Below the pieces are notes generated by a model. It worked only from the letters and a program-made list of their open reading frames with translations, had not been told where the DNA came from and searched no databases. A stretch of DNA of 38,550 nucleotides, from positions 1-38,550 of the IMG/VR virus record IMGVR_UViG_3300020462_000019. One strand, written 5' to 3'. Both the position numbers and the translations under genes were made by a program. Below, one piece after another: positions 1 through 38,550 of this stretch; within the stretch, counting starts at the first letter, position 1; every line of letters begins with the position of its first letter. The stretch is from a virus.

Positions 1-3000
1 AAAAACTTTGTTACTGGTAAAGGTAAGAAAAAGACGAAACCTGGTGTATCACAAAGAAAGGGTAAAGGTGAGAGTAGGTATACATCAGCACCTGGTACAA
101 TTGTAAGAACTGGATCTTCTGCAGTTACTCCATTAGTTGAAGGTGTATCTAAAACTACACAACAGAGTTCTTCAGGTGAAAGTAGTGGTGGTGGGTCTGT
201 AAGTGAACAACTTACTAGGATTCTTGGACTTACAAAAACTATTGATGGTATTGTAAAGACACAATATAGTAATCAAAAGAAAAATGCACAGAAGGCAAGA
301 GTATCGGCAGAGAAAGAGAAGAAGAGAGAAAGGGAGGAATCTTTAGAATCTAAAGGAGGACTTGGACTTGGTGGTATTGGTGCTGCCATTGGTAAGGCTG
401 GTGAGAAATTTGGTATATGGAACTTCTTTAAAAACATATTACTTGGTGCACTTTTAGCAGGATTACTTAAAAACTGGGATAAGATAAATCTTGCCTTCAC
501 TCAACTTGGTGAAGGAATTGAAGGTACTTTGGGTGGTCTTAAACTATTCGCCCTAACATTTGTAAATGCTAAACCTGCAATCATAAAAGGTTTTAAAAAC
601 CTCAAAGGTTTTGTATCGAAAGCCGGTTCTAAAGTTAAGGGTGGATTCTTACGAATTGGGAAAGCGATTAAAGGTTTATTTTCTAAAGTAGGAAATTATC
701 TCAAAAAGTTTGTTCCAAACATTATAAGGAGATCAGTTAATGCAGCAAGGGCAGCGGCAAGAGCTGCTCAGGAAGGTGCTAGACGAGCTCCAAGAGCTTT
801 GTCTAGACTTTTTGGTTTTGATACCAGATCAAACAAACTTGGTGCAAGTAAGGGAGGATTGAATAAACTTATTGGTGGTGGAAAAGGAGCAGGTTCTATT
901 GGACTCACTAGAAATGTGAAAAGAATTAGAGCGAAACATGGTGATGAAGCTGCTAGAATGTTCCAGGGTCTAATCGACAATGGAATGGATCCAGAGAGAG
1001 CTCAAAGATATGTCAATAAACAGATAGGCAGTAAAAAACTTACATCTAGGCCGATGAAAGGCTCTGCCGGAGGAGGAATCGGAGGTAGTCAACTTGTCAA
1101 GGGTGGATTAAAACAGACTAGTAAGAGAGCTCTTATTAAATTCGTAGGTAAGGGTGGAGCCAAAGTTGTACTAAAAACATTGAGTAGAATACCAATTATT
1201 GGTCCTCTGATTGTTGGTGTTGTTTCATACTTAGAGACTGGAAAGATGGATCAGGCACTCTTCCGTGCTGGTGGTGCATTGCTTGGTGGTTTCCTTGGAA
1301 GCTTCATTCCTATTCCAGTTCTTGGAACATTGATGGGTGAATTGGTTGGTGAGTATGTTGGAGACCTCTTCTATACACTCATCAAAGGTGGTGGTCCTGA
1401 AGCTCTTGGTAAGAGACTTGAAGAAGACCTTAAAAGTATTTTGTCAACTGGTCAAAAGGCTGTAGAATGGGTTGGTAATGGAATATCGAAATTCTATAAA
1501 GGTATTCCTAAAGTTCAGTTTCCTGATCTTAGTGAGTTTGAAGTTAAAATACCATTTACTAACTTCACAAAGAAAATAAACCTAAATCCCTTTGTTTATG
1601 GACCTCTTAATTCGATTATAAAGAATACGACAGGAACAGGAATACAGGATCTTGCATTCCCTAATCCAATTTGGTGGATGAATCCTCTTAATATTGGTGA
1701 AAAAGTGAGTCTAATTCAGAAATCCTTCTTTAATGGTGGGGAGGTTAAAGAGGGTAAAGTTACTAAAGATGATTCCAGTAAATCAGTTACACTTAAGGGT
1801 CAATCTAAACAGATTTCAGAAGATGCTATGTATCTTCAAGAAGGTGTTGGATATTTTGATAGTAAAACTCAGAGATTCCTTGGTAAAAGTAAAAAACAAG
1901 CAGAAGCTACTTATCGTGAAAGACAAGGTGATGATGCAATTCCAGAAACAGAAGATCATTCTGAAGGAGAAGGTTTAGGTGGATCAGTGACCACTAACTT
2001 TGATTTTGATCCCGGTAAAGGTGACAAATCAAGGAGAATATTCCTTCACTGGAGTGCTGGACCTCACTCAAAAGCCTTCCCTGCATACCATACAACTTTC
2101 CTTGGTAGTGGTAAGGCTGTTAGAGGAACTCCTTATGGACAAGACAAAGGAAGTCACACTGCTGGAGCCAACACAAATTCTGTTGGTTTGAGTGTTGCTG
2201 CTATGGGTGGTGCTGGTGTAGATGAGAATAACTTTGGTTCATACGCTCCAACTGTAGCTCAGTTAGATGCTATGACAACTGAAGCAGCACAGTTGGCATA
2301 TGCATGGGGTTGGGATGCCGCAACAGTTGAAAAGAATGTTAGAACTCATGGTGAGTGGGAAAGATATGCAACTCAAAATGGTATTCTTCCTGGTGATCCT
2401 CAGAGATGGGACTTGGATAAACTGAAACAGTCTGATCCTGATATTGATACATCTAAGGTTCTGAGTTCTGGTGGAAGTAAACTCAGATCTATGATCAAGA
2501 GTAAACTCGCCAAACTGAAAAGTGGCAAATCATCAAAAAAAGTAGACAAATCTGAAACTCAAAAAGCACCTAAGCCAGCACAAACATCATCAACCTCAAC
2601 AACAGAGGATCAAATAAAAGATGTTTCAGCATCAGAGGCAAAGGTTGATGATGATGCAACATCATCACAAACAAAGAAGGAAGAGTCAAAGAAACCAGTG
2701 AAAATGAATCGTCACTGGAATGAGACAAGGATTGGTAAACACGGAACAATGGGGAAATCTGATGAAATGACTTCACCAGACACATTCCCACCAGCACCAG
2801 TGTTACCATCTCCTGCAGAAATAAGTGCACAACAATCTTCACCAGGAGCTTCTACTAGTGGTATTGAACGAGAAGCAATGTATGATCTTCCAGAAGAGGG
2901 ATCTACAACTTTTGTTCCTTTCATGATACCTTCTATGCAACAAGGTGGCGAATCATCATCTGGAGCACTTGGATCTTCTGGTGGATCCTCTAAATCTAGT

Positions 3001-3057
3001 GTGTTAAATAGTTATCACAAGCAACAGATTCTTGGTTCATTATTCAAACAAGGTTAA
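1..3057 (+). CDS. Tail-associated protein with N-acetylmuramoyl-L-alanine amidase (PGRP-like) domain, 5'-truncated
   Basis: The reading frame is open from base 1 to the stop at 3055-3057 (1018 residues visible) with no convincing start inside, so the true start lies upstream. The visible N-terminus is basic and Gly/Ser-rich. A charged coiled-coil-like stretch (about residues 90-120) follows, then a hydrophobic segment (NILLGALLAGLL) and further hydrophobic Gly-rich segments near residues 390-460 that could contact membrane. Around residues 680-800 lies an amidase_2/PGRP-like domain: FLHWSAGP supplies a first His, GSHTAGANTNSVGLSV matches the core, and RTHGEWERYA followed by GDPQRWDL matches the distal His and DP region. 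Such enzymes cut the amide bond between muramic acid and the stem peptide. The tail is low-complexity Ser/Thr/Lys. The next gene overlaps its stop (TAATG), so it belongs to the baseplate operon. Inferred role: local wall digestion during DNA entry. Tail location comes from context; the domain is read from motifs. Confidence 0.72.
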   Translation, partial: KNFVTGKGKKKTKPGVSQRKGKGESRYTSAPGTIVRTGSSAVTPLVEGVSKTTQQSSSGESSGGGSVSEQLTRILGLTKTIDGIVKTQYSNQKKNAQKARVSAEKEKKREREESLESKGGLGLGGIGAAIGKAGEKFGIWNFFKNILLGALLAGLLKNWDKINLAFTQLGEGIEGTLGGLKLFALTFVNAKPAIIKGFKNLKGFVSKAGSKVKGGFLRIGKAIKGLFSKVGNYLKKFVPNIIRRSVNAARAAARAAQEGARRAPRALSRLFGFDTRSNKLGASKGGLNKLIGGGKGAGSIGLTRNVKRIRAKHGDEAARMFQGLIDNGMDPERAQRYVNKQIGSKKLTSRPMKGSAGGGIGGSQLVKGGLKQTSKRALIKFVGKGGAKVVLKTLSRIPIIGPLIVGVVSYLETGKMDQALFRAGGALLGGFLGSFIPIPVLGTLMGELVGEYVGDLFYTLIKGGGPEALGKRLEEDLKSILSTGQKAVEWVGNGISKFYKGIPKVQFPDLSEFEVKIPFTNFTKKINLNPFVYGPLNSIIKNTTGTGIQDLAFPNPIWWMNPLNIGEKVSLIQKSFFNGGEVKEGKVTKDDSSKSVTLKGQSKQISEDAMYLQEGVGYFDSKTQRFLGKSKKQAEATYRERQGDDAIPETEDHSEGEGLGGSVTTNFDFDPGKGDKSRRIFLHWSAGPHSKAFPAYHTTFLGSGKAVRGTPYGQDKGSHTAGANTNSVGLSVAAMGGAGVDENNFGSYAPTVAQLDAMTTEAAQLAYAWGWDAATVEKNVRTHGEWERYATQNGILPGDPQRWDLDKLKQSDPDIDTSKVLSSGGSKLRSMIKSKLAKLKSGKSSKKVDKSETQKAPKPAQTSSTSTTEDQIKDVSASEAKVDDDATSSQTKKEESKKPVKMNRHWNETRIGKHGTMGKSDEMTSPDTFPPAPVLPSPAEISAQQSSPGASTSGIEREAMYDLPEEGSTTFVPFMIPSMQQGGESSSGALGSSGGSSKSSVLNSYHKQQILGSLFKQG

Positions 3058-4346
3058 TGTCAGATAATTCAAACAATGTAGCTGGTGCAGGCAATATTAA
3101 AGATTTTACCATTACCTCTAATGAGGGTGGTAAAACAGCTGATTTGTCTGCTGTTGTTGTAGATTACAGATACTATGAGAGTGTCTTATCCAATTCATAT
3201 ACAGCATCAGCAGTTATTATCGAAACTGGTAATGGTGGAGAAAGGAAAGGAACACTTGATGCACTTCCCATCAGAGGTGGTGAGGAATCAACAATATCCA
3301 TAACAGATAATAATGATCATACTTTGGAAGTTCCACTTTTTGTGAATAGAATTAGGGGTGGAGCTCCTGGAACACAGAAGGATATGTATGTTCTTGACTT
3401 CTCTTCAGAGGAGTATTTGACAAATCAACAAAAGAGAGTAACCAAGAGATATGAAGGTAAGATTTCAGATCATGTGAATTCTATCCTGAGTGAAGTGTTA
3501 GAAGTAAGTGGCAATGTTGATGTTGATGAAACTGCTTTTGATTATAACTTTGTTGGAAATCAAAAGAAACCTTTCTATACTCTCACATGGTTAGCTGCTA
3601 GAGCTGTTCCAGATGAAGGTGTTGGTGATGCAGCTGGATTTCTTTTCTTTCAAACCAGAGATGGGATCCACTTCAAATCTATTGATAAAATCTTTGGAGA
3701 AGAAGTATCAGATAAGAAATTTATATACAACAACACAGGAACTGAACCAGCGGAGAAAGATTCAAATATTATCTCATATACCATTGAGAGTGATACTGAA
3801 CTTCATCAGAATATGGTATTAGGAACATATAACAATAGAAGGATATATTTTGATATGTATGCCATGAACTATTATTTTCAAGATTATTCTATTGAAGAAC
3901 AAAAGGGTGGTGCTAAGAATGCTGCTAGGGAATCTGAGTTTGTGTCAAAGAAATTCACAGATGTTCCAACAAGAATAATGACAAATATATTTGATATTGG
4001 TACTAATCCAAAAGGCAAGGGAAATGAACAGTTGGACAATTGGAAACAAGATCCAGAGAATCCAAACTATAAAGCAGAAGAAACAATGTCTCAAACCATT
4101 ATGAGATATAACCAACTCTTCACTATTAAAACAAATATTATTATTCCTGGTGATTTCTCAATCAAGGCTGGTGATTTGGTTGAGTGTGATTTTCCTGAAC
4201 TAGAAGAGGGAAATCCCAAAAATACAAACAAAGAAACTGGTGGTATATACATGGTGGCCCATGTTTGCCATAAAATGACACCTAATGAATGTCTCACAAG
4301 TTTGGGTTTGGTTCGTGATTCTTACGGTAAGAAAGGAGGTTTCTAA
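3057..4346 (+). CDS. Baseplate hub protein, gp27-like
   Basis: The product has 429 residues, close to T4 gp27 (391). The N-terminus is a beta-rich domain, and FYTLTWLAARAVP about one third in is typical of the hub fold shared by gp27, gpD and VgrG N-termini. Near the C-terminus GDFSIKAGDLVECDFPELE resembles the final beta-barrel of such proteins. The start overlaps the previous stop (TAATG), and the next gene, a gp5-like OB-fold protein, overlaps this stop the same way. In T4, a gp27 trimer holds the gp5 trimer at the baseplate centre, so adjacency to a gp5-like gene supports the call. The assignment rests on length, fold-like motifs and neighbours rather than strong sequence identity. Confidence 0.6.
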   Translation: MSDNSNNVAGAGNIKDFTITSNEGGKTADLSAVVVDYRYYESVLSNSYTASAVIIETGNGGERKGTLDALPIRGGEESTISITDNNDHTLEVPLFVNRIRGGAPGTQKDMYVLDFSSEEYLTNQQKRVTKRYEGKISDHVNSILSEVLEVSGNVDVDETAFDYNFVGNQKKPFYTLTWLAARAVPDEGVGDAAGFLFFQTRDGIHFKSIDKIFGEEVSDKKFIYNNTGTEPAEKDSNIISYTIESDTELHQNMVLGTYNNRRIYFDMYAMNYYFQDYSIEEQKGGAKNAARESEFVSKKFTDVPTRIMTNIFDIGTNPKGKGNEQLDNWKQDPENPNYKAEETMSQTIMRYNQLFTIKTNIIIPGDFSIKAGDLVECDFPELEEGNPKNTNKETGGIYMVAHVCHKMTPNECLTSLGLVRDSYGKKGGF

Positions 4347-7192
4347 TGATTGAACAAGGATTATTTAAGAATCACCAAATAGGTAAGGATGGATTCAATT
4401 GGTGGATCGGTCAGATTGCACCTGAAGAATCGTGGAAAGAAAACATTCCTGGTGTTCCTGTAGAAACTAACGAAGACGAATCCTATAAGGGATTTGGTGA
4501 AAGGTGCCGTGTGCGTATCATTGGTGCCCAAACACATGAAAAGAGTGAGGTTTCTGATGAGGAACTTCCATGGGCAACTGTGATGTATCCTGTCACTGCT
4601 GGTGGCGGTGGTAGAGGATCATACCAATCAATGAATTTGGTTGGTGGTAACTTTGTATTTGGTTTCTACATTGATGGTGATGATGCCCAACAACCAGTTA
4701 TCATGGGTGCCATTGGGTATAATGATTATCAGGAGGTGATGAAACAAGCTGGTGATACTGGGTTTATTCCTCACAGTGGATGGAATCAAGAGCAAGAAGG
4801 TAATGAGGTTCCATATTATAGTATAAAAGAAGGTGGCTCTGGGATGACAGCAGCCCAAGAGTTTGCTTTTGGTGCTAAAAACAATGATCTGATTATTGAG
4901 AGTACTCAGGGTTCCAATTCTCTCAAAGAGATGTCTTCCAAGAAGATGGAAGAGAAGGGTAAGATAGAAGAACCCATGGCCAAAAATGAGGATTGTGAAC
5001 CAGTCCCAACAAACAGAATCCAGAAACAAATGCAGAATGTGATGCATGAGATGGAATCTGTTCAGAGATCTGCTTATGATATTAGAGAGGCAATCTCATC
5101 TGGAACTTCTGATATTCAAGGAAAGATTGCTGGATTACAAGCCAAGTTGGCAAAGTTTGTATCTTCTATTATGAAGTCAATCTTCTCACAGATTGAGAAG
5201 ACTGTATTGAAAGCACTGAATGATGCTGTTAAGCCAACACAGAATCTTCTCATGCCAAATGAGAGACCAATACTCAAAACAGCAATGGATACAGCAAATG
5301 ATCTGATTGCTTGTTTGTTCAAGAAGATCTTTGGTCAGTTACTTGATATGGTAATGGGTTTTCTTTCTGATGCTCTTGGTACTGGGGGAAGTGGTGGTAG
5401 TGGTGAAGGTCAGAAGGTTATCAATGTTCCTACTTGTTATGTGAATGATTTTATTGGTAGTGCTATTGGATCAGTTAGTAATGAGATTGACAGTGAACTC
5501 AGTGGTATCACATCAAATTTAAATGGTATTCTAGATGGTATGTCTGCAGCTTCATCAGCTGCTGGTGGATTATCTTCTGCGGCTGATGGAGCAGCTGGAG
5601 CACTTGGATCAATTGGTGATATGGGTGGGTTTGATATTGGTAGTATCATACAAGATCTGTTCTCTTTCTTAGGATGTGAAGAAGAAAACAAGTGTCCAAC
5701 AGTAGACACTTGGAGTATGTGGTACGGTATGGATAGTGGTAACTCCAATTCAATGTCAAATATGGCATCCATTGGTTCCAAATCCAAATCCAAATCAAGT
5801 AAGAATAAGAATGTTGGTGATGGATTCAAGGATATGTCTTTTGATGACATATACAGTGAGAGTACTTGTGGAAATAATAGAAGCGGCAATAATGGTGGAG
5901 GAAGTGGAAACAATGGTGGTGGAGGAAGTGGAAACAATGGAGGAGGTAGTACAGGTGGTAACAATAATAATATAGGGAACAGTACACCTGGATATGATTG
6001 GGGTAATGGTGGTACTATTGATCCAATCACATGTGGGCCACCACTTGTTAGAATTACTGGTGGATGGAATGCAAAAGGAAATGCTATTGTATCTCAATCA
6101 GGTAAGGTATTATCAGTTGATATTACAGATCTGGGTGTCAATTATGATAGTTACAAATCAAGAATTATTGTTATAGATCAGTGTGGTAAAGGAAACAATG
6201 CTGTCCTAATTCCTATCATTGATGAAGTGACTGTAACATCTAATGATGATGGAACATTGAACCTTAATCATGGTGGAATGAATACCACGATGCGGGGAGC
6301 CAGGATGTCATCTGGTAATCTTGGATATGAGGACTCAAGAGGGACACTAATACCTATCCTTAATAAGGATGGTGCACCAGTTAAGGAAGGTGATGTAACT
6401 AATAGTGTTGTTGATGGTATAATTATAAAACCTGGTACTGGATACTTACCATCACCTGATGGATCTCTTGGTGGAGATAAAAGAGAGTGGGCAAGACCTG
6501 ATGATACTATTATTAGAAAGCCTGGTGGTGGGTGGTTAACACCTGTTCCTCCTGGTAATGATATTGATCTTGAACCTGGTGATACTGTTACTACACCTGG
6601 ATCATCAAATCCTGTTTATGCAGAACCTGGAGAACAGTTAATCAATCCTGGTGTACCAACAATAATTGAAAACACTTCAACCATTACTGCACCACCAAGA
6701 AGGCCTGATGCCGGTATTTCTGCAGAATATCCAACAAATAGTGAAGGTGCATATCCAGTTGTTCTGTATCTTTGTGAAATCGTTATCCTTAATCCTGGAT
6801 TCAATTATTCACCTAATGATGAGATTGTAATATCACCAAACAGTGGTGCTGTGGCAGTTCCTAAGTTTGATAAACAGGGAAGAGTATTATCCATCAAAGT
6901 AACAAAAGGTGGTGAAGGATTCACTGATATTCCATATATCTACATCAAATCACAAACTGGTTATAATGCAAAACTAGTTCCTAAGTTCTGTATAGATAGA
7001 GTATCAGATGCATTGAGTGAACCAAAATCTCAAGATAAGTTGGTTACTGTTATTGATTGTGTGAGTAGATCACCAGTTGGATATCTCAATGGAAAACCAT
7101 ACTACGGACCTTATCATGAACATAAAGGTGTAAGAATGGTCGGATACAAACACACTTCCGCAAAACATGCAACACTTACAGCTAGACCATGA
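4346..7192 (+). CDS. Baseplate hub/spike protein with gp5-like N-terminal OB domain
   Basis: The product has 948 residues. Residues 1-150 look like the OB-fold of T4 gp5: an N-terminal FNWWIGQIAPEE, then CRVRIIGAQ, LPWATVMYPVT and GNFVFGFYIDGDDAQQPVIMG, in the same order as in gp5. No lysozyme domain follows. There is instead a helical section (about 220-320), a Gly/Ser/Ala-rich section, and a Gly/Asn/Ser linker (about 508-545) encoded by short direct DNA repeats near 5880-5960. Beta-rich repeats then carry GTGYLPSP and NPGFNYSPNDEI type motifs. The C-terminus YYGPYHEHKGVRMVG is a tail often seen on phage structural proteins. The TAATG start overlap couples it to the gp27-like gene, and the ATGA at the end couples it to the spike-like gene. 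The lytic function seems to have moved to the amidase protein upstream. Confidence 0.68.
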   Translation: MIEQGLFKNHQIGKDGFNWWIGQIAPEESWKENIPGVPVETNEDESYKGFGERCRVRIIGAQTHEKSEVSDEELPWATVMYPVTAGGGGRGSYQSMNLVGGNFVFGFYIDGDDAQQPVIMGAIGYNDYQEVMKQAGDTGFIPHSGWNQEQEGNEVPYYSIKEGGSGMTAAQEFAFGAKNNDLIIESTQGSNSLKEMSSKKMEEKGKIEEPMAKNEDCEPVPTNRIQKQMQNVMHEMESVQRSAYDIREAISSGTSDIQGKIAGLQAKLAKFVSSIMKSIFSQIEKTVLKALNDAVKPTQNLLMPNERPILKTAMDTANDLIACLFKKIFGQLLDMVMGFLSDALGTGGSGGSGEGQKVINVPTCYVNDFIGSAIGSVSNEIDSELSGITSNLNGILDGMSAASSAAGGLSSAADGAAGALGSIGDMGGFDIGSIIQDLFSFLGCEEENKCPTVDTWSMWYGMDSGNSNSMSNMASIGSKSKSKSSKNKNVGDGFKDMSFDDIYSESTCGNNRSGNNGGGSGNNGGGGSGNNGGGSTGGNNNNIGNSTPGYDWGNGGTIDPITCGPPLVRITGGWNAKGNAIVSQSGKVLSVDITDLGVNYDSYKSRIIVIDQCGKGNNAVLIPIIDEVTVTSNDDGTLNLNHGGMNTTMRGARMSSGNLGYEDSRGTLIPILNKDGAPVKEGDVTNSVVDGIIIKPGTGYLPSPDGSLGGDKREWARPDDTIIRKPGGGWLTPVPPGNDIDLEPGDTVTTPGSSNPVYAEPGEQLINPGVPTIIENTSTITAPPRRPDAGISAEYPTNSEGAYPVVLYLCEIVILNPGFNYSPNDEIVISPNSGAVAVPKFDKQGRVLSIKVTKGGEGFTDIPYIYIKSQTGYNAKLVPKFCIDRVSDALSEPKSQDKLVTVIDCVSRSPVGYLNGKPYYGPYHEHKGVRMVGYKHTSAKHATLTARP

Positions 7193-7818
7193 CAGAAAGT
7201 AAAGATAAGAAAAAGAATTATCATACAGTACGATATGGTACTGCAGAAGGTGAGATAAAGTTTGGCCATCTCCACAGAGATGGTGAACTTTCTGGAGCAA
7301 TGTTGAGGAATGGTAGTGCATCCTCAAAGGGTAATCATTATATTACTCTTGAAAGTGGTGGTGATAAAGGAAGAGAGAATGGTACATTTTGTTCTTCACC
7401 TGGATCTTTTCAGGTAAAGGCTGGTTATGACCTAGAGAATGAAAGTAGTAGTGAGGAAAATAAGCACATTGGCATCTACATGGATGCTGTCAACGGTGAC
7501 ATTGTAATTCGTGCCCCATCAGGACGTATTAGAATGGAGGCAGTTGATATTGATATCACTGCTACTGGTCAAGATAATGAACATGGAACTGTGTTTATTA
7601 CTGGTAACGAGAAGGTTATTGTAAAGGCACAAACAATTGATGTAAATTCTAAAGTTAGTTCAAAGTTCTTTTCTGAGAAAACTGTAGAAGTAGTTGGAAA
7701 TGGTTTGTTAAATATATACGGTGGATTAGTAGATTGTGCTGATGGTGCAACTTCCGTAATAGGTTCTAAGATGCCATCAAAAAATGAAGAACAACATAAA
7801 TCGAGGCTTGGAGTATGA
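7189..7818 (+). CDS. Beta-helical spike-like protein (gp5 C-terminal/VgrG-like repeats)
   Basis: The product has 209 residues. The second half runs through short alternating-hydrophobic repeats such as NGDIVIRAPSGRIRMEA, VFITGNEKVIVKAQ and LLNIYGGLVDC. This periodicity is characteristic of the triple-stranded beta-helix needle at the end of T4 gp5 and VgrG proteins. The first half begins with a basic segment and contains GEIKFGHLHRDGE and ITLESGGDKG, also beta-rich. It overlaps the gp5-like gene at its start and the next gene at its end, both by ATGA. The likely role is part of the membrane-piercing spike, encoded here as a separate polypeptide. No PAAR tip motif was recognised. Confidence 0.55.
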   Translation: MTESKDKKKNYHTVRYGTAEGEIKFGHLHRDGELSGAMLRNGSASSKGNHYITLESGGDKGRENGTFCSSPGSFQVKAGYDLENESSSEENKHIGIYMDAVNGDIVIRAPSGRIRMEAVDIDITATGQDNEHGTVFITGNEKVIVKAQTIDVNSKVSSKFFSEKTVEVVGNGLLNIYGGLVDCADGATSVIGSKMPSKNEEQHKSRLGV

Positions 7819-8507
7819 AGTTTCCTGACGTATTTGTAGGTAAAAGGTTTTTTGTAGGACTCGGTAGACCCGAGATTCTAGGTAGAGGACCAAAAGAAGT
7901 TCGTGGTTCTGCATACATTGAAGGACCAGAGATTGTAGGTAATCCAGAGCTATTCTCTCCAAAGGCTATTGCTAAAGGAGAAGCCGGACCTTCATTTGAA
8001 CTTGGTGCTTCGATGGCATCTCAGAATACCAATACTGAGATGATTCCCCCACCATTCTATGCACTCTTTGTTAGGATGTATGCAAGGATTGCATCTTTCC
8101 TCAAAGTAGATACACTTTTGTGTGTTGATAGAATCAAAACTAGGATCATCTATTCTGAGGTGATCATGGCAAAGAATAAGAACTTTGTCATTCCTCATCC
8201 TTCAGAAGAAGGTAAGAATCTAGTATACTCTTGTTTGGAAGGACCAGAGAATGGTGTTTATGTTAGAGGAACACTAAGAAACAACAATACAATTGAACTT
8301 CCACCTTATTGGAAAGATCTGGTTCATAATGATTCTATTACAGTATCATTGACTCCTGTTGGTTGTCATCAAGATTTGATTGTAACCAGAGTCAGTAACG
8401 AAGTGGTTGTAGTTCAGACACAATCACCATACCCTATCCAATGTTTCTACCATGTTTATGGTGAAAGAAAGGATATCAGAAAATTAGAAGTAGAGGTTGA
8501 CGCATAA
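7815..8507 (+). CDS. Virion structural protein with CLEGPE-type beta domain
   Basis: The product has 230 residues. The N-terminal third includes RGSAYIEGPEIVGNPELF, a pattern seen in baseplate-associated phage proteins. The C-terminal half begins KNFVIPHPSEEGKNLVYS and continues CLEGPENGVYVRG, then LPPYWKDLV and VSLTPVG. This domain recurs in phage fibre and baseplate proteins, often next to S74 chaperone modules. The neighbouring gene at 8507 carries the same domain with different details, so the two appear to be paralogues. The start overlaps the previous stop (ATGA) and the end overlaps the next start (TAATG). Inferred to be a baseplate or fibre-attachment component; no enzymatic motif was seen. 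Confidence 0.6.
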   Translation: MKFPDVFVGKRFFVGLGRPEILGRGPKEVRGSAYIEGPEIVGNPELFSPKAIAKGEAGPSFELGASMASQNTNTEMIPPPFYALFVRMYARIASFLKVDTLLCVDRIKTRIIYSEVIMAKNKNFVIPHPSEEGKNLVYSCLEGPENGVYVRGTLRNNNTIELPPYWKDLVHNDSITVSLTPVGCHQDLIVTRVSNEVVVVQTQSPYPIQCFYHVYGERKDIRKLEVEVDA

Positions 8508-9310
8508 TGCCAGCATTCGTTTTTAAGCAGTTTGGAACATTTATTGGTCCACAATTCTTAGATAAAACATACAGTTATGATATAGTATCCAAAGAAGCAT
8601 TTTGGCATACAGATATCCCCATCGATACTTCATTCAAGAAGACCGATTTGGGGTATGTTGGATATTCCGCTCCTGGTGTATATGCAGGTCATCACTTTGA
8701 TGGTATTGCCACTGTAAGGTTGACACTTGATTCATCAATGGGTCATATTCCACTTTACTTTCATCAGGTTAAACAATCCTTTATCAATGGTAATGTGGTT
8801 GCCAATGGAGTTCATCTCCAAAATGGTACTGCTATTGTCAATGGTAAGCTTACCACTACAAGTTCTGTATCAGGTAGTTATAAGGGTCCAATCAATAAGC
8901 AGGGCTGGAAAGGTTTTGATATTGAGCACCCTAAGAAGGAAGGAAAGAGAATAAGACACATTTGTGTAGAAGGACCAGAAGCAGCAATCTATATTCGTGG
9001 TAGATGTAAGGATACTAATGTTATCAATCTTCCTGAATACTGGGATGGGTTGGTAGATATTGATCAGTTGAGTGTAAACCTTACTCCATTTGGTGTACCT
9101 CAAAACCTATATGTTGAAGATGTTAAGTGGGGTAAACAGGTTATCATTAAGAATTCAGATGGTGGACCTGTTAATTGTTACTATCAGATCTGGGCACCAA
9201 GACTTGGTGATTTAGTTGTTGAATATGATGGAGAGAGTGCTGCCGATTATCCAGCCAATCAAGATGAACATTCTATTTGTGGATATCACTACGATAGGAG
9301 GGAATCATGA
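8507..9310 (+). CDS. Virion structural protein, paralogue of the preceding gene
   Basis: The product has 267 residues. Residues from about 134 read GFDIEHPKKEGKRIRHI, then CVEGPEAAIYIRG, LPEYWDGLVD and LSVNLTPFG, aligning segment by segment with the C-terminal half of the preceding protein. The N-terminal half differs (YVGYSAPGVYAGHHFDG) and probably gives a distinct attachment surface. The start is coupled by TAATG and the end by ATGA. Role inferred as baseplate or fibre-attachment protein. The His/Tyr-rich C-terminus (ICGYHYDRRES) is not explained. Confidence 0.58.
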   Translation: MPAFVFKQFGTFIGPQFLDKTYSYDIVSKEAFWHTDIPIDTSFKKTDLGYVGYSAPGVYAGHHFDGIATVRLTLDSSMGHIPLYFHQVKQSFINGNVVANGVHLQNGTAIVNGKLTTTSSVSGSYKGPINKQGWKGFDIEHPKKEGKRIRHICVEGPEAAIYIRGRCKDTNVINLPEYWDGLVDIDQLSVNLTPFGVPQNLYVEDVKWGKQVIIKNSDGGPVNCYYQIWAPRLGDLVVEYDGESAADYPANQDEHSICGYHYDRRES

Positions 9311-10374
9311 CAATTGCAGTAGGACATACAGATGATATATCATCTGGATTTGGTACATTTGGATTACCCAATAGTTATTTTGGTGGTATTTCAGGAAATC
9401 TAGAAGCTCAAATTGTTGCTTTTAGTACATATACCAATGATTCAAAAGACATATATCAAGGAAGATATGATGCAATCTTAGAGCCATTAGAAGCAATTGA
9501 TGATAAGATTGTGACTGATTACTTGGTTCCAATCAATACAAAGAAGCAACAGATTCAAACATTGGGACAATCCTCTGTTTGGGTAGCTAACCCACAAACA
9601 TATTCATCATCGACTGCAGCTCTGAGTGCTATAGAAACAATCTATCAGGAATCCAATACTGACAACGACAATCAGGCATGTACTGTTATTGGTTTTACCA
9701 CTTTTCCTGGTTTTGGTGGTACTGCTGGAACGGTTGTTACACAAGGAACTACTGATCTAGAAGGAGAAGTTACAATTACAGCCAGAGGTACAGTATCCTT
9801 TACTGGATCTCCAATGGTTCTTCAGGATGTTGAAGGAACATTCTCATCTCTATACCCACTTACTGTTGGTGTCACTTCAATTGGAGCTCCAACTGCAATT
9901 TCATATACTGGATTGACCAACATCAGAGAAGATGTTGTTATGGTTACTCATTTTACAAAAATGGAACCACCTGACAATAGTGTGGATAATCCTTATGCAA
10001 ATGATCAATACCCACTTCTTGATGCAAACACCAATGGTGTGGGAGCTGCTCAAACATTCTTCCCAAATGCAATTGATACTATAGCCGGAGGAAACCCTAC
10101 TATCTCTGCCGCACAGAACTATGGTAAAGTATACACTAGTTCCTCAGCAACAAACAACAGTCAGATTGATACATTAGATTCTGAGATTGTTACTTTAAGA
10201 GCTGGTATTACTACTTATAATGATGGTGCCAATGTTCTGAAAGAACTCAAAACCTCATACGCTTTGGCTATATGGTCATACGAAAGAGGCAACAAACTGA
10301 ATGATGAGGAACTTGCGAAGTATCAAAACGCTATAAACATATTGAGAGACCCATCTATTGGTGGACCATATTAA
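9307..10374 (+). CDS. Structural protein of unknown function, last gene of baseplate operon
   Basis: The product has 355 residues and no recognised domain. It contains helical, charged stretches (LEPLEAIDDKIVTDYLVP and a C-terminal NKLNDEELAKYQNAINIL) flanking a beta-rich Thr/Gly/Val central part (TARGTVSFTGSPM). The start overlaps the previous stop by ATGA, so it is translated with the baseplate genes. A GC palindrome follows immediately. Position at the end of the hub operon suggests a tail component, but nothing in the sequence gives a specific role. Confidence 0.55.
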   Translation: MTIAVGHTDDISSGFGTFGLPNSYFGGISGNLEAQIVAFSTYTNDSKDIYQGRYDAILEPLEAIDDKIVTDYLVPINTKKQQIQTLGQSSVWVANPQTYSSSTAALSAIETIYQESNTDNDNQACTVIGFTTFPGFGGTAGTVVTQGTTDLEGEVTITARGTVSFTGSPMVLQDVEGTFSSLYPLTVGVTSIGAPTAISYTGLTNIREDVVMVTHFTKMEPPDNSVDNPYANDQYPLLDANTNGVGAAQTFFPNAIDTIAGGNPTISAAQNYGKVYTSSSATNNSQIDTLDSEIVTLRAGITTYNDGANVLKELKTSYALAIWSYERGNKLNDEELAKYQNAINILRDPSIGGPY

Positions 10375-10388
10375 AAGTGTCACACTCT

Positions 10389-10402
10389 CCCCCCGCGGGG
10401 GG
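10389..10402. terminator. Perfect GC palindrome, possible transcription stop or mRNA-end hairpin
   Basis: CCCCCCGCGGGGGG is a 14-bp perfect palindrome, 15 bases after the stop of the baseplate operon, in otherwise AT-rich DNA. As RNA it could fold into a short very stable hairpin. No T-run follows, so it is not a standard intrinsic terminator. It may instead protect the 3' end of the upstream message or pause polymerase. Confidence 0.4.
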
Positions 10403-10432
10403 ACAAGGTAAACTATAATACAGAGGTAACCA

Positions 10433-10663
10433 ATGGAACCTATGGAAAATCTAACCCCAGAAGGAGATTATCTGAGTCGTGTAGTTGTTGATGTTTCTTC
10501 GCGAACATTTCGAGTTTACTCTATTTCTGGTGAAGAGAAGCAAATTGTTGCAGAAAGTATGGATGACTTTCTTGGGATACATCAGTTCATCCGTGATTTT
10601 ATAGCTAGTGGTCTGTTTGATGAGGACATGGTAGTATATTGTTCACCTATGGTAACGTCATGA
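10433..10663 (+). CDS. Small conserved-type cyanophage protein, function unknown
   Basis: The product has 76 residues. ATG 10433 is preceded by AGAGGT at 10422-10427, a good ribosome site. It is acidic with a compact alternating pattern (LSRVVVDVSSRTFRVYS) suggesting a small alpha/beta protein, and has no motif I recognise. A TATAAT at 10414-10419 lies too near the start to be a normal promoter for this gene. Its stop overlaps the start of the next small gene (ATGA), so it heads a translationally coupled trio placed between the baseplate and fibre operons. Confidence 0.6.
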   Translation: MEPMENLTPEGDYLSRVVVDVSSRTFRVYSISGEEKQIVAESMDDFLGIHQFIRDFIASGLFDEDMVVYCSPMVTS

Positions 10664-10839
10664 GACCAAATACTAGAGAAGCTATGGAGATGTTGTTTTG
10701 TGCAAGGTGGAATGTTCCAACAGCATCAAAACATTGTGGATTAACAGTAAAGGAGATGAAGATAACATTTAATGAGTATTGTAGGCTACACACCAAAACA
10801 TATAAGGATGAAAAACACAATCAATTGCATCTTTTCTAA
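10660..10839 (+). CDS. Small protein with possible helix-turn-helix
   Basis: The product has 59 residues from ATG 10660, which overlaps the previous TGA. An upstream TTG in frame is a less likely start. The central part, ARWNVPTASKHCGLTVKEMK, has the spacing of a short helix-turn-helix (ASKHCGLTVKEM resembles turn plus recognition helix), and the rest is basic. It could bind DNA or another protein. The TAATG at its end couples it to the next ORF. The HTH reading is tentative because the protein is very short. Confidence 0.6.
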   Translation: MRPNTREAMEMLFCARWNVPTASKHCGLTVKEMKITFNEYCRLHTKTYKDEKHNQLHLF

Positions 10840-11003
10840 TGAAAATTAATCTCTGGTGGTCCAGACATGCTCAAGAATGGAGGTGGAGTTTATGTGATGA
10901 CAGTACACTTCCAATGAAACAAGAGAGTGGAGGACAGAAAGATCTTAGAGATACAATGAACGATATCGCCAATACAATCGAGCATATGATGCATACTAAA
11001 TAA
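10839..11003 (+). CDS. Small protein, function unknown (54 residues)
   Basis: ATG 10839 overlaps the previous TAA, and the frame ends with TAA at 11001-11003. The product starts MKINLWWSRHAQEWRWSL, rich in Trp, then becomes hydrophilic and probably helical (LRDTMNDIANTIEHMM). Its stop codon lies within a CTAAATA late-promoter box for the next gene. No family was recognised; the coupled overlap is the main evidence that it is real. Confidence 0.55.
   Translation: MKINLWWSRHAQEWRWSLCDDSTLPMKQESGGQKDLRDTMNDIANTIEHMMHTK
10996..11002 (+). promoter_or_regulatory. T4-like late promoter box CTAAATA
   Basis: CTAAATA ends 27 bases before the ATG of the giant fibre gene. It resembles the T4 late core TATAAATA. 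Similar boxes precede the genes at 17542, 20497, 23721 and 33853, which strengthens the call. It overlaps the stop of the preceding small gene. Confidence 0.6.
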
Positions 11004-11029
11004 GTAATAATAGATATTGCGCGAGTAAG

Positions 11030-14000
11030 ATGCCTCTCAGTCGCTTAGATAATTTCCTAAAGAATGTCCGTGGAAATACGATTTATGTAAATCCTCAGGA
11101 CTTGGATGCTACCGACGATACCACTAATACTGGTAACTCGATGGGCAAACCCTTTGTTACCATCCAAAGGGCACTTCTCGAAGCCTCAAGATTTTCATAC
11201 CAAAAAGGTTTCTCCAACGATAGATTCGGAAAAACCACTATTGTTCTTGGTGCTGGTGATCACTATATCGACAATAGACCTGGTTGGATTCCTGACGGAG
11301 AAAACAATTTTAAAACCAGAGGTGGAAATGTTAGTAGTGAATTCTCAGAACTGACTAACACCACCAACTTTGATATTACAGACCAAAATAATACTCTTTA
11401 CAAACTTAATAGTATCTACGGTGGTGTGATTGTTCCCCGTGGTACTTCTATCATTGCTAATGATATTAAGAAGACAACGATCAGACCTTATTATGTCCCA
11501 TCACCAACCAACAATAATATTGAAAGAAGTGCAATCTTCAGAATTACTGGTGGTTGTTACATTTCTAACTTTAGCATTTTAGATGCAGACCCAAATGGGT
11601 TCAGTTATGATGATTATACGAATATAAGAGTTAATCCAAACTATTCACACCACAAACTCACAGTATTTGAATACGTCGATGGTGTAAACCAAACCAGAAT
11701 TGATGACGAGTTCCAAACTTATTTTACAACCAGAACTGATCTGGATATGTATTATGAGAAGGTAGGACTTCTTTATGGAAATCTATCTGGTCGTGCAATT
11801 GCACCAAACTACCCTGACTCTGAAGTAGATATTCAAACTAAGGTTGATGAGTATCGTATTGTCGGTGCAATTAGTGGTGAAGTTGGTATTACCAGTATTA
11901 GATCTGGTGATGGTGTTACACCAAGTGAAATCATCAATGTATCTTTAGAAGAAGGAATTGCTGGTCTCAATGCAGATAGTGATTTCATCATCGATGGTGT
12001 TTCTGATTCACTCTACAATGGTTCATACTCTGTACGGAGTGTGGAGACACAAGATGCAGATGGAAATACAACATCATTTACCTATGAAGTTTCAGTAGTT
12101 CCTGAAGAGCCACTCCCACCAGTTTCTGGTTCAACAGTCACATTGGACGTTGATACTACTGTTGGATCATCTCCTTACTTTGAGAATATCACTCTGAGAT
12201 CCACTTTTGGTATGTGTGGTGCACATGCTGATGGATCTAAGGTATCTGGATTTAAGAGTATGTTGTTCAACCAGTTTACTGGTATCGGACTTCAGAAAGA
12301 TGATAGTGCATTTGTCAAGTTCAATTCATCTAGTGGTACCTTTGATGATAAGACAAGTGTTGATAATATTCATGCTGATCCCAATGCAAAGTATAAGCCA
12401 GAGTATTATAACTATCACATCAAAGCATCCAACAATGCTTTCTGTCAATTAACTTCCAACTTCTCCATTGGATATTCTCGTCAACTTGTATCCGAAAGTG
12501 GTGGTGAGTTCTCAACATCTGGTTCTACTTCAAACTTCGGTCAAACCTCACTCTCTGCCTCTGGTTTCAGAAATAAGGCATTCGATAAAGATGATATCGG
12601 TTATATCACCCAGATCATCCCACCAACTAACATCAACCCTGGTAATCTTAACATTGAGTATGGTTCTATCGATGTAGAAAGAACAATCAATGGAACAATA
12701 AGTAGACTTTACCTCTACTTAGAGACAAACAAAGATAATCCACCACCATCAGTCATTCAAGGGTATAGAATTGGTGCTAAGGTTGATGACCAAATCTCTG
12801 TCATCTTAACGAGAAATAAGGTTCCAACACCTTACTTTGCGAAAATTGTGATGCCTCCTACACAAGGCACACCAAGTGAAGCATCTTCTGTTAAGGTTTC
12901 TGAGGTAGAAAGAAGTTCGGCCACTGGAAACAACATTGTATCCAATACGATTACCTTTAATTCTAATCACCAGTTTGAAAATGGTGAAACTATCAGAGTT
13001 GTTAGTGATAATGCTAGACTTCCTGATGGTTTGAATTCAAATCAGATTTACTTTGCAATCACTTCTGGTGTAAATCCAGATCAAATTCAAGTTGCTGCCA
13101 CACCAAACGATGCGGCTAGTGCAATTCCTGTTCAAATCAACAACCTTGGTGGTAACTTAACTGTTGAATCTAGAGTTAGTGATAAAGTTGCTGGTGATAT
13201 TGGTCACCCTGTTCAATATGATGATGCTGTAGATCAGTGGTATGTGAACGTATCATCGTCCACAATTCACAATACGATCCAAGAGACTCTCGAAAGTTTG
13301 GGAACCGTTGGACTTGGTGAGGCTACACCTAGAACATTCCTTACAAGACAACCCGCTTCTAGAGGTCTAGATGATACTATCTACAAGCTGAGATATGTTA
13401 TTCCAGCTGGTAGTGGTATTACATCTGCTAGGGCACCTAGAGAAACATTTATGATCAGTGACTCCGGTGATGTCACTGGTGCAACTAATGATGAAGTAGA
13501 TCTTCAGTTTAACCCTGGTTCAGTTACCATGGGTAATGAAAATGACATGAGGAACTTCAGTTTCATCCGTCATGCTGATTGGAGTGGTGGAACTGCATCA
13601 TATACAACAGAACTACCTCACAATGTTTCTGTTGGATCTAAAATTGAAATTGAAAATGTAACCAGTACCAATAACACGACTGGTGTTGGTGGTTCTGCTT
13701 ATAATGGAACATTCACTGTTACTGGTATCACCAGTGCTAATCAATTTGAAGTAACTGGTACTTCATATGATCCTGGTTACTTTAACAATGATACTTCTTC
13801 TAGGGTCACAACTCTTCCAACGTTCAAGAAGGTAACTAGTAACACCAATCTCTACATCTATAACGTTGATCAGATTTCCGAGTATGTAACTGGTGAACAA
13901 GATGGTGTCTATTACTTAACAGGTGTTACTGCTGATAATGTACCACAGGTTGCACCTTTCAATGATCCTGAAAACTTCTCATTCTCACAACCAATTGTAG

Positions 14001-17000
14001 ATCTTTATCCTCAGTTTGATAGAGATAATCCAATATCTGATGTACCATCAGCCAAATCATACGCAATTCCTGAAAGATTGGGAGAAGTTGTTGTTGATGA
14101 TCTGAAGAACTCAGTATCCAGAGAATCTGTTGAGAGAGTATTCAGAGATAGTAGTGTTGGTATTGCCATTACTGATATTGTTTCAGTTGATGCAACTACA
14201 CATGATATCCACACAATGGTTGATCATGGGTTGAACAGAATTACTAGTGTGAGTATTGCTAGTAGTGGTGTTGGTTATGGTAATAGTACAGGTGCTATTG
14301 AAAACCTATACAACGCTACATTGGTTGGATCTTCATCAGGTTCAAACGCAACGGCAAGAATTACAGTTACAGTCAGTGGTCAGATTTCAGATGTTGAGAT
14401 CATGCATGGTGGATCCAACTATACTGTTGGTGACGTACTGAGTGTTACTGGTGTTGCTTATACAACTGGTATTACTACTGGTACAGTCACAGTTACTGGA
14501 ATTTATGATAATGTTGGTGATAGTATCAATGTTACTGGAGTATCTTCATCGTTCTACAAAGAGTATAATGATGTTTATTCAGTTGCTGGAGTTACATCCA
14601 CCAATGTAATCAGAGTTAACTCTATAGGTGCACTTACAAACTTCACAACCAGTGGAATTGGATCAGAAAATACATCAGAAGCTTCATCGTTTATTAGTGG
14701 TGAAACCCTAAGTATCAGTGCACTGACTTACGATAATGTCACTGGACTGGCTACAGTAACAACAAGTAGCAATCATGGATATAGAGTAGGCAACTCCATC
14801 AAGATTGGTGGAGCTGACCAGAGCTTCTACAATGAGCAGGTGTTTGTTGTTACTGAGAATGTAGGACTTACTACTTTTGTTGTGAATGTTGGTGTTAGTA
14901 CGGTCTCACCAAATACAGGTGGTACCAAGAAGATATACAGATCTGGTTTATATCCTCAGAATGGTGCAGTTGGTTCATATGATGAGAACTTCGGTGGTAG
15001 ATCACATGACATCTATTCTGGCATTACTACTAAGTTGAATACATCTGTTGTCAGTTCTACAACTGATCAGATTGAGATTGAGAATATTACCAACTATGAC
15101 TTTAAGATTGGTGATTATCTCAGAATTGATGATGAGATTATGAGAATTAAGACCACTGTTACAGGTAATCCTGTTTCAGTGTTCAGAGGTCTATATGCAT
15201 CCAAATCTACAACTCACATTGAAGGTTCTGTTATTAGAAGAATTTCAGTTCCTGCAATTGAACTGAGAAAGCCATCTATCATTAAGGCATCTGGTCACAC
15301 CTTTGAGTATGTTGGTTATGGTCCTGGTAACTATTCCACGGCACTTCCTGATAGACAGGATGAACCACCATCACAATCTGAACAACTTCTATCACAATCA
15401 TTCAGATCCAATGGTGGTCAGAATGTCTATGTTGGTATGAATGATGTTGGTGACTACTACATTGGTAATAAGAAAGTATCTTCTTCTACTGGTAGAGAAA
15501 CCATCTTTGATACTCCTCTTCCAACAATTACTGGTGAGGATCCTTCATCTGTTAACGTTCAGGAACAATTCAGTAAGACTGAATCTGATGAGATTACAGT
15601 ATCCAGAGACTTGATTGTTGAGGGTGGTCCTAACTCTGATATCATCTCTGAGTTTAATGGACCGGTTCTCTTCACTCAGAAGATTACTTCTACATCTGAT
15701 GATGGTGTTGAAGCTAACAGTATCTTCCTTCAGGGTGATACAAACATCTCTAGAAAGTATACTGTTGGAATTTCTACTCCAATCTTGTCAGGTAACCCTG
15801 GTGATATTGTATTCAACGCTAACCCAGAGTCTGGCGGAACTGTTGGTTGGACCTACACCATTGAGAATGGTTGGTATAAGTTTGGTTCTGTAAGTTCTGA
15901 TGAAAATAGTATTATTCAGTTTGCAGATAAACTGGGAATTGCTACTGATAGTTTAGATTCTTCTGGTGTTCCAGCAACATTCCAAATTGGATCTGGATCT
16001 AACATGTTCCATGTAGATGCACAAGGTGGTGTTGGTCTTGGTGACACAGCAAATGGAGCTGGTCTGAGAGTTGCTAATGGTAACATTCTTGGAACCTTTA
16101 TTGGTGATGGATCTGGTTTGATCAATGTTCCAACCGATTCTAGTTGGAGAGATGTTGTTGGTAAAAACGCCATCGTTGCTGTTGAAGATCCAACAGTTGG
16201 TATCAAGAACCTTGACCCAGACACAAATTGGGGTCTTCATGTTGGTACTCCTAGTGCAGGAACAAATGACCTTCTAGTTCAAAACAAAGCTAGATTTGAT
16301 GGTGACGCAGACTTCAACACAAATGTAAATGTTGATGGGACACTGACAGTTAATACCATTACTATTACTGATCCAAGTAATACTAGTAATATTGAAACAA
16401 ATGCAATCGCAATCAATGACCTTAAAGTTGGTGACAATGTAATAAGAGTCAAGAGTGGTGGTGGTGTTGCTGTTGGTAGGGAAGAAGCAAGAGCAGATCT
16501 TGATGTTGATGGAACATTGAGATTGAGATCATATTATGAGAACGCCACATCTGTTACTTCTTCTGCTAATGTTGTTACTATTGACCTCACACAAGGACAG
16601 ATATTTGAACTGACCCCCAATGAGGCAGTTAATAGATTCACACTTACCAATGTACCTGCTTCTTCAACATCTACATTTACGATTAAGATTACACAAGGAG
16701 GTGCACCAAAATCTGTTGACATCTTAGATTTCAGAAATCAAGGTGGATCAAGTATTCCTGTTTATTGGAATGGAAGTACTCTTCCAGCAGTTACGTCATC
16801 TGCAAATTCAATTGACATCTACACCTTCATGACATTTGATGGTGGAGCATCTCTTTATGGACTTGTTGGTGGTCAGAACTTTGGAAACAGTTCAACTACT
16901 CCATCACCCAATGATGGTCTTTCATTCAACTCCTCTACTCTGACTGTATCAGTTTCAAATAATTTGGATGTTGTTACAGATGCAACTGTTGGTGGAAATG

Positions 17001-17518
17001 TTATACCAAATAACAATAATACGGGTAACATTGGTATAGTTGGTAACGCATGGGCAAATGGAAGATTTACTAATCTAACAATTGATTTTGGATTGAATGT
17101 TGATACTATCACAACAACAGGAGCTGTATCATTCCCCACTGTATCGACTGCTCTCCTTACATCATCTGGTGACATTACTTCTTCCGGTAGCATTACCGCA
17201 TCTGGTAACATTACAGCATCTGGTAATATAATCGCTACTAACCTCAATTCTACTTCTGATATCTCAATGAAAACAGATGTAAGTAAGATTGAGAACGCTC
17301 TGGATATCATTAACCAAATTGATGGTGTTTCCTTCAAGTGGAAGGATAGTGGAAGAGATTCACTTGGTGTTATTGCACAAACTGTTGAATCTATTCTTCC
17401 ACAATTGATTCATGAAAGTGGAGACATCAAGAGTGTTAACTACAACGGTCTCACTGGTGTTCTCATTGAGTGTGTGAAACAACTTACAAAAAGAGTTGAG
17501 GAATTGGAAAATAAATAA
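11030..17518 (+). CDS. Giant tail fibre/structural protein with beta-helix N-terminus and S74 chaperone
   Basis: The product has 2162 residues. The N-terminus (NTIYVNPQDLDATDD, then GKPFVTIQRALLEASRF) has the signature that opens right-handed beta-helix (pectate-lyase-like) domains, and this start is typical of a cyanophage virion protein family. The long middle is beta-rich with Gly/Thr/Val repeats, including an FIGDGSGLINVP motif that recurs in phage fibres. The C-terminus carries a peptidase S74 intramolecular chaperone. The Ser of SDISMK (S2076) and the Lys five positions later (K2081) match the self-cleavage dyad, followed by GVIAQTVESILPQLI and a final coiled coil. S74 modules trimerise fibres and then release themselves, so the mature protein should end near residue 2075. 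A late-promoter box lies upstream. Probably a baseplate-linked fibre. Confidence 0.78.
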   Translation: MPLSRLDNFLKNVRGNTIYVNPQDLDATDDTTNTGNSMGKPFVTIQRALLEASRFSYQKGFSNDRFGKTTIVLGAGDHYIDNRPGWIPDGENNFKTRGGNVSSEFSELTNTTNFDITDQNNTLYKLNSIYGGVIVPRGTSIIANDIKKTTIRPYYVPSPTNNNIERSAIFRITGGCYISNFSILDADPNGFSYDDYTNIRVNPNYSHHKLTVFEYVDGVNQTRIDDEFQTYFTTRTDLDMYYEKVGLLYGNLSGRAIAPNYPDSEVDIQTKVDEYRIVGAISGEVGITSIRSGDGVTPSEIINVSLEEGIAGLNADSDFIIDGVSDSLYNGSYSVRSVETQDADGNTTSFTYEVSVVPEEPLPPVSGSTVTLDVDTTVGSSPYFENITLRSTFGMCGAHADGSKVSGFKSMLFNQFTGIGLQKDDSAFVKFNSSSGTFDDKTSVDNIHADPNAKYKPEYYNYHIKASNNAFCQLTSNFSIGYSRQLVSESGGEFSTSGSTSNFGQTSLSASGFRNKAFDKDDIGYITQIIPPTNINPGNLNIEYGSIDVERTINGTISRLYLYLETNKDNPPPSVIQGYRIGAKVDDQISVILTRNKVPTPYFAKIVMPPTQGTPSEASSVKVSEVERSSATGNNIVSNTITFNSNHQFENGETIRVVSDNARLPDGLNSNQIYFAITSGVNPDQIQVAATPNDAASAIPVQINNLGGNLTVESRVSDKVAGDIGHPVQYDDAVDQWYVNVSSSTIHNTIQETLESLGTVGLGEATPRTFLTRQPASRGLDDTIYKLRYVIPAGSGITSARAPRETFMISDSGDVTGATNDEVDLQFNPGSVTMGNENDMRNFSFIRHADWSGGTASYTTELPHNVSVGSKIEIENVTSTNNTTGVGGSAYNGTFTVTGITSANQFEVTGTSYDPGYFNNDTSSRVTTLPTFKKVTSNTNLYIYNVDQISEYVTGEQDGVYYLTGVTADNVPQVAPFNDPENFSFSQPIVDLYPQFDRDNPISDVPSAKSYAIPERLGEVVVDDLKNSVSRESVERVFRDSSVGIAITDIVSVDATTHDIHTMVDHGLNRITSVSIASSGVGYGNSTGAIENLYNATLVGSSSGSNATARITVTVSGQISDVEIMHGGSNYTVGDVLSVTGVAYTTGITTGTVTVTGIYDNVGDSINVTGVSSSFYKEYNDVYSVAGVTSTNVIRVNSIGALTNFTTSGIGSENTSEASSFISGETLSISALTYDNVTGLATVTTSSNHGYRVGNSIKIGGADQSFYNEQVFVVTENVGLTTFVVNVGVSTVSPNTGGTKKIYRSGLYPQNGAVGSYDENFGGRSHDIYSGITTKLNTSVVSSTTDQIEIENITNYDFKIGDYLRIDDEIMRIKTTVTGNPVSVFRGLYASKSTTHIEGSVIRRISVPAIELRKPSIIKASGHTFEYVGYGPGNYSTALPDRQDEPPSQSEQLLSQSFRSNGGQNVYVGMNDVGDYYIGNKKVSSSTGRETIFDTPLPTITGEDPSSVNVQEQFSKTESDEITVSRDLIVEGGPNSDIISEFNGPVLFTQKITSTSDDGVEANSIFLQGDTNISRKYTVGISTPILSGNPGDIVFNANPESGGTVGWTYTIENGWYKFGSVSSDENSIIQFADKLGIATDSLDSSGVPATFQIGSGSNMFHVDAQGGVGLGDTANGAGLRVANGNILGTFIGDGSGLINVPTDSSWRDVVGKNAIVAVEDPTVGIKNLDPDTNWGLHVGTPSAGTNDLLVQNKARFDGDADFNTNVNVDGTLTVNTITITDPSNTSNIETNAIAINDLKVGDNVIRVKSGGGVAVGREEARADLDVDGTLRLRSYYENATSVTSSANVVTIDLTQGQIFELTPNEAVNRFTLTNVPASSTSTFTIKITQGGAPKSVDILDFRNQGGSSIPVYWNGSTLPAVTSSANSIDIYTFMTFDGGASLYGLVGGQNFGNSSTTPSPNDGLSFNSSTLTVSVSNNLDVVTDATVGGNVIPNNNNTGNIGIVGNAWANGRFTNLTIDFGLNVDTITTTGAVSFPTVSTALLTSSGDITSSGSITASGNITASGNIIATNLNSTSDISMKTDVSKIENALDIINQIDGVSFKWKDSGRDSLGVIAQTVESILPQLIHESGDIKSVNYNGLTGVLIECVKQLTKRVEELENK
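17510..17517 (+). promoter_or_regulatory. T4-like late promoter box AATAAATA
   Basis: AATAAATA overlaps the stop of the giant fibre gene and ends 24 bases before the next ATG at 17542. It differs from T4 TATAAATA only at the first base. Confidence 0.58.
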
Positions 17519-17541
17519 CAAGGTAAGGAGTGTATTGAAAA

Positions 17542-20448
17542 ATGCCTATCGGTTTTAATGGGTTAAGGTCTATTCAATCCAAAACGAGGTTGAATGGACC
17601 CATTGTGGCTTTCACTGAGAAACCCCAAACTTCCTTTTCCAGTAAAGCTGGTGAGGTTATTTTTACTGCAACAGCACTTGCTACTTTTTTAAATAATGGT
17701 GGAGTTGCTGATGGTGGATACGATTTCTCTTGGTATGTTGATGGCGTAAAGTTAGACACATCAACAGATGATGCTCGTATTGATAATTTTGCAAATACTT
17801 CTAAACTTATACTAACTGGTTTACGCAAATTTGGATCAAGACAGAAGAAAGTATATTGTCAGGTAGATTACCTTCCATTTAGAGGTGAAGGTAAGTGTAT
17901 CAATGCACCATTGGATTCCAATGTTACTTCTAGTGATTCTGGTATAGTACTACAGGATGAGGAAATTTATGTAGAAATCCTTCCAGAATTGGATATCATA
18001 ACGCAACCAGAAGATCAGATTGTTGCATCAGGGAATACTGCAATATTTGACATCAGTAGTGATTTCTCATTACCAGTTACAGATCAAAGGGTATCCTATC
18101 AGTGGCAACTTGGTGGTCAAAACTTGGATGATGGAGAAGTAGAAACAAGTAATCTTATACCAGTAGAATCCAGACCAACATTTACAGTTACATCTGACTT
18201 TGGTGACTCATTTACAATAGATTGGTCTGAGATATCATCCTACAATACCTTCACTCCTGGTGCCACATATACACTTACACCAAGTGGAAATATCACTACA
18301 AGATTGTATGCCATTGGTGGAGGTGGTGGTGCCTCAGGTCAGAAGAATGTCTATGGTTCTGTTGGTGGATCTGTTCAAGGTGATTATACATTCCTAAAAG
18401 ATCAAAAATACATTCTACAGGTAGGACAATCTGGAGGGGATGGTTCAACTTATTCAACTGAATCAGGAACTATTGTTGCAGGTGGATTGCCTGGTGGTGG
18501 AAACTCTACTAGCCTTGGAGAAAGATCAGGTGGAGGTGGTGGATATACTGCCTTATTCATGAACTCAGTATCAAAAGATAATGTAATCATTATTGCTGGT
18601 GGTGGAGGTGGTTCTGCAGGTGATCCCGCTACTGGTGGTACAGGTGGTGGAGCTTCAGGTAGTGATGGAACATCCCAATCAGGTGGAACTGGACCTAATG
18701 GAAATGATATTGATGGTGGTGGAGCCACACAATCTGCTGGTGGATCTGCAGGTGATGGATTAGCACAATATACACAACCTACTGCTGGTTCAGCACTAAC
18801 TGGTGGTGCAGGATATATTGGTGGTGGCGGTGGTGCTGGTTACTTTGGTGGAGGTGGTGGTGCCTCAGGAGAACCATCAAACAATCAAGGTCCAGGATCT
18901 GGTGGAGGTGGTGCTGGATATGGAAATCCATCTATCGTATCAGATATCAGTTATGAGTATAGTGTAGTTCCAGAAGGTGGCGCAAATGGATCACTCAGTA
19001 TTGAGTTGAATGGTGGCCAGGTATCAAAAACAACATCTATATCTGGATCAAGAACACAACAATTGAGAATTACTAGTAATGGTGTTGATTTTAGTGGAGT
19101 AGTTCGATGCTTAATTTCTAGTGACCAAGCAATCAATACTCCTGTCTATAGTAGAGAAGTCAATTATTCAGTAGTAACACCTAAACCAATTATTGATATT
19201 CAGGCTATTGATAACACCAACAGTTTGGTTAAGAATATTGAACTCAACTTGGATAATGACAATGAGTTCTATATTGATCAAGGTACTTTTGGAAGTGCAT
19301 ATGATATCATTCAACTTCACTCAAAGGAGAAGGATGTTGTTGCCAGAATGAAGTTGATTGCATCTTCTGGTAATTCATTCAATGATAATATTGGTGGTTC
19401 TGGTGGTATGTCCATCATAGAACTCACACTCAGAAAGAATGTTGAATACACTATTGTTGGTGTATCAAATAACTCTGCTGTATATGTTTATGAGAAATCC
19501 AATCTGATTGCTGTTGTTGGTCAAGGTGGTGATGCAGGTAAAGATGGAAGAGGTGGAGATGGTGGTGGTGTGAATGTTGATGGATCTCCAGGAGTTGGAA
19601 GAGGTAGTAACACATCAGGTGGTAGAAGACCTGCATCATCTACACTCACAGCAACTGGTGTTTATGGTTCATCGATGCAGAATGCAGATATAAATCTTTA
19701 TCCTAATGATAGTATTGCTGGTGCGTCTGATGGTGGTAGAACTATCTCTTGTTCTAAGGGCAGTTATTGGATCAATAATGGTATTTCACCTTGTGAGGAC
19801 AATTCAAGTGGATTGATTAAGTTCAGAAATAGTTCTGGTGTTGAACTATCATCTACCCTTGATCTATTCAGAGGATTTAAAACTGGTTATACAATTACAG
19901 AAACATCTGGCAAATCCTCACCAAATAGTGGTAAGGGTGGAAATGGTGCCACTGGTGGTAATGGTGGTGTATCTGGTGCAGGTGGTGGAGGAGGTAGTGG
20001 TTATACAAATGATGTAGTTGATATTGTTGAAACAAGATCTGGTGGTAATATGACACAATTGTCATATGTTTCTATTGGTTTCAACTTATCTTCACTTCCA
20101 GTACAACCAACAACGTCGCCAGTGCCACTCAATACGGTGACTTTCAATGTAGTTGAGAGTAGTCCATATTGGTCTTCAACCTACTCTATGACAAAGGTAT
20201 CTGGTAATGGTCCTGATACACTATCATTTGGTCCTGATAGTTCTGATAAGAACCATAATATTGAAACTGGAACTGTATATGAAGGGTATTATTATGATAC
20301 AAATACTGAATCTCCAACCATAGAAGTTATCGATGACAGTTATTTGGAATTGTATAGATACGGAACTACTGTACTAACAATTACACCAAACAAAGGTAGG
20401 TTTGTTTCTGACAAGACGACAGCTAAACTCCAGTTCATTGTTGACTAA
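17542..20448 (+). CDS. Large structural protein with Ig-like and glycine-rich domains
   Basis: The product has 968 residues. After an N-terminal segment come beta-sandwich stretches: YDFSWYVDGVKLDTS, and ITQPEDQIVASGNTAIFDI leading to VSYQWQLGGQNL, with the Trp spacing of Ig-like domains. A first glycine-rich module (about residues 255-480) has blocks of GGGGG separated by YILQVGQSGGDG and VIIIAGGGGG. A second (about 655-835) repeats the scheme with LIAVVGQGGDAG and VSGAGGGGGSGY. Poly-Gly blocks of this kind form packed receptor-binding tips in some T-even adhesins. AAGGAG at 17524-17529 may serve as the ribosome site. Flanking genes encode S74 fibres. Likely an exposed fibre or adhesin; host receptor unknown. 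Confidence 0.65.
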   Translation: MPIGFNGLRSIQSKTRLNGPIVAFTEKPQTSFSSKAGEVIFTATALATFLNNGGVADGGYDFSWYVDGVKLDTSTDDARIDNFANTSKLILTGLRKFGSRQKKVYCQVDYLPFRGEGKCINAPLDSNVTSSDSGIVLQDEEIYVEILPELDIITQPEDQIVASGNTAIFDISSDFSLPVTDQRVSYQWQLGGQNLDDGEVETSNLIPVESRPTFTVTSDFGDSFTIDWSEISSYNTFTPGATYTLTPSGNITTRLYAIGGGGGASGQKNVYGSVGGSVQGDYTFLKDQKYILQVGQSGGDGSTYSTESGTIVAGGLPGGGNSTSLGERSGGGGGYTALFMNSVSKDNVIIIAGGGGGSAGDPATGGTGGGASGSDGTSQSGGTGPNGNDIDGGGATQSAGGSAGDGLAQYTQPTAGSALTGGAGYIGGGGGAGYFGGGGGASGEPSNNQGPGSGGGGAGYGNPSIVSDISYEYSVVPEGGANGSLSIELNGGQVSKTTSISGSRTQQLRITSNGVDFSGVVRCLISSDQAINTPVYSREVNYSVVTPKPIIDIQAIDNTNSLVKNIELNLDNDNEFYIDQGTFGSAYDIIQLHSKEKDVVARMKLIASSGNSFNDNIGGSGGMSIIELTLRKNVEYTIVGVSNNSAVYVYEKSNLIAVVGQGGDAGKDGRGGDGGGVNVDGSPGVGRGSNTSGGRRPASSTLTATGVYGSSMQNADINLYPNDSIAGASDGGRTISCSKGSYWINNGISPCEDNSSGLIKFRNSSGVELSSTLDLFRGFKTGYTITETSGKSSPNSGKGGNGATGGNGGVSGAGGGGGSGYTNDVVDIVETRSGGNMTQLSYVSIGFNLSSLPVQPTTSPVPLNTVTFNVVESSPYWSSTYSMTKVSGNGPDTLSFGPDSSDKNHNIETGTVYEGYYYDTNTESPTIEVIDDSYLELYRYGTTVLTITPNKGRFVSDKTTAKLQFIVD

Positions 20449-20451
20449 ATA
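20445..20451 (+). promoter_or_regulatory. T4-like late promoter box CTAAATA
   Basis: CTAAATA spans the stop codon of the preceding gene and lies 45 bases before the fibre start at 20497. A weak TGAGG/CCTCA stem (20468-20487) in the leader sits just before and partly overlaps the AGGAG ribosome site (20487-20491). Confidence 0.55.
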
Positions 20452-20496
20452 TAGTTAAACCACTAAATGAGGGGATAGTGAACCTCAGGAGAACCA

Positions 20497-23400
20497 ATGG
20501 GACTGGAAAAGAATTTTGTAGTCAAGAAGGGTATTGAGGTTGCAACCGACCTCCTCTTCGCAGATACCCCTACAAACAAGGTTGGTGTTGGTACCACTCA
20601 ACCCAGTAGAAAGTTAGATGTTAATGGAGATTTCCAAGCTGTAGGTGATTCTACTATTATTGGAATATCAACTGTTCATGGTGTTTTGGATATTGGTGTA
20701 GGAGGAACTGCACTTAGAGTAAATACTGGAACCAAAAGAATTGGTATAAACACAGACATACCAGGATACAATTTAGATGTAGTTGGAGATGTAGGTTTAT
20801 CTACGAACCTCAATGTTGGAGGTATCACAACATCTTCTATTGTTCATGTAACTGGTGTTACATCAACTACCGATCTCAATGTTCTTGGTGTTGGTACAAT
20901 TTCTGATGTCAGAATTGAAGCTGGTTTCACTACAGTTACATATTCAGAAGCACAATACCTGAATGTAACTGGTGTAGGAACTTTTGCACAATTTGATGCT
21001 ACTAATGTAGATATTAGTGGTATATCTACAATCAATTTGTTGAATGTAACTGGTGTATCTACATTCAATAGTGATGTTGGGATACAAACAACTCTTAGTT
21101 TTATTGATGATGCAAAGGTCAGGTTTGGTACTGGTAATGATTTAGAAATTTATCATGATGGGACTAATTCTTATATTAGTGATACTGGAGATGGATACTT
21201 AATCTTACAGTCAAACAGATTTGAAGTTACTAATGCTACAGGAAATGAATCAATTATCAATGTTGTAGAAGATGGAGGAGTAGAACTTTACTATGATAAT
21301 GTCAAGAAACTTGAAACTACAACAACTGGTGTCACAGTCACAGGAACTTTAGATTCTACAGTAATAACTGCTGGTGTTGTCACCTCTATTGGTGCAATGA
21401 CAGTTACTGGTGACCTATTTGCCAACAGTTTCCGTGGTGACGGTTCAAACCTTACTGGTATTGATACTTCTGGTAACTTCTCAGGCAAAACAATTATCGC
21501 TGAGAATCTTTATGTTCCAAGTACTTCTGGTATTACAACTGTTGGAAGTATTGTCATCAATAATCCAGCTGGAACTATCAGTGCCACTGATCTTGTTGTA
21601 ACTAATGTTTCAGCCAGTTCTTCTGTAACAGCTGTTGAGTTTTATGGTGATGGTACTAATATAACCAACACTGGTTCTATATTGAATGGTTCTTCTGGAA
21701 CACAAAGAGTTATACTATCAGATCTCACTAGTGGGAGAATGTTAACAGCTGCGACTGATCCTCAGCTGACATTTGATGCTTCAACAGATACACTGAGTTG
21801 TACTAACTTCTCTGGTAATGGTTCTTCTATCAGTAATGTAAATGCAGTTACTGTTGATGGCATTGACTCATCACAGTTCATTAGATCTGATACTGCCGAT
21901 ATTAAAACTTCAGGTAATTTGAGATTTAATGATAATGTTGGGGCAACCTTTGGTAATGGTGATGATTTACTGATCTATCATGATAGTAATAATTCTTTTA
22001 TCAAAGATCAAGGTTCTGGAAGAATAACGATTCAAACTAATCAACTTCAAGTTACTAACCATACTGACAGTGAAGTGATGATTAAGGCTACTGAAGATGG
22101 TTCAGTGATGCTTTACCATGACGGTAATCAAAAATTCAAAACAACATCTGCTGGTGTTACAGTTACAGGAACACTAACCGCAACAACTTTCAGTGGTAGT
22201 GGTGCATCTCTGAATAGTATTCCAAATGGAGCACTGAACAACTCCACTATCTCTGGTCAGTCCCTTGGTACTGATCTAGCAACAATTAGTGCAGGTTCTT
22301 ATATAACTGGTAGTGGATTTAATGGATCAACTGCAAGAACATGGTCAGTTGATGCAACATCAGGAAACTCTGGAGGTAAGGTTGTTGCTCGTGATAGTAC
22401 AGGTAATTTCTCTGCTGCAACTATCACAGCTGAACTCAATGGAACTGCATTGAGATCTACCAATATAAGAGTTGATGCAGAAGAGTCAACAAACGCCAGT
22501 CGTTACATTACCTTCACTGGTGGTCAAACTTCTGATCAAAGAATATATGGTGATAGTGGACTGAGGTATAACCCTTCATCCAATACAATAACAGCTAGTA
22601 CATTTAATGGTAATGCTACAACGGCATCTAACGCATCCAATGCTGGATTGTTGGATGGATATAATAGTTCTATCGCATCATCAGCAAATACAGTTGCAGT
22701 AAGAGACGGTAATTCTGACCTCAGTATCAATCAACTGTATTGTAGTTACATTAACTGTAGCGGTACACCTACTACCAGAAACTCTGATCAGTACTTCCTT
22801 TCTGATAGTGGTAATGGTTGGATGTACAGAAATACTAGGGATGGGATGCGTACATCTCTAAATGTTCCTAGTAGAACTGGTAGTGGTGCATCAGGTACTT
22901 GGGGTATTAACATTAGTGGAACTGCGGCTGTAGCATCAAACTCTTCAGCTTTGAATGGTTACGCATCATCAACTGGAGCAAACGCAAACACAATTGCACT
23001 AAGAGATGGTAGTGGTCACCTCACCGTGAATTATTCCTACTGTCAATGGATTAATGCTAGATCTTCTAATAGTGATAGTTCTGGTGCTAATGGAATGGTA
23101 ATGTCTAGTAGTGATGGATGGTATCGTCACTACAATTCATCCAATGTTAGGGCTTTCTTGGATGTTCCAACTAGAACTGGTGGTAGTGCATCAGGTACTT
23201 GGGGTATTAACATTAGTGGAAACGCTGCTTCATCTTCCACTTGTACTGTTAATAATAGTAATGCCAACAGCTCATACAACATCGTTTGGAATTCTGGGAA
23301 TACTTTATATTACACTAATAGTATTTACCTTAACCCCTCTTCTAAGACGATATATGCCAACAATTTCAACTCCACATCTGATATCAGAGTTAAGGATAAC

Positions 23401-23658
23401 ATTAAGACACTTGAAGGATCACTTGATAAGTTGAATCTTATTCGTGGTGTTGAATATGACAGAAACGACAGTGAAGAAAGGTTCCATCAACTTGGTGTAA
23501 TTGCACAAGAGATTGAGAAAGTTTATCCTGAAGCAGTTGATGAGGATAAGAATGGAATGAAAACCGTGTCCTATCAACAACTGGTTCCTGTTCTCATTGA
23601 AGCAGTGAAGGAATTGTCACAAGAAGTGAAAAATCTCAAGGGTATTATAAATAATTAA
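20497..23658 (+). CDS. Tail fibre with repeated beta modules and S74 chaperone
   Basis: The product has 1053 residues. The start has AGGAG at 20487-20491. The protein is built of repeats common in marine phage fibres: VGVGTTQPSRKLDVNGD at the N-terminus, then VRFGTGNDLEIYHDGTNSYI (about 203) and its duplicate FGNGDDLLIYHDSNNSFI (about 481). A pair of 100-residue units follows near the C-terminus, each containing ASGTWGINISG. The end is an S74 chaperone: S961 of SDIRVK with K966 five residues on, LGVIAQEIEKVYPEAV, and a terminal coiled coil. Self-cleavage would leave about 960 residues in the virion. Likely a trimeric host-recognition fibre. It is followed by small fibre-associated and adhesin-like genes. 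Confidence 0.8.
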   Translation: MGLEKNFVVKKGIEVATDLLFADTPTNKVGVGTTQPSRKLDVNGDFQAVGDSTIIGISTVHGVLDIGVGGTALRVNTGTKRIGINTDIPGYNLDVVGDVGLSTNLNVGGITTSSIVHVTGVTSTTDLNVLGVGTISDVRIEAGFTTVTYSEAQYLNVTGVGTFAQFDATNVDISGISTINLLNVTGVSTFNSDVGIQTTLSFIDDAKVRFGTGNDLEIYHDGTNSYISDTGDGYLILQSNRFEVTNATGNESIINVVEDGGVELYYDNVKKLETTTTGVTVTGTLDSTVITAGVVTSIGAMTVTGDLFANSFRGDGSNLTGIDTSGNFSGKTIIAENLYVPSTSGITTVGSIVINNPAGTISATDLVVTNVSASSSVTAVEFYGDGTNITNTGSILNGSSGTQRVILSDLTSGRMLTAATDPQLTFDASTDTLSCTNFSGNGSSISNVNAVTVDGIDSSQFIRSDTADIKTSGNLRFNDNVGATFGNGDDLLIYHDSNNSFIKDQGSGRITIQTNQLQVTNHTDSEVMIKATEDGSVMLYHDGNQKFKTTSAGVTVTGTLTATTFSGSGASLNSIPNGALNNSTISGQSLGTDLATISAGSYITGSGFNGSTARTWSVDATSGNSGGKVVARDSTGNFSAATITAELNGTALRSTNIRVDAEESTNASRYITFTGGQTSDQRIYGDSGLRYNPSSNTITASTFNGNATTASNASNAGLLDGYNSSIASSANTVAVRDGNSDLSINQLYCSYINCSGTPTTRNSDQYFLSDSGNGWMYRNTRDGMRTSLNVPSRTGSGASGTWGINISGTAAVASNSSALNGYASSTGANANTIALRDGSGHLTVNYSYCQWINARSSNSDSSGANGMVMSSSDGWYRHYNSSNVRAFLDVPTRTGGSASGTWGINISGNAASSSTCTVNNSNANSSYNIVWNSGNTLYYTNSIYLNPSSKTIYANNFNSTSDIRVKDNIKTLEGSLDKLNLIRGVEYDRNDSEERFHQLGVIAQEIEKVYPEAVDEDKNGMKTVSYQQLVPVLIEAVKELSQEVKNLKGIINN
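22886..22921 (+). repeat. 36-bp direct repeat, copy A (within fibre gene)
   Basis: This segment is identical over 36 bases to 23186-23221, exactly 300 bases downstream. Both encode SGTWGINISG at the same position of a 100-residue repeat. Identity at DNA level suggests recent duplication or gene conversion. Confidence 0.85.
23186..23221 (+). repeat. 36-bp direct repeat, copy B (within fibre gene)
   Basis: Second copy of the 36-base segment at 22886-22921, with the same frame and protein motif. The flanking codons have diverged, so the shared core stands out. Confidence 0.85.
23646..23653 (+). promoter_or_regulatory. Consensus T4 late promoter TATAAATA
   Basis: TATAAATA is a perfect match to the T4 late core. 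It lies at the end of the fibre gene, 67 bases before the ATG at 23721 and 29 bases before a 12-codon ORF at 23683. The shorter distance equals the spacing seen at the other late promoters here. Confidence 0.65.
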
Positions 23659-23682
23659 AATATACCGAGTGGAGACACGAAG

Positions 23683-23721
23683 ATGGTTAAAAAGGGTTAC
23701 TTATCATGGGAGGGTGACTGA
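23683..23721 (+). CDS. Possible 12-residue upstream ORF coupled to the next gene
   Basis: ATG 23683 encodes MVKKGYLSWEGD and stops at TGA 23719-23721, sharing a base with the ATG of the next gene (TGATG). GGAG at 23671-23674 is spaced normally for it, and GGAGG at 23709-23713 inside it serves the next gene. It may be a leader that controls translation of the downstream gene rather than a functional peptide. Confidence 0.3.
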   Translation: MVKKGYLSWEGD

Positions 23722-24065
23722 TGTCTATTCAAATTAGTGGAACAACTATTATAACTGATTCTAAAACACTAAGTAGTGGTTTGACATCTGCTTATGATAA
23801 TGTTTATACGGCTACTAGTGGCACATCTATTGGTAATAGACAAGTTGTTTGTCTAAATGGTGAATATCAGACAGTTACTTTGCCATCTTCGCCATCTTCT
23901 GGCAATGAAGTTGTTATTGTTAATGGTGGTGCATATAAAGAAACCATCGTAGCCAGAAATGGCCAACGTATTATGGGACTTCAAGAGAACATGAAGTTGG
24001 ATTTAGAATATGTATCAGTGAGGCTCATATTTATTAATTCAGCGAACGGATGGAGGGTCTGTTAA
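23721..24065 (+). CDS. Short fibre-associated structural protein
   Basis: The product has 114 residues with GGAGG at a good distance. The N-terminus (MSIQISGTTIITDSKTLSSG) resembles the start of phage fibre-tip proteins. The C-terminal half has PSSPSSGNEVVIVNGGAYK, then RNGQRIMGLQENMKL and LIFINSANGWRV, a beta pattern seen at the ends of phage collar or fibre proteins. It sits between an S74 fibre and a Gly/Cys-rich adhesin candidate, with only one base between its stop and the next ATG. Likely a small fibre domain expressed as a separate protein; exact role unknown. Confidence 0.6.
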   Translation: MSIQISGTTIITDSKTLSSGLTSAYDNVYTATSGTSIGNRQVVCLNGEYQTVTLPSSPSSGNEVVIVNGGAYKETIVARNGQRIMGLQENMKLDLEYVSVRLIFINSANGWRVC

Positions 24066-24066
24066 A

Positions 24067-25125
24067 ATGAGTAATTTAAGTCAATTTTTTGGTTCAGGAG
24101 CAAATGAAACTCCTGGTGGAATATCCATCCCAGCTGATGGTGTTCCTGTTGAGATTTTGGGTGTAGCAGGTTCTGGAGGCCGTGGCGGCTTCTTGTGTTG
24201 TGGTCCAGCATATCCTGGAGGCCAGATCTTTCCTTGTCATCCCCTGGCCGGTGAGGGTGGTGCTGGAGCACTCTTCCACGCCACTGATTATCATATTCAG
24301 CCAGGTTGTACCGTTCCCATTACCATTGGAGGAGGTGGAAGTAACTCCGCTTGTCCTACCGGTTCTGGAGGTCAGGGAGGAGCTACCGGGTTCTGGTACC
24401 CAATACGACCACTATATGTAAAAGGTGGTGGTGGCGGTGGTGCATGTTCCGCTTGTACTCTTCCTCCCGCACCTGATGGAACCTGTAGGTACTACGCACA
24501 AGGATGTCCAGGTGGTAACGGAGGAGGTTCGGCTAATTTCGGTTACGCTTACGGTGCATGTCCAGACTATCCTGGAGGTGATGGGTGTTATTGGGAATCA
24601 CTGAACGAAGTTGTGAGTTCTTCGCAGTATACAAGTGGATACCTACCTTCACCATACCCATTTGGTCCTGTGACTCCATATAGTTATGGTTATGGACTGG
24701 CTGTAAAGAGGTCAGATGCAAAACTTGAACAGCAGCCTTGGGGTGTTAAAGGTGGGTTCCCTGGAAACTATTCCAGATCAATCTGCAGCACTATCACGAA
24801 CCGAGGTTATGGTGGAAAGTCTGGAGGAAATGCAACTTACCTATCAGGGACCAGTGTGGGCGGTAGTGCAGCGTGCGTTGATGTTTTAGCTACCGGTTAC
24901 CATTCTAGTATTGCAGGGCCTGGAACACATTACAACACAACTGGTACATTTGGTGCAACACCAGTAAATTACTGTAGTGCAGGGGTTCCGGGTGGTTTGA
25001 TTATCTCATGGCCAACTGCTTTTGGATCAGCTCCATCTTTCCCTGGAGCAAGTGATATTTCTCCACAAACAATTGGAAAGTATACTTATTGTTTCACCAG
25101 TTCTGGTTCAATTACACTACCATAA
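24067..25125 (+). CDS. Glycine- and cysteine-rich putative receptor-binding adhesin
   Basis: The product has 352 residues. It opens with GISIPADGVPVEILGVAGSG and then carries dense glycine blocks (VPITIGGGGSN, YVKGGGGGGACSAC, GNGGGSANFGY) plus about 17 cysteines, for example FLCCGP, ACSACTLP and YGACPDYPGG. Glycine blocks interspersed with variable loops recall the gp38-type adhesins of T-even phages, which sit on fibre tips and set host range. The cysteines are unusual for a virion protein and may bind metal or form disulfides outside the cell. The DNA here is richer in GC than its surroundings, hinting at exchange. It is tightly linked to the small protein upstream. An adhesin role is inferred from composition and position, not from a family match. 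Confidence 0.6.
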   Translation: MSNLSQFFGSGANETPGGISIPADGVPVEILGVAGSGGRGGFLCCGPAYPGGQIFPCHPLAGEGGAGALFHATDYHIQPGCTVPITIGGGGSNSACPTGSGGQGGATGFWYPIRPLYVKGGGGGGACSACTLPPAPDGTCRYYAQGCPGGNGGGSANFGYAYGACPDYPGGDGCYWESLNEVVSSSQYTSGYLPSPYPFGPVTPYSYGYGLAVKRSDAKLEQQPWGVKGGFPGNYSRSICSTITNRGYGGKSGGNATYLSGTSVGGSAACVDVLATGYHSSIAGPGTHYNTTGTFGATPVNYCSAGVPGGLIISWPTAFGSAPSFPGASDISPQTIGKYTYCFTSSGSITLP

Positions 25126-25138
25126 GGAGGAAAAATAA

Positions 25139-25639
25139 ATGGCTAGTTTTGCACAGTTAGACGAAAACAATCACGTTATCGATATAATCAAGATTGCTAA
25201 CGATGGTGATATTCTTGATTCTAATGGAATTGAGAATGAAAATTTGGGTATTGAGAAGTGTATGTCTCTTTTTGGTTCAGATACCGTTTGGAAACAAACT
25301 TGGTATGGCAATAATCCAAGAAGATTTAGAACTGCTGTTGTTGATGGTGAATATGATCAACAACATGATGTTTTTACTAAAAGGAGACCCTATCCTTCAT
25401 GGACTCTAGATGGGACCACATATCTGTGGGAACCACCAACTCCACGACCTGAATCAATAGAAGGAAAAATTTGGGGGTGGGATGAATCTACCGTATCTTG
25501 GGTAGGAGAAGATGTTTCAAAACCATCAAATCCATTAAATGATGAAAATGTTGAGATTGCTGGTGATTATATCTGGAACATTGAAGGTAATTGGGATTGG
25601 GTTCCTGAACCAGTTGAAGAAGAGACAACAGAAGAATAA
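25139..25639 (+). CDS. Small fibre-locus protein of the MASFAQLDE type
   Basis: The product has 166 residues with a strong AAGGAGG ribosome site overlapping the preceding stop. It begins MASFAQLDENNHVIDIIKI and contains YPSWTLDGTTYLWEPPTP and WGWDESTVSWV, a Trp/Pro pattern I recognise from a small protein repeatedly found near tail genes of marine phages. The end is acidic (PVEEETTEE). It is the last gene before a strong terminator, so it shares the late fibre transcript. Function is unknown; a structural or assembly role fits the location. Confidence 0.65.
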   Translation: MASFAQLDENNHVIDIIKIANDGDILDSNGIENENLGIEKCMSLFGSDTVWKQTWYGNNPRRFRTAVVDGEYDQQHDVFTKRRPYPSWTLDGTTYLWEPPTPRPESIEGKIWGWDESTVSWVGEDVSKPSNPLNDENVEIAGDYIWNIEGNWDWVPEPVEEETTEE

Positions 25640-25645
25640 CTTGAG

Positions 25646-25676
25646 GACCGTACTGAATTCAGTATGGTCTTTTTTT
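25646..25676 (+). terminator. Rho-independent terminator of the fibre operon
   Basis: A 10-bp stem (25646-25655 with 25660-25669, one G-T wobble) around the loop AATT is followed by seven T. It begins 6 bases after the last fibre-locus gene and directly precedes a sigma70-type promoter. Confidence 0.9.
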
Positions 25677-25677
25677 C

Positions 25678-25706
25678 TTGACTTATTAGAATTGTTCCTA
25701 TATAAT
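25678..25706 (+). promoter_or_regulatory. Sigma70-type promoter of the modification cassette
   Basis: TTGACT (25678-25683) and TATAAT (25701-25706) are separated by exactly 17 bases, starting 2 bases after the terminator T-run. A second TATAAT at 25717-25722 lies near the expected start point. This allows host polymerase to transcribe the next five genes independently of late genes. Confidence 0.75.
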
Positions 25707-25730
25707 GTATCTGAGATATAATATGATTCA

Positions 25731-26363
25731 ATGGCAATGCAAAGTGTGTATTACGACACTCTTCTTCCTGAAGATGTTGTAAACTTGATGGAGAAAGATC
25801 TCCATTTTTTTGATAGTAGTTTAGAGAATTCTAGAGTTGGTGGTGGTAATGGTGGCGTTGTAGAAGAAAATGTCAGAGACGCCAAAAACACTTGGATTCC
25901 TGATACTCATTGGTCTGCTGGATTTATCTGGCATTATGTGTTGAAGGCAAATAGAGAAAACTTCCTGTATGATATTGAGAATATTCAGGGAAGTTCGATG
26001 CAATATACTGTCTATGGTGAAGGACAGTTCTATAATTGGCATGAAGATCTGGGTCTCAGTGCTTTCTATAAACCAGATGTTCTTCCTGGTCAGTGTGATC
26101 CACAGTTAAATGCAACAGATTTTATCATTAGGAATACAGAAAGAATTCGTAAATTGTCATTCTCTCTTCAACTCTCCGATGGTGATGAGTATGAGGGTGG
26201 CCAGTTCCAACTTCTGGGTGAGAGTGGTAAAATTTATACTGCACCTAAGAAAAGAGGAACACTTATCCTGTTTGATGCAAGGGCAAAACATAGAGTTAGA
26301 AAGGTGAAAACCGGAACTCGCAAGTCTATTGTTGGTTGGATTGTTGGTCCACGTTGGAAGTGA
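25731..26363 (+). CDS. 2-oxoglutarate/Fe(II)-dependent oxygenase (PKHD/P4H type)
   Basis: The product has 210 residues. The Fe ligands are visible as H104 and D106 in YNWHEDLG and H187 in AKHRVRKV; R197 in TGTRKSIVGW is placed to bind 2-oxoglutarate. These enzymes couple 2-oxoglutarate decarboxylation to hydroxylation of proteins or small molecules. Length and the GGQFQL and GTLILFDARAKHRV pattern fit the prolyl-hydroxylase-like group common in cyanophages. ATG 25731 lies just downstream of the sigma70 promoter with only a weak ribosome site; ATG 25737 is an alternative start. It is first in a cassette with another oxygenase, a carbamoyltransferase and a glycosyltransferase. Substrate unknown. 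Confidence 0.82.
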   Translation: MAMQSVYYDTLLPEDVVNLMEKDLHFFDSSLENSRVGGGNGGVVEENVRDAKNTWIPDTHWSAGFIWHYVLKANRENFLYDIENIQGSSMQYTVYGEGQFYNWHEDLGLSAFYKPDVLPGQCDPQLNATDFIIRNTERIRKLSFSLQLSDGDEYEGGQFQLLGESGKIYTAPKKRGTLILFDARAKHRVRKVKTGTRKSIVGWIVGPRWK

Positions 26364-26371
26364 GGTAAACT

Positions 26372-27103
26372 ATGTGGTTTTTTAAGAAGAAAGAAACACT
26401 CCAATACCCGGACTGCCCGGACTGGGATCTACAGGAGAAGATGTTATTTGGAAGCTCTAAAACCAAGAATGAGGAGTTTGATAAGAATGGGTACTTGATT
26501 GTAAGAAACATGTGGGATCCAAAGGATCTACAAGAAGAAATTGACTACGATAATGGTCATTTCATGTATAATAATTTTGGTAAAGTTCGTCGTACTGATG
26601 AAACTCAGGTTCTTGGTTCAAAGGCAAGACATTCCTATCCTCCTTATAAGTTCTATCATTCTCAGTTTAGGAGAAAGATGGAGAAGATTATTGGCAGTGA
26701 GTTGTTTAACACCTATCATTATGATAGAGTGTATTACAAAGGTCAGGAGCTCATAAGACATATGGATAGAGCTGTATGTGAAATCTCACTAACATTTCAA
26801 ATTGGATCTAACTGTAAAGAACCATGGCCCATATGGATTAAAACTCCTGATACCTATGATGAAAACGGCAATATCATCAAGAAGGGTGAAGATGTTCCCA
26901 TCAATCTAAATGATGGAGATGCAGTCATCTACAAAGGTTGCGAAAGGCCTCATTGGAGAGGACCACTGAAGTCAAGGTATAGTGTGATTCAAAGAGGTAT
27001 TAGAAAACTTCTTAAGAAGAAAGATGATACATACCATCATCAAGGATTTTTTCATTATGTATTGGCAGATGGTCATAGATGTTCATCTGCAGGAGACAAT
27101 TAA
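26372..27103 (+). CDS. Second 2OG-Fe(II) oxygenase-like protein
   Basis: The product has 243 residues with GAGGT upstream of ATG 26372. YYKGQELIRHMDRAVCEIS places H130 and D132 as the HxD iron motif; H194 in RPHWRG is the likely distal ligand, and R202 in KSRYSVIQRG could bind the co-substrate. NTYHYDRVYY and WPIWIKTPD are typical of a cyanophage/bacterial oxygenase subgroup. It starts 8 bases after the first oxygenase and is followed at 2 bases by the carbamoyltransferase. Likely to hydroxylate an unknown metabolite, lipid or glycan component. Confidence 0.75.
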   Translation: MWFFKKKETLQYPDCPDWDLQEKMLFGSSKTKNEEFDKNGYLIVRNMWDPKDLQEEIDYDNGHFMYNNFGKVRRTDETQVLGSKARHSYPPYKFYHSQFRRKMEKIIGSELFNTYHYDRVYYKGQELIRHMDRAVCEISLTFQIGSNCKEPWPIWIKTPDTYDENGNIIKKGEDVPINLNDGDAVIYKGCERPHWRGPLKSRYSVIQRGIRKLLKKKDDTYHHQGFFHYVLADGHRCSSAGDN

Positions 27104-27105
27104 TT

Positions 27106-28797
27106 ATGATAACAATTGGAATTTATGGGTCATTTGATTGGGAGGCACACAAATCATATAACGAAAGTGGAGAATCCACATGGTGTCATGATGCTGGTGC
27201 TACACTTTTTATCGATGGCAAACATGTTTGTAGCATTTCAGAGGAGAGGCTAACAAGAAGGAAGCATGATGGCAACTATCCCATCAATTCCATTCAATAT
27301 TGTCTCTCTGCTGGCAATATCACTGCAGAAGATGTGGACCTTGTTTGTGTCCCATCAATGTGTGTCAGTATCTTCTATAAGAAGTTGTATGGTGGTGTCA
27401 TCCATAACATCATCAAAGAAGAGTTCCCTAATGCAGAGTTTAAGTTAGTATCACATCATTTGAGTCATGCTGCTGCCTCAGTGTTTTCATCTGACTTCAA
27501 TGAGGGTTCATTCCTGACATTGGATGGTGCAGGTTCAATTGCATTTGGATATGATCTTCAGAGAACATTCCAAGCAGAAACCAATACTATTGGATACTTT
27601 AACAAAGAGAAAGGTATCTTTCGTATCTTTAATGGTATCCCTGGTTCTAATGATTTTGGTGGATACTATCATAATCTGTCTCATCACATCTATTGTGAAA
27701 AGATTGGAAAACATATTGATGCTTATGATGAAAAGTATCGTGAGACCTGGGATGGTAAGATCATGGGTTTATCTGCCTATGGTAGTGGACTAGAGTTTAA
27801 AGATCATCACAGACAGTATCAAATGTCTAAGGATCTTTACTATGATAATGTTCCTTATGTCACGTGGACTCAAGATTTCCAGAACTCTTTCAGATTCACT
27901 AATGCTGATGAGAAGGCATATATCATTCAAAAGAACTTTGAACTTGCACTTCTTGAGTATACAACAGACCTGAAGAATGAAGGATACCTTGAAGAGAATG
28001 TATGTCTCTCTGGTGGTTCATTCCTGAATGTTCTTGGTAACAGTGTCCTGAAAGAGTCAGGACTCTTCAATGATATTCACGTTCCACCATGTCCTAATGA
28101 TGTTGGTCTTCACTTTGGTGCAGCCTGTTATGGTCAGTTCAAGAAGAATGAACCTATTGAACTTCCTGAGAACATTGCACTTCTTGGTAAAGAATATACT
28201 GAAGAGGAGATTCTAGAGTCGTTGATAGAAGGACAGGTAAAATATGAAAGGTATGATGACTTTGAGGAGTTGTGTGAATTCACTGCATTGAAACTGAGTG
28301 GTGATAGTATTGTGGCATGGTTCCAAGGTCGTTCAGAGTTTGGTCCTAGGGCACTTGGTTCAAGGTCACTTCTGATGCATCCTGGTCCTGCTGAGAATAA
28401 AGATATTATCAACAGTCGTATCAAACATCGTGAGTATTGGAGACCATTTGCGGGTATCATTCTCGAAGAACACTTGACAGATTATTTCAATGAGGATTAC
28501 AATTCTCCCTACATGTTATACTCTCTTACAGTCAAAGACAGTAGAAAGGAAGAACTTGGAGCAATTACTCACAAAGATGATACATGTAGGATTCAGACAG
28601 TTAACAACAAAATGAATGAGAGGATGACAACTCTTCTCAATAAATTCAAAGAGGTCACAGGTATTCCTGCAATTCTAAATACCTCATTCAATGATAATGG
28701 TGAACCCATTATCGAAAGTCCAGAAGATGCAATCCGTTCATTCAAAAATATGGACATTGATTATCTTGTGATCGGTAATTTTGTGGTTAGAAAATGA
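27106..28797 (+). CDS. NodU/CmcH/TobZ-family carbamoyltransferase
   Basis: The product has 563 residues from ATG 27106, with AGGAG at 27091-27095; an upstream ATG at 27079 lies inside the preceding gene and is less likely. The N-terminal Kae1-like domain starts IGIYGSFDWEAH, has CHDAGATLFIDG and the metal-binding HHLSHAAAS (about residues 116-124), then LTLDGAGS. The C-terminal YrdC-like domain shows AWFQGRSEFGPRALGSRSLL (about 405-425), EYWRPFAGIILEE, GIPAILNTSFNDNGEPI and a final ESPEDAIRSF. Length matches the family. These enzymes transfer a carbamoyl group from carbamoyl phosphate via carbamoyl-AMP onto hydroxyls of sugars or antibiotics. A glycosyltransferase-like gene overlaps its stop (ATGA), favouring a sugar substrate. 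Confidence 0.9.
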   Translation: MITIGIYGSFDWEAHKSYNESGESTWCHDAGATLFIDGKHVCSISEERLTRRKHDGNYPINSIQYCLSAGNITAEDVDLVCVPSMCVSIFYKKLYGGVIHNIIKEEFPNAEFKLVSHHLSHAAASVFSSDFNEGSFLTLDGAGSIAFGYDLQRTFQAETNTIGYFNKEKGIFRIFNGIPGSNDFGGYYHNLSHHIYCEKIGKHIDAYDEKYRETWDGKIMGLSAYGSGLEFKDHHRQYQMSKDLYYDNVPYVTWTQDFQNSFRFTNADEKAYIIQKNFELALLEYTTDLKNEGYLEENVCLSGGSFLNVLGNSVLKESGLFNDIHVPPCPNDVGLHFGAACYGQFKKNEPIELPENIALLGKEYTEEEILESLIEGQVKYERYDDFEELCEFTALKLSGDSIVAWFQGRSEFGPRALGSRSLLMHPGPAENKDIINSRIKHREYWRPFAGIILEEHLTDYFNEDYNSPYMLYSLTVKDSRKEELGAITHKDDTCRIQTVNNKMNERMTTLLNKFKEVTGIPAILNTSFNDNGEPIIESPEDAIRSFKNMDIDYLVIGNFVVRK

Positions 28798-29828
28798 AAA
28801 CTATTATTAATGTTGATGGTGGATTGGGTCGTGTTATTACTGCAATTCCTGCACTTCTAAAGTATGGTAAGAACCACCCAGAAGAAGATTGGTATGTGAT
28901 GGTTCCTGGTTGGGATTTTATGTTATGGGGCATTGAAGAACTACAACAAAGGACATTCAACCCAGAAACCAAAGGTATGTTTGAAAACTACTACTGGGAT
29001 GCTGATAAAGTTATTGCACCAGAACCATACAAACTCCCTGCTTTTTATCGTAATGAGATCTCACTGGCAGAAGCATTCGATGAACTAATCAATGGAACTA
29101 CTGATCACGGTGATCTTCCAGATATGTCCCTAGGTCTCACGATTGATGAGATACTTGGTGCAAGATCATTTATCAATCAAGCCATTCAGGGAAAAGATGG
29201 TGATTGCAATACTTCTGGATGTGAGCCACCCAAACCTATTAAAAACCACAAGAAAGTTGTTGTATTTCAACCATTTGGTAGCACTGCTCAACATTCAGAG
29301 CTGGGTATCTATGATAGGAGTATGAGGTCTATCAATCAGAACTTTGCTAATAAGATTGCAAAAGAACTATCAAAGGATTATATTGTTATCAATATGAATG
29401 GACGTGAAGGTTTTAGTGCTTTTACTGATGTAATCAACTTTGGCACTGATCCTGATCTCAGAACATGGGCAGCAATCATTCAAGAGGCAGATTACTTCAT
29501 TGGTTGTGATAGTTGTGGACAACATATGGCAAAAGCTGTTGGAACATCAGCATCTGTCTATATTGGTGGAACACATGAGGTAAATGTTTCCTATCCTGAT
29601 ACTTTCCACATCATCAAGAATGATGCAAAGTATTATCCTAACCCTATGAGAGTTTCTTCGATTAACTCTACTCTTGCGGATAAACTAAACGAAAAGAGAG
29701 CAGTGTTTAGTGATAGTGAGATGAAGAAACACATCAAAGAAATCATTAAACGTATTGAAGGTGGAAAGAAAGTCACTGATGCAGTCACAGTCGAGTCAAC
29801 AGAAGTAAAGAGTGGTAAGGGTTTTTGA
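28794..29828 (+). CDS. GT9-like (heptosyltransferase-type) glycosyltransferase
   Basis: The product has 344 residues. The N-terminus MKTIINVDGGLGRVITAIPA is the glycine-rich opening of ADP-heptose:LPS heptosyltransferases. The second domain has KVVVFQPFGS and FIGCDSCGQHMAKAVGT, matching the GT9 nucleotide-sugar site where DSGxxH is usual; here the order is DSCGQH. Family members add heptose-like sugars to LPS core. ATGA overlap with the carbamoyltransferase and TGATG overlap with the next gene make one coupled unit. Possible targets are host surface glycan, a cell-wall precursor or a virion protein. Donor and acceptor are not deducible. Confidence 0.72.
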   Translation: MKTIINVDGGLGRVITAIPALLKYGKNHPEEDWYVMVPGWDFMLWGIEELQQRTFNPETKGMFENYYWDADKVIAPEPYKLPAFYRNEISLAEAFDELINGTTDHGDLPDMSLGLTIDEILGARSFINQAIQGKDGDCNTSGCEPPKPIKNHKKVVVFQPFGSTAQHSELGIYDRSMRSINQNFANKIAKELSKDYIVINMNGREGFSAFTDVINFGTDPDLRTWAAIIQEADYFIGCDSCGQHMAKAVGTSASVYIGGTHEVNVSYPDTFHIIKNDAKYYPNPMRVSSINSTLADKLNEKRAVFSDSEMKKHIKEIIKRIEGGKKVTDAVTVESTEVKSGKGF

Positions 29829-30187
29829 TGAATTCACCATTAGTACCAATCTCTATCGGAGAGTTGTTAGATAAGATAACAATCCTTCAAATCAAATCAG
29901 AACATACCAGTAATGAGTATGTAAAAAAAGAACTCCAAGATTTGACAAGGATTGCTCAAGACCTTGGAGTTTATGATAACGAACACATCGACGACTTACT
30001 TAAAGTTAATCGTAAGTTGTGGAACATCGAAGACAAACTTCGTGAACATGAGAATACTTGGGTATTTGATGATGAGTTTATACGACTTGCAAGAAGTGTC
30101 TATATCACCAATGATAACAGGTCAAGAATAAAGAAAAGAATAAATGATGAAACATCATCAGAATATTCAGAAGTGAAAGTGTACTAA
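29828..30187 (+). CDS. DUF6165-like small protein
   Basis: The product has 119 residues from ATG 29828, which shares a base with the upstream TGA. ISIGELLDKITILQIKSE is the hallmark N-terminus of a small helical family (DUF6165, as I recall it) found beside glycosyltransferase genes. The rest is charged and helical (VNRKLWNIEDKLREHE). It closes the modification cassette and is followed by a terminator-like hairpin. Function of the family is not known to me; genetic linkage suggests it assists the glycosyltransferase. Confidence 0.65.
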   Translation: MNSPLVPISIGELLDKITILQIKSEHTSNEYVKKELQDLTRIAQDLGVYDNEHIDDLLKVNRKLWNIEDKLREHENTWVFDDEFIRLARSVYITNDNRSRIKKRINDETSSEYSEVKVY

Positions 30188-30212
30188 CCACTTCTTAAAC
30201 TGGCACACATGG

Positions 30213-30240
30213 CCTCACAGGATCCCCTGTGGGGTTTATT
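30213..30240 (+). terminator. Terminator-like hairpin after the modification cassette
   Basis: A 9-bp stem (30213-30221 with 30226-30234, one T-G wobble) with loop ATCC is followed by TTTATT. The short T-run makes it weaker than the terminator at 25646. Confidence 0.65.
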
Positions 30241-30268
30241 ATTGCCTATACATACCAGAGAACCCTCT

Positions 30269-30373
30269 ATGAAGTACTCAGGACTAGAGAAACTTATCTT
30301 CCTATCTTCTACAGTATGGTTACTTCATTGGGGAGTAAGATTAACACAGGTGAGTATCAATGCTTTATATTGA
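30269..30373 (+). CDS. Possible 34-residue single-span membrane peptide
   Basis: ATG 30269 opens a 34-codon frame ending at TGA 30371-30373, overlapping the next start by 14 bases. The centre LIFLSSTVWLLHWGV is hydrophobic enough for one membrane helix, with Lys/Arg on both sides. The ribosome site is weak. Small membrane peptides are common in cyanophages, but this may be a chance ORF. Confidence 0.35.
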   Translation: MKYSGLEKLIFLSSTVWLLHWGVRLTQVSINALY

Positions 30374-30683
30374 AGAGGGGACCAGAGAGACTGCCTTGAG
30401 TGTTTCTAACTGGTTTATGAAGGAATACCTATCTGACTATCATATCTTCCTCACAGTGGAGGATAGAGACCTCTCAGAGGAGGGTGTAGATGGGTGGTGT
30501 ATCAAAGAAACATCCAATGAGTTTCTGATACAAATACACAATGGATTAATGTATGACTACATACCTACACTCCTACATGAACTTTATCATGTTCTCCAAC
30601 ACTTAGAGGGAAGAGAACAAGATGAGTATGAGGCTTATCGTAAAGAAGTTGAACTGCTTGACAAGTACATGAATAAGGGGTAG
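30360..30683 (+). CDS. Mini HExxH zinc metalloprotease-like protein
   Basis: The product has 107 residues with AGGTGAG at 30347-30353. TLLHELYHVLQHLEG holds an HExxH motif (H73, E74, H77), and E89 or E91 in QDEYEAY is placed as a third ligand, as in gluzincin/SprT-like proteins. The protein is shorter than typical proteases, so it may be a minimal zincin or a metal-binding protein without protease activity. The end of the gene contains a consensus -35 element for the next transcript. Target unknown; host-protein processing early in infection is one possibility. Confidence 0.6.
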   Translation: MLYIEEGTRETALSVSNWFMKEYLSDYHIFLTVEDRDLSEEGVDGWCIKETSNEFLIQIHNGLMYDYIPTLLHELYHVLQHLEGREQDEYEAYRKEVELLDKYMNKG

Positions 30684-30686
30684 AAT
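30658..30686 (+). promoter_or_regulatory. Near-consensus sigma70 promoter
   Basis: TTGACA (30658-30663) and TAGAAT (30681-30686) are spaced by 17 bases. The predicted start near 30693 gives a leader of about 43 bases to ATG 30736. The -10 overlaps the stop codon of the upstream gene. Confidence 0.72.
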
Positions 30687-30735
30687 AGGTTTGTTACCTT
30701 TGAACGAGACTGCGCTAAGCAACTAAGGAGATCTA

Positions 30736-31068
30736 ATGGATTACAACAAGACTTGGGAAGTAATGCAAGGCTTAGAAGATGCCTTCAACAGAGTTACAAC
30801 TATTGAGGTATTAGTGAATGATCTTGAATCAGCAGTGAACAGCAATAATATGGAAGAGATTGCAACTCTTTCTAAGGCCATCTCTGCATATCTTCCTACC
30901 TTTATTACTCAGTATGATAAGGCAAGCAAGAGAGCATGGAACAACACTGTATTAGAGGCAGCAAAGGAGCAAGTTCCTTATCGTTCTACATCATCAGTAG
31001 AAAGAGAAAGTCTCTATAAAGAAGTTTGTGAGTATTACGACGCAGCCTATTCTAATCATGACAGTTGA
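30736..31068 (+). CDS. Small helical protein, function unknown
   Basis: The product has 110 residues with AAGGAG spaced 5 bases from ATG, the best ribosome site in this region, and a near-consensus promoter upstream. It is predominantly helical and acidic (LEDAFNRVTTIEVLVNDLES, SVERESLYKEVCEYYDA). No motif was recognised. Strong promoter and ribosome site suggest high early expression. The next gene overlaps its end by 11 bases. Confidence 0.68.
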   Translation: MDYNKTWEVMQGLEDAFNRVTTIEVLVNDLESAVNSNNMEEIATLSKAISAYLPTFITQYDKASKRAWNNTVLEAAKEQVPYRSTSSVERESLYKEVCEYYDAAYSNHDS

Positions 31069-31273
31069 AGGTTTTGGTAAAGCGAGAGTTGGTATCCCAG
31101 AGTATGAGAAACTCAAGATCATGATTGATCAAGTAAACAATCTCATTGCTTGTAGTGAGGGAAATGAGTTTGAATCTTATCTCATCTCTCACCTCTCTCC
31201 AGTGTATTATGAATTGAATAGACAGTTGTCAAACCTACACACAACTCTTGAAAAAGAGAAAAAAGGTGTATAA
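31058..31273 (+). CDS. Small protein, function unknown
   Basis: The product has 71 residues from ATG 31058; a GTG at 31028 would add ten residues. It is mostly helical (YEKLKIMIDQVNNLIACSEG, YYELNRQLSNLHTTLEKEKK). It overlaps the preceding gene by 11 bases and is probably co-expressed from the promoter at 30658. No family recognised. Confidence 0.6.
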   Translation: MTVEGFGKARVGIPEYEKLKIMIDQVNNLIACSEGNEFESYLISHLSPVYYELNRQLSNLHTTLEKEKKGV

Positions 31274-31274
31274 T
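31248..31274 (+). promoter_or_regulatory. Candidate sigma70 promoter of the CP12-like gene
   Basis: TTGAAA (31248-31253) and TATAAT (31269-31274) are separated by 15 bases. An overlapping TAATAT at 31271-31276 gives 17-base spacing. Either would start transcription about 25-30 bases before ATG 31310. Confidence 0.45.
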
Positions 31275-31309
31275 ATAGATACATATACAAAGATCAACGA
31301 GTACTAACT

Positions 31310-31540
31310 ATGTCACAACCTCGTCAAAAAGATCCATCGGATCCTCTCTATGATCCGAATGATAAGTATAACGAATATAAGGTAGATCTTCATTGCAATG
31401 AGGAACATTCACCTGATGAATGGGATCCTACAACAGAAGGTAAGATTGCAGATCCACAAACACGTCACAGAGATAAAGTTCTAGATAAGTTCTGTGATGA
31501 TCATCCTGGTTCCCCTATGTGTAAAGTATTCGATGACTGA
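31310..31540 (+). CDS. CP12-like Calvin-cycle regulator
   Basis: The product has 76 residues, the normal size of CP12. The C-terminus DKFCDDHPGSPMCKVFDD reproduces the CP12 signature: two cysteines (C62, C71) eight residues apart around a Pro, followed by a K/R-V-Y/F-D-D end. EWDPTTEG aligns with the central AWDxVEE motif. The N-terminal cysteine pair of canonical CP12 is reduced to C29 alone. CP12 bridges GAPDH and phosphoribulokinase and shuts down the Calvin cycle; marine cyanophages are known to carry CP12 as an auxiliary metabolic gene that shifts carbon to the pentose phosphate pathway. It has its own candidate promoter, and the next gene overlaps its end by 8 bases. The divergent N-terminus lowers certainty. 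Confidence 0.68.
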   Translation: MSQPRQKDPSDPLYDPNDKYNEYKVDLHCNEEHSPDEWDPTTEGKIADPQTRHRDKVLDKFCDDHPGSPMCKVFDD

Positions 31541-31694
31541 TCAACAACGAGATGCCTTAACTCTCCTCATTGAAAGTATTATGAAACCTGATGTGAAGCT
31601 TCGTGGTTGTGCCTACAATCAGAATTGTTATGATGAACTTATGGAGTGGAGACAGAAAGTTATAGAAATGCTACAAGAATATGAAAAACGATGA
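31533..31694 (+). CDS. Small protein, function unknown
   Basis: The product has 53 residues from ATG 31533, overlapping the CP12-like gene by 8 bases. It is helical with two cysteines close together (GCAYNQNCYDELMEW). A start further upstream would lie deep in the CP12-like gene and is unlikely. No family recognised. Confidence 0.58.
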   Translation: MTDQQRDALTLLIESIMKPDVKLRGCAYNQNCYDELMEWRQKVIEMLQEYEKR

Positions 31695-31836
31695 GTTTAG
31701 AGTAATATGGTGGGAGATGGAGGCCATTGAGCCCCTCACTCCCTTAAATCTTTGTAATGAATCCAATGAAGTTCCTGCTCCAATACGACAAACCAAAGAA
31801 GAAGGGGTTCGCAACTCAGAAAGCAACATTTTGTGA
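31681..31836 (+). CDS. Possible small ORF overlapping its neighbours
   Basis: A 51-codon frame starts at ATG 31681, inside the end of the preceding gene, and begins MKNDEFRVIWWEMEAIEPL. It overlaps the next candidate by 80 bases, so at most one is likely to be fully functional unless both are short overlapping genes. There is no good ribosome site. Confidence 0.35.
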   Translation: MKNDEFRVIWWEMEAIEPLTPLNLCNESNEVPAPIRQTKEEGVRNSESNIL

Positions 31837-31915
31837 CATTGAGGATGCCATCTGGTGGGAAAAGGTTATTCTAGACAGAGGTTGTAAGAATACAGCCATT
31901 ATCCCTGTTGATTGA
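31757..31915 (+). CDS. Small basic protein, function unknown
   Basis: The product has 52 residues from ATG 31757 (ATG 31766 is equally possible). It reads like a compact folded protein: MKFLLQYDKPKKKGFATQKA, then DIEDAIWWEKVI and a hydrophobic end AIIPVD. It stops two bases before the next ATG, consistent with coupling. It is preferred over the overlapping ORF at 31681 on composition, but lacks a clear ribosome site. Confidence 0.48.
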   Translation: MNPMKFLLQYDKPKKKGFATQKATFCDIEDAIWWEKVILDRGCKNTAIIPVD

Positions 31916-31917
31916 TT

Positions 31918-32211
31918 ATGGAACTGCTATTTCATCGTGGTATTGATGGGTTTGAGTATGTCATGGATGACTTTAACAAGACAACCAAACGTATTTGGCT
32001 CATCAACAATACCCAAGTGTTTCAGTATCGTGAAGGTGCAGGACAACCAAGAACAATATGGGGTTTCTACAAACCTCGCACCAAAGAATACTTTGCACCC
32101 ATCAACTCAAAGAAGATAGGTAAGAAAGTTCGTATTGAAGACACTAGTCCTTATACAGCCATGCAAAAAAACTTCAACCCACTAGAAAGTGCACTCTATG
32201 GAAACTCGTAA
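31918..32211 (+). CDS. Small protein, function unknown
   Basis: The product has 97 residues from ATG 31918. The beta-rich N-terminal half (YVMDDFNKTTKRIWLINNTQ) and Trp/Tyr/Arg-rich middle (RTIWGFYKPRTKEYFAP) suggest a small single domain. The C-terminus is basic. It follows the preceding frame by two bases and is followed closely by another small gene, so it is part of one early-type transcript. No family recognised. Confidence 0.58.
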   Translation: MELLFHRGIDGFEYVMDDFNKTTKRIWLINNTQVFQYREGAGQPRTIWGFYKPRTKEYFAPINSKKIGKKVRIEDTSPYTAMQKNFNPLESALYGNS

Positions 32212-32218
32212 GGATCGT

Positions 32219-32497
32219 ATGGCTCACCCATATACACCACAAGTTGATGATTATGTGATATGGAGAAGGAGTGGCGGAAGGATTGATAAGGGTTGGGTGT
32301 ATTTTGTTGATGAGGAATATATTACCATTGAAACTGCTGTAAAAGATAAACCCAATTGTGAATATACAAGAGAAGAGAAACATAAGAAGATTCACACCTT
32401 AGTTTTATGTTTCCCTCAGTTTTATCATCAACTACAATACATCAAAAACAGGAGACCCGATGAACCCATTAGACATCAAATTGAATACTCCATCTAA
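32219..32497 (+). CDS. Small protein with SH3/KOW-like beta pattern
   Basis: The product has 92 residues from ATG 32219, chosen because AAGGA at 32210-32214 precedes it; ATG 32198 would add seven residues and overlap the previous gene. The sequence DDYVIWRRSGGRIDKGWVYF followed by EEYITIETAVK resembles the first strands of a small beta-barrel of the SH3/KOW type. A Cys/Lys/His segment (NCEYTREEKHKKIH) follows. Function unknown. The next small gene overlaps its end by 38 bases. Confidence 0.6.
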   Translation: MAHPYTPQVDDYVIWRRSGGRIDKGWVYFVDEEYITIETAVKDKPNCEYTREEKHKKIHTLVLCFPQFYHQLQYIKNRRPDEPIRHQIEYSI

Positions 32498-32624
32498 ATT
32501 GTTCACATATGAGCAATACTCAAGAGATATTGATAATATTAAAGATATTGAACAATTGAGACTCATTGCAAAAAACCATGTGAGACTATACCTCAAGCAA
32601 CAGGAAGTTCTTGCTAGTTTGTGA
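32460..32624 (+). CDS. Small helical protein, function unknown
   Basis: The product has 54 residues with AGGAG 5 bases before ATG 32460, one of the stronger ribosome sites here. It contains EQYSRDIDNIKDIEQLRLIA and ends RLYLKQQEVLASL, a helical pattern I have seen in small cyanophage proteins. It overlaps the preceding gene by 38 bases in another frame, and its end contains the -35 of the next promoter. Confidence 0.65.
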   Translation: MNPLDIKLNTPSKLFTYEQYSRDIDNIKDIEQLRLIAKNHVRLYLKQQEVLASL

Positions 32625-32640
32625 GTGTGATACATATAAT
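32611..32640 (+). promoter_or_regulatory. Candidate sigma70 promoter of the secreted HExxH protein
   Basis: TTGCTA (32611-32616) and TATAAT (32635-32640) are separated by 18 bases. A start near 32647 leaves only about 9 bases before ATG 32656, giving an almost leaderless message. Confidence 0.45.
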
Positions 32641-32655
32641 AAATTATTGGTTATT

Positions 32656-33318
32656 ATGAAAAAACTATTATTGGCTTTGGCTCTGTCCTCTGTATTTGCT
32701 CCGGTCATTGCTGAACCAATCAAACCATCTGATTACAATACACTTCATGCAATGGGGTGTATGTTACTTCAAGAGTGTACTGATGGTGTGATTGAAATCA
32801 AATCAATGAGAGATCTTGAGAAACATTATGGTCAGGATTATACTATTAGTCCTGTAGAGTTCAATGAGCTCATCAAAGCCTCTAATGGTGCTGGTGTAAA
32901 GGTATATCTTGCACCTAATAAGTATTTCCTTGCTATGAACAGAGGTGTTTATCATACTGTTGGCAATAACTTCTTCTTGAATGAAGATTATATGAATGAT
33001 TCTGCACAGCTGATGTCAGTCATGAGACATGAGGGTTGGCATGCTGTTCAGGATTGTATGGCAGGAACAATTAATAACACCATGATTGCCATCGTTCATG
33101 ATGAAGATGATGTTCCACAATTTTGGAAGGATATTGCAGAAGATACATATCCAGCTAATGTACTTCCATGGGAGCAGGAAGCGATGTGGGCAGGAAGAGT
33201 GGAGAATATGACACTGAACGCACTTAGAGTTTGTGGAAGTGATAAGAAACTCTGGGAAGTATATGAGCCAACTCCACTGACTAGGAAATATCTCGTAGAG
33301 CAGGGATATATCAAGTGA
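32656..33318 (+). CDS. Secreted HExxH metalloprotease-like protein
   Basis: The product has 220 residues from ATG 32656. MKKLLLALALSSVFAPVIAE is a clear Sec signal peptide with cleavage expected after A19, a feature rarely seen on phage proteins. SVMRHEGWHAVQDCM holds HExxH (H125, E126, H129); a downstream Glu such as that in WEQEAMWAG may complete the zinc site. Cysteines around 35, 41, 134 and 199 could form disulfides in the periplasm. The protein would be exported to the host periplasm or thylakoid lumen. Possible roles are remodelling of envelope proteins or help in lysis. No family match beyond the zincin motif is claimed. Confidence 0.65.
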   Translation: MKKLLLALALSSVFAPVIAEPIKPSDYNTLHAMGCMLLQECTDGVIEIKSMRDLEKHYGQDYTISPVEFNELIKASNGAGVKVYLAPNKYFLAMNRGVYHTVGNNFFLNEDYMNDSAQLMSVMRHEGWHAVQDCMAGTINNTMIAIVHDEDDVPQFWKDIAEDTYPANVLPWEQEAMWAGRVENMTLNALRVCGSDKKLWEVYEPTPLTRKYLVEQGYIK

Positions 33319-33343
33319 TATCCACTCTTTATATCTTATTCTT

Positions 33344-33363
33344 CATAACACTTTTGTGTTATG
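33344..33363. other. AT-rich perfect hairpin
   Basis: CATAACAC and GTGTTATG form an 8-bp perfect stem with loop TTTT, 25 bases after the upstream stop. No T-run follows, so it is not a standard terminator. It may stabilise the upstream message or affect the small gene at 33404. Confidence 0.45.
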
Positions 33364-33403
33364 GTATGCATGTATCATGGCCTATTAAAAAAGGAAAGAA
33401 TTG

Positions 33404-33574
33404 ATGAAAGGGACTAAACTACTCCTCACTATCATTGGAATGCAACTTCTTGCACTTATCATTATTGATGTGATTGATATAGTTAAGACACAGAAACAAT
33501 CAACAACTATATCTTCAGTTTGTTTAAAAGAGGATACCAACACTACGATATGCTACTGTAGTGGTCAGTTGTAG
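33404..33574 (+). CDS. Small membrane-anchored protein with C-terminal cysteines
   Basis: The product has 56 residues with AAGGAA at 33391-33396. The N-terminus LLLTIIGMQLLALIIIDVID is a single hydrophobic segment after a Lys-containing start, so it is a signal anchor. The outer part has three cysteines (SVCLKED, ICYCSG), suggesting disulfide or metal contact in the periplasm, the same compartment as the secreted HExxH protein just upstream. No family recognised. Confidence 0.55.
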   Translation: MKGTKLLLTIIGMQLLALIIIDVIDIVKTQKQSTTISSVCLKEDTNTTICYCSGQL

Positions 33575-33590
33575 AACTGACACAAAGACG

Positions 33591-33620
33591 TTCCAAATCC
33601 GGGTCATCATCCTATATAAT
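33591..33620 (+). promoter_or_regulatory. Candidate promoter flanked by an inverted repeat
   Basis: TATAAT at 33615-33620 has a poor -35 (TTCCAA, 33591-33596) at 18 bases. An inverted repeat, CCGGGT at 33599-33604 and ACCCGG at 33634-33639, surrounds the -10 and could be an operator or a long-loop hairpin. It would drive the gene at 33648. Confidence 0.4.
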
Positions 33621-33647
33621 AACTAGGTAATCAACCCGGTTCTCCTC

Positions 33648-33815
33648 ATGTCCTTAGCCTACGCTCAAAAGTCCAAATTTCGTGTAACTATTGAACTTGA
33701 TGTGTTTGAGGATTTTAATCCACACAATATCGATTGGGAGAAACTCTTGGATGTTCAAGGTAATGAAAGTGTCACTGCGTATGTTGAGGATCTCTCAACA
33801 CCAGATCGTTGGTAA
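33648..33815 (+). CDS. Small protein, function unknown
   Basis: The product has 55 residues: MSLAYAQKSKFRVTIELDVF, then FNPHNIDWEKLLDVQGNE and VEDLSTPDRW. The strand-helix-strand layout looks like a real small fold. There is no clear ribosome site, but a -10-like element lies 28 bases upstream. It ends two bases before a CTAAATA late-promoter box. No family assigned. Confidence 0.58.
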   Translation: MSLAYAQKSKFRVTIELDVFEDFNPHNIDWEKLLDVQGNESVTAYVEDLSTPDRW

Positions 33816-33816
33816 T

Positions 33817-33823
33817 CTAAATA
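33817..33823 (+). promoter_or_regulatory. T4-like late promoter box CTAAATA
   Basis: CTAAATA ends 29 bases before ATG 33853, the same distance as at the virion genes upstream. It is the only such box seen in the right-hand 13 kb, so the gene it serves is probably expressed late. Confidence 0.58.
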
Positions 33824-33852
33824 GTATCTGGTATTAGTTCTCTCTTATTACT

Positions 33853-34449
33853 ATGACTTTTCTGGAGTTTATGACTGAAGGCAAGGCCTTAGACCCTAGT
33901 TTAGCTGGTGGTGCATCTATCAGACAGACTGGAGCTGGTGGTCGTAAGTATCCAGAAAGGAAGAAGGGTGAAGGTGAGAGAACGAGAGTAAAAGCAGTGG
34001 GTGGTGGTAAAACTGCACCCGCTGCTTCATATAAAGATAGAAAGGATATTGGAGCAACTAAAGCACGTTCTGATGTAGAACAACAACCTACCAAAGAGAG
34101 AGGTAGTGCAGCTCTATCAGCTAAGGAACAACAAAGGAAGGCTTACTTAGAGAGAAAGGCGAGAGAAAGAGGTGGATCTGCAGCACCAAAGAAGAAAGAG
34201 GCAGAGAAGACAGCTACACAACTACTCAAGAAGAAGACAACCAAGGCTGTATCACCTGATTACAAACCAGCCAAAGCTTCTGGTCATACTAGAGCTGAGA
34301 GAGATAAGATTAGAGGTGATGGTGAGAGAATGTTGAGAGGTATCATGAAGGACCAAGAGACCTCCAAGTATAAGAAAGAAACTGGTGTTAATCCTGATGC
34401 TAAAGGAAGACAAAAGATTCTGGGAAGGGTTAATGCCAGGATGAAATGA
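33853..34449 (+). CDS. Very basic late protein, candidate internal head protein
   Basis: The product has 198 residues, strongly basic and Lys/Arg/Gly/Ala-rich with hardly any hydrophobic core (for example KKEAEKTATQLLKKKTTKA), suggesting a disordered nucleic-acid-binding protein. The first residues MTFLEFMTEGKA resemble the capsid-targeting sequence of T4 internal proteins (MKTYQEFIAEA), which the head protease gp21 removes after Glu; MTE-G would be the matching cut site. A CTAAATA late box precedes it and an intrinsic terminator follows it, making a one-gene late transcript. Predicted role: packaged in the prohead with DNA and possibly injected into the host. The targeting-signal match is short, so this is inference. 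Confidence 0.55.
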   Translation: MTFLEFMTEGKALDPSLAGGASIRQTGAGGRKYPERKKGEGERTRVKAVGGGKTAPAASYKDRKDIGATKARSDVEQQPTKERGSAALSAKEQQRKAYLERKARERGGSAAPKKKEAEKTATQLLKKKTTKAVSPDYKPAKASGHTRAERDKIRGDGERMLRGIMKDQETSKYKKETGVNPDAKGRQKILGRVNARMK

Positions 34450-34459
34450 TGTTATAATA

Positions 34460-34484
34460 AGAGGGTTAGACACCCTCTTTTTTT
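34460..34484 (+). terminator. Rho-independent terminator abutting the next start codon
   Basis: AGAGGGT (34460-34466) and ACCCTCT (34472-34478) form a 7-bp stem with a 5-base loop, followed by a run of seven T ending at 34484. The ATG of the next gene is at 34485, so the terminator fills the position of its ribosome site. Confidence 0.82.
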
Positions 34485-34760
34485 ATGAAGCGAATTGCCA
34501 AAAAGAACGTCAGTATTTCACTCAAGGGTGGTAGGGACAATTTTAAGACAATTAAATTGGTTGAAGGTAAACCAGTTGTAGAATCAAAACTTCTTGAGAT
34601 GTCTAGAAGACAAATTAATGAGTATACAGAAGAAGTTTATGAAGGTGCAGATCTCTCATTCTTGACACCAGAAGATAAGAAGTATTATAATAAGAACAAG
34701 AAACACCCAGACATGCAGTGGGCACTTGATATGGTTTATGAAGATAGAACGACCAATTAA
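34485..34760 (+). CDS. Small basic protein, function unknown
   Basis: The product has 91 residues starting directly after the terminator T-run, with no ribosome site. The N-terminus is basic (MKRIAKKNVSISLKGG) and the C-terminal half contains FLTPEDKKYYNKNKKHPDMQ. A TATAAT at 34453-34458, before the terminator, might start a message that begins inside the hairpin. An internal Met at about position 39 is a possible alternative start. The next gene overlaps its end by 23 bases. No family recognised. Confidence 0.55.
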   Translation: MKRIAKKNVSISLKGGRDNFKTIKLVEGKPVVESKLLEMSRRQINEYTEEVYEGADLSFLTPEDKKYYNKNKKHPDMQWALDMVYEDRTTN

Positions 34761-34956
34761 TTCAGAAATACTGACACCGAAACCACGTAAAACTGGTTTC
34801 GTTGTTGGTGACTGGGATGACCCAAATTGTTATGCCTGTATACCATTTAAGAACCAACTTATGGTGATTCATAAAGGATCTCAACTTAAGGTGTGCAGGA
34901 ATGATGAAAGTGCAATCAATTTCATTAAGAAACACAAGAAACGTAAAAGGAGTTAA
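34738..34956 (+). CDS. Small basic protein, function unknown
   Basis: The product has 72 residues from ATG 34738, overlapping the previous gene by 23 bases. The middle TGFVVGDWDDPNCYACIPF, with two nearby cysteines, and the very basic end (KKHKKRKRS) could bind nucleic acid. No ribosome site better than weak purine content is visible. Function unknown. Confidence 0.55.
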   Translation: MKIERPINSEILTPKPRKTGFVVGDWDDPNCYACIPFKNQLMVIHKGSQLKVCRNDESAINFIKKHKKRKRS

Positions 34957-34959
34957 ACA

Positions 34960-35118
34960 ATGGCTTTGAAAACCTATCGTTGCAACATCATCTTTAAAGA
35001 TGGTAATCCACCCATCAAAGAAATTGTTGAGGCTAACAACCCACCACAAGCACGGGATTTTGCTGAACGTAGGTTTGGTGGTAAGTGTACATCAGCTAAT
35101 CAAGTATTCATTAAATAA
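34960..35118 (+). CDS. Small protein, function unknown
   Basis: The product has 52 residues with AAAAGGAG at 34946-34953, a strong ribosome site overlapping the upstream stop. Sequence IKEIVEANNPPQARDFAERR followed by FGGKCTSANQV is a pattern I associate with a recurrent small cyanophage protein (strand, then a helix with Ala-Arg). Its stop codon touches the first copy of the leader repeat, so the repeat array begins right after it. Confidence 0.65.
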   Translation: MALKTYRCNIIFKDGNPPIKEIVEANNPPQARDFAERRFGGKCTSANQVFIK

Positions 35119-35155
35119 GTTACTCACCTCTAAAGTGCTTCACTAGTGTAGAAAC
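35118..35155 (+). repeat. Leader repeat copy 1
   Basis: Starts AGTTACTCACCTCTAAA, then GTGCTTCACTAGTGTAGAAAC. It lies 11 bases before ATG 35167. Shares the first 17 bases exactly with copies 2, 3 and 4. Confidence 0.9.
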
Positions 35156-35166
35156 CTACTTACTAC

Positions 35167-35328
35167 ATGACACGTCCCGAACCACTCCTTTCATTCTCTG
35201 ATTATGTTGAGGATTTTAAGGCAAGGGTTGAAATTCACAACTATGAGGTGAAGAATCTCCGAAAGGATATTAGATTTGGATTTGATTTCCTATCAGACAG
35301 AATCTATTTCAATCTTGTGAACAAATGA
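35167..35328 (+). CDS. Small protein behind leader repeat 1, function unknown
   Basis: The product has 53 residues: MTRPEPLLSFSDYVEDFKAR, then helical and basic (VKNLRKDIRFGFDFLSDRIY). There is no ribosome site; the bases before ATG are pyrimidine/A-rich (CCTACTTACTAC). The start is set by its position relative to the repeat, the same as in the four other repeat-led genes. An intrinsic terminator follows 7 bases after the stop, making it a one-gene cassette. Confidence 0.62.
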   Translation: MTRPEPLLSFSDYVEDFKARVEIHNYEVKNLRKDIRFGFDFLSDRIYFNLVNK

Positions 35329-35334
35329 TAAACG

Positions 35335-35357
35335 AGGGAGGGAAACCTCCCTTTTTT
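35335..35357 (+). terminator. Rho-independent terminator with GAAA loop
   Basis: A 7-bp stem (35335-35341 with 35346-35352) with a GAAA tetraloop is followed by TTTTTT. It separates the first repeat-led gene from the second and is followed by TATACT and repeat copy 2. Confidence 0.88.
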
Positions 35358-35370
35358 GTTGCTTATATGT

Positions 35371-35376
35371 TATACT
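35371..35376 (+). promoter_or_regulatory. Possible -10 element upstream of leader repeat 2
   Basis: TATACT at 35371-35376 would start transcription near 35383, the first bases of repeat copy 2. If used, the repeat would be a transcribed 5' leader rather than the promoter itself. No good -35 was found and the other copies lack this exact box. Confidence 0.35.
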
Positions 35377-35381
35377 ATTAA

Positions 35382-35419
35382 AGTTACTCACCTCTAAAGT
35401 GCTCTACTAATGTAGACAC
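35382..35419 (+). repeat. Leader repeat copy 2
   Basis: AGTTACTCACCTCTAAA, then GTGCTCTACTAATGTAGACAC. It lies 11 bases before ATG 35431. It shares the upstream extension CTATTAA with copy 4. Confidence 0.9.
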
Positions 35420-35430
35420 CACATAAACAC

Positions 35431-35661
35431 ATGAATCATTCAACTACAGCACAACGAGTTGGCACACTTATTGAATTGGCTGAACTGAAGAAAACTCTTC
35501 GTCGTCAAGATTTCAAGTTCACACCAGATCAGCAAGAACGTTATGATCTTCTCCTTTCACTTCGTAGGCTTCATGTAGCTGAATACTATGAAGACGATAA
35601 TGTTTGGATCGGACCTTCACTGGCTGGTAAGAAACTAGAAGAGAGTGATTCAGACGACTAA
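35431..35661 (+). CDS. Small helical protein behind leader repeat 2
   Basis: The product has 76 residues, helical and charged: GTLIELAELKKTLRRQDFKF, then QQERYDLLLSLRRLHVAEYY, with an acidic end EESDSDD. It could be a coiled-coil or helical-hairpin protein. There is no ribosome site before the ATG (CACATAAACAC). Function unknown. A T-rich stretch (35675-35687) that could form a weak long-loop terminator follows. Confidence 0.65.
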   Translation: MNHSTTAQRVGTLIELAELKKTLRRQDFKFTPDQQERYDLLLSLRRLHVAEYYEDDNVWIGPSLAGKKLEESDSDD

Positions 35662-35695
35662 CACGCACTCACAACACTCTTTTTTTATTAAACAA

Positions 35696-36046
35696 ATGAC
35701 TGTAAGTTTCGACAAAGGTGAATTCGTCACCATTGAATGTTTCTATCTCTCACAGGAGGATGGAATTATCTATGAAGAAGATCGTAACGAAGATGTTGAT
35801 ACTTACTGGACAGAGGAGAAAGGTGATTTAATGGAATATGTGTTAGATCAATGTAAGTATATTGAGACGAAAGATCCTGTGATTGTTGATGTTCTCCCAC
35901 GTAAGTGGGCAGAGTTTGATGATGATGGAAACCTAGAAGATTACGGCGACACATGTTATGGAACCGAACGATATATTTGGCACAACAGTAAACTTAAAAG
36001 AGAACATGAGTTCTTGATTTCCATTGATTGTGGAGTAGGCAAATGA
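35696..36046 (+). CDS. Acidic protein, function unknown
   Basis: The product has 116 residues from ATG 35696, markedly acidic (EEDRNEDVDTYWTEEKGD, WAEFDDDGNLEDYGD). Such highly acidic small phage proteins sometimes mimic DNA, but nothing here proves it. It lacks both a ribosome site and a full leader repeat; the preceding bases are a T-run and AT-rich DNA. The next small ORF overlaps its stop (ATGA). Confidence 0.6.
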   Translation: MTVSFDKGEFVTIECFYLSQEDGIIYEEDRNEDVDTYWTEEKGDLMEYVLDQCKYIETKDPVIVDVLPRKWAEFDDDGNLEDYGDTCYGTERYIWHNSKLKREHEFLISIDCGVGK

Positions 36047-36165
36047 ACAGCCTCAAACGTGTATGTTCACTGAAAACAAAAGAACTTCGGTGGACTTATG
36101 ATGGTAAAGTGTTACTTACCAACTGGCAAGTAGCAGCCATCGGTCGAAAGACCAAGAGTAACTAG
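36043..36165 (+). CDS. Small basic protein, function unknown (40 residues)
   Basis: ATG 36043 overlaps the previous TGA, and the frame stops at TAG 36163-36165, which is already inside leader repeat copy 3. The product is basic: MNSLKRVCSLKTKELRWTYD and an end IGRKTKSN. Pairing with the acidic protein just upstream by translational coupling is notable. Confidence 0.5.
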   Translation: MNSLKRVCSLKTKELRWTYDGKVLLTNWQVAAIGRKTKSN

Positions 36166-36201
36166 TTACTCACCTCTAAACTGCTCCACTATTGTAAACA
36201 A
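36164..36201 (+). repeat. Leader repeat copy 3
   Basis: AGTTACTCACCTCTAAA, then CTGCTCCACTATTGTAAACAA. It lies 10 bases before ATG 36212 and overlaps the stop codon of the upstream small gene. Confidence 0.9.
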
Positions 36202-36211
36202 CTTCTTTATT

Positions 36212-36871
36212 ATGTCCGGTAATCACAATCACGACCACGACCACCACGATCATTCTCATGAGTGGGAACATGATGGTCGATTTGAAGCAGTCATTGGCAG
36301 ATATGAGGATGGCGATGGTTGGTGGGCATCTTATTTCACTGATTTAATCAACAATTCAGATGGCATCATTGATATCCATATTGCCGAGGACACGATGAGT
36401 CATCAGGAGATCGAGTTCATCAACGAGTTGATTGATGATATTGAGGAAGTTATCGACACAGAAATTCAAATTGAATCAAGGAAAGTTGACTCTGACATTA
36501 CAATTGCAAGAGTACTTGGTTATGAACAATTTGATGTATTGACAGGTATAGATTATTCTGACGTTGATGGACTCGCATTCCTTGATGAGGATGGTGATCA
36601 CATCTTTGCCACATTCAATGACTCTGAGTTTGAAACTGAACCGGTATATAATGAATATGGTGATGTTGTAGATTTCAACACAACACTTAGTGATGATACT
36701 AAGTACGTTATAGCACACGAACTCCTTCACGCTCTGGGGTTACAACATCCAGACGATGATGGATATAATGTTGGATACACGGCAGACGATACTCTGATGA
36801 GTTACAATCGTACAGGAAACTTTGATCTTACTAACATAGATTCCACAGCTCTCGATACCCTATGGGGGTGA
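36212..36871 (+). CDS. Serralysin-like metzincin with His-rich N-terminus
   Basis: The product has 219 residues. IAHELLHALGLQHP is a full metzincin zinc site: H169, E170, H173, G176, H179, P180. TLMSYNR with M196 provides the Met-turn at the right distance, and the end DSTALDTLWG parallels the last helix of M10 serralysin catalytic domains. No RTX calcium repeats follow, so it is a bare protease domain. The first 20 residues hold eight His alternating with Asp/Asn (HNHDHDHHDHSHEWEH), a likely zinc or other metal store or sensor. No signal peptide is present, so it would act in the cytoplasm or be carried by the virion. It is preceded by leader repeat 3 and followed by repeat 4. Confidence 0.8.
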   Translation: MSGNHNHDHDHHDHSHEWEHDGRFEAVIGRYEDGDGWWASYFTDLINNSDGIIDIHIAEDTMSHQEIEFINELIDDIEEVIDTEIQIESRKVDSDITIARVLGYEQFDVLTGIDYSDVDGLAFLDEDGDHIFATFNDSEFETEPVYNEYGDVVDFNTTLSDDTKYVIAHELLHALGLQHPDDDGYNVGYTADDTLMSYNRTGNFDLTNIDSTALDTLWG

Positions 36872-36879
36872 TCTATTAA

Positions 36880-36917
36880 AGTTACTCACCTCTAAACTGC
36901 TCCATTGATGTAACCAC
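36880..36917 (+). repeat. Leader repeat copy 4
   Basis: AGTTACTCACCTCTAAA, then CTGCTCCATTGATGTAACCAC. It lies 13 bases before ATG 36931. GTTAC at its start and GTAAC near its end are inverted. Confidence 0.9.
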
Positions 36918-36930
36918 TGACTTTCCACTT

Positions 36931-37821
36931 ATGCCAAACACACATCTCCAACATCCCGAAGACACCATTCTTACAGGTGATCTTCGTGTACTTCGTGACT
37001 TGTATGGTAGAGGTCATGTTTCACTAAAAATTGATGGAGCACCATCAGTTGTATGGGGTCATCACCCCGATACTGATGAGTTCTTTGTTTGTACCAAAGC
37101 TGCATTCAACAAGAAAAAGAACCGTATCTGTTACACAACAGATGATATCAACACATACTTTGGTCATCAAGATGATGTAGCCAACATGTTGTTTCTGATG
37201 TTGAAGTTGTTGTCTCAGAAATCATTCCCTGGTGTTTATCAAGGTGATTTCATGGGTTTCGGTGGCACTGACACCTTCAAGACCAACACTCTAACGTATG
37301 TCTTCCCTGAGGATGTGTCACAGAGTATTGTCATCGCACCTCACACAATCTACAATGTGACTGACAAACTCTCTAACGCAGTTGCTGAACCTCTGAGAGA
37401 GATCTTTGATGATACCAAACACATCAAATGGGTTCAACCCTCTGTTGATTATGTGTACAACGACATCAAACCTCCTGTCATCAACACTGAGAGTGTTGAG
37501 TTTATGACAAAGAAAGAGTCTGATGTTACTCAGATTCAAATCAACGCTCTCATCAAGTCAGGTCAATCACCTACTGATAAAGATCTCAACTATCTCTTAG
37601 GTGACATCTATCTCACTAATATCTACCAAATGGTTATCGATATCAAAGAAGATCTCATGGATTGTATGATCGTCACTGACTCACCTAAGTGTTATCTTCC
37701 TGATGGTACTGAGGTTGTTGGAGAGGGTTTCGTATTCTACTCTGAGTCCGGTAGATCTTACAAGTTGGTTGATCGTCCAGTCTTCGCCTATACCAACTTC
37801 ACACAGGGTAAGTTCAACTGA
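36931..37821 (+). CDS. KxDG nucleotidyltransferase/ligase-like protein
   Basis: The product has 296 residues. HVSLKIDGAPSVVWG contains motif I of covalent nucleotidyltransferases (K33, D35, G36). GVYQGDFMGF (101-110) fits motif III, GEGFVFY (264-270) motif IV, and SYKLVD (276-281) motif V with K278. The order and spacing agree with ATP-dependent nucleic acid ligases, although the insert between III and IV is long. The N-terminus THLQHPEDTILTGD is typical of a phage family that I recall as a DUF with this KxDG core. Possible roles are RNA repair, nick sealing or tRNA repair. No OB or zinc domain is visible. It is preceded by leader repeat 4 and ends just before repeat 5. Confidence 0.65.
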   Translation: MPNTHLQHPEDTILTGDLRVLRDLYGRGHVSLKIDGAPSVVWGHHPDTDEFFVCTKAAFNKKKNRICYTTDDINTYFGHQDDVANMLFLMLKLLSQKSFPGVYQGDFMGFGGTDTFKTNTLTYVFPEDVSQSIVIAPHTIYNVTDKLSNAVAEPLREIFDDTKHIKWVQPSVDYVYNDIKPPVINTESVEFMTKKESDVTQIQINALIKSGQSPTDKDLNYLLGDIYLTNIYQMVIDIKEDLMDCMIVTDSPKCYLPDGTEVVGEGFVFYSESGRSYKLVDRPVFAYTNFTQGKFN

Positions 37822-37825
37822 TTAA

Positions 37826-37863
37826 AGTTACTCACCCCTAAACTGCTCCACTAGTGTAACCAC
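37826..37863 (+). repeat. Leader repeat copy 5
   Basis: AGTTACTCACCCCTAAA, with one change from copies 1-4, then CTGCTCCACTAGTGTAACCAC. It lies 16 bases before ATG 37880. GTTAC and GTAAC are inverted here as in copy 4. Confidence 0.9.
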
Positions 37864-37879
37864 TCATTCAAAACACATC

Positions 37880-38074
37880 ATGAACAACCTGACACCTCAA
37901 GCCGAAAAAGAAATCGACATCATGAGCGAAACCATCTTCGAAAGGTTTATGGTTTTCATCAAAGAAGAGGACGAACTGACCTCAAAGGCTCTCATGGATG
38001 AGTGGATCGTTGATGGTCAGGATCCTGATGATGGGAACGTCGAATTCCTCACACTCAATCACATTGATGATTGA
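37880..38074 (+). CDS. Small acidic protein behind leader repeat 5
   Basis: The product has 64 residues, acidic and helical (EKEIDIMSETIFERFMVFIK) with an Asp-rich end (VDGQDPDDGNVEF). No ribosome site precedes ATG 37880 (AAAACACATC). Function unknown. The following 40 bases hold a degenerate repeat-like stretch (ATCACCTCTCTCAC) before the next gene. Confidence 0.62.
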   Translation: MNNLTPQAEKEIDIMSETIFERFMVFIKEEDELTSKALMDEWIVDGQDPDDGNVEFLTLNHIDD

Positions 38075-38115
38075 TATCACCTCTCTCACATTTCAACTCT
38101 AACTTCTTTATTATC

Positions 38116-38475
38116 ATGACTGGAACTTATCAAGACTACCTCGCACAAAAAGATCAAGTCAAGGCTGTTAAACAGGCCAGGGTTCGTGTTGGCATCTCTT
38201 GGTTACTTCACGCCTTTACCTGTCCTCCTATTGTATCCCTTGTTTACTCCATCAAATCAGAGAACTATGTTCCAGTGTTGGCAGCAACTGGTGTGGCTTG
38301 TGTAACAGCTCCATTGGCTATCTTTGATTATGGTATCACATTCTTTGTGGCAGCACCTGTAACCTCAGCTGTTCTTATCCAAACCAAGGCCACCAATCGT
38401 AGGAATCAACTTGGCATCTTTGGACCAGAACAAGCAGACGCTATGATGTTCTCCAACTTCCAATCAAACACCTGA
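38116..38475 (+). CDS. Small integral membrane protein
   Basis: The product has 119 residues from ATG 38116; an in-frame start at 38071 would use non-coding-like leader sequence. A basic N-terminal part (VKAVKQARVRVGISW) leads into hydrophobic segments: about residues 26-44 (ISWLLHAFTCPPIVSLVYSI), about 50-66 (VPVLAATGVACVTAPLAIF) and about 70-88 (ITFFVAAPVTSAVLI). A soluble tail follows. Two or three membrane spans are predicted. The leader CTTCTTTATTATC is nearly the same as that before ATG 36212, though the full repeat is missing. Function unknown. Confidence 0.62.
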   Translation: MTGTYQDYLAQKDQVKAVKQARVRVGISWLLHAFTCPPIVSLVYSIKSENYVPVLAATGVACVTAPLAIFDYGITFFVAAPVTSAVLIQTKATNRRNQLGIFGPEQADAMMFSNFQSNT

Positions 38476-38540
38476 TACATTTGTATCACCTGAGACCCTA
38501 GTGGTGGCCTGGGTTCTCAGGATATCATAAACTCTTTTTT
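38474..38540 (+). terminator. Two tandem hairpins with distal T-run
   Basis: GATAC (38474-38478) pairs with GTATC (38483-38487), overlapping the stop codon. CCTGAGA plus CCC (38489-38498) pairs with GGG plus TCTCAGG (38511-38521) with a small bulge. A run of six T lies at 38535-38540, 14 bases further on, so terminator activity is likely but not classical. Confidence 0.5.
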
Positions 38541-38550
38541 CCATATCGGG

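Follow-up and report, generated by a model that had tools for sequence, protein, structure and literature searches.

What does a cyanophage do with two oxygenases, a carbamoyltransferase, a glycosyltransferase, and a DUF6165 protein encoded side by side next to its tail-fibre genes? Such a cassette lies in the window, the whole 38,550-nucleotide stretch of viral DNA analyzed here, to which all coordinates refer. A sequence-only reading had described five coupled genes set between a strong terminator and a terminator-like hairpin and headed by a near-consensus sigma70 promoter, and had proposed that their products could hydroxylate, glycosylate, and carbamoylate a host surface glycan, a virion glycoprotein, or a metabolite. 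The locus therefore raises two questions, what the enzymes make and what they modify.

A coupled five-gene cassette

Open reading frames read from the sequence form five codirectional, coupled genes, p1-p2-p3-p4-p5, at 25731-30187, and the cassette is real, as first noted. The families and coordinates given for it earlier agree with ours, apart from small corrections to the starts of p3 and p5. The features of the locus are as follows.

24067..25125, + strand: glycine-rich fibre-type protein, a candidate acceptor that flanks the cassette and lies outside it
25643..25672, + strand: intrinsic terminator (13-pair stem plus U-run, fold -22 kcal/mol) that closes the upstream fibre genes
25678..25706, + strand: sigma70-type promoter of the cassette (TTGACT-17-TATAAT, 11/12)
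25731..26363, + strand: p1, 2OG-Fe(II) oxygenase, PKHD/PiuC-like (PF13640, 2.7e-13; H104, D106, H187, and R197 invariant)
26372..27103, + strand: p2, predicted 2OG-Fe(II) oxygenase fold (H130, D132, and H194 invariant)
27106..28797, + strand: p3, O-carbamoyltransferase of the NodU/TobZ family, both domains complete (ORF opens at 27079)
28794..29828, + strand: p4, GT-B glycosyltransferase of the GT9 (heptosyltransferase) fold, T4-GC 302/phrog_8954 family
29828..30187, + strand: p5, DUF6165 protein (2.3e-11), probable GT9 partner (ORF opens with TTG at 29825; ATG at 29828 preferred)
30211..30236, + strand: hairpin 3' of the cassette with no U-run, a putative terminator

The start of p3 is better placed at 27106, which is where its homologues begin and which is preceded by a Shine-Dalgarno-like CAGGAG at 27090; with this start p3 does not overlap p2. 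The p3 and p4 genes overlap by 4 bases, and the ATG of p5 overlaps the stop codon of p4 by one base. Both the strong terminator upstream and the near-consensus promoter withstood analysis. Promoter sites as good as this one arise 0.1 times per 7-kb shuffle, and sites scoring at least 11/12 lie directly 5' of p1 in six of nine copies of the cassette from eight contigs (0.08 expected; P ~2e-10), the others with 11/12 to 12/12 sites being in related contigs L009 (twice), L010, L011, and L012. The downstream hairpin also exists but is missing a U-run, which leaves its role as a terminator putative.

Two oxygenases and a complete carbamoyltransferase

Both p1 and p2 have the double-stranded beta-helix and HxD...H signature of 2OG-Fe(II) oxygenases, p1 by Pfam match and residues and p2, for which no Pfam match was found, by fold and residues. 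PHROGs and RefSeq name p2 a ferrochelatase, an assignment we rejected, as p2 has no Pfam chelatase match and in fold it resembles prolyl hydroxylases and further 2OG enzymes. Searches of PDB sequences with the p2 and p4 profiles returned nothing useful, so the folds of these two proteins are predicted ones.

The description of p3 as a full NodU/CmcH-type carbamoyltransferase was borne out by complete Carbam_trans_N (PF02543, 2.9e-30) and Carbam_trans_C (PF16861, 2.5e-65) domains. Residues H28, H117, H121, D140, R415, R442, R446, and N525, along with others in the motifs for metal, carbamoyl phosphate, and ATP, are invariant among 19 phage homologues, and the catalytic residues tested in p1, p2, and p3 are all intact on alignment. 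Aligned with solved enzymes, p3 matches TobZ, GdmN, and the novobiocin carbamoyltransferase NovN, with H, D, K, and R motifs conserved; it shares with them both domains, HxxxH and RALGxRS-type motifs, and W/G/R at TobZ positions 408, 421, and 423. Those enzymes use antibiotics as substrates, however, whereas p3 has glycan partners. The carbamoyltransferase tree contains two viral clades (support of 100/100 and 100/99), and p3 sits in a phage-only clade.

A GT9-fold glycosyltransferase and its probable partner

Against the Pfam GT9 family (PF01075), p4 scores 13.1 bits (E 0.059), below the 22-bit cutoff, so we call it "GT9-fold" and do not file it under PF01075. It matches the NCBIfam heptosyltransferase III model (2.7e-5), and its profile matches those of bacterial GT9s that neighbour DUF6165 genes (profile-profile, P 3e-8). 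The 30 top Foldseek matches of its predicted model (pLDDT 81) in the PDB are all GT9 enzymes (E 1e-9 to 2e-7), including WaaC, WaaF, a Veillonella GT9, and TibC (TM 0.56-0.61). With WaaC, WaaF, and TibC it has in common the GT-B fold and a C-terminal D-S-x-x-x-H motif region, but at only 10-13% identity. TibC, a protein heptosyltransferase, carries an N-terminal beta-barrel and a four-cysteine iron finger (PMC4358343); the p4 family has neither the barrel extension nor four conserved cysteines, and we rejected an assignment of p4 to the autotransporter heptosyltransferases (BAHT/TibC). A p4 profile search of five host genomes gave no match, a result that carries little weight.

In bacteria, a GT9 or TPR-GT9 gene is the immediate neighbour of DUF6165 in 43 of 80 loci, just as p5 adjoins p4, and p5 is probably a partner of GT9 enzymes. 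A literature search for DUF6165 returned no paper.

Recurrence in other viruses

Comparison of gene neighbourhoods showed that these families do co-occur in other viruses, and the complete order p1-p2-p3-p4-p5 is kept in six other IMG/VR contigs. Among dereplicated viral loci, 21 of 46 p4 genes touch a carbamoyltransferase gene and 27 of 73 carbamoyltransferase genes touch p4; the two genes pair in either order, and the carbamoyltransferase comes from one or the other of two separate lineages. In P-SSM2, S-CAM1, and Sf-FS3 the pair lies next to genes annotated for heptose-type nucleotide sugars (the "LPS" cluster). The cluster of P-SSM2 and S-SSM7 (T4-GC 302-308) resembles our locus in that the p4 homologue T4-GC 302 directly adjoins the Nol-like carbamoyltransferase T4-GC 303 just 3' of tail-fibre genes, as adjacent p4 and p3 lie next to tail-fibre genes here; it differs in having heptose-type nucleotide-sugar genes added and in having no p1-p2 pair or DUF6165 gene annotated or found alongside. 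The equivalent pair of S-CAM1 and Sf-FS3 uses a carbamoyltransferase of another lineage. The cultured cyanophages P-RSM4 and S-TIM4 combine p1-p2 with a carbamoyltransferase. The window, a genome fragment, holds no heptose-type nucleotide-sugar genes, which in contig L011 lie 4-6 kb upstream of a full cassette.

The expectation that a phage glycan-carbamoylation pathway would be new was too strong, since descriptions of carbamoyltransferases and "LPS" clusters in cyanophages go back a long way (PMC3037559, PMC2984593). Relatives of the parts are known in other cyanophages.

A proposed glycan-decorating pathway

We consider it likely that the cassette performs glycosyl transfer and glycan O-carbamoylation, and glycan carbamoylation is its best-supported activity. 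In the pathway we propose, p4, aided by p5, would move a sugar, probably of the heptose type, from a nucleotide donor onto an acceptor, and p3 would then O-carbamoylate a hydroxyl of that glycan using carbamoyl phosphate and ATP. The oxygenases p1 and p2 would hydroxylate the acceptor, either peptide side chains or sugar, with 2-oxoglutarate and O2. The leading candidate for the acceptor is the set of tail fibres and adhesins encoded around the cassette, in which case progeny would carry modified fibres, and the host envelope is the chief alternative. Families, folds, intact catalytic motifs, kept gene order, and promoter were computed; we infer the donor sugar, the order of steps, the role of p5, and, most of all, the acceptor.

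Target and alternative activities

As for the target, we lean tentatively toward the phage's own tail fibres over the host envelope, because cassette genes are embedded in arrays of fibre genes at two genomic locations, one towards the helicase (gp41) in S-TIM4 and S-CAM8 and one by the neck genes in S-CAM1 and Sf-FS3. Fibre modules lie on both flanks of the cassette in contigs L009-L011, Gly_rich_2 proteins adjoin carbamoyltransferases in S-TIM4 and S-CAM8 too, and the cassettes contain no recognizable flippase, polymerase, or lipid-linked transferase. Several observations count against the proposed pathway with its fibre target: in the complete genome of S-SSM7 a close p3 relative (41%) sits between uvsW and gp55, away from fibres; p4 is without the TibC barrel and iron finger; the window is without heptose genes; and the p1-p2 pair often occurs without p3-p5. 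In addition, the flanking fibre genes have NATAAATA late motifs, whereas most promoters of the cassettes belong to the host-sigma70 (early) type, found ahead of the cassette in five of eight contigs, which suits an early, host-directed role.

The same enzymology could quite possibly act early in infection on a host surface glycan, whether lipid A core, O-antigen, or capsule, and its purpose might be to exclude other phages, to protect from grazers, or to keep progeny off debris. Marine Synechococcus LPS is reported to be without heptose, which speaks against such a target, as do the persistent linkage with fibre genes in two genome neighbourhoods and the presence of two or more oxygenases with no obvious role on LPS. 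Published work on the LPS clusters of cyanophages nevertheless proposes that they modify the host envelope (PMC2984593, PMC9602691), and carbamoyltransferases occur in 46 and GT9 enzymes in 41 of 121 host-family genomes; TPR-GT9 genes are found near one of the host carbamoyltransferases. A cytosolic GT9 enzyme and carbamoyltransferase could modify the core before export, with no need for extra membrane proteins. A precedent comes from Pseudomonas (PMC8005017), where WapO, putatively the enzyme that carbamoylates heptose II of the LPS core, resembles p3 by description in having heptosyltransferases in its locus region but belongs to a chromosomal LPS core locus with no oxygenases or DUF6165 reported. 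A more far-reaching version of the tail-fibre proposal, that cyanophages hydroxylate, heptosylate, and O-carbamoylate their own adhesins (and in relatives also sulfate them) with a cassette that travels with fibre genes, we regard as less likely than not. Among the papers searched, none dealt with phage tail-fibre sulfotransferases.

Oxygenase and glycosyltransferase combinations occur in base-modification systems, and the oxygenases and carbamoyltransferase could in principle make carbamoylated (and glycosylated) bases. The sequence-only reading, sound on families, coupling, and promoter and overstated on novelty, had not considered DNA carbamoylation, for which there is a precedent in a phage-encoded carbamoyltransferase of p3's family that makes 5-carbamoyloxymethylcytosine in vitro (PMC8670742). 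At TobZ positions 408/421/423, however, that enzyme has I, C, and T (IVRGNMEFGPRALCNTT), whereas p3 has W, G, and R (WFQGRSEFGPRALGSRS); the two are distant in the tree, where the 5-hydroxymethylcytosine enzyme occupies a branch so long that we do not use its exact position as evidence. The thymidylate synthase/dCMP hydroxymethylase family (PF00303) is missing from all nine relatives' records searched, which include the complete S-SSM7, S-CAM1, S-SM2, S-TIM4, and Sf-FS3 (the window itself being a fragment). The best matches of p1 and p2 are PKHD-like and P4H-like, respectively, and not Tet/JBP, and the study of the 5-hydroxymethylcytosine enzyme itself saw carbamoyltransferases beside glycosyltransferases in unmodified contigs (PMC8670742). 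Given the relatives without thymidylate-synthase-family enzymes and the TobZ-type residues of p3, DNA hypermodification is highly improbable. A metabolic role, whether small-molecule carbamoylation, nucleotide supply, or a drawdown of 2-oxoglutarate that shifts host nitrogen signalling, is very unlikely. The literature does assign cyanophage carbamoyltransferases to pyrimidine biosynthesis and 2OG oxygenases to 2-oxoglutarate modulation (PMC9146016, PMC10436341, PMC3037559), but the nucleotide assignment presumes an aspartate carbamoyltransferase, whereas p3 is of the NodU/TobZ family, and a metabolic role would not explain why GT9 and DUF6165 genes recur as partners or why the genes lie by the fibres.

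Implications

If glycan carbamoylation is the activity of the cassette, genes now scattered under the labels "hypothetical," "ferrochelatase," "nucleotide metabolism," or "LPS" would become one testable cyanophage pathway, and unannotated phage genes would gain functions, that of a GT9-fold transferase for p4/T4-GC 302 and that of its partner for p5/DUF6165. For host-phage recognition in the ocean, this raises the question of whether carbamoylated and sulfated sugars sit on phage adhesins or on the host surface. Should the fibres prove to be what is decorated, carbamoylated virion glycans would be a new modification, and phage receptor-binding proteins would carry a combinatorial, swappable glycan code.

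Gene layout and enzyme families

The window, an IMG/VR fragment of 38,550 bases from a T4-like cyanophage, begins with a baseplate hub, continues through large tail-fiber genes, and ends in small genes. ORF calling found the five cassette genes where a sequence-only reading had placed them, in near-contact or with overlaps of 1 to 4 bases; preferred starts are 27106 for p3 and 29828 for p5.

4346-7192, baseplate hub
25678, sigma70-type promoter, 11/12 match
25731-26363, p1, 2OG-Fe(II) oxygenase
26372-27103, p2, 2OG-Fe(II) oxygenase
27106-28797, p3, carbamoyltransferase
28474-28503, + strand, near-perfect sigma70-like site within p3, upstream of p4 (similar site at 11378 in contig L009)
28794-29828, p4, GT9-fold glycosyltransferase (predicted)
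29828-30187, p5, DUF6165 protein
30269-30373, + strand, conserved, unannotated micro-ORF of about 34 amino acids with one hydrophobic helix (MKYSGLEKLIFLSSTVWLLHWGVRLTQ...)
34662-34691, + strand, 12/12 sigma70-like site in the small-gene region

The families proposed in that reading, two 2OG-Fe(II) oxygenases with NodU/CmcH-type, GT9-like, and DUF6165-like proteins, were borne out by domains, folds, and motifs. The PKHD/PiuC-like p1 has an invariant HxD...H...R, and HxD...H is likewise invariant among p2 homologues. Pfam gave no match for p2, and its AlphaFold model (pLDDT 89) matched prolyl hydroxylases and other 2OG enzymes; by fold and motif, this family (phrog_2954/T4-GC 615), labeled "ferrochelatase" by PHROGs and in numerous cyanophage entries of RefSeq, is a 2OG-Fe(II) oxygenase. 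Both carbamoyltransferase domains are present in p3, whose sequence could be aligned to those of TobZ, GdmN, and novobiocin carbamoyltransferase. Against the Pfam GT9 model, p4 (T4-GC 302/phrog_8954) scored below the cut-off; the first 30 PDB matches to its model (pLDDT 81) were all GT9 enzymes (WaaC, TibC, WaaF, and a Veillonella GT9), and profile comparison with bacterial GT9s gave the same assignment.

Promoters

The predicted strong upstream terminator is present, as is the near-consensus sigma70 promoter; a hairpin does follow the cassette, without the U-run of a terminator. The promoter is not due to chance, because shuffling 7 kb of sequence yields only about 0.1 equally good sites and 11-12/12 sites precede six of nine p1 copies (eight contigs). 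Neighboring fiber genes instead carry NATAAATA, the published cyanophage late promoter motif (PMC2984593), usually 25-40 bases 5' of the start. This division is not strict: the late motif precedes p1 in L018, both types precede the second p1 copy of L009, and L020 and L021 lack a strong form of either. In L009 (7159-9991), p1-p2 is tandemly duplicated, with a near-perfect sigma70 promoter for each copy.

Gene neighborhoods

The cassette families co-occur elsewhere, with the full order in six further contigs (L009, L010, L011, L018, L020, and L021). L012 has p1-p4 without p5, one additional gene separating p1 and p2. Partial sets include p3-p4-p5 (L014-L017), p1-p2-p4-p5 (L030 and L032), and p1-p2 alone in many cultured cyanophages. 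Among 46 dereplicated viral p4 loci, a carbamoyltransferase lies within 5 kb in 27 and adjacent in 21, DUF6165 is nearby in 28, and a sulfotransferase in 27; conversely, p4 adjoins 27 of 73 carbamoyltransferase loci. Because this pairing spans two carbamoyltransferase clades in the tree and both gene orders (p4 is first in S-CAM1, Sf-FS3, and AG-345-L05), it would be hard to explain other than by a shared pathway. The carbamoyltransferase is split over two adjoining genes in L027 (5846-7557), C-terminal domain first; the L008 match is limited to the N-terminal part, and S-SSM7 has a short "nol" gene. Micro-ORF homologues occupy the corresponding post-cassette position in L020, follow related islands in L162-L164, and occur in L009 and L306.

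Three cyanophages, P-SSM2, S-CAM1, and Sf-FS3, have further genes after the p4-carbamoyltransferase pair, with the annotations heptose kinase/adenylyltransferase, phosphoheptose isomerase, and epimerase. Pfam confirmed a cytidylyltransferase, PfkB kinase, cupin, and epimerase in S-CAM1 and gave no match for its annotated isomerase. L011 carries a heptose-type set a few kilobases upstream of the full cassette. Of 80 bacterial DUF6165 genes, 43 have a GT9 or TPR-GT9 gene as an immediate neighbor. From these neighbors and this adjacency, we reasonably infer that p4 may use a heptose-type donor and that p4 and p5 may act as partners. A natural precedent for heptose carbamoylation is WapO, a putative carbamoyltransferase of the Pseudomonas LPS core (PMC8005017). 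Across the bacterial loci (L048-L127), DUF6165 is a widespread, uncharacterized family whose occurrence follows that of GT9 and TPR-GT9 glycosyltransferases, Prochlorococcus and SAR11 included.

The sequence-only reading held that a dedicated phage glycan-carbamoylation pathway would be new, which is too strong given the published cyanophage carbamoyltransferases and LPS clusters, along with abundant 2OG oxygenases (PMC3037559, PMC2984593). As far as accessible papers show, with most subscription literature outside the search, five points are new: all five genes together as one cassette under a conserved promoter, a predicted GT9 fold for T4-GC 302/phrog_8954, the link between DUF6165 and GT9, the reassignment of p2, and the recurrence of p4 next to carbamoyltransferases from two lineages.

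Possible acceptors

Another phage member of the p3 family carbamoylates 5-hydroxymethylcytosine (PMC8670742), so DNA bases were considered as a substrate. This explanation is disfavored: a thymidylate-synthase-family gene was found in none of nine relatives' records searched, p3 has W/G/R as in TobZ where the 5-hydroxymethylcytosine enzyme has I/C/T, and that same paper observed carbamoyltransferases from unmodified contigs adjoining glycosyltransferases.

Two readings remain, the fibers and the host envelope, of which the host envelope is somewhat the less likely. The early-type promoters, the hosts' own carbamoyltransferases and GT9s, and the published superinfection idea (PMC2984593) speak for it, but the enzymes are tied to fiber genes in two different genome neighborhoods, on the helicase side (S-TIM4 and S-CAM8) and beside neck genes (S-CAM1 and Sf-FS3). 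The enzymes lie inside fiber genes or directly 3' of them in the window and most relatives, fiber modules flank the cassette on either side in L009-L011, and glycine-rich proteins adjoin the carbamoyltransferases of S-TIM4 and S-CAM8. On the side of the host envelope, the p3 relative in S-SSM7 lies away from fiber genes. Because of this location, the two neighborhoods, the flanking modules, and the glycine-rich neighbors, we tentatively favor the phage's own fibers as the acceptor, by a small margin.

Related islands close to fiber genes in L024-L039 (such as L026 3-4199 and L027) contain sulfotransferases of two families, GT2/GT25/GT32-like transferases, numerous 2OG oxygenases, and adhesin-like proteins that are repeated and end in RAFRCVTY, contents that suggest a larger, swappable decoration island.

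Follow-up and report, generated by a model that had tools for sequence, protein, structure and literature searches.

A conserved N-terminus resembling the T4 capsid-targeting sequence in a basic, probably late protein family of marine cyanophages

Introduction

The closest described counterparts of the locus considered here are the internal head proteins of coliphage T4. IPII and IPIII both begin with MKTYQEFIAEA, as read from the T4 record, and within this capsid-targeting sequence (CTS) residues 4 and 7 of IPIII have been mapped to targeting and residues 8 and 10 to processing (PMC9026906). Among cyanophage proteins, the nearest parallel is a cytidylyltransferase/NMNAT-like protein (T4-GC190; gp154 of S-CREM2, S-SZBM1_140), which has been reported from the virions of several cyanophages (PMC3037559, PMC10665884, PMC9146016, PMC9602691). 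It carries the same N-terminal tag as the family described below and, in S-SM2, a late box, as does the family member of that phage. However, this protein is an enzyme, and its mature part is unrelated to the family protein.

The window, that is, the whole 38,550-nucleotide stretch of viral DNA analyzed here, is a 38.5-kb fragment in which long tail-fiber-type genes are followed by many small genes. One of the latter (33853..34449, + strand) encodes a 198-aa basic, CTS-bearing protein whose family is conserved in T4-like cyanophages. Like IPII and IPIII, this protein combines the tag M-(K-T)-aromatic-x-x-F-hydrophobic-x-E with small size, basic charge and a predicted single propeptide cut after Glu. 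In contrast to them, its mature part is mostly disordered and bears no visible sequence similarity to theirs, and a late box lies directly upstream of its gene, whereas the T4 ip genes have none within 60 bp. Very probably, a T4-like cyanophage packs this protein inside its head by way of the CTS; the head protease would then trim it, and it would reach the host together with the DNA. There is strong support for capsid targeting and for an internal-protein character, and late expression is probable, because the tag and the late box are conserved and the same tag occurs on virion-detected proteins of S-CREM2.

The gene and its putative targeting sequence

Differences between the gene and its 85% identical relative L007 are concentrated at third codon positions (73, against 19 at position 1 and 18 at position 2), indicating a real gene under purifying selection. 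Two opposite-strand reading frames (33834-34094 and 34252-34473) overlap this frame and were therefore set aside. The full-length product has a pI of 10.3, compared with 8.9-9.5 for full-length T4 internal proteins, a net charge of +26 and a K+R content of 26%. Its predicted mature part (189 aa, pI 10.4, net charge +28) is thus small and basic.

The sequence-only reading had likened the N-terminus to the T4 targeting peptide, a comparison that holds up. The CTS-like segment MTFLEFMTE (33853..33879, +), read with the following Gly, is one residue shorter than MKTYQEFIAEA and, with a one-residue shift, matches the T4-type pattern of an aromatic residue at position 4, Phe at 7, a hydrophobic residue at 8 and Glu at 10. 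With a family matrix trained on relatives only, the window protein being left out, it scores 13.7, a value reached by 8 of 87,200 shuffled N-termini and by 1 of 436 real cyanophage proteins. T4 IPIII, also absent from the training set, scores 17.2, which none of the 87,200 shuffles matched. When the matrix included the window protein itself, the start of this gene ranked best among the 861 possible starts in the window.

The prohead protease (gp21) is predicted to cut at the Glu9|Gly10 junction (33877..33882, +). MTE|G fits a head-protease site, in which a hydrophobic residue, any residue and Glu precede a small residue, and the gp23 proteins of two cyanophages have LTE|A near the expected cut, at a place equivalent to Glu9. 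Together with the invariance of this Glu in the family alignment, these likenesses make head-protease cleavage at Glu9 likely. Among the nearest relatives the following residue is variable (Gly in the window protein, Ala in L007 and L077, Lys in L078), which leaves the precise position of the cut uncertain. A search of the phage's own genome showed the record to consist of the 38.5-kb fragment alone.

Conservation of the tag across the family

A profile scan found at least 533 relatives in IMG/VR. Protein searches placed the family in ten phage records, all from cyanophages or marine viruses (T4-like cyanophages and single-cell marine viruses): P-TIM68 and S-SM2 (SSM2_065, T4-GC 1186), which are counted twice each, SynMITS9220M01, S-B05, RN05-S, RB11-B and two AG-345 fragments. 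In the Kyanoviridae isolates S-SM2, P-TIM68, SynMITS9220M01 and S-B05 these proteins are annotated as hypothetical. The corresponding homologs (SSM2_065, AIR93418, SynMITS9220M01_053 and QCW23008) are about 53-56% identical to the window protein over the matched part, but in S-SM2 and S-B05 the C-terminus is swapped. A pattern scan of bacterial genomes returned no relative, and a nucleotide search of phages with the window gene gave no match. Searched alone or with 17 members, the protein had no hit above cut-off in Pfam and no family match in PHROGs; a weak CSLinker match (17.2 bits against a cut-off of 27) was ignored.

The tag is retained throughout most of this diversity, with the consensus MKTFqeFxxE. 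A CTS-like start is present in all 43 distinct sequences kept in a first set of relatives, in which starts were chosen by a loose pattern and then inspected by eye, and in 51 of 51 newly read complete relatives of a second set, from which two further sequences cut at a contig end were excluded. The sole exception among the complete relatives read is the distant L066. Exact T4 register, with an aromatic residue or Leu at position 4 and Phe at position 7, is seen in 37 of the 43 sequences of the first set, and 17 of 43 likewise conform at positions 8 and 10. An alignment of 17 diverse members shows Phe6 and Glu9 to be invariant and Phe3 nearly so; the conserved positions are those tied to targeting or processing by mutational work in T4 (PMC9026906). 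The earlier expectation that homologs would share the motif is thus borne out in nearly every complete relative.

In several relatives the tag is separated from the conserved part by about 40-120 residues of unrelated inserted sequence, with Glu usually retained directly before the conserved YD block (TNE|VYD, SSE|AYD). The anti-restriction protein IPI of T4 has the same layout of tag, spacer and ITE|A cut. A removable piece whose ends are conserved while its interior is free to change is what would be predicted for a targeting propeptide.

Highly basic, disordered proteins are common and short motifs are easily over-read, so that the N-terminus might be an amphipathic helix that arose by chance, on a late protein that simply binds DNA or RNA in the cytoplasm. 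This reading is very improbable: few shuffled sequences score as well without self-training, the tag is retained in nearly all complete relatives while the adjoining sequence varies, and it is associated with virion proteins in S-CREM2 (see below).

Other arrangements of the family protein were also seen. In L027, L028, L038 and L116 it runs into a long basic extension (from about SESYNDPEH to YGSGS) that resembles a fusion of two internal proteins, and in L116 it is in addition fused to a different upstream protein. In L007 (1-321), the closest relative of the first set, the frame is read through from upstream with no Met at the tag (EQYTFEDFMEAKALD); the tag may thus also act internally or as a cleavage linker.

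Predicted late expression and gene neighborhood

Late cyanophage promoters have been described as NATAAATA (PMC2984593). A CTAAATA box assigned to the window gene by the sequence-only reading is indeed present at 33817..33823 (+), 36 bp before the ATG, with a spacing that is conserved in relatives. CTAAATA occurs four times in the window, which is not above chance; boxes of the form [CAT]TAAATA are nevertheless concentrated in the interval 20-80 bp before gene starts in the window (7/10, binomial p = 7e-7, with the starts taken from our own list). Across the family, 60 of 93 distinct sequences have [CA]TAAATA at most 60 bp before the start, mostly at 29-33 bp, against a background rate of about 0.05 per 120 bp. 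Of the 33 genes that lack a box, 32 begin before a small upstream gene has reached its stop codon, and this upstream gene is itself preceded by a box in at least 26 cases. Judging from the conserved box, nearly the whole family would be expressed late. L004, L008, L015, L017 and others have, directly upstream, a further conserved gene that encodes about 62 aa (with an end like DGKNGGFKNATVVE) and extends across the family gene's start; the late box that it bears serves the two genes together. The window gene has no such immediate neighbor. The small protein is possibly a partner of the family protein.

Downstream of the gene, a hairpin at 34459-34479 (stem AAGAGGGT/ACCCTCTT, 8 pairs, loop of 5) followed by a T run resembles an intrinsic terminator (34459..34484, +), in agreement with the terminator of its own that had been assigned to the gene. 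The further claim that this gene alone among the small genes combines late box and terminator stands only in part, since 35167-35328 also has a terminator (35334-35353); that gene, however, lacks CTAAATA.

Binding to the scaffold core is a property of such tags, and T4 gp22, gp67 and gp68 are likewise core proteins (PMC9026906). The window protein might accordingly be a prohead core or scaffold component that aids in building the head, most of it being degraded or expelled instead of injected. The location of its gene, in a small-gene cluster near tail-fiber or helicase genes and outside the gp20-gp23 head module, speaks against this. Moreover, the family was found in only ten phage records, all of them from cyanophages or marine viruses, so it is no core component shared by cyanophage heads in general. 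A core or scaffold role is therefore improbable.

The small-gene cluster also encodes three proteins with HExxH motifs (30360-30683, 32611-33318 and 36212-36871), the variants being HELYH, HEGWH and the metzincin-type HELLHALGLQH, which suggests several metalloproteases in one region of the window.

The predicted disordered middle and helical C-terminus

AlphaFold models a short helix over the tag and assigns low confidence to residues from about 11 to 140. The basic, low-complexity middle, predicted to be disordered on the basis of the alignment and the model (about residues 11-142; 33883..34278, +), contains the conserved blocks GGR, GGGK, YKxRxDxG and QQPxxxRG. The C-terminal region (residues 147-198; 34291..34446, +) is confidently predicted to form helices at 147-177 and 183-197 (pLDDT about 90). 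The previous description of the remainder of the protein as highly basic and disordered thus applies to the composition and the middle region but not to the helical C-terminus. Other sequences take the place of this region in part of the family, the C-terminus being exchanged between subfamilies.

A fold search with the model matched no solved structure. It gave one strong viral model match, A0A4Y5P1C2 (220 aa, 40% identity), whose length is that of the S-B05 homolog. T4 IPI* folds into a compact inhibitor (PMC3012670); a compact alpha/beta fold of this kind is absent from the window protein model, which is mostly disordered with C-terminal helices.

The tag on virion proteins of other cyanophages

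Mass spectrometry has identified 52 virion proteins in the related cyanophage S-CREM2 (PMC10665884, Table 3). When the annotated genes of this phage were translated, leaving out the very long gp85, tags in T4 register were found only in gp6 (SAM hydrolase), gp13, gp14 (APH-like kinase), gp136 and gp154 (the cytidylyltransferase). All five carriers are on the virion list, compared with 0 of 167 undetected proteins (Fisher p = 6e-4, an optimistic value because the pattern positions, although taken from the T4 literature, were fixed after the hits had been seen). With the family matrix, four virion proteins rank first in S-CREM2. When matrix ranks were tested across the full set of virion proteins of this phage, the result was not significant (p = 0.17), as expected if few virion proteins are internal cargo. 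The S-CREM2 study makes no mention of targeting sequences; its authors suggested that non-structural virion proteins were either packaged or carried over in purification (PMC10665884).

Five virion-detected S-CREM2 proteins with CTS-like N-termini form a run at 3837-13331 (OR473000): gp6, gp12, gp13, gp14 and gp15, comprising the SAM hydrolase, a Cas9-like nuclease, the kinase and two small proteins. The tag of the Cas9-like protein, LRFASFMAE|A, is internal (residues 17-26); gp15 begins with MNFSEFNE.

Tag rankings in other cyanophages point to the same proteins. The top-scoring protein of S-SZBM1 is the virion-detected cytidylyltransferase (MRFRQFIIE|A); its tag-bearing proteins 191 and 192 are absent from the virion list, a shallow one of 30 proteins. 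Of the 1,528 ATG starts in S-SM2, those of the cytidylyltransferase and the family member score highest, and both have late boxes. In P-TIM68, the family member ranks first and the cytidylyltransferase third. Two more basic proteins of P-TIM68 (KM359505) have CTS-like starts, MKTYKEFIQD (+27) at about 118770 and MKSFIDFSEN (+32) at about 107819; by eye, the former resembles the N-terminal part of S-CREM2 gp6.

Proposed role in infection

We infer that the family protein is present in the virion of the window phage, cleaved, bound to DNA and injected. Late transcription of the gene would start at its own CTAAATA promoter, and the first nine residues of the protein would target it to the capsid by binding the prohead scaffold. 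Cleavage after Glu9 by the gp21 head protease would leave a 189-residue protein of charge +28 among the packaged DNA, where the basic, disordered middle may neutralize or bind DNA and the C-terminal helices may add binding or oligomerization. By analogy with the T4 internal proteins, the mature protein would then enter the host together with the DNA.

As to its role after entry, DNA binding or charge neutralization appears to fit the composition best. An injected effector that counters host defense or reprograms the host, as T4 IPI or Alt does, with DNA binding as an incidental property, was the candidate function put forward by the sequence-only reading. The targeting route is shared with IPI, a blocker of a restriction enzyme (PMC3012670), the S-CREM2 tag is also found on the SAM hydrolase, the kinase and the cytidylyltransferase, and the C-terminus differs between relatives. 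However, the protein has no known domain, no match to a solved structure and no compact fold in its model, and the conserved middle, basic and disordered, is better suited to DNA binding. A counter-defense function is accordingly unsupported and seems unlikely, though less so than a core or scaffold role.

Implications for cyanophage biology

The probably head-loaded basic protein would represent a new family within a mechanism class already known from T4. The head-loading tag, worked out in that coliphage, is now seen in a widespread, unannotated cyanophage family. Its presence on S-CREM2 virion proteins argues for packaging of the non-structural ones rather than carry-over in purification, and allows testable predictions, based on the mechanism known from T4, of which cyanophage proteins enter the host with the DNA. 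It is somewhat probable that one conserved tag loads a large and changing head cargo in marine T4-like cyanophages, so that the injected proteins of uncultured phages could be listed from sequence. The proposed cargo comprises the basic family protein, the cytidylyltransferase, the SAM hydrolase, the kinase and perhaps the Cas9-like nuclease. If this is true, few injected proteins of cyanophages would be as widespread as the basic family protein.

What the first reader, a model, noticed from the sequence alone, without database searches (positions are those of the whole stretch)
35118..37863. Five-copy leader repeat placed in front of five unrelated genes
A roughly 38-bp element (AGTTACTCACCTCTAAA, then NTGCTYYAYTRNTGTARAC-like sequence) occurs at 35118, 35382, 36164, 36880 and 37826. 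Every copy is in the same orientation, ends 10-17 bases before a start codon, and is followed by a start with no Shine-Dalgarno sequence. The genes behind are unrelated (two small unknowns, a metzincin, a ligase-like protein, an acidic protein), so the repeat is not a by-product of gene duplication. It may be a shared phage-specific promoter (TTACTC and TANTGT about 18 bases apart), a common 5' leader, or a recombination joint that lets cassettes shuffle, comparable to the promoter/stem-loop cassettes of T-even phages.
Basis: partly seen in the sequence, partly recalled or inferred. Interest (0 to 1): 0.87.

Follow-up and report, generated by a model that had tools for sequence, protein, structure and literature searches.

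The report
Phage-only promoter cassette before unrelated genes
A roughly 40-base signal is repeated in front of many unrelated small genes in marine cyanobacterial virus genomes, probably as a virus-specific gene switch, and in about a third of the copies the gene's start codon lies inside the signal itself.

Summary
In detail: five same-strand copies, one before each of five unrelated genes. Arrays of 7-15 copies occur in isolates SynMITS9220M01, RB11-B, RN05-S and S-B05 and in seven metagenomic records. The exact 16-mer is not above chance in cellular genomes.

Best reading: a lineage-specific, phage-only promoter. It has a conserved A/T box reaching into the preceding gene whatever its reading frame, no RNA structure signal, terminators abutting a few copies, and its genes rarely have a canonical sigma-70 site (21 of 629, control 54 of 629; ACG-2014f 12 of 31).

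One result does not fit a simple -35/-10 promoter. In 157 of 452 copies an ATG overlaps the would-be -10, and in 149 of these it opens the long frame, so the transcript should begin at or before it. No T7-like polymerase, MotA or AsiA was detected. Start site and recognising factor are unknown. The recombination-joint idea has only modest support.

The parts
35112..35155 (+). copy 1 of the element (A/T tract, TTACTCACCTCTAAA core, TAGTGTAG tail)
35376..35419 (+). copy 2 (tail TAATGTAG), preceded by an intrinsic terminator
36158..36201 (+). copy 3 (tail TATTGTAA)
36874..36917 (+). copy 4 (tail TGATGTAA)
37820..37863 (+). copy 5 (core TTACTCACCCCTAAA, tail TAGTGTAA)
35334..35357 (+). intrinsic terminator ending about 26 bases before the core of copy 2
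35167..35328 (+). gene behind copy 1, 53 aa, phrog_27005 (unknown function)
   Evidence: searched without its first Met
35431..35661 (+). gene behind copy 2, 76 aa, phrog_3262 (unknown function)
36212..36871 (+). gene behind copy 3, 219 aa, weak Matrixin (M10) similarity below Pfam cut-off
36931..37821 (+). gene behind copy 4, 296 aa, DUF6267 / phrog_455 (unknown function)
37880..38074 (+). gene behind copy 5, 64 aa, phrog_710 (unknown function)

Best explanation
The element is a promoter peculiar to a branch of T4-like cyanophages (Kyanoviridae). It is placed in front of individual genes in a variable block of small genes, so that each gene or short gene run has its own copy. Shown: the conserved anatomy (AAnTT box, AATTAAA tract, near-invariant TTACTCACCT, AAA, TAGTRTRA tail), same-strand arrays in front of gene starts, an upstream box independent of the upstream gene's frame, and terminators abutting a few copies. 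Inferred: RNA polymerase starts at the 3' end of the element or just before it; because the core is a poor sigma-70 -35 box and is not enriched in cellular genomes, recognition needs a phage-encoded or phage-modified factor, in the manner (not by homology) of T4 MotA. Where the start codon lies inside the tail, the mRNA would be leaderless or nearly so; elsewhere the start codon follows after a short leader. Recombination between copies as a by-product is possible.
For: Arrays of 7-15 copies in 11 of 18 records at up to 2 mismatches, each on one strand except S-B05, plus a single copy in G002; the P-SSM2 site looks like chance (10 of the 18 records were chosen because they were known to hold the core or a relative of it). 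452 non-redundant copies give one logo. AAnTT (3 of 4 or more) at -19..-15 in 35% of 294 copies against 8.3% (sd 2.7) at other offsets, and in 44%, 27% and 32% by phase of the upstream gene against about 8%. Terminators just upstream in 14 of 632 copies against 3 of 632 in a control window. A strict sigma-70 site lies within 90 bases of the start in 21 of 629 element genes against 54 of 629 in a control window and 12 of 31 listed ACG-2014f starts. RNA folding z about 0 in 120 sampled copies; no Rfam match. 16-mer in 59 cellular stretches, one match each, none titled Synechococcus or Prochlorococcus.
Against: No transcript data. Two clues disagree on the start site: the A/T boxes would fit an UP-element geometry (recalled) with a start near +36, while 149 of 157 in-tail ATGs are in the open frame, which needs a start at or before +28. 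No recognising factor was identified. TTACTC matches TTGACA in only 2 of 6 positions. S-SM2 has a GGGGGGTCG version without TTACTCACC yet with the same tail. Terminators accompany about 2% of copies, so read-through from upstream is possible for most genes. Other comparison phages show few strict sigma-70 sites too (S-SRM01 1 of 18, S-SKS1 4 of 24, S-CREM2 4 of 21, S-BM3 3 of 14), so that contrast rests mainly on ACG-2014f.
Confidence: 0.68

Rival explanations
1. Ordinary host sigma-70 early promoter: TTACTC is the -35 box, TAGTRT the -10 box, transcription starts near +36, with an UP element in the A/T tracts.
For: 18-base spacing; T, A and T of the -10 conserved at 0.91, 0.85 and 0.92; A/T boxes sit where proximal and distal UP sites would (UP positions recalled); few start codons between +31 and +41 (9 of 295 copies without the in-tail ATG).
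Against: 149 of 157 ATGs inside the '-10' are in the open frame (about one third expected: 96 of 295 in the other copies), and 70 of these 149 have no other in-frame ATG within 12 codons. Five copies before DUF6267-type genes (by N-terminus; two from close relatives) have this ATG with a terminator just upstream. TTACTC is a poor -35, and ten near-invariant bases are more than sigma region 4 should need.
Confidence: 0.17
2. An RNA-level 5' leader or translation signal carried on mRNAs that start further upstream.
For: Start codons at two set distances (+28, or +42..+50 in 207 of 295); genes lack Shine-Dalgarno sequences (by eye); tail TRTRA abuts or contains the start codon.
Against: Conserved AAnTT box lies in the upstream coding region in any frame; folding z about 0; terminators abut a few copies; the possible CAC/GTG stem is not kept, since position 15 is G in only 0.67-0.69 of copies while C7 is near-invariant.
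Confidence: 0.1
3. Primarily a recombination or cassette-exchange site; expression is incidental.
For: RB11-B against RN05-S: 7 of 16 alignment breakpoints at elements, null 2.1, P 0.005.
Against: RB11-B against S-B05 4 of 10 (P 0.07) and S-B05 against RN05-S 3 of 10 (P 0.23) are weak; elements are intergenic and breakpoints may favour gene ends anyway, which the null does not remove; the orientation and set distances to start codons point to an expression role.
Confidence: 0.05

Closest known systems
PeSLs (promoter-early stem-loops) of T4-type phages (Arbiol 2010; Comeau 2014: neither held, recalled; a passage on them seen in PMC4503421, which doubts their role in S-PM2)
   Same: Short repeated regulatory cassette in the variable region, before individual genes, same orientation as the genes, possibly a joint for gene exchange.
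   Different: Few canonical sigma-70 sites and usually no stem-loop (14 of 632 copies with a terminator). Several ACG-2014f promoters look far more like PeSLs (by eye).
T4 middle promoters (MotA box plus -10; recalled)
   Same: A near-invariant box in place of the -35 and a -10-like hexamer downstream suggest an activator-type promoter.
   Different: Different box, and no MotA or AsiA detected in the five element-bearing records searched; start codon inside the element in a third of copies.
S-SM2-type arrays (GGGGGGTCGNCTAAAGYGTCCCTATAGTRTRA)
   Same: Same right half and same two start-codon arrangements, among small genes upstream of purM and gp25 in S-SM2.
   Different: GGGGGGTCG replaces TTACTCACC; six of 44 matches lie upstream of a TTGACA site.
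Halovirus HF2 intergenic repeats that carry promoters (PMC8707807, abstract and outline seen)
   Same: Multi-copy intergenic virus repeats with promoter activity.
   Different: Archaeal virus and promoters; tested experimentally there, not here.

Membership tests
PeSL | sigma-70-like early promoter | tested here: not met
   strict sites in 21 of 629 element genes against 54 of 629 in a control window; ACG-2014f 12 of 31
PeSL | stem-loop terminator in the cassette | tested here: not met
   14 of 632 copies, control 3 of 632; RNA fold z about 0
PeSL | many copies before single genes in a variable region | tested here: met
   annotation
PeSL | gene exchange between copies | tested here: inconclusive
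   P 0.005, 0.07 and 0.23 in three related comparisons; may be confounded with gene ends
T4 middle promoter | MotA and AsiA encoded by the phage | tested here: not met
   T4 control found both; none over cut-off in 8 cyanophage records (one sub-threshold MotA match in Syn9, E 0.013)
T4 late promoter | TATAAATA at -10 | tested here: not met
   logo shows no such octamer (octamer named in PMC3037559 passages, as TATAAAT)
T7-like phage promoter | single-subunit RNA polymerase encoded by the phage | tested here: not met
   Syn5 control found
host sigma-70 promoter | transcription start about 7 bases after the -10 box | tested here: inconclusive
   no start-site data; in-frame ATGs inside the -10 argue against
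known structured RNA | Rfam family match | tested here: not met
   none up to E 1 in window 34000-38550

The most novel reading that the evidence does not exclude
A new class of phage promoter in which the gene's start codon can be the 3' end of the promoter: transcription starts at or just before TAGT|RTRA, giving leaderless mRNAs when the tail reads TAGTATGA and short-leader mRNAs when it reads TAGTGTAA. It is read by host polymerase redirected by a phage factor that is neither MotA/AsiA nor a T7-like polymerase, and it lets any ORF dropped behind it be expressed.
Probability: 0.35. Interest if true: 0.78.

Novelty: new variant of a known kind. Interest (0 to 1): 0.62.

Why it matters
Cyanophages of this group infect the ocean's main photosynthetic bacteria, and how they time their many small genes of unknown function is little known. 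A single recognisable signal marks these genes: it flags likely co-regulated genes in many uncultured genomes, helps to place gene starts, and points to an unidentified transcription factor. The in-tail start codon makes rival transcription-start models directly testable in phages already isolated.

Tried and rejected
T7-like promoter: the T7, T3 and Syn5 promoters look partly similar (recalled), but no such polymerase was found in the phages, and the base after AAA is variable. A second -10 reading (TAAAGT at -5..0, start near +7) fits the profile in most copies but fails in the S-SM2-type arrays and leaves TTACTCACC unexplained; kept only as a possibility. RNA hairpin: rejected. Anti-Shine-Dalgarno likeness (TCACCTC, recalled): no mechanism found. 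Lineage-specific DNA-binding protein: ORFs shared by SynMITS9220M01 and RB11-B and missing from S-SM2, Syn9, ACG-2014f and P-SSM4 gave, in the part I saw, small unknowns and a SET-domain-like ORF, none an obvious DNA-binding protein by eye; the output was cut in the middle and only two element-bearing genomes were compared, so this is weak.

Literature: the motif strings gave 118 papers, of which I saw 15 in the listing; the one cyanophage paper among these (PMC10286775, one passage seen) carries the string in a host 16S sequence. The SynMITS9220M01 announcement (PMC7378029) has no occurrence of promoter, repeat, motif or transcri. Passages of PMC3037559 and PMC5931967 tell of predicted sigma-70 and late promoters in cyanophages; the motif logos themselves are not held. 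I saw no description of the motif in the listings of searches; subscription papers, including the Syn9 transcriptome (looked up), are not held, so this does not show that it is unpublished.

Rows dropped before counts: L001-L005 (window pieces); copies with less than 40 or 300 bases upstream or less than 400 downstream; exact duplicates; copies with N. One search kept cores with at most 1 mismatch. In one search I had picked 19 ACG-2014f starts by eye; one search repeats the count on all 31 starts listed, which are themselves a selection from 53 annotated features.
Full report
Observation. The five copies are real, on one strand, and far above chance. Position 0 below is the first T of TTACTC. 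In the window the start codons are at +46 to +52, the genes behind look unrelated, and copy 2 has an intrinsic terminator just upstream.

Spread. A 16-base core at up to 2 mismatches was searched in 18 records. Eight of these are IMG/VR records chosen because they hold the core, two (SynMITS9220M01, S-B05) came from a BLAST hit to the element, two (RB11-B, RN05-S) from DNA similarity to the window, and six are other reference phages. Thirteen had a match. Eleven hold 7-15 copies: SynMITS9220M01 (10), RB11-B (11), S-B05 (12), RN05-S (10) and seven metagenomic records. G002 has a single copy near its contig end; P-SSM2 has one site no better than the reversed-pattern control, which gave 0-2 per record. 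The arrays span about 8-19 kb and lie on one strand; S-B05 has ten copies at 31.7-40.4 kb on one strand and two at 156-157 kb on the other. Syn9, S-PM2, S-SM2, S-TIM5 and Syn1 had none. In cellular genomes the exact 16-mer occurs in 59 stretches, one match each, below the roughly 120 expected from base counts (my arithmetic); none is titled Synechococcus or Prochlorococcus. How many such genomes the collection holds I did not count. The element looks phage-borne.

Anatomy. From 649 distinct and 452 non-redundant copies: AAnTT at -19..-15; AATTAAA at -8..-2; mostly G at -1; TTACTCACCT near-invariant at 0-9; AAA at 12-14; mostly [GC]TG at 15-17; TAGT at 24-27; purine at 28 (0.99 or more); T29, R30, A31. 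The upstream gene most often ends in a stop at -5 (183 of 632). AAnTT is present (3 of 4 bases or more) in 35% of 294 copies with dissimilar upstream sequence, against 8.3% (sd 2.7%, maximum 13.9%) at other offsets; it is seen in both start-codon classes. Split by phase of the upstream gene it is 44% of 117, 27% of 96 and 32% of 73, each against about 8%. A signal inside neighbouring coding sequence in any frame is most simply DNA-level. Folding of positions 0-45 gives z 0.01 in 120 sampled copies, and Rfam finds nothing in the window stretch.

Start codons. In 157 of 452 copies there is an ATG at 28-30, inside TAGTATGA. Its frame is open for 40 codons or more in 149 of 157; the same frame is open in 96 of 295 other copies, about the one third expected by chance. 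70 of the 149 have no other in-frame ATG within 12 codons. In the other 295 copies the first long open ATG is at +42..+50 in 207 and at +31..+41 in 9. The DUF6267-type gene occurs with both arrangements and a matching N-terminus (MKNTHLEHPED in-tail; MPNTHLQHPED in the window; MTQTHLEH in RB11-B), so the in-tail ATG is most likely its true start. In five copies before such genes (assigned by N-terminus; two from close relatives) a terminator ends just upstream of the element. Unless that terminator is read through, their mRNA starts between it and +28. This contradicts the plain reading of TAGTRT as a -10 box with a start near +36, although the A/T tracts would fit that geometry as an UP element (UP positions recalled). 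I leave this conflict open.

What other phages have. Around the DUF6267 gene of ACG-2014f, in a comparable block of small genes, 12 of 31 listed starts have a strict sigma-70 site within 90 bases, several overlapping GC-rich stem-loops (by eye). Other phages have fewer by the same pattern: S-CREM2 4 of 21, S-SKS1 4 of 24, S-BM3 3 of 14, S-SM2 3 of 26, S-SRM01 1 of 18. Element genes have 21 of 629, against 54 of 629 in a control window of the same size. S-SM2 and relatives have GGGGGGTCGNCTAAAGYGTCCCTATAGTRTRA instead: 44 matches, at least one evidently chance (L227), 15 with the in-tail ATG, 13 of these open. Six of the 44 lie upstream of a TTGACA site; for S-SM2 itself this is TTGACA-17-TATACT before the helicase gene. 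That tandem layout suggests the element is a different promoter class from the canonical early one.

Factor. Five element-bearing records (SynMITS9220M01, RB11-B, S-B05, RN05-S and the 222 kb contig G001) each have a sigma-70 region 2 match in a small ORF, taken to be the gp55-like late sigma (inferred); it is over the cut-off in two of the five, and SynMITS9220M01 has a second weak match, E 0.014. They have no detected T7-like polymerase, MotA or AsiA, with Syn5 and T4 as positive controls. A comparison for a lineage-specific binding protein gave no convincing candidate but was weak.

Recombination. Between RB11-B and RN05-S, 7 of 16 alignment breakpoints fall at elements (null 2.1, P 0.005); RB11-B and S-B05 4 of 10 (P 0.07); S-B05 and RN05-S 3 of 10 (P 0.23). 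The comparisons are not independent and the null does not correct for breakpoints favouring gene ends.

Verdict. A phage-specific promoter cassette is the most likely function (0.68). It may work like an activator-type phage promoter but fails tested features of PeSLs, T4 middle, T4 late and T7-like promoters, so it is filed under none. Start site and factor are not shown.

Noticed in passing
window 34662-34691 +: A perfect 12 of 12 sigma-70 consensus (TTGACA-18-TATAAT) lies inside an ORF about 430 bases upstream of the first copy; it could drive the start of the array. The scan as a whole found no more sites than shuffles (14 against 13.5).
   Followed up: no
window 34459-34479 +: Another intrinsic terminator-like site (AAGAGGGTTAGACACCCTCTT then T-run) just before the ORF at 34485.
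   Followed up: no
L161 (ACG-2014f), L162-L165, L159: A box GGCACA or GTCACA/GTCCAC recurs about 35 bases upstream of the -10 box in several cyanophages' canonical promoters, by eye; it may be a second conserved early-promoter feature.
   Followed up: partly
L160 about 6500-6535 (S-SM2): Before the helicase gene the -35 TTGACA sits in the loop of a long stem (CTGCAACACC...GGTGTTGTAG), a PeSL-like structure, with the S-SM2-type element just upstream.
   Followed up: partly
L159 7992 (S-BM3): DUF6267-type gene with TTGACT-17-CATACT ending 6 bases before its ATG, which would give a leaderless mRNA from a canonical promoter (by eye).
   Followed up: no
window 36931-37821: This DUF6267 protein has relatives in 457 phage records at E up to 1e-5, mostly cyanophages, plus two named Pelagibacter and one named Vibrio; its function is unknown.
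   Followed up: no
L144, L152, L153: In these arrays the copies at the 5' side tend to have the distant start codon and those at the 3' side the in-tail ATG (by eye).
   Followed up: no
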